NCBI GenBank assembly: GCA_005805375.1
Contig: SYMT01000045.1
Span: forward strand, 1-38,581
Direction of reading: 5' to 3'
DNA length: 38,581 nucleotides
DNA from: Actinomycetota bacterium
GTDB lineage: Bacteria > Armatimonadota > SYMT01
The position numbers and the translations under genes are program-made. Under the pieces are notes generated by a model. The model was not told where the DNA came from and did not search any database. It was given only the letters and a program-made list of their open reading frames with translations. Positions 1 to 38,581 of this stretch are shown piece by piece; the first letter of the stretch is position 1, and each line of letters opens with the position of its first letter.

Positions 1-2
1 CG

Positions 3-437
3 GGGCAGCAGCGCTACGGGAAGGTGGTGCGCACCTTCGTCGGTGAAGTCGAAAAGATCCTGGAGGTGGAGACGGCAGACGGCGCCCGCGTGAAGGCGAC
101 GGAAGGGCACCCGTTCTTCGTGGAGGGCCGCGGCTTCGTCGCGGCGCGGAAACTGGCGCGCGGGGACCTGCTGCGCCGCGTGGACGGACGGCGCGTGGCG
201 GTGGTGGGCCTGGGGTGGGAGGAGACGCGCACCCGGGTCTACAACTTTGAGGTGGAGGGGACGCACACCTACTACGCCAGAGCGGGGCACGTTCAGCGCG
301 GCGATCCCGCTGTCCAACCCGCGGTCTCCCGCAGGATCGCCTCCACCACCGGTCCGTCCGCCGGCTGGCCGGTGATCGCCGCGATGCCGGCACGCGGATC
401 GGTCGCCAGTCGGCAGATCAGCGGGTCGTCCGGCTGA
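3..437 (+). pseudogene. Hint (hedgehog/intein-type) domain protein, 3' fragment, N-terminus outside window
   Basis: The frame is open from the window edge, so only the last 144 residues are visible. The first ~95 residues look like the C-terminal half of a Hint autoprocessing domain of the kind that precedes toxins in polymorphic toxin/RHS proteins. They contain ATEGHPFFVEGRGFVAARKL, then a RVYNFEVEGTHTYYARAGHV block, which in this family is normally followed by a Val-His-Asn cleavage site. That site is missing. From about base 290 the frame runs antisense through the 3' end of the convergent dehydrogenase, so the last ~48 residues are probably not native protein, and no toxin domain follows. 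I therefore call it truncated. A rearrangement or an assembly join at ~290 would explain it. The Hint identity is fairly sure; the pseudogene status is inference. Confidence 0.6.
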
Positions 438-1456
438 TGGTGCGCGGCGAAGCGGAGGGCAGCGGCGATGCCGGGATAGATCGGCGCCGGATCCACCCCC
501 TGTTCCCGGCAGGCGCGGACGGCCCCGATGAGGCGATCATCCGCGCTGAGTTTCCGGAGTGGGTCCCGGCCGACGCGGGACACCGGGTCGGTGAGGGAAG
601 GATTCCGAAATCTCCGGTCCAGATCGTCGAGCAGATGGGCGACTTCGGCTTCGGAGAACCCGTGGCGTCGAGCCACTGCCGTCGCTCCCGCCTGCATGGC
701 CCGGCTTACCTGATCGGCGATCGCCGGCTGCAGCATCGCTTCCTGTACCGTGGCGCATCCCGCCGCCGCTCCAAGATAAGCCGCGACCGCGTGGGCCATG
801 TTGTGGACGAGGAGTTTGCGTTCTACGATAGGAATCAGATCCGGCACTGGGTCCAGTCCGGGCACATCCGGGAGGGCGCCGCGAAAGCTGGGTGCATGCA
901 CCGGCAGGGAGGGATAGTCGTCGGCAGCGAGGCGGAGGGGATCACCATCCGGCGGTGCCCCGGCGGGCGTGGGAATGGTGCGCCCGACGACGCACTCGAC
1001 CAGTCCCAGACCGGCGAGTTCCTCCGGAAGCAGCAGTGCGGACAGCGCCGCGTGCAGGGGACGAGCGCAGTGCAGTTGGTTTTCGCACAGCAGCACATCC
1101 AACGAGGCAGCGGCATCCGCACCGCGCCGGCGGCGCAGTCCGGCGGCGAGAGACGGCGCCAGGCGCGGCAGGACTGCCGGGCCGACCGCCGTCGCTGCAA
1201 AACGGCAGCGGCCGAGTTCCGCCGCCACTGCTTCGAGGTCGCGTGCGGAGACGGCACGGACCGGGCGCACTTCCAGAGATTCGTGGCGGGTGGGCCCGAC
1301 GAGATCCAGGCAATAGGCCCGCCGCGCATTCAGTGCGGCAACCAGCGTGGGGTCCACATCCACATAGACCACCTCCAGTCCGGCCTCCGTCCAGAGTTGG
1401 CCCAGAAAGCCTCGCCCGACGGCGCCGGCGCCGAATTGCACGACAGTAGGTCTCAT
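293..1456 (-). CDS. mtlD: mannitol-1-phosphate 5-dehydrogenase-like (MtlD family) oxidoreductase
   Basis: This 387-residue protein matches the usual MtlD length and layout. It would interconvert a hexitol phosphate (mannitol-1-phosphate in the reference enzyme) and the ketose phosphate with NAD in the cytoplasm. The N-terminus has a Rossmann loop FGAGAVGRGF (residues 8-17), with an acidic VDVD at the end of the second strand. The family signature VERKLLVHNMAHAVAAYLG lies at 211-229 and includes the catalytic Lys214 with Asn219 and His222. RVGRDPLRKLSADDRL near residue 300 is also typical. The start codon overlaps the stop of the upstream ThiF-like gene by 4 bases (ATGA), so translation is probably coupled. 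No mannitol PTS genes are nearby, so the true substrate may be another polyol phosphate. The 3' end is convergent with the broken Hint frame. Confidence 0.85.
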   Translation of the reverse strand: MRPTVVQFGAGAVGRGFLGQLWTEAGLEVVYVDVDPTLVAALNARRAYCLDLVGPTRHESLEVRPVRAVSARDLEAVAAELGRCRFAATAVGPAVLPRLAPSLAAGLRRRRGADAAASLDVLLCENQLHCARPLHAALSALLLPEELAGLGLVECVVGRTIPTPAGAPPDGDPLRLAADDYPSLPVHAPSFRGALPDVPGLDPVPDLIPIVERKLLVHNMAHAVAAYLGAAAGCATVQEAMLQPAIADQVSRAMQAGATAVARRHGFSEAEVAHLLDDLDRRFRNPSLTDPVSRVGRDPLRKLSADDRLIGAVRACREQGVDPAPIYPGIAAALRFAAHHQPDDPLICRLATDPRAGIAAITGQPADGPVVEAILRETAGWTAGSPR

Positions 1457-2316
1457 TCGTCACCTCCAGGGGCCGGCGGTCGGGCCAGGGGATACTCCGC
1501 CATTTCGCCGGCCTCCAGATCGGCGTAGAGCAGGCGTCCCTGAATCAATTCTCCCTGGTCCAGCAGCAGGCAGGTCGTCTGCTCGGCCATCCAGTTGCCT
1601 ACCATGAGCGCCGCGCGGTCGTCTACGTCACTCCCCCGCCGTTCCTTCTCCAGATGCGGGTGCTCGGGGCGATAGACCAGTGCCACACCGGGATCGCCGG
1701 GAAACACCACGAGCGCCTGCCCTGCCTGAGCTGCCGCTGCCCCCAGCACGAGCGGCACCTGGAGCAAACGACAGGTGAACTGCAGGAGCTGCTCTTCCTG
1801 AGCGCTTTCAAGCGAGGCAACGACCGCATGGGACTCCCCGAGGGCGGTGCGCGGATCTCCCTCGCGCAGGGACAACACCTCGACATCCGTCTCGCTGCTC
1901 GGATTGCGGCGCTGCACCATATCCAGCAACTGCTCCCCGGCCTTGCGCGCCGCCCCGGCCTCTTCGTTTCTTCCCAGGGGCACACGCACTGCGATACGTC
2001 CCACACCGTTGCCCGCCAGCAGCTCCGCAGTGCGCGCGAGCACCGGCCCCCGTCCTGCCACCACGATGCGCGAGTGGAGCAGGCGGATCTGACCTTCTTC
2101 GCCAAACCCGGCGAGGTTCCTGAGATAGGCGAGCGGCCGAACGCCACACCGGAGGGCCAGGGCCTCCACCTGCCAGCGCCTGCACCCGCTCGATCTCGCG
2201 AGTGTCTGCACTGCGAGGGGCGTCAACACACGGGAGGGTCCAATCCCCGGAGTTGCGAGCGGTTGTGATGCCGCCAGAATCTCCGCCTCCAGGTTTCGAC
2301 CGGTCTCGTCGTCCAC
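1453..2316 (-). CDS. degenerate ThiF/MoeB/HesA-like (E1 superfamily) protein
   Basis: This 287-residue protein has the N-terminal layout of ThiF/MoeB adenylyltransferases: RPLAYLRNLAGFGEEGQIRL leading into a nucleotide-binding-like strand (RIVVAGRGPVLARTAELLAGNGVGRIAV, about residues 83-110). It also has the later PLVLGAAAAQAGQALVVFPGDPG segment and a C-terminal ribbon (ELIQGRLLYADLEAGEM). Several catalytic hallmarks are altered: the GxGGxG loop is degraded, and the usual D-x-V-x-D-x-x-D-N segment reads AVVASLES. It may be a non-catalytic scaffold or a very divergent enzyme. The start is GTG with a strong AAGGAGGG Shine-Dalgarno 7 bases upstream. It overlaps the dehydrogenase start, so the two probably form an operon. 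No ThiS/MoaD-like carrier was seen. Confidence 0.65.
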   Translation of the reverse strand: MDDETGRNLEAEILAASQPLATPGIGPSRVLTPLAVQTLARSSGCRRWQVEALALRCGVRPLAYLRNLAGFGEEGQIRLLHSRIVVAGRGPVLARTAELLAGNGVGRIAVRVPLGRNEEAGAARKAGEQLLDMVQRRNPSSETDVEVLSLREGDPRTALGESHAVVASLESAQEEQLLQFTCRLLQVPLVLGAAAAQAGQALVVFPGDPGVALVYRPEHPHLEKERRGSDVDDRAALMVGNWMAEQTTCLLLDQGELIQGRLLYADLEAGEMAEYPLARPPAPGGDE

Positions 2317-2433
2317 TGCTGCCCCTCCTTACCGTGAGAGTATTCCGCATTGGCGGGTGGGATGCCTTTCCTCTTTGCACAATCCCAATGCCGCCCGGTG
2401 CGTCATTCCACCCGGTACCCGCCGTCCATAACT

Positions 2434-2470
2434 CTGATAAAACAGGTATCAGAGATACCTGTTTTATCAG
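2434..2470. promoter_or_regulatory. 37-bp perfect palindrome (17-bp arms), putative operator or hairpin
   Basis: The left arm CTGATAAAACAGGTATC (2434-2450), a 3-base centre AGA and the exact reverse complement (2454-2470) form an interrupted palindrome. It is strikingly AT-rich against its GC-rich surroundings. It lies between the divergent ThiF-like gene (start 2316) and the haem-protein gene (start 2521). It has no downstream T-run, so a regulator-binding site for the haem-protein gene or for both genes fits better than a terminator. The regulator is unknown. Confidence 0.6.
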
Positions 2471-2520
2471 GCCGGTCGAACGGTACGGGATTGGGGGACT
2501 CAACAACGATGGAGAAACGC

Positions 2521-3030
2521 ATGTGGGAACGGTGGACGCTCACGGCCGCCGTGATCGGAGTTGTCGGCAGCCTGGCGGGGTCGGGGCGAGCCCAGGAAGG
2601 CGCTGCAAAGCCGGTGCGGATGCCGCTGGACGAAGCGCGTCGCACAGTCGCGATGCTGAACGATGCCTACGTCAATGCCGTGGTTGGTATGCACACTACC
2701 TATGTCAAGGATGCCGGCAGCACACCCGCGGCGTCGGTGGCGCGACAACTGTTCGTGGCAATGAAGAAGCAGGGCTGGCCGGAAACGCGCTGGCTCAGCA
2801 CCACCGGCCGTCCGCTCAACCCCGACGCGGCTCCCAAAGACGCGTTCGAGCGGGACGCCGTCGCCGCATTGAACAAGAAGCAGGCCCGTTTTGAGCGAGT
2901 GGAAAAGGGGCGCCTGCGGGTGGTGACCGTGATTCCGCTGGTGGACAAGAGCTGCCAGACCTGCCATGCCCGCGACAAAGTGGGCGACCCGGTGGGTGGC
3001 CTGTCTTACACGGTATACCTGAAACAGTAG
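2521..3030 (+). CDS. secreted c-type haem protein, DUF3365 / Tll0287-like domain
   Basis: This 169-residue protein begins with a signal peptide (MWERWTLTAAVIGVVGSLAGSGRAQ). It then has a single Tll0287-like (DUF3365) domain ending in a haem-c attachment site CQTCH (residues 145-149) and a GDPVGGLSYTVYL tail. In this family the domain is a periplasmic haem sensor, often fused to a kinase or cyclase. Here it stands alone, so it may be a soluble redox or gas-binding protein. I chose ATG 2521 because GGAG sits 6 bases upstream; an in-frame ATG at 2509 would add four residues (MEKR). It is preceded by the 2434-2470 palindrome and followed by a strong palindromic terminator, so it is probably monocistronic. 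Confidence 0.8.
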   Translation: MWERWTLTAAVIGVVGSLAGSGRAQEGAAKPVRMPLDEARRTVAMLNDAYVNAVVGMHTTYVKDAGSTPAASVARQLFVAMKKQGWPETRWLSTTGRPLNPDAAPKDAFERDAVAALNKKQARFERVEKGRLRVVTVIPLVDKSCQTCHARDKVGDPVGGLSYTVYLKQ

Positions 3031-3096
3031 GCGCTTCGCCGCCGGCGTTGACGCCGGGAGTCGCGCCGGCTTGCGGCAGCTTCTCGTCAGGAAGCC

Positions 3097-3122
3097 AAGC
3101 GGGGACGGATCCGTCCCCGCTT
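3097..3122 (+). terminator. palindromic Rho-independent terminator after the haem-protein gene
   Basis: A perfect 26-bp palindrome with half-site AAGCGGGGACGGA begins 67 bases after the stop codon at 3030. It would fold into a very stable GC-rich stem and is followed by a short T-rich stretch (TTTGTCGTT). The T-run is brief, so it could also be a dispersed repeat. Confidence 0.5.
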
Positions 3123-3561
3123 TGTCGTTACCGCTCCCGCCCGCCACAGTTCGTTCCGGCAGGCCCCGCCGGACTCGCTGCACAGACTACAGCACCTCCT
3201 CGCGGGTCAGTCGTATCTGCACCACGGACTATCGCGCACCCGTCGCACGTCCCGCCGGAACCGTCCGAGGGACTGCCACACCACGCTGGAAATCTCGCCG
3301 AAGCCGGCGCAGCGCCTCTGCCGCCACCTCGCAAGTCTCGCCGTAGTCCGAGGCGTTCACCTCGTCCCCTCATCAGCGAGTCCGTCGTCCCAGATCATCC
3401 ACTATCCCTTGGGCTCACAGGGAGGTCCGAGCCCCGGGGCGTGGGGCGCGTGAGTTGGAGGTCTTGGCGGCGGCGAAGTGCCGATGGGGCTGTGGAAGTC
3501 GCCGGCGTGGACGAGGCTGCCGTTGCGGACTACGGCGAAACTCGCGAGGTGGGCGCGCGCG
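3123..3561. other. intergenic stretch without a supported gene
   Basis: The frame that leads into the nuclease remnant is open from 3048, but the translated segment is Pro/Arg/Ser-rich, resembles no family I recognise, and has no Shine-Dalgarno. It may be decayed sequence upstream of the remnant. I see no RNA gene and no repeat in it. Confidence 0.4.
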
Positions 3562-4004
3562 CATCGGAGGTTCTGAGGTTGGTGGACGCTCAGGTTGCTC
3601 ATGGCGCGGAGCAAGCGAACCTGCCGGCGGCCTGCCAGGTGTTCTCGGAGCTTCGCTATAATGACCCACAGGTATCCGAGATCCTGAGAGGACGGAGGAT
3701 GGCGCTGCAATCGGCGTGGACGCGGGAAGGGTGGGCGGACGAAACGGCGCGGGTAATCGCCGAACGCGTAGCTGCCCCGAAGGCGGAAGGGCTCGCGGAA
3801 GGCAATGCTGAATCCGTGGTGCAGGTGCTGCGACGCCGGTTCACGGATGTGCCGCCGGAGTTGGAAGCGCGGGCGTGTAAGATTGGCAACGTGGCTTTGC
3901 TGAATACCCCGCTCAGCTACGCACTGAGCTGCCGCAGTTTGCAGGCCTTCGTACGGCTGCCGCAGCACTGCCGCGATCTTCTGCGGCGCCGCTACTCGCT
4001 GTGA
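3562..4004 (+). pseudogene. Rpn/PD-(D/E)XK-type nuclease family (DUF4351-like), C-terminal remnant
   Basis: From about base 3562 the frame encodes ~147 residues matching the C-terminal half of the abundant Rpn-like (recombination-promoting nuclease/putative transposase) proteins. It has the conserved helix EQANLPAACQVFSELRYNDP, a charged linker and a DUF4351-like tail (VVQVLRRRFTDVPPELEARA...LQAFVRLP). The N-terminal nuclease domain is missing. Bases 3578-3661 are ~83% identical to 10636-10719 in the second, complementary remnant downstream. It is either a 5'-truncated pseudogene or a domain fragment still expressed. It sits immediately upstream of the DUF5682-VWA-SWIM cassette. Confidence 0.6.
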
Positions 4005-4335
4005 AAGGGAAGGTCGCCGGTGCAGTTGGGGAGGTGGTCGGCGTTCGGCCAGAGGGGTTCCGTGGGGTTCCCGCAGAGGATCGGGGCCGAGGAACACTCA
4101 CTGCGGGCGCCGCACCGGGGACGACAGAGGGTTTACCAGGCATCGGCGCGAGATTGAGGGGGGCCGGGCACTCATCATCGGGGCGTGGTTGGGTCCGGCG
4201 TTCCCGGCGGTGGGTTGGGGTACCGGTGCGTGCCGAGATGCGTGCCTCCCGTCCCGTTCGTCCACTGCCTGACGGGAGACGAGCTTGAGGACCGCCACGA
4301 CCAGCCGGACTCCATACTTTCCGCCAGAAACTCGA
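4005..4335. other. intergenic stretch upstream of the DUF5682 gene
   Basis: These 331 bases hold no recognisable gene. A weak -10-like CATACT (4313-4318) lies 17 bases before the ATG at 4336, but there is no convincing -35 and no Shine-Dalgarno. In related clusters a MoxR-type ATPase gene is expected near here; none is present. Confidence 0.35.
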
Positions 4336-6624
4336 ATGCACGACCTGCCGGCAGGGCTCCTCGATCTGGGTGCGCCCGTTGTTTTTATGCCGGTGCGCCA
4401 TCACAGTCCGGGGTGCGCGCGGGTGACGCGGGGGTTGATTCGGCGCCTCCGGCCGGCGGCGGTCCTGATCGAGGGGCCGAGCGACTACAATTCTCGCTTC
4501 ACCGAATTGCACCTGGACCATCAGTTGCCCATTGCTATCTACAGTTACTTCCGCAGCGAGGATGGACGTCGCCGGGGAGCGTACTATCCCTTCTGCGTGT
4601 ACTCGCCGGAGTGGCAGGCCATCCGCACCGCGCATGAACTGGGCATCCCCACCTGGTTCATGGATGCCCCCTGGTACGCCCTCGACGGCGCTGAACTTCC
4701 GGCGCACCGGTATTCGGACGGCGACCTGCGGGCCAGTGACTATGTGCGGGCACTCTGCCGGGAACTGGGCGTAGAGGACTTCGACGCTGCCTGGGACCTC
4801 CTCTTTGAGTGCGACCCGGACCCACATTCGGCCGACTGGTTTCGGCGCTGCCACGAGCTCTGTTTCCGGACGCGCACCATTGACGCGATGCAACTCCCGG
4901 CTGATCTGCTGCGCGAGCGATTCATGGCGGCGGAGATCCGGCGGGCCCGGGAGAAATTCGACGGGCAGATTCTGGTGGTCTCGGGAGGCTTCCACTCCAG
5001 CGCGCTGCATCAGCGGCTGCAGGAGCCTCCCGACGACCCGGACCTGGGGGAGGCGCCGGAGGAGCACGGCATTGCTCTCACCCCCTACTCCTACGCGCGC
5101 CTCGACAGTCTCACCGGTTACGAGTCCGGGATGCCGAACCCGGGCTTCTATCACGAGGTGTGGCAGGATCACGAGCAGGGACGGAAGCAGACCTACCGAA
5201 GGCTACTGGCGCAGGCGGCTCGCGCCCTGCGGCGGAAGGGTCAGCTCGCCGGGACCGCCGATCTGATCGCAGTGGAAACGACCGCTCGGAGCCTGGCGGC
5301 GCTGCGGGGGCGCGCGGAGGTCTGGCGGCTGGATCTCGTGGATGGGATTCTGGGGGCGCTGGTCAAGGAAGAAGTAGGGCAGGGGGTGCGGCATCCGTTC
5401 CTTGAGGTCATCTACGAGGTATTTCGGGGAACCGAACGGGGCCGCGTCGCCGACGGCGCGGAACTCCCCCCGCTCGTGCGTGACATCCGGCGCACCCTGA
5501 CCGAGCACGAACTCCAGCCGGAGCAGGCGCCGCGCGCGGTGGTTTTGGAACTGACAGAGCATTCCGCCCGCGCGAAGAGCCGCATTCTGCACTGCCTGCT
5601 CGGGCTCGGCATCGCCGGGTTCGAGCGCACCGGGGGCACCGACTTTGCTGTGCGCGATGACCTGGTACAGCCGCATGAGTCGTGGCGCGTGCAGTGGGCT
5701 CCCGAGTTCGACGCGCACTGCATTGAGGCGGCACTCTACGGTCCCACGCTGGGAGAAGCCGCCGCTGCCCGGTTGCTGGAGCGGGTGGAGCAACTGGAAC
5801 GAGATGCGGCAGGGGCGGCATTGCTGCTGGTTGCGGCGGCGCAGATGGGACTGGACGACCTGGCGCCGGAATTGCTGACAGCGGTGACGGCGCGCCTGCG
5901 GGAGGACGCCGCCTTCGAGAGCGTTGCGGGGGCGATCGGCCACCTCCTCTACCTCTACCGCTACGACGAAACTCTCGGTACTCTGCGCGGCCAAAAGCTG
6001 GGAACGGTGCTGCGGGAAGCCTGGACGCGCGGGCTCTGGCTGCTCGACATGGCGGGGGATACGGGAGACGCTCGGGCGCAGGGGGTGCGGATCCTCGTGG
6101 ACTCGCTGGACCGGGCGGGCGCCGATCTGGACCTGAACCGTGAGGATCTGGTGACGGTTCTGCGCCGGGTCAGCACGGACGTAGAGCGGGCCCCGGCGCT
6201 CCGGGGTGTGGCCGCCGGGGCGCTTTGGACCCTGGGCGAGACCGATGTTCCGGCGCTGGTAGAGGGCCTGCGCGGACTGCCCGAACCTACCCATCTGGGC
6301 GACTACCTGGCGGGCTTATTCAGCATCGCGCGCGAGGCCGCCCAACGTTACCCGGCACTGCTCCTGGCTCTGAACAAGCACCTGATGGAGTTTGATGAAG
6401 ATGCGTTTCTCGAAGCGCTCCCCGCGCTTCGTCTCGCTTTCTCGTACTTCGCACCCCGTGAAAAGCACCACCTCGCGGGAACCCTCTTCCGGACCCTCGG
6501 ATACGACGCCGCGGCTTCCCTGCCGCCGCTTTCCGTCACTGCCGACGTTGCCGCCCGCGCGATGCACCTCGAAAATCGGGTGTTTCGCCTGATCGAGCGT
6601 TTCGGCCTTGGGGCGCCACCATGA
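4336..6624 (+). CDS. DUF5682 family protein, first gene of a DUF5682-VWA-SWIM cassette
   Basis: This cytoplasmic protein of 762 residues resembles the DUF5682 family. Near the N-terminus is the family's hallmark: MPVRHHSPGCAR (residues 18-29, with His22/His23) followed by VLIEGPSDYN. A second conserved block, ILVVSGGFHSSAL, lies near residue 215. The spaced His and acidic residues recall the EreA/ChaN/TraB-like hydrolase superfamily, so it may be a metal-dependent peptidase or esterase; that is inference. The rest is helical, alanine/leucine-rich and repeat-like. The family is usually encoded with VWA, SWIM and MoxR AAA+ genes. Its stop overlaps the VWA start (ATGA), so translation is coupled. 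I chose ATG 4336; an upstream in-frame TTG at 4285 would add 17 unconserved residues. Confidence 0.8.
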   Translation: MHDLPAGLLDLGAPVVFMPVRHHSPGCARVTRGLIRRLRPAAVLIEGPSDYNSRFTELHLDHQLPIAIYSYFRSEDGRRRGAYYPFCVYSPEWQAIRTAHELGIPTWFMDAPWYALDGAELPAHRYSDGDLRASDYVRALCRELGVEDFDAAWDLLFECDPDPHSADWFRRCHELCFRTRTIDAMQLPADLLRERFMAAEIRRAREKFDGQILVVSGGFHSSALHQRLQEPPDDPDLGEAPEEHGIALTPYSYARLDSLTGYESGMPNPGFYHEVWQDHEQGRKQTYRRLLAQAARALRRKGQLAGTADLIAVETTARSLAALRGRAEVWRLDLVDGILGALVKEEVGQGVRHPFLEVIYEVFRGTERGRVADGAELPPLVRDIRRTLTEHELQPEQAPRAVVLELTEHSARAKSRILHCLLGLGIAGFERTGGTDFAVRDDLVQPHESWRVQWAPEFDAHCIEAALYGPTLGEAAAARLLERVEQLERDAAGAALLLVAAAQMGLDDLAPELLTAVTARLREDAAFESVAGAIGHLLYLYRYDETLGTLRGQKLGTVLREAWTRGLWLLDMAGDTGDARAQGVRILVDSLDRAGADLDLNREDLVTVLRRVSTDVERAPALRGVAAGALWTLGETDVPALVEGLRGLPEPTHLGDYLAGLFSIAREAAQRYPALLLALNKHLMEFDEDAFLEALPALRLAFSYFAPREKHHLAGTLFRTLGYDAAASLPPLSVTADVAARAMHLENRVFRLIERFGLGAPP

Positions 6625-7751
6625 ACGAACAGGATCTCTGCCGATTGCGCTGGCGTCTGGTGCTCGGAGCGGGCGCCGAGGAGTGTTGTTCCACGATGCC
6701 GGGCGCCTGGTGTGAGCGGGACACGGTGCTTGGATTTCTGTACGACCGGGAGTATGGTCCGAAGCGCAACGTACGGACCGGCCCAAAAGGGCCGGGAACG
6801 CTCGATCCCTCGCAACTCACGGTGCCGGACTGGATCAACGCCGTCCACGAACTGTTCCCGCGCAAGACCGTGGAACGCATCGAGAAGGACGCCCTGGAAC
6901 GGTACGGCCTGCACGAGATGGTCACCAACCCGGAACTGCTCCGGCGCGCGGAGCCGAGTCAGACCCTGCTCCGGGCCGTTTTGCGCACGAAGCACCTGAT
7001 GAATCAGGAGGTGCTCACCCTCGCTCGGAATCTGGTCCGCCAGGTGGTGGACCAGCTCGTCGAGAAACTGGCCCGGCCGGTACACGCGCCGTTCCTGGGA
7101 GCCGTGGACCGACGGCGGCGTTCGTTCTTGAAAGCCGCAAAGAACTTCGACGCGCCGACGACCGTGCGGCGCAACCTGCGCCACTATGACCGCGAAACCA
7201 GCCGCCTCTACATCCACACCCCCTACTTCTCCTCCCGCGTGCGCAGTCAGGTGGATCGCTGGCAGCTCATCCTACTCGTGGATGAGTCCGGCAGCATGCT
7301 CAACAGCATCATTCACTCTGCTGTCACCGCATCCGTCTTTTGGGGAATTCCCTCGCTGCGCACACACCTGGTACTCTTCGACACAGAGATTGTGGATGTG
7401 ACCGAGCATTGCACCGACCCCGTGGAAACGCTGATGAAGGTGCAACTGGGAGGCGGGACGGATATCGGAAACGCACTCTCGTATGGGGCCACGCTGGTGG
7501 AGAACCCGCGGCGCACGATCGTGGTGCTGATCACCGATTTCTTCGAGGGGGCGCCCCAGCACCGCCTGCTCAGTGTGGCGAAGGAGATGCTGGCGAGCGG
7601 TGTCAACCTGCTCGGCCTTGCCGCACTGGACGAGGAGGCCTATCCGGCCTACGACTGCGATCTTGCCCAACGCCTGGTAGGACTGGGCGCCCACGTGGCC
7701 GCGATGACGCCCGGCGAACTGGCGGAGTGGGTCGCCGAAAAGGTGCGCTGA
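6621..7751 (+). CDS. VWA (von Willebrand factor A) domain protein of the DUF5682 cassette
   Basis: This 376-residue protein has an N-terminal helical region (~1-205) and a C-terminal VWA domain with a complete MIDAS metal site: DESGS at 221-225, Thr280 in GGGTDIG and Asp306 in LITDFFEG. VWA proteins of this type normally partner a MoxR AAA+ ATPase, much as the magnesium-chelatase D subunit works with subunit I, and act as a metal-dependent adaptor. There is no signal peptide or membrane segment, so it is cytoplasmic. The start ATG overlaps the DUF5682 stop, and the next gene starts one base after its stop. The three genes therefore form a tight operon. The ATPase partner is not in the window. 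Confidence 0.88.
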   Translation: MNEQDLCRLRWRLVLGAGAEECCSTMPGAWCERDTVLGFLYDREYGPKRNVRTGPKGPGTLDPSQLTVPDWINAVHELFPRKTVERIEKDALERYGLHEMVTNPELLRRAEPSQTLLRAVLRTKHLMNQEVLTLARNLVRQVVDQLVEKLARPVHAPFLGAVDRRRRSFLKAAKNFDAPTTVRRNLRHYDRETSRLYIHTPYFSSRVRSQVDRWQLILLVDESGSMLNSIIHSAVTASVFWGIPSLRTHLVLFDTEIVDVTEHCTDPVETLMKVQLGGGTDIGNALSYGATLVENPRRTIVVLITDFFEGAPQHRLLSVAKEMLASGVNLLGLAALDEEAYPAYDCDLAQRLVGLGAHVAAMTPGELAEWVAEKVR

Positions 7752-7752
7752 C

Positions 7753-10026
7753 ATGCCTCGCGCCGACCTGCTCGCGCTCGACGCCGAAAGCCTGGCGGTC
7801 CTGGCCAATCGAGGACTGGTCCGCCGGGCGCTCTCCGAACTGACCAGTAGTCAGTACACCTGCGAACTCGCTGATACGGCCGGCACAGTCACGGTGCGCT
7901 GGTCCGACCCGGTCGAATGCGTATTCCCCGCCGGAAAGACGATCCGCGAGGCCCGCTGCAGTTGCCCGGCCACGGCTCTCTGCCGGCACATTCTGCGCTC
8001 CGTTTTCGCGTACCAACGCACTGCGGTGGACGGTAGAACAGCGAGTGGCGAACGGCAAGCGGCGAACGGTGACGAACCGCCCGCACCGAGCCGCGCGGGT
8101 GAGCAAGCGCCCCCCCCTCAGACGGACCCCTCGCTGCGGCCCTTCGTACAGGAGCAAGCGGACCGTCTCGTACCCGCCCCCCTGCCGCGGCCCTCGGTGC
8201 GAGAGCAAGAGAGCCACCCAACGGATCGGGAGCACGTGAACGGCAACCGGGCTACATCGCCGGCTGCTCCGCTCCCGGGTTCTCCGGCAGCGGAGCAGCC
8301 GGGTGAAGTCCAGCCCTGGGACCCGGGAACAATCCCCGATGCAGAGATTGCGAAAGCCTATCGTTCCACGGTGCTCGCACGAATCCGAAGTACCTACGAG
8401 CAGGGACACGTCCTCGAACTCGCCCGCACACAGCGACCCACCGCGCGCATCCGCACGTTGTCCTGCACCGTGCGCTTTCTCGTGCCGGGGGACTTGCGTT
8501 ACACCCGGTGTGACTGTGCCGAACGAGCGCCGTGTAGTCATGTCCCACTCGCAATCTGGGCATTCCGGGCCCTGCCCGACGACCAGCCCGGAGGGCTCAT
8601 CTCGACGCGGCGCGACCCGCTTCCCGTGCCGGAGCCGGTGCTGGACGCGCTGGAAACGGCGCTGACGGAATGGGCGATCGTCGGCGTGTCAAACACGCCC
8701 TCGATACTCACCGATCGCCTGCGCCGCCTGGAAGAAGAAGCCCGGAACGAGGGGCTCGTGTGGCCGGCCGAGATCGTCGCCGACTTGCTGGTCCAGCATC
8801 GCGCCTATGCGGACCGGAATGCGCAGTTCCACCCTCCGCGCATTCCGGAACTGGCGGGGGAGCTTGCGGTCAGGATCGCCGCCATTCGGGCCAACACCGG
8901 CGGGGCGCCGCCCCTGTTCGTGCGGGGCTCCAGTGCCGATCGCACGACCGAGGTTGGAGCGGCCCGGCTGGTGGGAATCGGCTGCGGCGCAACTCTGCGC
9001 CGCGGGCAGGTGGAGGTCACCGCGTGCATGCAGGACATCAGCACCGGCTCCGTCATTGCACTCTCCCGAGCGTTCGCGGACCCGCCGGCCGACACAGGAC
9101 AGGATCCCGAAGATCTCTGGCGGCTGGCCGGGCGGCCGGTGCTCAACGGGTTTTCCCTGTCTGCCCTCGGCGCCGGCCAGATGCTCACCCGAGGAGGGAA
9201 ACGCACCGCTGCCGGCGTGTTTCTGCCTCCCCGCACCCTGGCATCCGTGTCGTGCAGCCCACAGGCCTATCGCTGGGAAGCACTGCATGGCCCGTTGCTG
9301 GTCGAGGACCTCGCCGAGCTAGAGGCGCGACTGGCGGGACAGCTTCCGAGTTGCCTCTCTCCCCGCCGGATCACGGAAAACCTGGTGGTGTGCCCGGTGG
9401 CCGGAGTGCGGCAGGCCGGCTTCTCTGCACCCCAGCAGGTGGTGTACGCAGTGATCGTGGATACCCGGGGGAACGTGGGCCACCTGTTGCATCCCTACAC
9501 GACCCGCGGTCGGGCCGGCGCCGAAGCGATGCTTCAGCGGCTAACAGCCGACGGAGAGGCGCTCCGCTTCGTTGCGGCCCGCGTACAGCGTGCGGTTGCC
9601 GGAGTACGCCTGGCCCCTGTGGGACTGGTGTTCGAGGAAGGAAGCACGCGCACTCTCGTGCAGCCGTGGGTAGAACGCCCGACTGCCGCTGCCGAGGTTT
9701 CCGACCCTGCAGTGGCACCCGGTGGGAGCAGCGCAGCGCGTGATCCGCTCGCCGAGTTCCTCTCCGAACTCGGTGACTTACTGGGTGAGCAGTGGCTCTT
9801 GGGGTTGGAACGCCGCGATGAACGGTTGGTGCACAACTGGCGAGCCCTGCTGGACCGGGGCGGGGCGCTGGGCTTCCACCGGCTGCTCGCCCCAATCCGG
9901 GTGTTTTGCAGCCTTCTGGAAGCGCGCCGCCACATCGTCCAATGGCAACCAATGCCGGCGGCACGAGCGTTGGTGGAACTTTCTCTGGTGGTCCGCGCCG
10001 CGGCGGAGGAGGTGGCCCTGGTCTGA
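7753..10026 (+). CDS. double SWIM zinc-finger protein of the DUF5682 cassette
   Basis: This 757-residue protein carries two SWIM-type zinc fingers with the same CxCx5CxH spacing: C69/C71/C77/H79 (CSCPATALCRH) and C253/C255/C261/H263 (CDCAERAPCSH). A Pro/Glu/Ala-rich linker (~90-195) separates them and looks disordered. The long C-terminal part (~280-757) is not recognised. It contains hydrophobic strands and a conserved-looking helical end. SWIM domains usually mediate contact with DNA or protein. The gene starts one base after the VWA stop, which supports a common complex or pathway with VWA and DUF5682. Two fingers in one cassette protein could indicate fusion of two SWIM units. Confidence 0.8.
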   Translation: MPRADLLALDAESLAVLANRGLVRRALSELTSSQYTCELADTAGTVTVRWSDPVECVFPAGKTIREARCSCPATALCRHILRSVFAYQRTAVDGRTASGERQAANGDEPPAPSRAGEQAPPPQTDPSLRPFVQEQADRLVPAPLPRPSVREQESHPTDREHVNGNRATSPAAPLPGSPAAEQPGEVQPWDPGTIPDAEIAKAYRSTVLARIRSTYEQGHVLELARTQRPTARIRTLSCTVRFLVPGDLRYTRCDCAERAPCSHVPLAIWAFRALPDDQPGGLISTRRDPLPVPEPVLDALETALTEWAIVGVSNTPSILTDRLRRLEEEARNEGLVWPAEIVADLLVQHRAYADRNAQFHPPRIPELAGELAVRIAAIRANTGGAPPLFVRGSSADRTTEVGAARLVGIGCGATLRRGQVEVTACMQDISTGSVIALSRAFADPPADTGQDPEDLWRLAGRPVLNGFSLSALGAGQMLTRGGKRTAAGVFLPPRTLASVSCSPQAYRWEALHGPLLVEDLAELEARLAGQLPSCLSPRRITENLVVCPVAGVRQAGFSAPQQVVYAVIVDTRGNVGHLLHPYTTRGRAGAEAMLQRLTADGEALRFVAARVQRAVAGVRLAPVGLVFEEGSTRTLVQPWVERPTAAAEVSDPAVAPGGSSAARDPLAEFLSELGDLLGEQWLLGLERRDERLVHNWRALLDRGGALGFHRLLAPIRVFCSLLEARRHIVQWQPMPAARALVELSLVVRAAAEEVALV

Positions 10027-10123
10027 AAGGGTGCGGCCGCGCACTGCGGCGCCATGAGGGCGCCGAGAATTGTTCCGGGAGCGGTGACAACCGAGATTCA
10101 CAGTGCGGAAGGAGGAGGCAGGC

Positions 10124-10825
10124 ATGGGTGAGTTTGACGGCGGGTCCGCCTGGTTGGTGCAGCACTTCGGCCGGGCGTTGCTCGGCCTGGCCGGAGTCAC
10201 CCTCTCGGGCGGGGTGACGGCCCTCGCCCCCAAAATTGGTGTTGCCACCCGCGTGCCCGACGGCCTGCTGCAGGCCGACGCGACCGATCCCGCTGCGGTG
10301 CCGGAACTCTACCTGTTGGAAATCGCCACGCGGGGTGAGACCCGGTTGCCGCAGCAGATGCACGACGATCTGGCGCTGTCCCGGCTGGCCTTGAAGCGCG
10401 TGCCCAACGGGGTCGCCTTCGTCCTCTGGCCGCATGCCGCGGCGGGCCTGGTCGAGCGGCACCGGGAAGAGAGTTCGCGCGGGTGGTCTTCTGTGGAGAC
10501 TCGGTGGAAGGTGATCCGGTGCTACGAACTGGATGCCGCCGCAGTCCTGGTGCGTGGAGAACCAGGGTTGGCGCCGATCGCCCTGGTGGCGCAGACAACC
10601 GAGCCGGCACCCCGGCTGGCGGAGCAGGTGCGGCAGTTGGTGGACGTCCAGGTGCCAGATGGGGTGGAGCAAGCGAACCTGCTGGCGGTGTGTCAGGTGT
10701 TTGCGGAGCTTCGCTATAAGGTTGCTGCCGCACTGACCTCATCGTCGCGTCCGGCGTCCGTGCCCAGGCGAGATAGCAGTCTCCGCGCGGTTGGTGCCGC
10801 ATTGGCCCGACTTCCGCCCCGGTAG
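10124..10825 (+). pseudogene. Rpn/PD-(D/E)XK-type nuclease family protein, C-terminally truncated
   Basis: The 233-residue frame starts at ATG 10124 after a strong GGAGGAGG Shine-Dalgarno. It follows the N-terminal half of Rpn-like nuclease/transposase proteins: MGEFDGGSAWLVQHFG..., VPDGLLQAD (candidate catalytic Asp), then LYLLEIATRGETRLPQQMHDD, in which the family has its E-x-(A/Q/K) active-site strand. It continues through VEQANLLAVCQVFAELRY and then loses similarity: the last ~30 residues (KVAAALTSSSRPASVPRR...) replace the expected C-terminal domain. The nuclease core may still be made. It is the complementary half to the remnant at 3562-4004, though the shared 84-base segment is only ~83% identical, so the two come from different family copies. 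Confidence 0.6.
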
Positions 10826-10870
10826 TGCTGATTGCCGCAGCGACGGTCGCCGACGCACATCGGGAAGTGG

Positions 10871-12754
10871 TCAGCGTTCGCTGTCCACCCGGAGAGGGCG
10901 GAACCCGTTCACGTTGAAGCGGCTGTCAGGAGTGCCGTAGCCGCGCGCAGTGATGCGCAGGTTGGCGGGGTTGCCCATCCACGACGAACCACGCAACACT
11001 CGAGAACTGCGATTCGGATCGTCGGGGCCCTGTGGATCTTGCGCGGGACTCTGCCGGTAGTAGCTGGAAATGTACCGATCAGCGCACCACTCCCAGATGT
11101 TTCCTGCCATGTCCAATACCCCGCACCAACTGGCGCCCCGGGGCCTGGATCCCACTGGTGCAGGCTTTTCCGCACGATACACGGCAAGTTCGGGGGTGAT
11201 CACCTGTGAGCCCCAGGGATGGCGGCGACTTTCCGGTCCACGCGCCGCGTACTCCCACTCCGCCTCGGTCGGCAAACGGTAGAGAACCTGCCCGCCGCTT
11301 TTCCGGGACGCCAGTGTCAGCCAGGCACAATAGAGGACGGCATCCCACCAGTTGACTCCGACAACCGGCTGGTCCGGGCTGTTGAAACGTTCGTCCTGCC
11401 AGAATTGCGGTTCGGCCACCGCCGGATTCCGGGCCAGCAGGTCCGCCAGGTGGGGATACTGCTGCGCTTCGGCAGCCAGGTCCGCCGGGAGGTTCCCGAG
11501 AAGGGGAGGAGCTTCACGTAGAAACTGTGCATAGCGGGCATTTGTGACGGGGTGCTGGTAGACCCAGAACCCGCTGGTGATCTCGACCGGATGGGATGGC
11601 TGCTCTGAAGCTTCGCCCCGATCGGCGCCCATCGAGAACGTCCCGGGCGGTACCCACAGCAATGGAGCCCCGTCCACGGAGTTCTCCACCACCTCGCCGG
11701 CGGCGCGCGTGGGAGCTGCCGCGGCGTCCCGGAGCACCTGAACGGTAAGGTGGAGGTCTCCTGTCTTACCGCCGTTCCGACCGGCCCCGCCTCCGCCGGG
11801 GAAAAGGAGGCGCTGCCCGTGGGTCACCCCGGGAGAAACCGGTACGCGCGGCATCACGGCTCCTGGAAGCGCATCGAAGGTCCCGCCCGCCTGCGCTTGC
11901 GCCGGGGTCAGGCGCAGCTCCCCGTGCAGTTCGGCGCCGGGAGTGGGGCCGTACACCGCCCGGCCCGCCCGAGTCAATTCTGCGCGCATCTCTGCCGCGG
12001 TCTTGAAGCGTTTCTCCCGATCCCGGTCCAGGGCCTGCTGCACGACGGCAGCTACCGCCTCCGGTACCCCCGCCGGCAGGGGTGGGAGCGGGGCAGCGAG
12101 AATGCCGCCCATCAGCGCAGCCAGATCCGCTCCGACAAACGGTAACTTTCCCGCCAGCAATTCGTACAGGATCACCCCGGTGGCCCAGATATCCGTCTGG
12201 CGGCTGATCGTACCGGAGAACGCCTCCGGCGGCATGTAGGGCAACGTTCCTGCCCAATTGGACGTGTGGAAAGAGGTGGTGCCGAGCCGGGCGATCCCGA
12301 AATCCGACAAACGAGGGCTGCCTGCTTGAAGCAAAATATTGGCCGGCTTCAAATCCTGGTGGAGAATCTGGCGAGAGTGAAGGTGCTCGAGACCTTCCAG
12401 AATCCCTTCAACCAGGTCCACAGCCTCGGCCACAGGCAGCCGGCGCTCTGCCTGACTCCGCAGCCGGTCTTCGAGCGCGCCACCGTCCACGAACTCGCTT
12501 ACCAGGACGAACTCACCGTCGTACACGTTCGCATCAAGAACCGGAACGATGTTCGGATGACCGCTGGCCCGGACCCAAACACGGGCTTCTTCCAAAAACC
12601 GTTCGGCTCCCGCGGATCGGTCGAGCGCCACTTTGAGGGCAACCGGAATTGCGACCGGGCCCTCGCGCACTGCACGGAAGACGAGTCCGAACGCCCCGCG
12701 CCCGAGTTCTTGTTCCAGCCGATACGGCCCCACAGTTCCGCCAGATCGAAGCAT
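10871..12754 (-). CDS. Ser/Thr protein kinase fused to a DnaJ-C-terminal-like domain and an FGE-sulfatase (SUMF1) fold domain
   Basis: This 627-residue protein has three parts. A Hanks-type kinase (~9-265) has GRGAFG, Lys41 (VALK), HQD at 132-134 (non-RD), Asn139, DFG at 151-153 and PPEAF. Residues ~272-342 (ELRLTPAQAQAGGTFDALPG...VSPGVTHGQRLLFPGG...GDLHLTVQVL) look like the substrate-binding C-terminal domain of DnaJ/CbpA. Residues ~355-627 form a SUMF1/FGE-type domain (PPGTFSMGADRGEASEQPSHPVEI, RLPTEAEWEYAARG, MAGNIWEWC). The two copper-site cysteines of true FGE align with Gly and Asn, so it should not make formylglycine. No transmembrane segment is seen. ATG 12754 starts just before the kinase; the longer open frame upstream is unsupported. 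It is last in a three-gene operon. Confidence 0.85.
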   Translation of the reverse strand: MLRSGGTVGPYRLEQELGRGAFGLVFRAVREGPVAIPVALKVALDRSAGAERFLEEARVWVRASGHPNIVPVLDANVYDGEFVLVSEFVDGGALEDRLRSQAERRLPVAEAVDLVEGILEGLEHLHSRQILHQDLKPANILLQAGSPRLSDFGIARLGTTSFHTSNWAGTLPYMPPEAFSGTISRQTDIWATGVILYELLAGKLPFVGADLAALMGGILAAPLPPLPAGVPEAVAAVVQQALDRDREKRFKTAAEMRAELTRAGRAVYGPTPGAELHGELRLTPAQAQAGGTFDALPGAVMPRVPVSPGVTHGQRLLFPGGGGAGRNGGKTGDLHLTVQVLRDAAAAPTRAAGEVVENSVDGAPLLWVPPGTFSMGADRGEASEQPSHPVEITSGFWVYQHPVTNARYAQFLREAPPLLGNLPADLAAEAQQYPHLADLLARNPAVAEPQFWQDERFNSPDQPVVGVNWWDAVLYCAWLTLASRKSGGQVLYRLPTEAEWEYAARGPESRRHPWGSQVITPELAVYRAEKPAPVGSRPRGASWCGVLDMAGNIWEWCADRYISSYYRQSPAQDPQGPDDPNRSSRVLRGSSWMGNPANLRITARGYGTPDSRFNVNGFRPLRVDSER

Positions 12755-12815
12755 AATCGCGAGTGAGTTCACGAACGAGGCGGGAAGTTCCTGCACTACC
12801 CGGATTCGGGCAACG

Positions 12816-13679
12816 CTACGGATTCCACCGCAGCACCGACGCTTCCGCGGGCGTGACCAGGCGTATGGAACCGTCCGCAAAACCGACACAGGCAGCCCCA
12901 AGATGACGGAAATCCAGCTTTCCATCGGCTCCTTCGTAGAAGACGACGGTGGCGCCCGGTCGAAACATCTTTTGCTGCGAGGCGGCTTCGATCTTCGGAT
13001 TCAGCGTGTACGGAGTGCGGGTCTCCGGGCACACAAAATGGGCGGGGTCCTTCCGCACATACGGGAGCAGCCGGGACTGGTAGTTTTTCCGGCTGAAGGC
13101 GAAGCGATCCTCATGGTCATCCACGAAGAACCGCACCCCGACCAGAAGATTGCGCATGTTCAAACGGCACAGTTCCCGCCTGGCTGCCTGACGGGACGCC
13201 AGTACCGCATCCGGATCGGTGAGGGAGGCGAAAATGGGCGCCAGCATGCCCGTGGGCGATCCGAGGGACACAGGCGCTCCCGGCGGGCGGACTTTCCAGC
13301 CCTGAGGCCCCCGCACGAGTTCAACGCGATCTTCCAGCGACTGCCGCGGTGCTGTGGGGGGTGTCACCTCCACGATGACCTTGAGCGCAACCGTCGCACG
13401 TTCGCCGTATTCCTCGGCACGGACCTGCTCCACGTTCAGGGTCACACGGCCGGCGCGCTGCGACTTCAGATCCACTTCCAGGGTTGCCAGGGCAGGTGCT
13501 GGCCCGGCCGTGGTCAGGAACCCGGCGGCGCGTTTCAGGTCCAGGGCGTTGAGCGCCTCGATCAGGCTCCGGACGGCCGCTTCGGGAGTCGTTCCCCCCG
13601 GCGGCTCTCCGGTGGAGTGGGTCATTCCACCCTGTGCCAGGATCCAGAGGATGAGGATAACCGGAAGTATCGCTCTCAT
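12816..13679 (-). CDS. secreted protein with C-terminal H-X9-DG (DUF1559/pilin-like) motif
   Basis: This 287-residue protein starts with a signal peptide (MRAILPVILILWILAQGG). A ~110-residue segment resembling an NTF2-like or lipoprotein-type fold follows (TPEAAVRSLIEALNALDLKRAAGFL...). The C-terminal half is like the globular part of DUF1559/pilin-type proteins: CRLNMRNLLVGVRFFVDDHEDRF, then LLPYVRKDPAHFVCPE, then a perfect H-X9-DG motif (RHLGAACVGFADG). The type IV pilin N-terminal helix is absent; a cleavable signal replaces it, so it is probably a soluble or envelope-bound derivative. Its start overlaps the stop of the lyase gene (ATGA), so translation is coupled. The kinase gene follows 61 bases downstream. 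The role is unknown. Confidence 0.7.
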   Translation of the reverse strand: MRAILPVILILWILAQGGMTHSTGEPPGGTTPEAAVRSLIEALNALDLKRAAGFLTTAGPAPALATLEVDLKSQRAGRVTLNVEQVRAEEYGERATVALKVIVEVTPPTAPRQSLEDRVELVRGPQGWKVRPPGAPVSLGSPTGMLAPIFASLTDPDAVLASRQAARRELCRLNMRNLLVGVRFFVDDHEDRFAFSRKNYQSRLLPYVRKDPAHFVCPETRTPYTLNPKIEAASQQKMFRPGATVVFYEGADGKLDFRHLGAACVGFADGSIRLVTPAEASVLRWNP

Positions 13680-15460
13680 CGCGTGCGGCGCACCTCCAGC
13701 GAAAGCTCCCCCCCGGTTCCGGGAGAGAGCGTAATCTGGGGAAAGCGGCGCGGCGCCGGATCCGCCAGCAGGAGTTTGCCGTTGCCCACGGCCAAGACCG
13801 GTGCGTACCCCTCCGGTCGCACCTGCGCAATCCGCCCTGCCTCGACCATCAGGCGCCCCCCCGCCTTCCAGCGCAGGCCGTCCGTCACCTCCTCCGGTCG
13901 AGAATGGCACCAGACGGTCCACTCTTCAGGATTCCGGCGGCGCAGATGCACGCGGCGGGCCTGCCGATCCAGCTCGATGACCAGTGCTTCCTGTCCGCCC
14001 AGCCGGACACGGATGATGGCGAGACGGCCATCGTCACTCAGTTCCGGGCGGACTTCAGCGGCGGAGGTCGTTCCGTTGCTCCCGGCGACCAGCACCGCCT
14101 CACCGCCGGCATGGATCACGACCTGATCCCTTCGCACGCCCACGAGCAGATCGCCCGGTTCCCAAGAGGCCCGCGCATAGGCTTCCCCCACCGACGGGAA
14201 GGCGTACGAGAGCTTCTCCTCGCCAGGCTGCTGCGCGGCAGAAGGCTCGCACCAGAGGTAGGCATAGGGGCCCAGGCAGAAGAGCAGTTGTTCCCCTTTC
14301 GCGGTCACGTAGCGTGTTTTCTGGAGCGATCCGAGCGTGCGATCCCAGAGTGCCAGGCGCCGCAGGGTCGGACGGTGGTACTCCCGGGCCAGTGCGAGCA
14401 GAACGGGAGCGTAGTAGTCAAGCTGCCCGTAGCCCGGCTCCAGCACGACACTGCCGTGCTCAATCCAGTGCTCCGGCCGGTGCTCTCCCGCCACGGCGGC
14501 AAGCGCCAGATCGGCATTCATGGTGGCGGCGAACGGCTGGTAAAGATCGCGGCCCGTCACCCGGCGCAGAGCGTCCATGAAGAACAGGCGGTATTGCAGC
14601 GTGGAAGCCCAGAAGGTGGATCCTTCCGTCTGGGCGCCATCCGGCGCGAGGCCTGTGGGCAAGAGGTGGGTCTCAAACTTGCGGACGGTGGCGGCGAGCC
14701 AGGCGTCTGCGTCCGGCACCTCTCCCAGCAGCGCCAGCGCCAGCACCCCAAACGAGCTCCATTCCACAATGGCGTGATGGGTGTGAAAGCCGGGTCCGGC
14801 AATGGTGGGGGTCGAAAAGTAGCCCTCGAAGTACCGACGGCCGATGCGCGTCAGCACATCCCGGATCTCATCCCGTTCGCCCACGGTCATCCGACCATAC
14901 ACGCAGTCGTAGCCTACAGCGACGCCTTTCAGCAAACGGGTAACCGCATAGGCTTTGCCGCCATCCGGCTCGCCGTCCGCTTCCCGCTGCCACGCCCGGC
15001 AACTGGCCAGCAGCCAGCGTCGCGCAGCAACGGCAAAGCGTTCCTCTTCGCCCAGCGCCGACGCAAACGCCAGATGCTCGGTGATGGCCAGATCGCCCAT
15101 GATCGCGTAGAAGCGGTCGTACAGGTTTTCGTAGACCGGGTCCGGCGTTACGGGGGCGATCCAGGCCTGGCGCGGTTCCCGGCCTAGGCACTCTTCCGCC
15201 GAACGCTGCAGATTGCGCCAGATGCGGGCAGGCACACCGCTCTTTCGCTGCGCGCGCAGCCCGGGCAACTCGGTCGCCGTGAAGTAGAGGCGGGGATGCC
15301 CGGATTGCGGTCGCATGTCAAGTTTCACGTCTTGGGAACGGGTCTCGGCCGCCTGCAAGGTAGAATCCATCCCGATCCCGAGTCCTGCGATCGCTCCCAA
15401 TAACCGTCGGCGGGACAGAGGGTCGGCGGGGGAAGAGTGCTGGGTCATGATGGGTGTCAT
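13676..15460 (-). CDS. heparinase II/III-like polysaccharide lyase family protein with Tat-type signal
   Basis: This protein has 594 residues. The N-terminus has a twin-arginine-type signal (LSRRRLLGAIAGLGIG), so export is likely. HPRLYFTATELPGLRAQRKSG opens an alpha/alpha-toroid region typical of heparinase II/III and DUF4962-type lyases (about 50-380, with GPGFHTHHAIVEWSS and AQTEGSTFWASTLQY). The rest is a beta-sandwich-like C-terminal region (YARASWEPGDLLVGVRRDQVVIHAGGEAVLVAG). Such enzymes cleave uronic-acid polysaccharides; the substrate here cannot be told. ATG 15448 is an alternative start. It leads an operon with the H-X9-DG protein (4-base overlap) and the kinase fusion, which suggests a link between polysaccharide breakdown and signalling. 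Confidence 0.75.
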   Translation of the reverse strand: MTPIMTQHSSPADPLSRRRLLGAIAGLGIGMDSTLQAAETRSQDVKLDMRPQSGHPRLYFTATELPGLRAQRKSGVPARIWRNLQRSAEECLGREPRQAWIAPVTPDPVYENLYDRFYAIMGDLAITEHLAFASALGEEERFAVAARRWLLASCRAWQREADGEPDGGKAYAVTRLLKGVAVGYDCVYGRMTVGERDEIRDVLTRIGRRYFEGYFSTPTIAGPGFHTHHAIVEWSSFGVLALALLGEVPDADAWLAATVRKFETHLLPTGLAPDGAQTEGSTFWASTLQYRLFFMDALRRVTGRDLYQPFAATMNADLALAAVAGEHRPEHWIEHGSVVLEPGYGQLDYYAPVLLALAREYHRPTLRRLALWDRTLGSLQKTRYVTAKGEQLLFCLGPYAYLWCEPSAAQQPGEEKLSYAFPSVGEAYARASWEPGDLLVGVRRDQVVIHAGGEAVLVAGSNGTTSAAEVRPELSDDGRLAIIRVRLGGQEALVIELDRQARRVHLRRRNPEEWTVWCHSRPEEVTDGLRWKAGGRLMVEAGRIAQVRPEGYAPVLAVGNGKLLLADPAPRRFPQITLSPGTGGELSLEVRRTR

Positions 15461-15659
15461 CCTCGAACTTCAACTCGAACTGGTCCTCGAATCCGGCGCG
15501 GTGGTCTGAGAAGCAGGACCGGGTGAGCAGGGTTGTCGTTCCCGAATCGGCGCAATCCTCGAACTCAGTCGCGTGCGATCAATTTGCCGCCGGGCGTCCG
15601 GGTTTCCTTCGTCCCAGAGCGGTCTAACTCCGATCACCCATGTTCCGGCTCCTGCTCTC

Positions 15660-16808
15660 CTATGCCGTCGCCAGGTTTCGCAGACTCTTGACGAGGGGCG
15701 GCAGCACAGCGAGCACCCTTTCGACTTCTGCAGCGGTACTGTGCCGGCCGAGGGTGAGGCGCAGGGCTCCGTGGGCTTCGGCACGAGTGTAGCCCATCGC
15801 CAGCAGCACATGGCTTGGTTCTATCTCTCCGGTGGCACAGGCTGCGCCGCTGCTGCCGCAGATACCCCGCATGTCCAGATTCAGCAGTAACGGCTCCCCC
15901 TCAATGCCCGGGAACCGAAAGCTGGCATGATTGGGGAGGCGCAATGTGGGGTGTCCGGTCAGTTCCGCTCCGGGAACGGAGGCAAGCACTCCGGCGATGA
16001 GCCGGTGACGGAGCCCACGCAGGCGCTCCGGCTCTCCTTGCTGCATCGCGGCAAAGGCGAGTTCCAGGGCTTTCCCCAGTCCGACTATGCCGGGAACATT
16101 CTCGGTTCCGGCCCTCAAGTTGAACTCCTGATCCCCCCCCGCAATTTGTGACACGAGCGGCACACCCCCGCGCCGGTACAGCAGGCCGATGCCCTGGGGC
16201 CCGTACAGCTTGTGCGCCGACAGGGAGAGAAGGTCGCAGGGAAGATCGCGAACCGCCAGTGGAAGGTGTCCGGCAGTCTGTACCGCGTCGGTGTGGAACA
16301 AGATGCCGCGTTCCTGCGCCAGCCGCCCGATCTCCTCCACCGGCTGCAGCGTCCCCACTTCATTGTTGCCGTGCATCACGCTGATGAGCGTCGTGCGCGG
16401 CGTGATTGCCTCCTCTACCTGGGCTGCTGTGATGCGGCCCAGGCGGTCCGGCTGCAAGAGGGACACTTCGAAGCCCTGGTTGGCAAGCGCCCGTGCCGCG
16501 TGGAGCACTGCATGGTGCTCGACCGCGGTGGTGATGAGGTGCCCACCGCGGTCGCGCAGGGCCCAGAGCACACCCCGCAGCGCCAGGTTGTCGCTCTCGC
16601 TACCCCCGCTGGTAAAGAGAATCTCCTGCGGACGACATCCCAGGAATGCGGCAGCGAGTTCACGGGCCACCTCTACGGCTTTCCGGCTCTGCCGCCCGAG
16701 GGAGTAGAGGCTGCTGGCGTTGCCGAAGGAGGCGCCGAAGTAGGGCAGCATGGCGTCCAGCACTTCCGGCGCACAGGGAGTGCTTGCGGCGTGGTCCAGG
16801 TAGATCAT
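15660..16808 (-). CDS. iscS: cysteine desulfurase (NifS/IscS family)
   Basis: This 382-residue PLP enzyme releases sulfur from L-cysteine for Fe-S cluster and other sulfur-transfer pathways. MIYLDHAASTPCAPEVLDAM opens the protein. Other hallmarks are FTSGGSESDN, EHHAVLHAA (His near 100), the PLP-binding Lys200 in LSAHKLYGPQGIG, LRAGTENVPGIVG and the catalytic-loop Cys324 in SSGAACATGE. The loop matches the group I (NifS/IscS) type. The ATG has GGAG 8 bases upstream. It is divergent from the ferrochelatase gene across only 33 bases, which contain a perfect palindrome. No scaffold gene (iscU/nifU) follows in the window. Confidence 0.92.
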   Translation of the reverse strand: MIYLDHAASTPCAPEVLDAMLPYFGASFGNASSLYSLGRQSRKAVEVARELAAAFLGCRPQEILFTSGGSESDNLALRGVLWALRDRGGHLITTAVEHHAVLHAARALANQGFEVSLLQPDRLGRITAAQVEEAITPRTTLISVMHGNNEVGTLQPVEEIGRLAQERGILFHTDAVQTAGHLPLAVRDLPCDLLSLSAHKLYGPQGIGLLYRRGGVPLVSQIAGGDQEFNLRAGTENVPGIVGLGKALELAFAAMQQGEPERLRGLRHRLIAGVLASVPGAELTGHPTLRLPNHASFRFPGIEGEPLLLNLDMRGICGSSGAACATGEIEPSHVLLAMGYTRAEAHGALRLTLGRHSTAAEVERVLAVLPPLVKSLRNLATA

Positions 16809-16827
16809 TTCTGACGCTCCGCGATTT

Positions 16828-16843
16828 ATACTGAATTCAGTAT
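16828..16843. promoter_or_regulatory. perfect 16-bp palindrome and divergent promoter between cysteine desulfurase and ferrochelatase genes
   Basis: ATACTGAATTCAGTAT is a perfect palindrome whose last two bases overlap the ATG of the ferrochelatase gene (16842). TATACT at 16827-16832 is a good -10 for the plus strand and would start transcription at or next to the ATG. TATAAA on the minus strand (16830-16825) is a -10 candidate for the desulfurase. A protein bound here would cover both promoters. The ATAC/GTAT ends recall Rrf2/IscR-type operators, but the regulator is not in the window. Confidence 0.6.
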
Positions 16844-17783
16844 GACTGCTTTTGACTCCGTGCTCTTCGTCGGATTCGGGGCTCCGAAACGACTCGACCA
16901 GATTCTGCCGTTCCTCCGCCGGGTGGTGAGAGGGCGGAATGTGCCGGACGCACGCCTGCAAGAGGTTGCCCACCACTACGAGATGATGGGGGGCTCTCCG
17001 TACAACGAGCTCGCATTTCGTCAGGTAGTGGCCCTCCGGCGCCGTCTCCGAACCATCCACTCGCTGCCGCTGCCGGTCTATGCCGGGATGCGCAACTGGC
17101 ATCCGTTTCTGGAGCAGGTGATCGGGGCCATGAACCACGCCGGCCGCCGTCGCGCGGTGGGGGTGATCCTCGCGGCGCACCGTTCCAGCACCAGTCTGGA
17201 GCGCTACCAGCAGGATGTGGCGGACGCAATCGCGACCTGCGGCAGCGGGCCCGAGGTGACCTACCTTGAACCCTGGTTTGCGGACCCGCTGTTCCTGGAA
17301 GCCAACGCTGCCCGGATCGAAGAGGCATCTCCCCACCGCCGCGGCAAGTGGCCGGCGGATGTACCCGTGCTCTTCACGGCCCATTCCATCCCCTTGAGTA
17401 TGGCAAACGGGTCGCCCTATTTGGAGGATCTCCTTGCATCGTGCCGGGGAGTGGCGGGTATCCTGGGCACAGCGAACTGGCGCCTGGTGTACCAGAGTCG
17501 CAGTGGGGACGGGCGTGTCCCGTGGCTGGAACCGGACATCTGCGATACGCTGCGCGAAGTGGCGGCAGCCGGAGTACGAGAGGTGGTGGTGCAGCCCATC
17601 GGGTTCCTGCATGACCATGTCGAGGTCCTGTTCGATCTAGACGTGGAAGCGCGAGAGGCAGCCGACGAATTGGGGCTCTGCATGTACCGGGCAGGGACCG
17701 TAGGCGATCACCCCACTTTCATCGAACTGCTGGCGAACCGGGTCGTGGCGCTGGCGCAAAACACGGGCGGGGCGGGAGTGTGA
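16842..17783 (+). CDS. hemH: ferrochelatase (proto- or coproporphyrin type)
   Basis: This 313-residue cytoplasmic enzyme inserts Fe(II) into a porphyrin. It has VLFVGFGAP at the N-terminus, HHYEMMGGSPYNE (45-57), the metal-site His181 in LFTAHSIP and Glu261 in PIGFLHDHVEVLFDLDVE. Both residues sit where the Bacillus enzyme has its active-site His/Glu pair. YQSRSGDGRVPWLEPD is also typical. The ATG at 16842 is the only reasonable start because the family begins a few residues later. It has no Shine-Dalgarno, and a -10 (TATACT) ends 9 bases upstream, so the message may be leaderless. The oxidase gene follows after one base. Pairing with a HemY-type oxidase fits either the protoporphyrin or the coproporphyrin route. 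Confidence 0.92.
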   Translation: MTAFDSVLFVGFGAPKRLDQILPFLRRVVRGRNVPDARLQEVAHHYEMMGGSPYNELAFRQVVALRRRLRTIHSLPLPVYAGMRNWHPFLEQVIGAMNHAGRRRAVGVILAAHRSSTSLERYQQDVADAIATCGSGPEVTYLEPWFADPLFLEANAARIEEASPHRRGKWPADVPVLFTAHSIPLSMANGSPYLEDLLASCRGVAGILGTANWRLVYQSRSGDGRVPWLEPDICDTLREVAAAGVREVVVQPIGFLHDHVEVLFDLDVEAREAADELGLCMYRAGTVGDHPTFIELLANRVVALAQNTGGAGV

Positions 17784-17784
17784 G

Positions 17785-19197
17785 ATGAAGTGCGTCGTCG
17801 TGGGCGGAGGGGTGAGCGGTCTGGCGGCGGCGCATCGTCTCACGGAGCTGGCACAGGAGACAGGAGAGGCGCCGGACTTGCTGCTGGTGGAAGCCGGCGG
17901 GCACCTCGGCGGCGTGATCGAAACCGAACTGCGCGACGGCTACGTGCTTGAGGGCGGGCCGGACTCGATGATTACCGACAAGCCGTGGGGACTGGCACTC
18001 GCCCGGCGGCTGGGATTGGACAGCGAACTCATCGGCACGCAGGAGCAGCACCGGCGCAGTTTCGTGGTGCACCAGGGACGTCTGGAGCCGGTCCCGGAAG
18101 GATTCCAGTTGCTGGCGCCTTCCCGCTTCGGCCCGCTGGTGGGCACACGAATCTTCTCCTGGGCCGGCAAGGGGCGCATGGCACTGGATCTGATTCTGCC
18201 GCGGCGGGACGGTGACGACGACGAAAGTCTCGGGAGCTTCGTCACCCGTCGGCTCGGCCGGGAAGCGCTCGAACGCATGGCACAGCCGATGATCGCCGGG
18301 ATCTACGGCGCCGATCCGATGAAGCTCAGCCTCCAGGCAACGCTTCCCCGGTTTCTGGACATGGAACGGCAGCATGGCAGCGTGATTCGTGCGATGCTGC
18401 GCGCCCGTGCTCGCCAGGCCAAAAGTGCGCCGCACAACGCCAACTCCCAGACCGGGGTCAGCGGCGCCCGGTACGGCCTCTTTGTGTCGTTTCGGAACGG
18501 AATGCAGACGTTGACCGACGCGCTGGCACAACGCCTCCCGGCCGGGGCCGTGCGCCTGCGCACCCGGGCCACCGACCTCACCCGGAGCGGGGATCGGTGG
18601 AACCTGACTCTGGAGCCGGGAGGCGTGCTGGAGGCGGATCGGGTCATTCTCGCCCTTCCCGCGTACCAGAGCGCTTCCCTGGTGCGACCTCTGGATGCAG
18701 AACTGGCGGACCACCTGGCGTGCATCCCCTACGCCGCCAGCGGCACGATGAGCCTGGCGTATCGAGAAGAGCAGGTTCCCCACCCGCTGGACGGCTTCGG
18801 GTTTGTCACCCCGAGCCGCGAAGGGCTGACCATTCTGGGCTGTACGTTCACACACCGAAAGTACGCGCACCGGGCGCCGGCGGGCATCGCCCTGCTCCGG
18901 GCTTTCCTCGGAGAACAGGCGCTCACGGGACGCGATGATGCCGAATTGGACCGCCTGGTGCGCGAGGATCTGCGCCGGCTGCTCGGCATTACTGCAGCCC
19001 CGCTCTGGACGAAGATCGCCCGACACCCCCGCAGCATGGCGCAGTACGACGTGGGGCACCTCGTTCGCGTCGCCGAAATGGAGCGCCGGGTGGCGGCATT
19101 CCCAGGACTGGCGCTCTGTGGCAACGGATTTCGGGGCATCGGCATCCCGGATTGCGTCCGTGCCGGCGAGGCAGCCGCGGAGGCAATCCGCGCTTGA
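17785..19197 (+). CDS. hemY: protoporphyrinogen/coproporphyrinogen III oxidase, FAD-dependent (HemY/HemG type)
   Basis: This 470-residue flavoenzyme of the amine-oxidase superfamily performs the six-electron oxidation before iron insertion. It has an FAD-binding GGGVSGLAAAHRL (about 7-19) ending in VEAGGHLGGVIETE, the EGGPDSMITDKPW segment typical of HemY, ERMAQPMIAGIYGADPMKLSLQATLPRF, and the C-terminal FAD motif GLALCGNGFRGIGIPDCVRAGEAAA. The length fits the family. A GGAG in the end of the ferrochelatase gene serves as Shine-Dalgarno. The hemH-hemY pair covers the last two steps of haem synthesis, or the coproporphyrin equivalents; which porphyrin is used cannot be decided here. No membrane segment is evident. 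Confidence 0.9.
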   Translation: MKCVVVGGGVSGLAAAHRLTELAQETGEAPDLLLVEAGGHLGGVIETELRDGYVLEGGPDSMITDKPWGLALARRLGLDSELIGTQEQHRRSFVVHQGRLEPVPEGFQLLAPSRFGPLVGTRIFSWAGKGRMALDLILPRRDGDDDESLGSFVTRRLGREALERMAQPMIAGIYGADPMKLSLQATLPRFLDMERQHGSVIRAMLRARARQAKSAPHNANSQTGVSGARYGLFVSFRNGMQTLTDALAQRLPAGAVRLRTRATDLTRSGDRWNLTLEPGGVLEADRVILALPAYQSASLVRPLDAELADHLACIPYAASGTMSLAYREEQVPHPLDGFGFVTPSREGLTILGCTFTHRKYAHRAPAGIALLRAFLGEQALTGRDDAELDRLVREDLRRLLGITAAPLWTKIARHPRSMAQYDVGHLVRVAEMERRVAAFPGLALCGNGFRGIGIPDCVRAGEAAAEAIRA

Positions 19198-19573
19198 ACC
19201 GGATCCCGGCGCGAGTCGATCCCCGCGCACGCCTTTCCACGGTCAGGGCGGGGCCACGGTGCACCCCAATCGGCGGGTATCGTCGGGTAGCGCGCGGGGT
19301 ATCACCCGCCGCACGAGCCGGGCACCCGACCTATTTTTGACGGGACGGTGCGCTGGGCAGTATCACTGTCTTTGCCTGGACCGGGGATCGCCTACCCAGA
19401 CGGGCTCGTGGGAGACCACCGCGGCCGGACGGGCGAGAGATCTACCGCCACGGGAAGCACGGCCAACTGCGTCGGGAAACACAACGCACGATGCCTGCGG
19501 GACTCGGGAGGCGGTTCAAGCGGCCCTGCGACGCCGACAGGCAGGCGGGCGCTTGTCCTGCCCCGAGGCGGCA
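19198..19573. other. 376-base convergent intergenic region without a supported gene
   Basis: An inverted repeat CGGCGGGT (19271-19278) / ACCCGCCG (19304-19311), followed ~20 bases later by TTTTT, could be a weak terminator for hemY. The short frames here do not resemble known proteins. Confidence 0.35.
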
Positions 19574-20938
19574 TCAGGAGAACAATTCCAGGATCGGCTC
19601 CCCCGTGCTGGCGGGCTGTGTGAAACCATCGAGGCCTAACCGCGTGGCGGGATTGATTCCCAGCGCGTGGTACAGGGTGGCGCCGAACTGTTCCGGAGTC
19701 ACCGGATCGGAGTCCACATAGGCGCCGATCTTGTCGGAGGCGCCGTAAACCGCGCCTCGGCGGACACCACCGCCGGCCAGGAGCGCCGAGTAGCAGTGCG
19801 GCCAGTGGTCCCGTCCGGGAAACGGGTTATTCACGATTTTCGGGGTGCGGCCGAATTCGCCCACCATCACCACCAGCGTTCTTTCAAGGTGGCCCCTCTG
19901 CTCCAGATCCTCCAGCAAGGCGGACACGGCCTGATCCAGGCGCGGCAGGGCGAAACCGAGCCCATACTGGCTGGCGCCGAAGATGCTTTCCTGGTTGGCG
20001 GTGCCGTGCATGTCCCAACCCTGGGTAAAAATGAACTTTTCCCCCGCGGGAAAGCCGGGCCAGGCATTCACGGTAACCAGACGCACGCCGCCTTCCACCA
20101 GCCGGCGTGCCATCAGCAAGTTCTGACCCAACGGGTGGCGTCCGTACCGATCCCGGACCCAGGACGGTTCATGCTGCAGGTCGAAGGCCCGTGCCGCCGC
20201 GCCGGAGTTGATGAGATCAAAGGCACGTTCCCGCATCCCGGCGCTCACCGCATCCGCGGCGGATGCGGCGTCTCCTTCTACCCGACCGACAAGCTGCCGG
20301 CGTCGCGCGAGACGATCCGCAGGAACGCCCGAGGGCGGATCGAAGGCAGTCACCTGAAATCCCGGGTTGGACGGATTGTCGAGCTTCTTTGCCACGAACA
20401 TCGGGGCATACTGTGCCCCGAGAAACCCGCCGTGAAGGTACCGGGGTTCTACATCCCCATCCAGATCCTGGATCCAGACGTAGGGAGGAATCGCGCGGCC
20501 CGTAGGCCGCAGGCGGGCTACGACCGAGCCAAAATAAGGCGTTTCTCGATCCGGTCGGGATCGGCCCGTCATGCAAACGTGCATGCCGCCGTTGTGCTCC
20601 CCGTTCTCGTGGGTCATCGAGCGTACGACGGTATAGTGCGGGGCCAGACGCGCAAGGCGCGGCAGCAGTTCACAGACTCGAATGCCGTCTACGGGCGTAG
20701 GGATCGGCCGGTAGGGGCCGCGAATCTCGGCCGGGGCCTCGGGCTTCAGATCGAACGTATCGTGGTGGCTTGCGCCTCCGTATTGCACGATGAAGATGCA
20801 AGAGTCGGCTCGGGAAGCCTCGGCAGCAGCGGCCCGACCCGACAGCAAGTCAGAGAGGGTGAGTCCGACCATGCCGAGCGCACCCGCCTGAACCAGGGAT
20901 CGCCGGTTCACTTGTGGGGACAGTTGCAACGCTTCCAT
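19574..20938 (-). CDS. DUF1501 family protein with Tat-type signal
   Basis: This 454-residue protein belongs to the DUF1501 family, abundant in Planctomycetota, Verrucomicrobiota and Armatimonadota and related to the alkaline phosphatase/sulfatase fold. NRRSLVQAGALGMVGLTLSDLL near the N-terminus is a Tat-like signal. Family landmarks are FIVQYGGASHHDTFDLKP, SMTHENGEHNGGMHVCMTG, WDMHGTANQ, VVMVGEFGRTPKI and GRDHWPHCYSALLAGGG, with conserved His and Asp residues that could bind metals. Such proteins often pair with DUF1549/DUF1553 cytochromes; none is seen here. The ATG has GAGAGG 9 bases upstream. It lies 161 bases behind the Ldh-family gene on the same strand and may be co-transcribed. The substrate is unknown. 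Confidence 0.85.
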   Translation of the reverse strand: MEALQLSPQVNRRSLVQAGALGMVGLTLSDLLSGRAAAAEASRADSCIFIVQYGGASHHDTFDLKPEAPAEIRGPYRPIPTPVDGIRVCELLPRLARLAPHYTVVRSMTHENGEHNGGMHVCMTGRSRPDRETPYFGSVVARLRPTGRAIPPYVWIQDLDGDVEPRYLHGGFLGAQYAPMFVAKKLDNPSNPGFQVTAFDPPSGVPADRLARRRQLVGRVEGDAASAADAVSAGMRERAFDLINSGAAARAFDLQHEPSWVRDRYGRHPLGQNLLMARRLVEGGVRLVTVNAWPGFPAGEKFIFTQGWDMHGTANQESIFGASQYGLGFALPRLDQAVSALLEDLEQRGHLERTLVVMVGEFGRTPKIVNNPFPGRDHWPHCYSALLAGGGVRRGAVYGASDKIGAYVDSDPVTPEQFGATLYHALGINPATRLGLDGFTQPASTGEPILELFS

Positions 20939-21099
20939 ACTGCTGGCCTCTCTCGAGCGTTTTTCGTTCTCACCGGGCGTTCTTTGTCAAACCCGTATCT
21001 GCCTGTCGGGACCGCGGTGCATTGCAGCCGGCCCGCGCACCGCGGCCATTCACAAGGACCCCTCTTCCCCGCACGGCGGATCGGTTCTGCCCGATCCCT

Positions 21100-22155
21100 T
21101 CAGAGCGAGTCCGGGACCGTCACCCGGATGCGGGTCGCCTCTTCGATGACGTTGGCCCAGGTGGCATCATCCACGTCTATGCCGGCGGCGGCCCGGTGGC
21201 GGGCCGTGCGAAATTCGGGCTCGCCGGGTGCGAGGATCTCAGCAAATCCGGGGGCCAGGCGGCTTGTCCGCAGATGTGCGAGGAGGCCCTCAACCTCATC
21301 ATAGAATGTTGCCAGTTCGGTGAAGAACTCAATATCGTAGACCATAAAGAGCAGCCCGTTGCTCCGCATGATCGTTTCGCCCCGAGCCGTTCCCTGGCCG
21401 GACAGCGCCCCGGCCAGGAGTTCGACCATGAAGCCGAGGCTGTAGCCTTTGTGCGCCGCAACCCCACCGAGAGGGAGGATCGCACCGGGAGGGTCTCCTT
21501 TGAACGCCCGGGGATCCGTTGTGGGACGGCCCTCGTGGTCAATGATCCACCCCTCCGGGACCGACTTCCCCTGATTGATCGCCACCCGCAGCTTTCCCTC
21601 GGCCACCACCGACGCGGTGAGATCCACCAGAATCGGATCGGTGTCCCGCCGGGGAGCGGCGAAAGCAATGGGATTGGTGCTGAGGCGCCCGTCAATGCCG
21701 CCGAAGGGCGCGATCTGGTAGCCGAGGCGTCCGGCGTTCACGAATGCCAGCCCGAGCATGCCTGCGCGTGCAGCCGCCTGCGGATAGGCGCCGATGCGTC
21801 CGAGGTGGCTGCAATTCTTCAGGGTGACGACCCCGACCCCATGCAGGCGCGCTTTCTCGATCGCCAGACGCGCGGCCAGGGCGCCGCCCACCTGACCCAT
21901 CGCCCCGCCCCCGTCCACCAACGCAGCGCAGGGCGCGTCCCGCACGACGAACGGAGCCGCTGCCGGAGAGAAGACCCCCGAGCGTATCTGGCGCAGGTAT
22001 TCGTAGAAGCGGATGATCCCGTGGGAGTCGTGCCCCATCAGGGCCGCCTCCACGAGATGATCCACCACCACCGTTGCATCGTCCGCACTACACCCGGCCG
22101 CGACAAAGAGTCTGTAGCCGAATCCTCGCAGGGTATCCGGGAAGAACCGGGGCAT
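21100..22155 (-). CDS. Ldh family (malate/L-lactate/ureidoglycolate type) NAD(P)-dependent oxidoreductase
   Basis: This 351-residue enzyme belongs to the type-2 malate/L-lactate dehydrogenase family, which is unrelated to classical Rossmann LDH. It reduces or oxidises 2-hydroxy/2-keto acids in the cytoplasm. The N-terminal catalytic HDSHGIIR (His42, Ser44, His45) is present. So are NCSHLGRIGAYPQAAARAGMLGLAFVN, the nucleotide-binding FGGIDGRLSTNPIAFAAPR and HKGYSLGFMVELLAGALSG. The substrate (lactate, malate, ureidoglycolate or a sugar acid) cannot be fixed from sequence. Its ATG shares one base with the stop of the zinc-ribbon gene (TGATG), so the two are translationally coupled. Confidence 0.88.
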   Translation of the reverse strand: MPRFFPDTLRGFGYRLFVAAGCSADDATVVVDHLVEAALMGHDSHGIIRFYEYLRQIRSGVFSPAAAPFVVRDAPCAALVDGGGAMGQVGGALAARLAIEKARLHGVGVVTLKNCSHLGRIGAYPQAAARAGMLGLAFVNAGRLGYQIAPFGGIDGRLSTNPIAFAAPRRDTDPILVDLTASVVAEGKLRVAINQGKSVPEGWIIDHEGRPTTDPRAFKGDPPGAILPLGGVAAHKGYSLGFMVELLAGALSGQGTARGETIMRSNGLLFMVYDIEFFTELATFYDEVEGLLAHLRTSRLAPGFAEILAPGEPEFRTARHRAAAGIDVDDATWANVIEEATRIRVTVPDSL

Positions 22156-23675
22156 CAGCCCGCAGTGCCTTCCGCTTTTCCGGCGACACCGTCGGACGAC
22201 ATCGCGGGAAGAGCCTCCGATTCGGTGTGGGAAGCGGATTCGCCTGCTCCCGGCTCCAGCGGGGGGAGGGAGATGCTTGCCGCGACCGGGGATGTACCGG
22301 ACGTTTCGGTGCAGGGCGAGACGGGAGCCACTCCAGCGTCCGGAATGCCCTCGCCGGCTGCCGGTTCGTGCTGCTCCGCCTGTAGAGCCACCGGATCGCC
22401 GGCCTCCGGTTCGCCGGAATCGGGAGGCACGGCGGCGGGTCTCGCTGGTGGCGCCGGGGCCACGGACTCGTCGTCGTGCGTTGTAGCCCCGGACGGCGCA
22501 GCCGGTTTGGGAACCTCGTCGTCGTCCACAGTTGCGCGCCCTTCGACATCATCCTCTGCGCCGTCGTCGTCTACGGTGGCACGCCCGGTGACGTCGTCAT
22601 CCTCCTCGGGATCGTCCCCTGTCGGAAGTCCACTCGCTCCCCCATCCTCGGCGTCCTCGTCCACGGTGGCCGCGTATGCCGCTCCCTCGGTATCGTCCTC
22701 GGACGGCGTGCCGCTCGAAGCAACGCCGGGAGGGGACGGTTTGACCCCTTCGTAGAGCCGGTGTTCGATGGAAGAACCGTCCGGCCCGACCTGTACCTCT
22801 GCGAGTGGCTCGCCGGTTTTCCGGCCGCAGATCACCACCACTCGTCCTTCTAAGAGCGTCCCTGCCTCATGCACCGTGCCGACCAGGCCAAAGCGGAAGA
22901 GGTGACGAATGCCGGTGAGGGCGGCCTGGATAAGCCGATGATTCCCCTTGCAATCATCACACCGGCGCGGAAGTTCCCAACCCTTCTCGCGGCACCGGAG
23001 CTGGGTGGCAGTGGAAATCGTGAAGGGGTTGGCGCAGTCAGGGCACTGCACCTCGCGCGGGGCAAACTCGGCGAGGCACTCCTTGTGGGCGCGCGGTGCG
23101 CGTGCCCACCCACGATGGACCTTCATCGGCTCGGAGCAGATCTCGCAGGGGCGCTCGTGCCAGGCACACTCGTCGTGATACTCGGGCTTGTGCTTCCAAT
23201 CACGGTGCAGGCGGATCATTTTCCCGCAATGCCGGCAGGCCTGCTCGTACCACTTGGCGTCCTCTGCTTCTTTGCAAGTTTTGCAGAAAAGCGGAGGGTT
23301 GCGCCAATCCTTCCGGATGCGCAACTTGACGCCGCACCCCCGGCAGGGGCGTTCGATCCACAAGGCGTCTTCGATTTCCTTGCAGGCCTTGCAGAACATC
23401 GGCGGCTGACGCCAGTCCCGATGCACTCGCATCTTGGCGCCGCACTTGCGGCAGGGGCGCTCCAGCCAGTTGGCCGCCTCTGCGTCCCGGCATTCCTTGT
23501 GCACCCGCGGGGGATGGCCCCAATCGCGACGCACCCGCAGCGGCTGTTTGCACAGTTCGCAAGGAACTTCGTACCACAAACAGTCCCGGCAGTATGCCGA
23601 GGTGTTTTGCCAGTCCTCGTGAACGGAGAACTCAGCCGAGCAGTTTTTGCAGACTACCGAAATCCAGCCGGGCAT
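22155..23675 (-). CDS. protein with seven tandem zinc ribbons and an acidic TxxD-repeat tail
   Basis: The first ~245 of 506 residues are seven consecutive zinc-ribbon units. Knuckle pairs are C9/C12-C29/C32, C39/C42-H59/C62, C75/C78-C95/C98, C111/C114-C131/C134, C147/C150-H167/C170, C177/C180-H197/C200 and C211/C214-C239/C242. Spacing is 30-36 residues, with a common core ERPCRxCGxxxRxHRDWxxPPxFCKxCKExEDAxW. Repeats 2-4 are nearly perfect; the last is like the zf-trcl ribbon. A short folded region follows (~250-312). The last ~195 residues are disordered and acidic, with repeated ATVDDD/ATVDED units (335-386). Zinc ribbons suggest RNA, DNA or protein binding; the tail could be a docking or phosphorylation segment. 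No signal peptide is seen. It is coupled to the Ldh gene, and GGGGAG precedes the start. Confidence 0.75.
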   Translation of the reverse strand: MPGWISVVCKNCSAEFSVHEDWQNTSAYCRDCLWYEVPCELCKQPLRVRRDWGHPPRVHKECRDAEAANWLERPCRKCGAKMRVHRDWRQPPMFCKACKEIEDALWIERPCRGCGVKLRIRKDWRNPPLFCKTCKEAEDAKWYEQACRHCGKMIRLHRDWKHKPEYHDECAWHERPCEICSEPMKVHRGWARAPRAHKECLAEFAPREVQCPDCANPFTISTATQLRCREKGWELPRRCDDCKGNHRLIQAALTGIRHLFRFGLVGTVHEAGTLLEGRVVVICGRKTGEPLAEVQVGPDGSSIEHRLYEGVKPSPPGVASSGTPSEDDTEGAAYAATVDEDAEDGGASGLPTGDDPEEDDDVTGRATVDDDGAEDDVEGRATVDDDEVPKPAAPSGATTHDDESVAPAPPARPAAVPPDSGEPEAGDPVALQAEQHEPAAGEGIPDAGVAPVSPCTETSGTSPVAASISLPPLEPGAGESASHTESEALPAMSSDGVAGKAEGTAG

Positions 23676-23950
23676 CCTGGGGCTCTCCCCGCCGTGCGAC
23701 AGCCAGGGTGCCCAGAGAGGCCCCGGCTATCCAATTCACAAGGAGCGTTCAGCAAGTGAGGAGACGATCCCTTCTCGCGATTACGCCTTCTCCATCAAGG
23801 GGCTGAAAAGAGTTGCATCTTGCACCCGCTGCGCCGATCCGGCTCTCAATCTGCTTCCCGCGCAGGCGTCAGTCGCCGATCCGGCGAACAGACTGCTCGA
23901 CGCGGTCCTCCCCGGGGTGGGCCGGCGCCAGGAAGCAGGGAGGTCATGCG

Positions 23951-24985
23951 ATGCGTACTGTGTGGGGAGGCCTGGCGCTGCTGTGCGCGCTGGGGATGCT
24001 GGGTTGCGGCGGGGGAGAAGATACGGTTTCGTCGAGCGGTCCGGGAGGAGTGGCTCCTCCGGAGGCGCCGGGTGGGACCGCCGCTCCCGCACCATCCGGC
24101 GCAGGAGCGGCGGCCAGGGGGACCATCGGGGTGTCGCTTCTGACCCTGGACAATCCCTTCTTCAAGGTGATCGGCGACCACATCACCGCGGAAGGGAAAA
24201 AGCATGGGTACGAGACCATCGTGGTCAGTGCCGACAAGGACGTGGCGAAGCAGGGGAACCAGGTCAAAGATTTTCTGGTGAAAAAGGTGGCTGCGATTGT
24301 CCTCAGTCCCTGTGAGTCGCGCGCCATTGTGCCTGTCATCCAGGAAGCCAACCAGGCCGGAGTGCCGGTCTTTACGGTGGATATCCCGTGTAACGAGCCC
24401 GGGGTCAAGATCGCGACGCAGATCGCAACCGACAACCTGGGAGGCGGCCGTGAGGCTGCCGGTGCAATGATCGAGGCGCTTGGTGCCGATGGGGGAAAGG
24501 TGGCAATCCTCCATTTCAAGCAAGCGGAGTCCTGCCGGCTGCGCGTGCAGGGCTTCCGGGAAGTGGTCGCGGAGCACAACAAGGCGAAGCCCGGGAAGAT
24601 CGAGATCGTGACCGAACTGGAGGGCGGTGGGGCAAAGGATGCCGGCTACCGCGGGGCCGAGGATGCGCTCCAGGCGCATCCCGACCTGGAAGGCATCTTC
24701 GCCATCAACGATCCATCTGCATTGGGCGCCCGGGCAGCGCTGGAGAAGGCGGGAAAAGCGGAGCGAATCAAGATTGTCGGTTTCGATGGTCAGCCCGAAG
24801 GCAAGCAAGCAATCAAAGAAGGGAAGATCTACGCCGACCCCATCCAGTTCCCCGACCGTATGGGCGTCGAGATCGTCCAGGCCATTCTGAAACACTCACG
24901 GGGGGAAGACCTCCCGCCGCAGACTCTGATCCCGACCCGTCTGTATCGAAGGGCGGATGGGGAGAAGGACCCGGAACTGAAGTAG
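23951..24985 (+). CDS. sugar ABC transporter substrate-binding lipoprotein (RbsB-like)
   Basis: This 344-residue protein is a periplasmic-binding protein of the ribose/galactose type. MRTVWGGLALLCALGMLGCGGG has a lipobox with lipidated Cys19, followed by a flexible Gly/Pro/Ala linker to ~60. The two-lobed fold starts with GTIGVSLLTLDNPFFKVIGDHITAEGKKHGYE. Typical segments follow: DFLVKKVAAIVLSPCES, GVPVFTVDIPC, IATDNLGGGREAAGAMIE, EGIFAINDPSALGARAALEKAG and IKIVGFDGQPEGKQAIKEGKIYADPIQFP. ATG 23951 has GGGAGG 7 bases upstream. It heads an operon with a mutarotase-like gene and the permease. The ligand is probably a pentose or hexose, but it is not determinable here. Confidence 0.92.
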   Translation: MRTVWGGLALLCALGMLGCGGGEDTVSSSGPGGVAPPEAPGGTAAPAPSGAGAAARGTIGVSLLTLDNPFFKVIGDHITAEGKKHGYETIVVSADKDVAKQGNQVKDFLVKKVAAIVLSPCESRAIVPVIQEANQAGVPVFTVDIPCNEPGVKIATQIATDNLGGGREAAGAMIEALGADGGKVAILHFKQAESCRLRVQGFREVVAEHNKAKPGKIEIVTELEGGGAKDAGYRGAEDALQAHPDLEGIFAINDPSALGARAALEKAGKAERIKIVGFDGQPEGKQAIKEGKIYADPIQFPDRMGVEIVQAILKHSRGEDLPPQTLIPTRLYRRADGEKDPELK

Positions 24986-24998
24986 GAGCCCGAATTCA

Positions 24999-26264
24999 AT
25001 GCGCTTCCAACTCTCCCTGCCCCGCGGTCGAATGGCGCACTCCTGGGCCGCCGCCGCGCTGGCGGGAAGTGCCGGCCTGGGCTGTGTCCTTGCAGCCGGC
25101 GCCCAGACGCCCGAACCGCGCGTCGTGCATGGCCAGCCCGCGTGGATCCTGCGCAACGGCAGCGTGGAACTCTCGGTAACGCGCCGTGGGGGGCATATGG
25201 CGCCCGTGACGTTCTACCGGAACACCCGCGAGCCCGTGCAGCCCTATTATGTCAGCCCCTGGCAAGCCGAGAAGCTGCAACTGGATGAGCCGGTACTGAT
25301 TCCACTGCGAGGAGATTTCTTCTGCCTGCCGTTCGGCGGCAATCAGGAAGCAGTCGGGGCCGAGAAGCACCCGGTACACGGCGAAGTCGCCGGAGCGGAA
25401 TGGACGTACGCCGGGCAACAGCGGCGTCGGGACATCACTTCCCTCACGCTGACCCTGGACACACGCATCCGGAAGGGCAGAGTGACGAAGCAGTTGTTCC
25501 TGGTGGACGGCGAGAATGTGTTGTATTCCCGCCACCGGATTGAAGGCTTCGCCGGTCCGACGCCGCTCGGGCATCACGCCACCCTCGCACTCCCCGAGAA
25601 AGAAGGCTCGATGCGCATCGCGACCAGCGCCATTCAGTTCGGCATGACTGCACCGGGTGTATTCAGCGACCCAGCAAAGCGAGAGTACCAGTCGTTTCAG
25701 GCAGGGAGACGATTCCAGGACCTCCGGCGGGTCCCGTTGGCAGCAAAGGGAGCGCCGGATGCGGATGTCACCCGTCTGCCGGCGCGCATCGGCTTCTGCG
25801 ACCTGCTCCTGCTGGCGAGTCAGCCTCCGGCGAAGCTCGGCGCCTCGGCGTGGGTCGCCGCAGTCGTTCCCGACCAACGCTATCTCTGGTTTTCACTGCG
25901 GGATCCTGAGGTGCTCCCTTCTACGGTCTTCTGGATCGAGAACCACGGGCGGCACGGATCCCCCTGGAACGGCAGGAATCGGTGCCTGGGTCTGGAGGAC
26001 GTCTGCGCGTACTTCGCCGATGGCCTGGCCGCGTCAACTCGTCCGAATGTACTGAACCGCGCCGGAGTGCGGACGGCGGTGGAACTTTCCGGCGAGCGCC
26101 CGACGGCGGTGAACTACATCCAGGGTGCGGCGCGGATTCCGGCCGATTTTGACGCAGTGAGTCGTGCCGAGTTCGCCCCGGGATCAGTCACGTTCATCTC
26201 CCCGCACGGTGCGCGTGTGCAGGTCCCGGTGCGCCACGAGTTCCTGCGGAGCGGCTCCCTGTAG
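24999..26264 (+). CDS. galactose mutarotase-like (DUF4432-type) exported protein
   Basis: This 421-residue protein begins with an N-terminal hydrophobic stretch (WAAAALAGSAGLGCVLAAGAQ) that may be a signal peptide. The body has a beta-sandwich pattern of the galactose mutarotase superfamily: WILRNGSVELSVTRRGGHMAPVTF at the N-terminus, PLGHHATLALPEKEGSMRIATS in the middle, and FWIENHGRHGSPWNGRNRCLGLEDVCAYFADGL near residue 310-345. This arrangement fits an aldose-1-epimerase-type or carbohydrate-binding role, perhaps conditioning the sugar before uptake. AGGAG lies 10 bases before the ATG. It is between the binding-protein and permease genes with gaps of 13 and 21 bases. The assignment is by fold pattern only; the enzyme activity is unproven. 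Confidence 0.55.
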   Translation: MRFQLSLPRGRMAHSWAAAALAGSAGLGCVLAAGAQTPEPRVVHGQPAWILRNGSVELSVTRRGGHMAPVTFYRNTREPVQPYYVSPWQAEKLQLDEPVLIPLRGDFFCLPFGGNQEAVGAEKHPVHGEVAGAEWTYAGQQRRRDITSLTLTLDTRIRKGRVTKQLFLVDGENVLYSRHRIEGFAGPTPLGHHATLALPEKEGSMRIATSAIQFGMTAPGVFSDPAKREYQSFQAGRRFQDLRRVPLAAKGAPDADVTRLPARIGFCDLLLLASQPPAKLGASAWVAAVVPDQRYLWFSLRDPEVLPSTVFWIENHGRHGSPWNGRNRCLGLEDVCAYFADGLAASTRPNVLNRAGVRTAVELSGERPTAVNYIQGAARIPADFDAVSRAEFAPGSVTFISPHGARVQVPVRHEFLRSGSL

Positions 26265-26285
26265 GTCGTGGGCGGGGCGCAACCG

Positions 26286-27617
26286 ATGCAGATAGGCGGG
26301 ACCATTCGGCGGCTGCTTTCCGAATATGGCATGCTGGGCGTGCTGCTGGGTATCTGTGTGGTGCTGAGCCTGCTTACTCAGGCTGAGCAGCGACCCACGG
26401 GCGCCGGGGCGGCCGGCCGGGTGGTGGGCGTGCTTCCGGCCGGGGGCGGAACGGGACGCCGGCTACTCGTGGTGGTGCGCGACCAGCCGGATGATGTGGC
26501 GTTTGCGGAGGCAGTGGCGCAAAAGGCGCCCGCCAGGGGGTGGACGGTAGCCGGAGTGGTCCGGGGGGAGCCGCGCGACGCCCGTCGCGCCCTGCTGGAA
26601 CTCACTGCGTCGGGCGTCGGTGTCGAGATCATCGTGTGTGATCCGGTGGCGGCCACGTGGCAGGTCTTCAGCGGGATGGGGCAAGATTTCCCGTTGCTGG
26701 CGCGCACCCGGGTTGTCTCACCACGCAGCTACCGGTGGCCCAATTTCCTGAAGCAGGAGAACCTGCTGAACGTCGCCAATCAGATTGCTGTTATCGCTAT
26801 CGTAGCGATCGGCATGACGCTCGTGATCCTGACCGGCGGCGTGGATCTCTCTGTGGGCAGTCTGATCGCACTGGCGGCTGTGCTGACGGCGCTTTTCATC
26901 CGCGATGCCGCGGGTGGCGTGCAGGCAACAGCGGCCGGCCTGACGCTTGCCTGTGCCGTGGCCGTGGGAGCCTGCGGGATGGCCGGCTTGCTCACGGGGA
27001 CGCTGGTCACCTATGCCGGAATTCCCCCAGTCATCGTCACCCTGGCGATGATGCTCGTCGCGAGTGGCCTCGCGTACATCCTGGCGGGCGGCGAGTCGAT
27101 CTACCAGGTCCCGGACTCGTTTGTCTGGCTCGGTCGCGGCGCCGATCTTCCGGGGATGCCGAATGCCGTGGTGCTGACTGCACTGTTGTACGGCGCTACC
27201 CATGTGCTCACCACCCGGACGCGCCTCGGCCGAGCCATCTATGCTGTCGGGGCGAATTCGGATGCAGCACGCCTGTCCGGACTGCCTGTACATCGCATCC
27301 GATTGTTTGTCTATGCTGCGTCGGGTGGGTTGGCCGGCCTCGGCGGTGTGGTGCTGGCTTCGCAGTTGAAGAGCGGCTCACCAACCTACGGACAGATGTA
27401 CGAACTCTATGTCATCGCAGCGGTGGTCGTAGGCGGTGCGAGCCTGTCCGGCGGCAGAGGCACACTCGCCGGAACACTCATCGGAGCCCTCACCATTGCG
27501 GTGATCCAGAACGGCATGAACCTGCTCGGGATTGAGAGCTTCACGCAGAAGGTCGTGCTGGGATTGGTGATTTTGGGTGCGGTGATGGTGGATCGGGTGC
27601 GCAGCCGGGGGGAATGA
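26286..27617 (+). CDS. ribose-type ABC transporter permease (RbsC family) with extracytoplasmic insert
   Basis: This protein has 443 residues from ATG 26286; an in-frame GTG at 26268 would add six. A first membrane segment (~14-32) is followed by a ~118-residue soluble insert (~33-150). That insert has no hydrophobic segment and includes LLVVVRDQPDDVAFAEAVAQK and VRGEPRDARRALLELTASG. The RbsC-like core then begins with NLLNVANQIAVIAIVAIGMTLVILTGGVDLSVGS and contains RTRLGRAIYAVGANSDAARLSG and GGASLSGGRGTLAGTLIGALTIAVIQNGMNLL. It would form the membrane pore for the binding lipoprotein at 23951. The insert is also known from Planctomycetota permeases as far as I recall. No ATPase subunit (RbsA) is adjacent, so it must be encoded elsewhere or lost. 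Confidence 0.9.
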   Translation: MQIGGTIRRLLSEYGMLGVLLGICVVLSLLTQAEQRPTGAGAAGRVVGVLPAGGGTGRRLLVVVRDQPDDVAFAEAVAQKAPARGWTVAGVVRGEPRDARRALLELTASGVGVEIIVCDPVAATWQVFSGMGQDFPLLARTRVVSPRSYRWPNFLKQENLLNVANQIAVIAIVAIGMTLVILTGGVDLSVGSLIALAAVLTALFIRDAAGGVQATAAGLTLACAVAVGACGMAGLLTGTLVTYAGIPPVIVTLAMMLVASGLAYILAGGESIYQVPDSFVWLGRGADLPGMPNAVVLTALLYGATHVLTTRTRLGRAIYAVGANSDAARLSGLPVHRIRLFVYAASGGLAGLGGVVLASQLKSGSPTYGQMYELYVIAAVVVGGASLSGGRGTLAGTLIGALTIAVIQNGMNLLGIESFTQKVVLGLVILGAVMVDRVRSRGE

Positions 27618-27636
27618 TCGCCGCACCCGATCTCGT

Positions 27637-29883
27637 CTAATTGTCCCCGGCAGGAGCTTCCTGGCCAGGTGAATCTACCGCCGGCGCCGCCGGAGCAGAG
27701 TCCGCGGCGGGGGCTCTCCCGCCGGGGGTCTCCGTGCTTTCCGAACGACGGCTCCGCCTCCGGCGGCCGGAGTCCGAACGCCGGCGCCGGCTGGAGGAAC
27801 CATGAACAGTACACCAGGCAGTGGGCTCCGTGCCCGGAGCAAACGACTGCCGGGTGCCCGTACAGCCGCGGCGGGCGCGCGAACCGGAGGTGGAGCAGAT
27901 GCGAATCTTGACCGCGTCGTCGCCGGTATAGTTCCCGGCCGGAACTGCGGCCTCCCCCGGTTTCTTCCCGGAAATATTGGCGGCGAGCAGGGCCTTATTG
28001 CGCACTTTCTCGCGACGGGCGGGGTTCAATTCAATGGCCTGTCGCATAAACCGCGCCCACAGCGGCGTGCACACTTCGCCTCCATAGCCGCTCCGCATGC
28101 GCGAGTTGTCGCGATTGCCGGCCCAGATCGCGGTGCAGAGGTCCGGCGTGTACCCGACAAACCAGGCGTCGGTATAGTCTTCGGTGGTACCCGTTTTGCC
28201 GCGTGCGTCCGGCACGCCACTGGCAGCCTTACCGGTCCCACTCGTGACCACTGCTCGGGTCAGAATGTTCATGTTCGCCACAGTGCGCGAACTCAACACC
28301 CCCGATTTGACCTCCGGCTTGACGTCATCCACTGCCTGGTTGTCCAGATCACGAATTTCCTGGATGAAGGTCGGAGTAGCCCGCCGTCCCCCCGCGGCGA
28401 AGATCCCGTAGGCGGAAGCCATCTCAAGCACCGTTACTTCCGAAGTGCCGAGGGCGAGGGAAATCACAGGACGGAGTTTGCTCTTGATGCCCATCTTGCG
28501 GGCGATGGCAAGGGTGTCTTGTCGGCCGGCAACCCCTCTTTGGTTGTAGACGTTCACAGCGGCCCCGTTGACCGATCCGGCGAACGCGCTCACGTAGGAA
28601 ATCGGTCCCGCCATGCCGCCGTGGTTGTGCGGCGTCCAGACGCGTCCACGTCCCAGCCGAATGCGAGGCCCGGCAGCCTGCACGGACGAATAGGCATTCT
28701 TGTCGTGGCGTTCGATGGCGGCGGCATACACGATGCCTTTGAAGGTCGAGCCGGGCTGGCGGTGTGCCTGAGTAGCGCAGTCGAACTGCCACTTTTCCCA
28801 GGGCTCTCGGATGCCCCCCACCACGGACCGCACATACCCGGTGTGCGGGTCAACACAAACGAGCGCCCCTTCCGAGAGGTTACGCCAGCGCTGACCACGG
28901 ATACCGTCACGCATCACCTGCTCCGCCAGGGACTGCATCTTCATGTCCACGGTGAGGGTGATCTTGTAGCCCCCATTGGCAAGGTCGTCTTCGTCCAGTC
29001 CGTAGCGCTCGCGCAATTCCTCAATGGCGTTCTTCACCGCGTAGTGAGCACGAAAGTAGCCGATGGCCTTCGGGCGCGTAAGAGCCACCTGCACCGGAGT
29101 TTCACGGGCTTTCTTCCAGGCGTCGGGCTTGATGAACCCGTTATCCAGCATCAGATCCAGCACGGTATCTCGGCGAGCCTTCGGCCCTTTCAGCGTTCCC
29201 TTCGTCCGCTTCACCCGGAACGGCGACAGTTCGCTGGGCCGCTGAATCAGTCCGGCCAGGAGAGCGCACTCTTCCAGCTTCAGGTCTTTGAGCTCCTTGC
29301 CGAAGTAGGTCCTGGCCGCCGTCTTGACCCCATAGGCGCCGGAGCCGAAGTAGACCAGGTTCATGTACCCCTGGAGAATCTGCCGTTTCGTCCAGTTCCG
29401 CTCGATCTGGACTGCCAGCAGCACTTCTTTGATTTTGCGCGAGATCTCCCGGCGCTGATTGAGGAACATGTTGCGCGCCAGTTGCTGGGTGATCGTGCTG
29501 GCGCCCTGGGACGTCTCCCCTCCCTGCAGGTTGACCCACAGCGCCCGGGCGATGCCCCGGTAATCCAGCCCGCGATGCTGGTAGAACCGGCGATCCTCGA
29601 CAGCCACAATGGCGTTGCGCAGATTCTCGGGTACCTGGTCCAATTTCACCGGCTCACGGTTTTGGGTGGCCAGGCGAGCAAGCAACACCCCGTCGGACGA
29701 GAAGATCCGGGTGCCGACCGGCGGACGGTAGCGATCAATTGCCTCGGGGGGAGGCAGAAGCTTGTTGAACTGGTACACCGCGCCGAGCACGACGCTGCCG
29801 GCTGCCACCAGCCCCAGGATGATCAGCACCTCGGTCCACAGCACCAACTTCTTGATGCGACGCCGCGCGGTGGGACTGAACAT
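27637..29883 (-). CDS. penicillin-binding protein 1A-type (glycosyltransferase 51 and transpeptidase)
   Basis: This 748-residue bifunctional peptidoglycan synthase has a cytoplasmic Arg/Lys-rich start and a single membrane anchor (~14-37). The GT51 domain has catalytic Glu96 in AVEDRRFYQHRGLD, GASTITQQLARNMF and RKIKEVLLAVQIE. The transpeptidase has the STFK active-site tetrad (QPGSTFKGIVYAAA, near 377), SVN near 436 and KTGTT near 561 (ARGKTGTTEDYTDAWFVGYTP). The C-terminal ICSTSGSRARRGCTGTRQSF resembles the short cysteine-containing tail of PBP1A proteins; a Pro/Ala/Ser/Glu-rich, disordered end follows. The start codon is 88 bases from the divergent glycosidase gene. It is the cell-wall synthase of this window; no partner wall genes sit next to it. 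Confidence 0.93.
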   Translation of the reverse strand: MFSPTARRRIKKLVLWTEVLIILGLVAAGSVVLGAVYQFNKLLPPPEAIDRYRPPVGTRIFSSDGVLLARLATQNREPVKLDQVPENLRNAIVAVEDRRFYQHRGLDYRGIARALWVNLQGGETSQGASTITQQLARNMFLNQRREISRKIKEVLLAVQIERNWTKRQILQGYMNLVYFGSGAYGVKTAARTYFGKELKDLKLEECALLAGLIQRPSELSPFRVKRTKGTLKGPKARRDTVLDLMLDNGFIKPDAWKKARETPVQVALTRPKAIGYFRAHYAVKNAIEELRERYGLDEDDLANGGYKITLTVDMKMQSLAEQVMRDGIRGQRWRNLSEGALVCVDPHTGYVRSVVGGIREPWEKWQFDCATQAHRQPGSTFKGIVYAAAIERHDKNAYSSVQAAGPRIRLGRGRVWTPHNHGGMAGPISYVSAFAGSVNGAAVNVYNQRGVAGRQDTLAIARKMGIKSKLRPVISLALGTSEVTVLEMASAYGIFAAGGRRATPTFIQEIRDLDNQAVDDVKPEVKSGVLSSRTVANMNILTRAVVTSGTGKAASGVPDARGKTGTTEDYTDAWFVGYTPDLCTAIWAGNRDNSRMRSGYGGEVCTPLWARFMRQAIELNPARREKVRNKALLAANISGKKPGEAAVPAGNYTGDDAVKIRICSTSGSRARRGCTGTRQSFAPGTEPTAWCTVHGSSSRRRRSDSGRRRRSRRSESTETPGGRAPAADSAPAAPAVDSPGQEAPAGDN

Positions 29884-29959
29884 AGGCTTCGTTCGGATCC
29901 TCCGGGGCAGGCAACACCCAGGCGTACTGCCCCCTGACGGGAAGAATGCCCTCCCAATT

Positions 29960-29965
29960 TATAAT
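29960..29965 (+). promoter_or_regulatory. consensus -10 (TATAAT) directly upstream of the phosphodiester glycosidase gene
   Basis: A perfect TATAAT lies 6 bases before the ATG at 29972, so transcription would begin at or very near the start codon, implying a leaderless message. CTGACG at 29934-29939 is a weak -35 candidate with a long spacer. The reverse strand has TATAAA/TATTAT in the same stretch, which could serve the divergent PBP gene. Confidence 0.5.
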
Positions 29966-29971
29966 AGTCTC

Positions 29972-31702
29972 ATGACTGCACCGCTGAGTTCACCTTTCGC
30001 CCTGCTTCTACGGCGTTTTCGGCTCATTCTCGTCGTTTCCGCGGTCGTGGGGGCCGTTTCAGCCGCCGGAGACGGTGTGCCGGAACGCCGCGAGCGCGGG
30101 ATCGGCCCCGGCGCCCGCCTGCTGGAATGGCGGCGGGCCGCAGGGCCGCAGTGGCTGCAGGCCGTCGAAGCAGACCTGGGGAGCCCGCTTCTCGGGGTTG
30201 GAATCAGCGTCGGGCGCGGGGACGCGCTCGGGCTCCAGCCGCTGTCGCAGCAGGTGAGCCGGTTGGCGCAGCCGGGCCGGCAGCCCATTGCTGCGGTCAA
30301 CGCCGACTTCTTCTTCTATCCATCCGCAGAGCAGCCCGGCATACCGGCGGGGGCGACCGTGCTGGCGGGTGAAGTCATCCGCACGCCGTTCCCACGCTCG
30401 GTCCTCATCCTCCGACCGGGCGCCCCGCCGTCCATCACGCTTCTTTCCGCCCGAGGGAGTGTCTCCGCCGGTGAGCGCACGGCAGGGTTGGACATGGTCA
30501 ACCAGCCGCGCCGGACCGGGGCCCTGGTGCTCTACACCCCGTGGTTCGGCGCCGGCACTCGCACCAATGCGCGCGGTACGGAGGTCGTGCTCGAACCGGA
30601 GGATCGCCGGTTCCGGCATGGCGTCTCACAGGGAGTTCGCGTGGTGGAGGTGCGGCCGAACGCGGGAAACACCGGAATGACCGCGGGGCGATGGGTGCTG
30701 TCCGGCAGCGGCGCCGCGGCAGGGTTTCTTGACACACTCAAGGCAGGCCAGCGCCTGGAACTGCGGCTGGACTTTGAGCCGGCGCTCGGGCCGGAGGACC
30801 AGGTGGTGGCGGGAGGTCCGCGACTGGTCCGGGACGGTAAGGCGGCGGTAGAAGCCGAAGGCGGCACGTTGGGAGGCGCGTTTGCCGGCACGCGACACCC
30901 GCGCACAGCGGTCGGCCTGGCCGGCAGCCGGTTGGTGCTGCTGGTGGTGGATGGTCGCCAGCCGGGATACAGCGTGGGGATGTCTCTGACGGAGCTGGCC
31001 GAGGAACTGGTGGCGCTGGGCTGCACGGACGGTCTCAACCTGGATGGTGGGGGCTCCACGACCCTCTGGGTCCGCGGCGCCGTGCTGAATCGCCCATCCG
31101 ATCGGCGAGAGCGCCCGGTGGCGAATGGGCTCGTGTTGTTCAGCGAGGCACCCCAGGAAGAGCCTATCCGCCTCACCATCATGCCGACGGAGGTCCGCGC
31201 GCTCGCCGGAGCCCGGGTGAAGCTGGTTGTGGGGGGCGAGGACCGGCATTTCAACCCCACACCTCTCCCCGTTCCGCCGCTGCGGTGGGTACTCCCCGCC
31301 GAATTAGGCAGCGTCGAGAACTTCGAGTTTCGTGCTGCCCCCGCAGTGGCGCCCCCGCCGGGCGCCGAGGCCGTGTCCGGGCAACTGGAGGCGACTATGG
31401 GAGCACTGTCGGGACGGATCACGGTCCGGGTGTATCCGAAGCCCGCGCAGGTTTTCGTCTCGCCGGCGGTCATTCGCGTGAAGGTGGGTTCCCCTACCGC
31501 ACTTCAGGTGCGTGCCTACGACACCGCTGGAAATCCGCTGGAGCTGCCGGACGACGTCCGTTGGGAAGCCGATCCGGCCCTGGGGCAGGTGGGGCCGGAC
31601 GGCATTCTCACGGCAGCGGGGGAGGCCGGGAAAGGCGCCGTCCGGGTAACGGTGGCAGGCGTGACGGCGGAGGCGCCGGGTGAGGTGTCGGCCGACCGCT
31701 AG
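29972..31702 (+). CDS. phosphodiester glycosidase (NAGPA-like) family protein with Ig-like C-terminal domain
   Basis: This 576-residue protein begins with a hydrophobic N-terminal segment (RFRLILVVSAVVGAVSAAG) that is a signal peptide or anchor, so it acts outside the membrane. The central phosphodiester-glycosidase (NAGPA, exopolysaccharide N-acetylglucosaminyl phosphodiesterase-type) domain has PIAAVNADFFFYPS, then RHPRTAVGLAGSRLVLLVVDGRQPGYSVGMSLTELAEEL and DGLNLDGGGSTTLWV (~350-365). The C-terminal ~85 residues (SPAVIRVKVGSPTALQVRAYDTAGNPL...) look like a bacterial Ig-like (BIG2) domain. In this family the enzyme removes or edits sugar-phosphodiester groups on surface glycans. ATG 29972 has a TATAAT 6 bases upstream and no Shine-Dalgarno. 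Its stop overlaps the convergent Gfo/Idh stop by 3 bases. Confidence 0.85.
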   Translation: MTAPLSSPFALLLRRFRLILVVSAVVGAVSAAGDGVPERRERGIGPGARLLEWRRAAGPQWLQAVEADLGSPLLGVGISVGRGDALGLQPLSQQVSRLAQPGRQPIAAVNADFFFYPSAEQPGIPAGATVLAGEVIRTPFPRSVLILRPGAPPSITLLSARGSVSAGERTAGLDMVNQPRRTGALVLYTPWFGAGTRTNARGTEVVLEPEDRRFRHGVSQGVRVVEVRPNAGNTGMTAGRWVLSGSGAAAGFLDTLKAGQRLELRLDFEPALGPEDQVVAGGPRLVRDGKAAVEAEGGTLGGAFAGTRHPRTAVGLAGSRLVLLVVDGRQPGYSVGMSLTELAEELVALGCTDGLNLDGGGSTTLWVRGAVLNRPSDRRERPVANGLVLFSEAPQEEPIRLTIMPTEVRALAGARVKLVVGGEDRHFNPTPLPVPPLRWVLPAELGSVENFEFRAAPAVAPPPGAEAVSGQLEATMGALSGRITVRVYPKPAQVFVSPAVIRVKVGSPTALQVRAYDTAGNPLELPDDVRWEADPALGQVGPDGILTAAGEAGKGAVRVTVAGVTAEAPGEVSADR

Positions 31703-32673
31703 AGCGAAGCGGGCGCGATGGGGCGGCCCTCCCGCGCGCTCTGGTTCATCGCGAGGCTGATGGCCAGGCTCTTCACCGCGTCTGAATACGGGGAGCGAAT
31801 GGTGCTGCCGTTTCCGGAACGCACGGCCTGAACGAAGGTTTCATCAATGCTCCCTGTGGGGCCCGTGAACTCTTCGATCTGTCCGCCACGGAAGAGGGTC
31901 AGCTTGCCGTAGCTCCAGTTCAGTCCTTCGTCTTCATACAAGACGTCGAGAATGTTGGAATTGCTCCAGCCCTGGGTATAGCACCAACTGGTGGTCAGGG
32001 AGCCCACTGCCCCTCCGGCGAAGCGGATCGCGATGGCGTTGAAGTCCGGACAATCAATTTCCTTCAACACCTGCTGGGTGGAGTTGCAGTGGACCTCGGT
32101 CACCTCGCCGGCGAGGAAGCGCATCATGTCAATGGTGTGCGTGGCCTGTTCCACCAACTGGCCGCCCGATCGGCCCATCTGTCGCATCCAGCGGGTCGGG
32201 TCGCCCACCCCACTGTTGCACCAGTACCTGCCGTTGACCAGACCCACTCGCTTGCCGGCCAATACTTCGCGGGCGCGATCGGCGGTGGCAGCATATCGGA
32301 GCTGATAGCCTACTGCGGTCAGGAGGCCCTTTTCCTCCACCTTTGCTTCGATCTGGCGCGCGGTTCCCATGTCAATCGCCACGGGTTTCTCGACCAGGAA
32401 GGGAAGCCCCCGCTCGATCACCGCCATTTCCGGGTCCCCGTGCGCAAACACCGGGATGCTGAGGTAGGCGGCGTGCAGGTCCGAACGATCCAGGAGGGCC
32501 CGCAAATTCGTATAGGCCGTCGCGCCGGTTTCTTCCGCGGCCCGGTTCGCCAGTTCCGGCACCACGTCACACACTCCCACGAGTTTCGCGTGGGGGAGTT
32601 CGGTGAGGCGCTTCATGTGCCCGCGGGCATTTCCCCCACAGCCGATGAAACCGATGTTCACCACGTCCAGCAT
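31699..32673 (-). CDS. Gfo/Idh/MocA family NAD(P)-dependent oxidoreductase
   Basis: This protein has 324 residues. It has a Rossmann NIGFIGCGGNARGHM at the N-terminus, the catalytic-type EKP motif (Glu95-Lys96-Pro97) in PFLVEKPVAIDMGTA, and the C-terminal substrate domain with RYWCNSGVGDPTRWMRQMGRSGGQLVEQATHTIDMMRFLAGE. Enzymes of this family oxidise or reduce sugars, inositol and related polyols in the cytoplasm; the substrate here is unknown. The start ATG (32673) has AGGAG 8 bases upstream, and TACACT at 32724-32719 on the minus strand is a possible -10. It is divergent from the HEAT-repeat gene, and its stop overlaps the convergent glycosidase stop. Confidence 0.9.
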   Translation of the reverse strand: MLDVVNIGFIGCGGNARGHMKRLTELPHAKLVGVCDVVPELANRAAEETGATAYTNLRALLDRSDLHAAYLSIPVFAHGDPEMAVIERGLPFLVEKPVAIDMGTARQIEAKVEEKGLLTAVGYQLRYAATADRAREVLAGKRVGLVNGRYWCNSGVGDPTRWMRQMGRSGGQLVEQATHTIDMMRFLAGEVTEVHCNSTQQVLKEIDCPDFNAIAIRFAGGAVGSLTTSWCYTQGWSNSNILDVLYEDEGLNWSYGKLTLFRGGQIEEFTGPTGSIDETFVQAVRSGNGSTIRSPYSDAVKSLAISLAMNQSAREGRPIAPASL

Positions 32674-32781
32674 TCCCAATACTCCTGTCGCCCAACCTGA
32701 TGTCGTCCGGGCCGAGGAAGTGTAGCAGAACCCGAGAGGGAAGAGGAACGGGGGAGGACGAAAGATAGTATGGGAGTCCCG

Positions 32782-34815
32782 ATGCCCTGCTCTGAAACAG
32801 AGACCGTGAATTACCTTGACCTTCTTCGTTCCGGCCCCCATGAGGCGCGGGCACGTGCTGCGCTGGCGTTGGGGGAGGCGCGTGCCGGCGCGGCGGTGCC
32901 GGCACTCATCCACGCGCTGGAGGATCGAGACGTGGAGGTACGGCGAGAGGCGGCGCTCGCGCTCGGGCGTATCGGAGATGACCGTGCTGTCCCGGCGCTG
33001 CTGCGGGCTGCGCGCAGCCCGCGCACCCGGGTGAGGGCTGCAGCCGCCACAGCACTGGAAGGCTTCCGCGACGAAGCCGCGTTGGCTGCCCTGGCATTCG
33101 CGCTGGAGGACGGGCACCGGGAAGTCCGGAAAGCGGCGAGGGCGGCGCTGATCCGGTGGGGTGCCGATGCCGTCCCCCTCCTGGAACCGCTCCTGGCACA
33201 CTCCGTCCGGCGCGTCCGGGCGGAAGCCGCGCTGGCGCTCGAAGCACTCGGCTGGGTTGCACCGGCGCCCGAACTGCGGGCGAACTTTGCGGTGGCGGCG
33301 GAGGACTGGCCGAATGTGTTGGCCGCAGGCGCCGCCGCGATCCCTGCCCTTGTGCGGGCTGCCCTGGATCTGGACCCCCAAGGACTGGATCTCCGGCTCA
33401 CAGCGGTGCGGATGCTGGTGCGGCTACGAAACCCAGCCACCATTCCCGGGCTCACTGCGGCGCTGTGTGACGCCGAGCAGTCCGTCCGAATAGCCGCCTC
33501 GTCGGGACTGGCGGGACTCGGGGACGAAGCGGTCCCGGCGCTGGTGCTCGCGCTCGGCGAGTTGAACCCGTCGGCGCGCGCGGCGGCCACGGAGGCTTTG
33601 ATCCGCCTGGGGGCGACCGCCGTTCCGGTGCTGACGCTGGCTCTGCGAGACCCCCAGCGCCAGGTGCGCCGCACCGCCGCCGCGGTGCTGAAGGAAATCG
33701 GTCCCCCAGCGGTGCCGGGTCTCATTCGGGCGCTCAGCGCGCCGCAGCCGACGGCGCGGATCCTCGCGGCTGAGGTGCTGGGCCAGATGCGCAGCTCACA
33801 GGCGCAGGAGGAGTTGGTTCTCTGCCTGGGAGACCATGACGCGGAGGTGGCTCTCGAGGCAGCCCGGGCGCTCGACCGCCTGGGATGGCGCCCACGTACG
33901 CCGGCCGAACGGGCGCGGCGCGCCATTGCGTGTCAACAGTGGGACGTCGCCGCGGCTCAGGGTGAGGGAGCCCTCCCGGCGCTCACGGCCGCCCTGCACA
34001 GCACGTATCGTGCAGTGCGCCGCGCCGCCGCGGGAGTGCTGGGTCAGATTGGGCTCCCGGGTGCGTCTGCCGCTCTGTGTGCGTTGCTCGCCGACGCCGA
34101 CGATTCCGTGCGCGCCGCGGCGGCGCGTTCCCTCGGCAAGATCGGTGTGCCCGCCGCCTGTGCCGATCTGCTGCCGCTGCTCCGGGACGACAGCGCCGCG
34201 GTCCGGGAGAGCACGGTCTTCTCCCTGGGGGAACTGGGTGGCCGCGATGTGCTCCCGGCACTGCGCACCACGCTGTCCGATCCGGATTGGCGTGTGCGCG
34301 CGTGTGCGGCGCTGGCGCTGGGGCGGGTGCGGGACCCCGGCGCCCTTCCGGATCTCCTGGAACTGAGCGGCGATGCGGCGGCGCGGGTCCGCGCCGCGGC
34401 GGCAGCGGCTCTGGGCCGATTTGACGACCCCGCGGTGCGGACGGCGCTCCTGCGGCTCCGATCGGAGCCGCACCCGGCGGTGCGCGCAGCAGCACTCGCT
34501 GCGCTGGGCCGGCCCGGCGCGGTGCTCATCCTGCCCGCGCTGCTGGAGGGGCTGACCGACTCGGTGGCTGCCGTCTGGAATGCGGCGGTGTCTGCGCTTG
34601 TGGAGGTCGGTAGTCATCGTGTGCTGCCGGTGCTCCGAACCCGTCTGAACCGGCGTGACCCGGGCAGCGAAGCCGACCCGAATGTGCGGGCAGCGATTCG
34701 AGAGGCGATCCGGAGTATCCGGAGCACTCCTCGCCGGCGGGAAGACAGCCTGCCTCTGGCGACCACGGAGTCCGAACCCGATGCCCATCAACTCCCGATT
34801 GTTTTCCGCCCGTGA
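32782..34815 (+). CDS. HEAT-repeat (PBS lyase-type) protein
   Basis: This 677-residue protein is built almost entirely of ~31-residue helical repeats with the HEAT pattern A-x-x-A-L-x-x-L-G-D-x-x-A-V-P-x-L. Examples include ALGRIGDDRAVPALLRAA, GLAGLGDEAVPALVLALGEL and SLGKIGVPAACADLLPLL. I estimate some 18-20 units in two blocks, joined near residues 160-200 and 370-385 by less regular segments. Such solenoids are protein-binding scaffolds; no enzymatic motif is visible. There is no signal peptide, so it is cytoplasmic. ATG 32782 has GGGAG 5 bases upstream; an in-frame ATG at 32770 would add MGVP. It faces the Gfo/Idh gene across a short divergent region. Partners are unknown. Confidence 0.88.
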   Translation: MPCSETETVNYLDLLRSGPHEARARAALALGEARAGAAVPALIHALEDRDVEVRREAALALGRIGDDRAVPALLRAARSPRTRVRAAAATALEGFRDEAALAALAFALEDGHREVRKAARAALIRWGADAVPLLEPLLAHSVRRVRAEAALALEALGWVAPAPELRANFAVAAEDWPNVLAAGAAAIPALVRAALDLDPQGLDLRLTAVRMLVRLRNPATIPGLTAALCDAEQSVRIAASSGLAGLGDEAVPALVLALGELNPSARAAATEALIRLGATAVPVLTLALRDPQRQVRRTAAAVLKEIGPPAVPGLIRALSAPQPTARILAAEVLGQMRSSQAQEELVLCLGDHDAEVALEAARALDRLGWRPRTPAERARRAIACQQWDVAAAQGEGALPALTAALHSTYRAVRRAAAGVLGQIGLPGASAALCALLADADDSVRAAAARSLGKIGVPAACADLLPLLRDDSAAVRESTVFSLGELGGRDVLPALRTTLSDPDWRVRACAALALGRVRDPGALPDLLELSGDAAARVRAAAAAALGRFDDPAVRTALLRLRSEPHPAVRAAALAALGRPGAVLILPALLEGLTDSVAAVWNAAVSALVEVGSHRVLPVLRTRLNRRDPGSEADPNVRAAIREAIRSIRSTPRRREDSLPLATTESEPDAHQLPIVFRP

Positions 34816-34846
34816 GGCTTGATGATGTGTCGGAACCTGTCCGCGC

Positions 34847-34927
34847 CGGTGCCGGCAGGATGCCGGCGTTCCCGGGGGACGGGTGTGGGCGCTTGGCGGT
34901 GCCGGCAGGATGCCGGCGTTCCCGGGG
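34847..34927. repeat. two direct copies of a 31-bp GC-rich repeat
   Basis: Identical 31-base units at 34847-34877 and 34897-34927 are separated by 19 bases. Each contains GCCGGCAGGATGCCGGC, two GCCGGC half-units, so each can fold back. They lie in a 382-base gap (34816-35197) that has no supported gene. The form suggests a dispersed intergenic element of the REP or NAG-repeat kind rather than a CRISPR, since there are only two units and the spacer is short. Confidence 0.7.
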
Positions 34928-35197
34928 ATTGGGAGTGCGGAGGCCCGGTATCTGCATCTCTTCCCGCAGACGCTGCGCTCCGACACGGGATCAGCCGGGA
35001 GACGAGGCAGAGCAAGGGGGTTTCCCGTTCCGTGCATTGCCTTCCCGGGTGAGGATGGGCTAAAGTTCCGGGAGGCACCCGGCGTGCTTGGGCCGAATGG
35101 TCTGGAGTGCTGCGAGGACGGCAGGGCCTCGGGCAGACCAGGAACCGGAGTGAAACGGCAGTTGAGCTCTTGACGGCTTGAAAACAGGCGCTGCGGA

Positions 35198-36067
35198 ATG
35201 GAGTTAGAGGTCCACTGCTGGAACGGGGTGGCTCCCGGGGAAGTTCGGGAGGCGATTGCCGCCCACCGAAATGCGCTCGCCGGAACGATGCCGGAGCAAC
35301 CCGCGGCAGTCGTGCTCGCGCGGCCGTGGCGCAGCGTCACCCGAACTGCCTGCGGAGCCGGCGATGCGGCAGTGAAAGAGTACCGCCACGGACAACTGCG
35401 CCTGGCCCTCACCGGCATCGGACTGCCTTCGCGGGCGGGGGCGGCCCGGCAGGCATACGAGCGCTTTTGTCGCAGTGGGTTGCCCGTGGCGCCGCTTCTG
35501 GCCACCGCGGAGGAGCGACGCGGGCACGTCTGCCCGACCAGCTACCTGTTGACCCGCTGGGTGGAGGGCGGCATCTGCCTGCGGGACCTCCTGCGCGCCA
35601 CGCCGGAACTGCTGGCCGACGGGGTGACGCTGAACCCGGTGTGGGCGGACCTGGTGCGCAGTATGGTCGCGCATCTCACCCAGATGCAGCGTCGCGGGCT
35701 CTTCATGAGTGACTATCACGCTCCGAACCTCACGTGCGTGGAGCGGCACGGGGCGGACGGCATTCCGCGACAGGAACTGGTCCTGATTGACTTCGACGAT
35801 GTGCAAACGATACGCATTACCTGGAGCCGCCGCTTTCTGAACCTGTACACCTGCCGCAAATCCCTGGGGCGGGACCTGCAAGATCCCGGTCGCTGCTATC
35901 TGGCGCGCACGTACCTCGAACTGCTGGAGCCCGAGCATCCGTTTTGCGAGGCACAATATGAGCGGCTGCAGGAGTTTCTCCACCCCTTTGTGGTGGGCCG
36001 CCACCTGCGCCGGCGGGTCGCCGAATTCTCCCGGCGCGAGCGGCATACCTTTCCGGAGCGCCCCTGA
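35198..36067 (+). CDS. WaaP/InaA-type lipopolysaccharide kinase-like protein (kinase fold)
   Basis: This protein has 289 residues. It has the layout of small kinase-fold proteins of the WaaP/KdkA/InaA/Bud32 group: AAVKEYRHGQLRLALTG with a candidate ATP-binding Lys near residue 62, a hinge-like TSYLLTRWVEGGICLRDLL, a catalytic-loop RGLFMSDYHAPNLTC with Asp and Asn, and LVLIDFDDVQ in place of DFG. In Gram-negative bacteria WaaP phosphorylates lipopolysaccharide core heptose; here the acceptor is unknown. The start (ATG 35198) has no clear Shine-Dalgarno. It is followed 60 bases later by the sulfatase-like gene on the same strand, and the context suggests a surface-glycan or lipid modification cluster. 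Confidence 0.7.
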   Translation: MELEVHCWNGVAPGEVREAIAAHRNALAGTMPEQPAAVVLARPWRSVTRTACGAGDAAVKEYRHGQLRLALTGIGLPSRAGAARQAYERFCRSGLPVAPLLATAEERRGHVCPTSYLLTRWVEGGICLRDLLRATPELLADGVTLNPVWADLVRSMVAHLTQMQRRGLFMSDYHAPNLTCVERHGADGIPRQELVLIDFDDVQTIRITWSRRFLNLYTCRKSLGRDLQDPGRCYLARTYLELLEPEHPFCEAQYERLQEFLHPFVVGRHLRRRVAEFSRRERHTFPERP

Positions 36068-36127
36068 CCCATCCGGGCTCCGGCCGGAGGGATATCATGA
36101 AGTCGCCTCCGCCGCCGGGTTGGTACC

Positions 36128-37513
36128 ATGAACCTCATTCTCATCGTCAGCGACACGCTCCGCCGCGATCACGTCGGCTGCTACGGCAGTGCGACCGTGC
36201 AGACCCCCACCCTGGACCGGCTGGCGCAGGAGAGCATGGTCTTTGATCGGGCGTATTCCGGCAGTTTTCCTACGCTCCCATGCCGCGCGGAGCTCTTCAC
36301 CGGGCGTTTCGTCTTTCCCTATCTGAATTGGGGTCCGCTGCCGCAAAACGAGGTCCTGCTCTCCGAAACACTGGCAAGGGCGGGCTACACCTGCACCGCG
36401 GTCACCGACAACCTGCCGCTGTGTCGCTCGGACTATGGCTACAGCCGCGGTTTCCACTCCCTGACTCGGATCCGGGGGCAGTGGTATGATAACTTCCAGC
36501 AGTTGAAGGGGCCGTTTGAATGGCCCTGCACGCGGCAAAAACTGCGGGACAGCGATGATGGGCGCATCATCCAATACCTGCGGAACACCTCCATTCGCCG
36601 CCGTGAGGAGGACTGCTTCGCTCCACAGGTAGTGCGCGAAGCGGTCCACTGGCTCGAGCAGAACCACGATCGCAGCCCTTTCTTCCTCTATGTAGACATT
36701 TTTGACCCGCACGAACCCTGGGACCCTCCGCAGTCCTATGTAGACCTGTACGACCCGGACGGTGTGGGGGAGAACATCATCTATCCGATCTACGGGCCTT
36801 CCGGCATCTACTCGCCCGAGGACCTGCAGCGGATCCGGGCCCTCTATGCGGGCGAAGTCACGCTGATGGACCGGTGGCTGGGGAAACTGCTGGAAGCGGT
36901 GGACGCGCTGGGCAGGCGGGACGATACGGTGATCGCGTTTCTCTCGGACCACGGCATTTTGCTTGGCGAGCGGGGCTTGATCGGGAAGATGGGGCGGAAG
37001 GACAAGGACATCCGGGGCTGGCCCACCTACTGCGAGGTCTCCCGTATCCCCCTGCTGATCCGGGCGCCGGGCATCGCGCCCGGTCGGAGCGGCGCCTATG
37101 TGCATCCGGGGGACGTCACCCCGACCTTGCTCGATCTGGCCGGGGTCCGGGTGCCTTCGACCATGAAGACGGCATCGCTGGCGCCGCTGCTGAAACGAGA
37201 CCGGGAGCGCGTGCGCGATATGGCCGTATCCTCCTGGTCACTGCGGGGCTGGAGCGTCCACCGGCCCAGCATGATCCGCACCGACGAGTGGGCGATGGTC
37301 TTCTGGCGCAGCGGGATCGCCCCGGAGCTCTACCACCTGCCGACCGACCCGGGCGAAACGACCAACGTCTTTCCGAAGCACCAGGCGGTGGCGCGCGACC
37401 TGCACCGGCGCTACGTGGAGTTCCTTCAGGCCAACGACGCGCCGCCGGGCCAGCTCCTCCCGCGCCGCTTTTTCATGAACTGGGATCGCACGACCCGCGA
37501 GGGACTGATGTGA
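36128..37513 (+). CDS. sulfatase-superfamily hydrolase with Thr in place of the usual Cys/Ser nucleophile
   Basis: This 461-residue protein has the alkaline-phosphatase/sulfatase fold: MNLILIVSDTLRRDHVGCYG (metal Asp9 and possibly Asp14), TPTLDRLAQESMVFDRAYSG and IAFLSDHGILLGERG with the second metal site. The nucleophile region reads SFPTLPCRAELFTGR (46-60). Aligned to C/S-x-P-x-R-x-x-L-x-T-G, the nucleophile is Thr49, so it cannot be a formylglycine sulfatase. Thr is the nucleophile in NPP-type phosphodiesterases, and a phosphodiesterase or transferase role is plausible. No signal peptide is visible, so it looks cytoplasmic. The stop overlaps the next start (GTGA), so translation is coupled to the dioxygenase. 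Confidence 0.8.
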   Translation: MNLILIVSDTLRRDHVGCYGSATVQTPTLDRLAQESMVFDRAYSGSFPTLPCRAELFTGRFVFPYLNWGPLPQNEVLLSETLARAGYTCTAVTDNLPLCRSDYGYSRGFHSLTRIRGQWYDNFQQLKGPFEWPCTRQKLRDSDDGRIIQYLRNTSIRRREEDCFAPQVVREAVHWLEQNHDRSPFFLYVDIFDPHEPWDPPQSYVDLYDPDGVGENIIYPIYGPSGIYSPEDLQRIRALYAGEVTLMDRWLGKLLEAVDALGRRDDTVIAFLSDHGILLGERGLIGKMGRKDKDIRGWPTYCEVSRIPLLIRAPGIAPGRSGAYVHPGDVTPTLLDLAGVRVPSTMKTASLAPLLKRDRERVRDMAVSSWSLRGWSVHRPSMIRTDEWAMVFWRSGIAPELYHLPTDPGETTNVFPKHQAVARDLHRRYVEFLQANDAPPGQLLPRRFFMNWDRTTREGLM

Positions 37514-38304
37514 GCCCCACATCTTCGCCTCGTCCCGACGGCGCCGCCTGGGAGCGAGACGGCTGGGTGCTGGCGGTGGATGCCCTGGACGCCGTGACGC
37601 TGGACGTGGTGCGGCAGGCGGCAGACGTCCTGATCGAGGCGCAGAGCGCGGATGCCGGCAGCGGGGCGCCTCCCGGACACCGCGGAGTCCTGCACCGCTC
37701 ACCCGTGCTCGCCGTGATTGCCCGCTCCGCCTCCCTGCGCGCCCTCGTTGAGCCGATCCTCGGTCCCCGCTGGAGGCCCGTCCGCGGCCTGCTGTTCGAC
37801 AAGACGCCGGCGGCGAATTGGAAAGTGCCGTGGCATCAGGATCGGGTGATCGCCGTGCGGGAGCGACGGCCGGCGCCGGGCTACCGGGCCTGGTCCCGCA
37901 AAGAAGGCGTCTGGCACGTCCAACCTCCTCCCGAGGTTCCGGCGAACATGCTGGCGGTGCGTCTCCACCTGGACGATTGCGGCCCGGATTCCGGTCCCCT
38001 GCGCGTCCTCCCCGGCTCACACACCGCCGGCTATCTGGACCCGGACGCAATTCGCGCCTGGCGCGCGCGCGTTCCCGAGGTCACGCTGTGTGCGCCGGCC
38101 GGCGCCGCCATCCTCTTCCGCCCGCTCCTCCTCCACGCCTCAGCCGCCGCCCTCCGCCCCACCCACCGCCGGGTCCTCCACCTCGAATACGCCGCATTGC
38201 CGCTGCCGGGCGGGCTGGAGTTCGCGCACTTGCCGGGGATCTCCGAATCGGAGTTCGGAGACTCCACATCCGCTTCCCCTCCCGCAGGCGCCGCGTTCTG
38301 GTAA
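37510..38304 (+). CDS. phytanoyl-CoA dioxygenase (PhyH) family Fe(II)/2-oxoglutarate oxygenase
   Basis: This 264-residue cytoplasmic protein starts at a GTG that overlaps the stop of the sulfatase-like gene (GTGA). The iron-binding facial triad is visible: His109 and Asp111 in VPWHQDRVIAV, and the distal His209 in FRPLLLHASAAALRPTHRRVLHLEYA, with the 2-oxoglutarate Arg nearby. LRVLPGSHTAGYL is also typical of PhyH. It would hydroxylate a small molecule with O2 and 2-oxoglutarate; the substrate is unknown. Coupling to the Thr-nucleophile hydrolase suggests the two act on related substrates, for example in natural-product or surface-group processing. It is the last complete gene on this strand. 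Confidence 0.85.
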   Translation: MSPTSSPRPDGAAWERDGWVLAVDALDAVTLDVVRQAADVLIEAQSADAGSGAPPGHRGVLHRSPVLAVIARSASLRALVEPILGPRWRPVRGLLFDKTPAANWKVPWHQDRVIAVRERRPAPGYRAWSRKEGVWHVQPPPEVPANMLAVRLHLDDCGPDSGPLRVLPGSHTAGYLDPDAIRAWRARVPEVTLCAPAGAAILFRPLLLHASAAALRPTHRRVLHLEYAALPLPGGLEFAHLPGISESEFGDSTSASPPAGAAFW

Positions 38305-38353
38305 GCACTGTGGGTCGGGCTCTCGAGTGACTCGTGACCGCGCAGCCCGCGTG

Positions 38354-38581
38354 CTACGGCGCGATCGGCATCTGCCGCATCAGCCCCCGGATCTGCTCTG
38401 CTTCCGGCAGCCGCATCTGCTCCGCCGCCGCCAGCGCCAGCCGCAGCAGCCGCGTCGCTTCCTCGCGATCTCCCGGGGCGCTGCGCCGGAACAGATTGAT
38501 CGCCTGGTTTGCCCTCCCCACCAGCAACGAGCGCACGTCCTGCAGCCGCTCAAAGACGGAAGGAAGGATTTCTCGATATCC
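38354..38581 (-). CDS. unknown protein, C-terminal 75 residues only
   Basis: The frame is open to the window edge, so the start is missing. The visible part, with LLVGRANQAINLFRRSAPGDREEATRLLRLALAAAEQM, is helical, alanine/leucine-rich and lacks a recognisable motif; it recalls TPR-like helical arrays. It is convergent with the PhyH gene, 49 bases away. The family cannot be named. Confidence 0.45.
   Translation of the reverse strand, partial: GYREILPSVFERLQDVRSLLVGRANQAINLFRRSAPGDREEATRLLRLALAAAEQMRLPEAEQIRGLMRQMPIAP

What the first reader, a model, noticed from the sequence alone, without database searches (positions are those of the whole stretch)
3562..10825. DUF5682-VWA-SWIM cassette without its MoxR ATPase, lying between two complementary Rpn-type nuclease remnants
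Three coupled genes (DUF5682, a VWA protein with an intact MIDAS, and a double-SWIM protein) form a set that in other bacteria usually comes with a MoxR AAA+ ATPase and often DUF5691. Here both are absent. The cassette is bounded on the left by the C-terminal half and on the right by the N-terminal half of Rpn-like nucleases, as if inserted at or excised from such loci. The set belongs to the wider group of VWA-MoxR conflict or stress systems, but this composition is unusual. The VWA may use a distant MoxR, or the complex may work without one.
Basis: partly seen in the sequence, partly recalled or inferred. Interest (0 to 1): 0.72.

Follow-up and report, generated by a model that had tools for sequence, protein, structure and literature searches.

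The report
Dispersed YehLMPQ operon; its ATPase elsewhere
The three-gene set is the back half of a widespread but almost unstudied bacterial system (known in E. coli as yehI-yehL-yehM-yehP-yehQ); its ATPase is not missing, it and the fifth gene sit at two other places in the same genome, so the set is an unusually scattered copy of a known system, not a system without an ATPase.

Summary
The three genes are real, intact and tightly coupled: DUF5682 (4336-6624), VWA_CoxE (6621-7751), double-SWIM (7753-10026). No MoxR or DUF5691 is in the window. They match E. coli YehM, YehP and YehQ. The ATPase is not lost: contig C643 of the same genome holds a lone YehL-type MoxR in the same tree clade as the window genes' relatives (63-76% identical to the clade's other YehLs; 46% to the genome's other MoxR). 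A WGR-DUF4132 gene on C564 is the matching YehI. The genome also has a separate, canonical DUF5691-MoxR-DUF5682-VWA set (C222/C625). In 77 of 80 loci from other genomes a YehL gene lies upstream of DUF5682; the three exceptions (two Fimbriiglobus, one Planctomycetaceae) each keep one YehL elsewhere. So this is a YehILMPQ system dispersed over three loci, and YehL evidently can act from a distance. DUF5691 belongs to a different layout, so its absence is normal. The flanking 'Rpn halves' are two separate decayed copies of a multi-copy gene, not the ends of an insertion. Function is inferred: an AAA+/VWA remodeller serving a possibly nucleic-acid-associated complex. Moderate interest.

The parts
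4336..6624 (+). YehM-type DUF5682 protein (762 aa from ATG 4336; a TTG at 4285 is also possible)
   Evidence: Pfam PF18934 E=1e-118; best survey match of E. coli YehM, 287 bits; family-invariant residues incl. R21 H22 H23 P25 E46 G217 H220; AF2 model pLDDT 88
6621..7751 (+). YehP-type VWA_CoxE protein with intact MIDAS
   Evidence: PF05762 E=2e-51; best survey match of YehP, 405 bits; DESGS/GGGTD/ITDF
7753..10026 (+). YehQ-type double-SWIM protein
   Evidence: Best survey match of YehQ, 97 bits; 33-45% identical to the SWIM proteins of the closest linked operons (L103, L106, L108, L110, L111, L112); AF2 model pLDDT 82
3569..4047 (+). 5'-truncated decayed copy of a multi-copy Rpn-like/DUF4351-like gene (not part of the system)
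   Evidence: 79% DNA identity to intact copy G000:C130 (L077)
10118..10902 (+). Second copy of the same family with an internal deletion (homology 10118-10719 and 10776-10902; not part of the system)
   Evidence: 86% and 74% DNA identity to L077; 20 matches of this family in the genome, many of them partial

Best explanation
The cassette is the M-P-Q part of a YehILMPQ system whose other two genes lie apart from it: YehL (MoxR AAA+ ATPase) on contig C643:2742-3902 and YehI (WGR-DUF4132) on contig C564:1819-5037 of the same genome. Shown: identity of the genes, intact motifs, matching clades of the parts, presence of both partners elsewhere in the assembly, and recurrence of unlinked YehL in other genomes. 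Inferred mechanism: YehL forms an ATP-driven ring (as the MoxR protein RavA does), YehP docks client or partner through its MIDAS, and together they remodel or activate a complex built from YehM (conserved alpha/beta head plus helical solenoid), YehQ (SWIM fingers plus a beta region faintly resembling tandem OB folds) and YehI (WGR). The WGR, SWIM and OB-like parts, and reports of DUF4132 and WGR genes in DNA-damage regulons, point to nucleic acids or DNA-damage stress. YehL would act in trans on M-P-Q.
For: E. coli yehI, yehL, yehM, yehP, yehQ are DUF4132, MoxR, DUF5682, VWA, SWIM in that order. Of all surveyed ORFs YehL matches the lone C643 ATPase best among those compared (392 bits vs 225 for the genome's other MoxR), and YehM, YehP and YehQ match the window genes best. 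Trees: C643 YehL (SH-aLRT 89), window VWA (99) and window DUF5682 (99) fall in the same clade of loci L103-L113, while the genome's canonical set (C222/C625) falls in another. C643 YehL is 63-76% identical to clade YehLs, 46% to C222 MoxR; scores against window DUF5682 follow those against C643 YehL (rho 0.75) and run against C222 MoxR (rho -0.56) (rows are not phylogenetically independent). C564 DUF4132 matches the clade's YehI best (571-807 bits; next 411). Copy numbers agree: 2 DUF5682 and 2 YehL-type MoxR here. Unlinked YehL recurs in G291, G292, G293. YehL Walker A/B, sensor 1 and Arg-finger motifs are intact.
Against: The assembly is a draft MAG in 727 contigs, 80% complete, so C643 and C564 are tied to it by binning. 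GC and 4-mer make-up fit but do not discriminate well. Best supporting sign for C643: its PDZ-protease neighbour has its closest relatives in the genome of the same family, a paralogue in this genome, and a genome of the same order; C564 was not tested in that way. No expression, binding or ATPase data. Clade support for YehL is 89, not over 95. The OB-like match is weak (best E about 1e-3, low TM-score); DUF5682 has no fold match under 1e-3.
Confidence: 0.78

Rival explanations
1. The set borrows the MoxR of the genome's other, canonical set (C222) in trans, and the C643 ATPase serves something else.
For: C222 MoxR is present, next to DUF5691 and DUF5682; both MoxRs are YehL-type.
Against: C222 MoxR belongs to the clade of its own partners and is 46% identical to C643 YehL; its similarity profile runs against that of window DUF5682. 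C643 YehL has no other partner cassette nearby.
Confidence: 0.08
2. The set works without any AAA+ ATPase, or is a dying remnant.
For: No MoxR within the 38.6 kb window; flanked by decayed genes.
Against: All three frames are open, coupled and keep family-invariant residues and MIDAS. All three other unlinked cases found also keep a YehL. In the phylum 34 of 35 DUF5682 genomes have a YehL-type MoxR; the exception, G168, is 69% complete with a contig-edge fragment.
Confidence: 0.06
3. C643 and C564 are contaminant contigs, so the organism truly lacks YehL for this set.
For: MAG, short contigs (4.9 and 5.8 kb), 1.5% estimated contamination.
Against: GC 65.6% vs 66.7%; C643's PDZ-protease is closest to that of the same family, then an own paralogue and the same order; DUF4058, its other neighbour, is a family with 20 matches in this genome. 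Two independent contigs would both have to carry matching-clade parts.
Confidence: 0.06
4. The cassette is a mobile unit inserted at or excised from an Rpn-type nuclease gene.
For: Pieces of one gene family on both sides; a 94-bp direct repeat at 81%.
Against: The repeat is the shared part of two paralogous copies; the right copy continues past its deletion into the gene's 3' end. The order C-part, cassette, N-part is the wrong way round for an insertion. No Rpn piece by C643 YehL. No relative found in viral contigs.
Confidence: 0.03

Closest known systems
E. coli K-12 yehI-yehK-yehL-yehM-yehP-yehQ region (b2118-b2122; YehL subfamily of MoxR AAA+ ATPases, PMC3893208)
   Same: All five families (DUF4132, YehL MoxR, DUF5682, VWA, SWIM); same M-P-Q order; YehL, YehM, YehP and YehQ each match this genome's genes best among the phylum ORFs compared
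   Different: Here the operon is in three pieces on three contigs; YehI here carries a WGR-like start, E. coli YehI shows only DUF4132; sequences of another clade (DUF5682 about 33-35% identical)
Linked operon of the same clade in Gemmataceae MAG JAIEMG010000066 (L103) and Leptolyngbyaceae JAAUTJ010000054 (L113)
   Same: Closest sequences: DUF5682 54%, VWA up to 72%, YehL 75-76%; order DUF4132-YehL-DUF5682-VWA-SWIM
   Different: All genes adjacent there; L103 has two DUF4132 genes and an extra HEAT-repeat gene between YehL and DUF5682
Layout A: SWIM-DUF5691-MoxR-DUF5682-VWA (e.g. Deinococcus taeanensis plasmid, L206; also C222/C625 of this genome)
   Same: Homologous MoxR, DUF5682 and VWA, plus a SWIM protein
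   Different: Has DUF5691, a different SWIM protein placed first, no DUF4132 nearby; separate clade in all three trees
MoxR-vWA ternary conflict systems (Kaur et al. 2020, PMC7159879)
   Same: MoxR/VWA pairing; YehL P-loop GEPGTAKS fits the GXXXTAKS form reported for the FtsH and beta-propeller classes; weak bpMoxR hit below cut-off
   Different: No VMAP, iSTAND, FtsH or beta-propeller part and no variable effector; that paper's main text does not mention SWIM, YehL or DUF5682

Membership tests
YehILMPQ (E. coli yeh) system | DUF5682 protein (YehM) | tested here: met
   E=1e-118; 287 bits to YehM
YehILMPQ (E. coli yeh) system | VWA_CoxE protein with MIDAS (YehP) directly after YehM | tested here: met
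YehILMPQ (E. coli yeh) system | Double-SWIM protein (YehQ) directly after YehP | tested here: met
YehILMPQ (E. coli yeh) system | YehL-type MoxR ATPase present in the genome, same clade | tested here: met
   C643
YehILMPQ (E. coli yeh) system | YehL gene directly upstream of YehM | tested here: not met
   No MoxR in the window; C643 YehL is flanked by a PDZ protease and DUF4058. Linkage is usual (77/80) but not universal, so it is treated as a usual, not a defining, feature
YehILMPQ (E. coli yeh) system | DUF4132 protein (YehI) present in the genome | tested here: met
   On C564, matching clade, but not linked to M-P-Q
YehILMPQ (E. coli yeh) system | Physical complex and ATPase-dependent activity | not testable with these tools
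   Needs biochemistry; not established for E. coli either in the papers found
Layout A (DUF5691-type) set | DUF5691 gene next to MoxR | tested here: not met
   None in the window; the genome's DUF5691 found is in C222
MoxR-vWA ternary conflict system (PMC7159879) | Third component VMAP, iSTAND, FtsH or beta-propeller, and a variable effector | tested here: not met
   Pfam, NCBIfam and PADLOC scans of the cassette and the flanking fragments show none; the rest of the window was not scanned
Mobile cassette inserted in an Rpn gene | One gene split by the insert, halves contiguous without the insert | tested here: not met
   two separate copies, the right one internally deleted

The most novel reading that the evidence does not exclude
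The Yeh system is an AAA+ remodeller whose ATPase and WGR-DUF4132 subunits have been freed from the M-P-Q operon more than once because they are regulated or used independently, for instance serving more than one client set; this genome keeps two paralogous sets and one lone ATPase.
Probability: 0.15. Interest if true: 0.55.

Novelty: new variant of a known kind. Interest (0 to 1): 0.4.

Why it matters
DUF5682 and DUF5691 are named in no paper of the library searched, and YehL is one of only two MoxR proteins of E. coli K-12 (PMC3893208), with no role described in the passages read. The survey defines two layouts, shows that DUF4132 (YehI) is a near-constant neighbour of YehL in one of them, and shows that YehL can be separated from M-P-Q and still be kept. 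That makes the composition and division of labour testable in E. coli K-12, and removes the idea of an ATPase-free MoxR/VWA system at this site.

Tried and rejected
First genome-contig scan with the single window protein found nothing; the alignment query worked. PADLOC and NCBIfam gave no useful match. No relative in viral contigs; one unannotated phage-labelled scaffold has a VWA match, not pursued. Foldseek gave no match under 1e-3 for DUF5682 (mostly helical-repeat hits) and weak OB-fold hits for SWIM; no function is claimed from them. No solved structure has sequence similarity to DUF5682 or the VWA; YehL matches only midasin. Considered and dropped: the ATPase hiding in the window in another frame; the two Rpn pieces as one split gene.
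Full report
What is in the window. Three genes on the + strand are coupled: DUF5682 (ATG 4336 to 6624), VWA_CoxE (6621-7751, overlapping by 4 nt) and a double-SWIM protein (7753-10026, 1-nt gap). Pfam supports DUF5682 (E=1e-118) and VWA_CoxE (E=2e-51); SWIM scores 18.8 against a cut-off of 19.6. The SWIM protein nevertheless aligns with E. coli YehQ (E=8e-22) and keeps both CxC..CxH motifs. MIDAS motifs are intact. No MoxR and no DUF5691 occurs among the window's ORFs.

What family it is. E. coli K-12 has yehI (DUF4132), yehK, yehL (MoxR), yehM, yehP (VWA), yehQ (SWIM) in a row. Among the ORFs of this genome and its phylum that were compared, YehM, YehP and YehQ match the window genes best (287, 405, 97 bits), and YehL matches best a MoxR gene that lies alone on contig C643 of the window's own genome (392 bits, against 225 for the genome's other YehL-type MoxR).

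Where the ATPase is. The genome (MAG, 7.46 Mb, 727 contigs, 80% complete) has two DUF5682 genes and two YehL-type MoxR genes. One set is canonical and lies on C222 (SWIM, DUF5691, MoxR, N-part of DUF5682) and C625 (C-part of DUF5682, VWA), one gene being cut by the contig ends. The second DUF5682 is the window's; the second MoxR is C643:2742-3902, between a PDZ/trypsin-type protease and a DUF4058 gene.

Do they belong together. In trees of MoxR, VWA and DUF5682 the C643 ATPase, the window VWA and the window DUF5682 sit in the same clade (L103-L113: Gemmataceae, Chloroflexaceae, Polyangiaceae, Verrucomicrobiota, Steroidobacter, Rhodopirellula, Leptolyngbyaceae; SH-aLRT 89, 99, 99), away from the genome's canonical set. 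C643 YehL is 63-76% identical to clade members and 46% to the C222 MoxR. Over about 100 loci, scores to window DUF5682 correlate with scores to C643 YehL (rho 0.75) and inversely with scores to C222 MoxR (rho -0.56); these rows are related, so the p-values are not to be taken at face value. C643 looks native: GC is close, its protease's nearest relatives lie in the genome of the same family, then a paralogue here and a genome of the same order, and DUF4058 is a multi-copy family here. None of this is proof of binning.

Survey. In the phylum 35 of 291 genomes have DUF5682 and 34 have a YehL-type MoxR at E<=1e-60; the one without is a 69%-complete genome with a contig-edge fragment. In the 33 others that have both, MoxR is next to DUF5682. 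Among 80 loci from other genomes 77 have YehL upstream of DUF5682, typically overlapping or within a few bases, though about a dozen of all surveyed loci show apparent gaps of 0.2-1.2 kb (gaps measured to the matched region, so some may be shorter). The three without are L107 and L109 (Fimbriiglobus MAGs) and L180 (Planctomycetaceae MAG). Each of those genomes has exactly one YehL elsewhere. In both Fimbriiglobus genomes it lies between an AroDE-like gene and pyruvate kinase (gene names read by eye from the translations; the AroDE side is cut short in G291), a stable unlinked state; L107 itself is on a 4.8-kb contig.

The fifth part. E. coli YehI (DUF4132) has homologues beside YehL in most window-type loci: 51 of 77 by a strict rule and about 14 more where the open frames overlap; in rhizobia it lies between M and P. 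It was not found near layout A loci. The window genome has two DUF4132 genes; the one on C564 (1819-5037, WGR-like start) matches the clade's YehI proteins at 571-807 bits against 411 for the next. Hence the system is in three pieces: I on C564, L on C643, M-P-Q in the window. One Fimbriiglobus genome also has an unlinked DUF4132 gene (G292:C457, 527 bits); the other showed none.

DUF5691. It belongs to layout A, SWIM-DUF5691-MoxR-DUF5682-VWA (also Deinococcus taeanensis). No DUF5691 match was listed at window-type loci, so its absence here is expected.

Flanks. A dispersed Rpn-like gene family with some 20 matches, many partial, occurs in the genome. The left piece matches intact copy C130 over 3569-4047 (79%), the right piece over 10118-10719 (86%) and again, after a deletion, over 10776-10902 (74%). 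They are two paralogous decayed copies, and the 94-bp direct repeat is their shared part. Pfam supports only DUF4351 below cut-off.

How it may work (inferred). MoxR ATPases act with VWA partners as chaperone-like remodellers; RavA is a hexamer and is stimulated by ViaA (PMC3893208). YehL keeps Walker A (GEPGTAKS), Walker B, sensor 1 and Arg-finger motifs. YehM has an alpha/beta head with invariant R21, H22, H23, P25, E46 and H220, then a helical solenoid, with no fold match under 1e-3. YehQ's beta region is faintly OB-like (best E 1.1e-3, low TM). YehI here has a WGR-like start. [quoted passage not shown] Together this leans to nucleic-acid or DNA-damage stress, but it is a lead, not a demonstration.

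Verdict. It is a dispersed member of a widespread, largely uncharacterised five-gene system.

Noticed in passing
L103-L182, typically just upstream of YehL: DUF4132 (WGR-DUF4132 in L163) genes are near-constant neighbours of YehL, often in two or more tandem copies; in Rhizobium, Shinella and Sinorhizobium they lie between yehM and yehP.
   Followed up: partly
L191 (G292:C33) and L192 (G291:C248): In two Fimbriiglobus MAGs a lone YehL lies next to pyruvate kinase (and an AroDE-like gene in G292), with DUF5682-VWA elsewhere (L109, L107); no SWIM gene was detected beside the VWA in L109.
   Followed up: partly
L103:9270-9980 and L108:8780-9946: Extra genes sit between YehL and DUF5682: a HEAT-repeat protein in L103 and a DNA_gyraseB-domain protein in L108, so the yehL-yehM junction tolerates inserts.
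   Followed up: no
L111:8417-22287: One Planctomycetota contig carries both layouts close together: YehL-DUF5682-VWA-SWIM followed by a second SWIM, a second MoxR and a second DUF5682.
   Followed up: no
window 10871-12925 (-): Ser/Thr protein kinase fused to an FGE-sulfatase (formylglycine-generating-like) domain, next to the cassette.
   Followed up: no
window 24-437 (+): Pretoxin HINT domain fragment near the contig edge (PT-HINT E=7e-10).
   Followed up: no
G000: The genome carries large dispersed paralogous families: some 20 matches each of an Rpn-like/DUF4351-like gene (many decayed) and of DUF4058.
   Followed up: partly
PHROGs holds families matching YehM, YehP and YehQ (phrog_30700, 33984, 31592, 29006) but no good YehL match, although no related viral contig was found; perhaps bacterial DNA in a phage-labelled record such as MT835988.
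   Followed up: partly
L074 (G193) 9196-10283 (-): The YehL gene of this relative reads in two overlapping frames (frameshift or assembly error).
   Followed up: no
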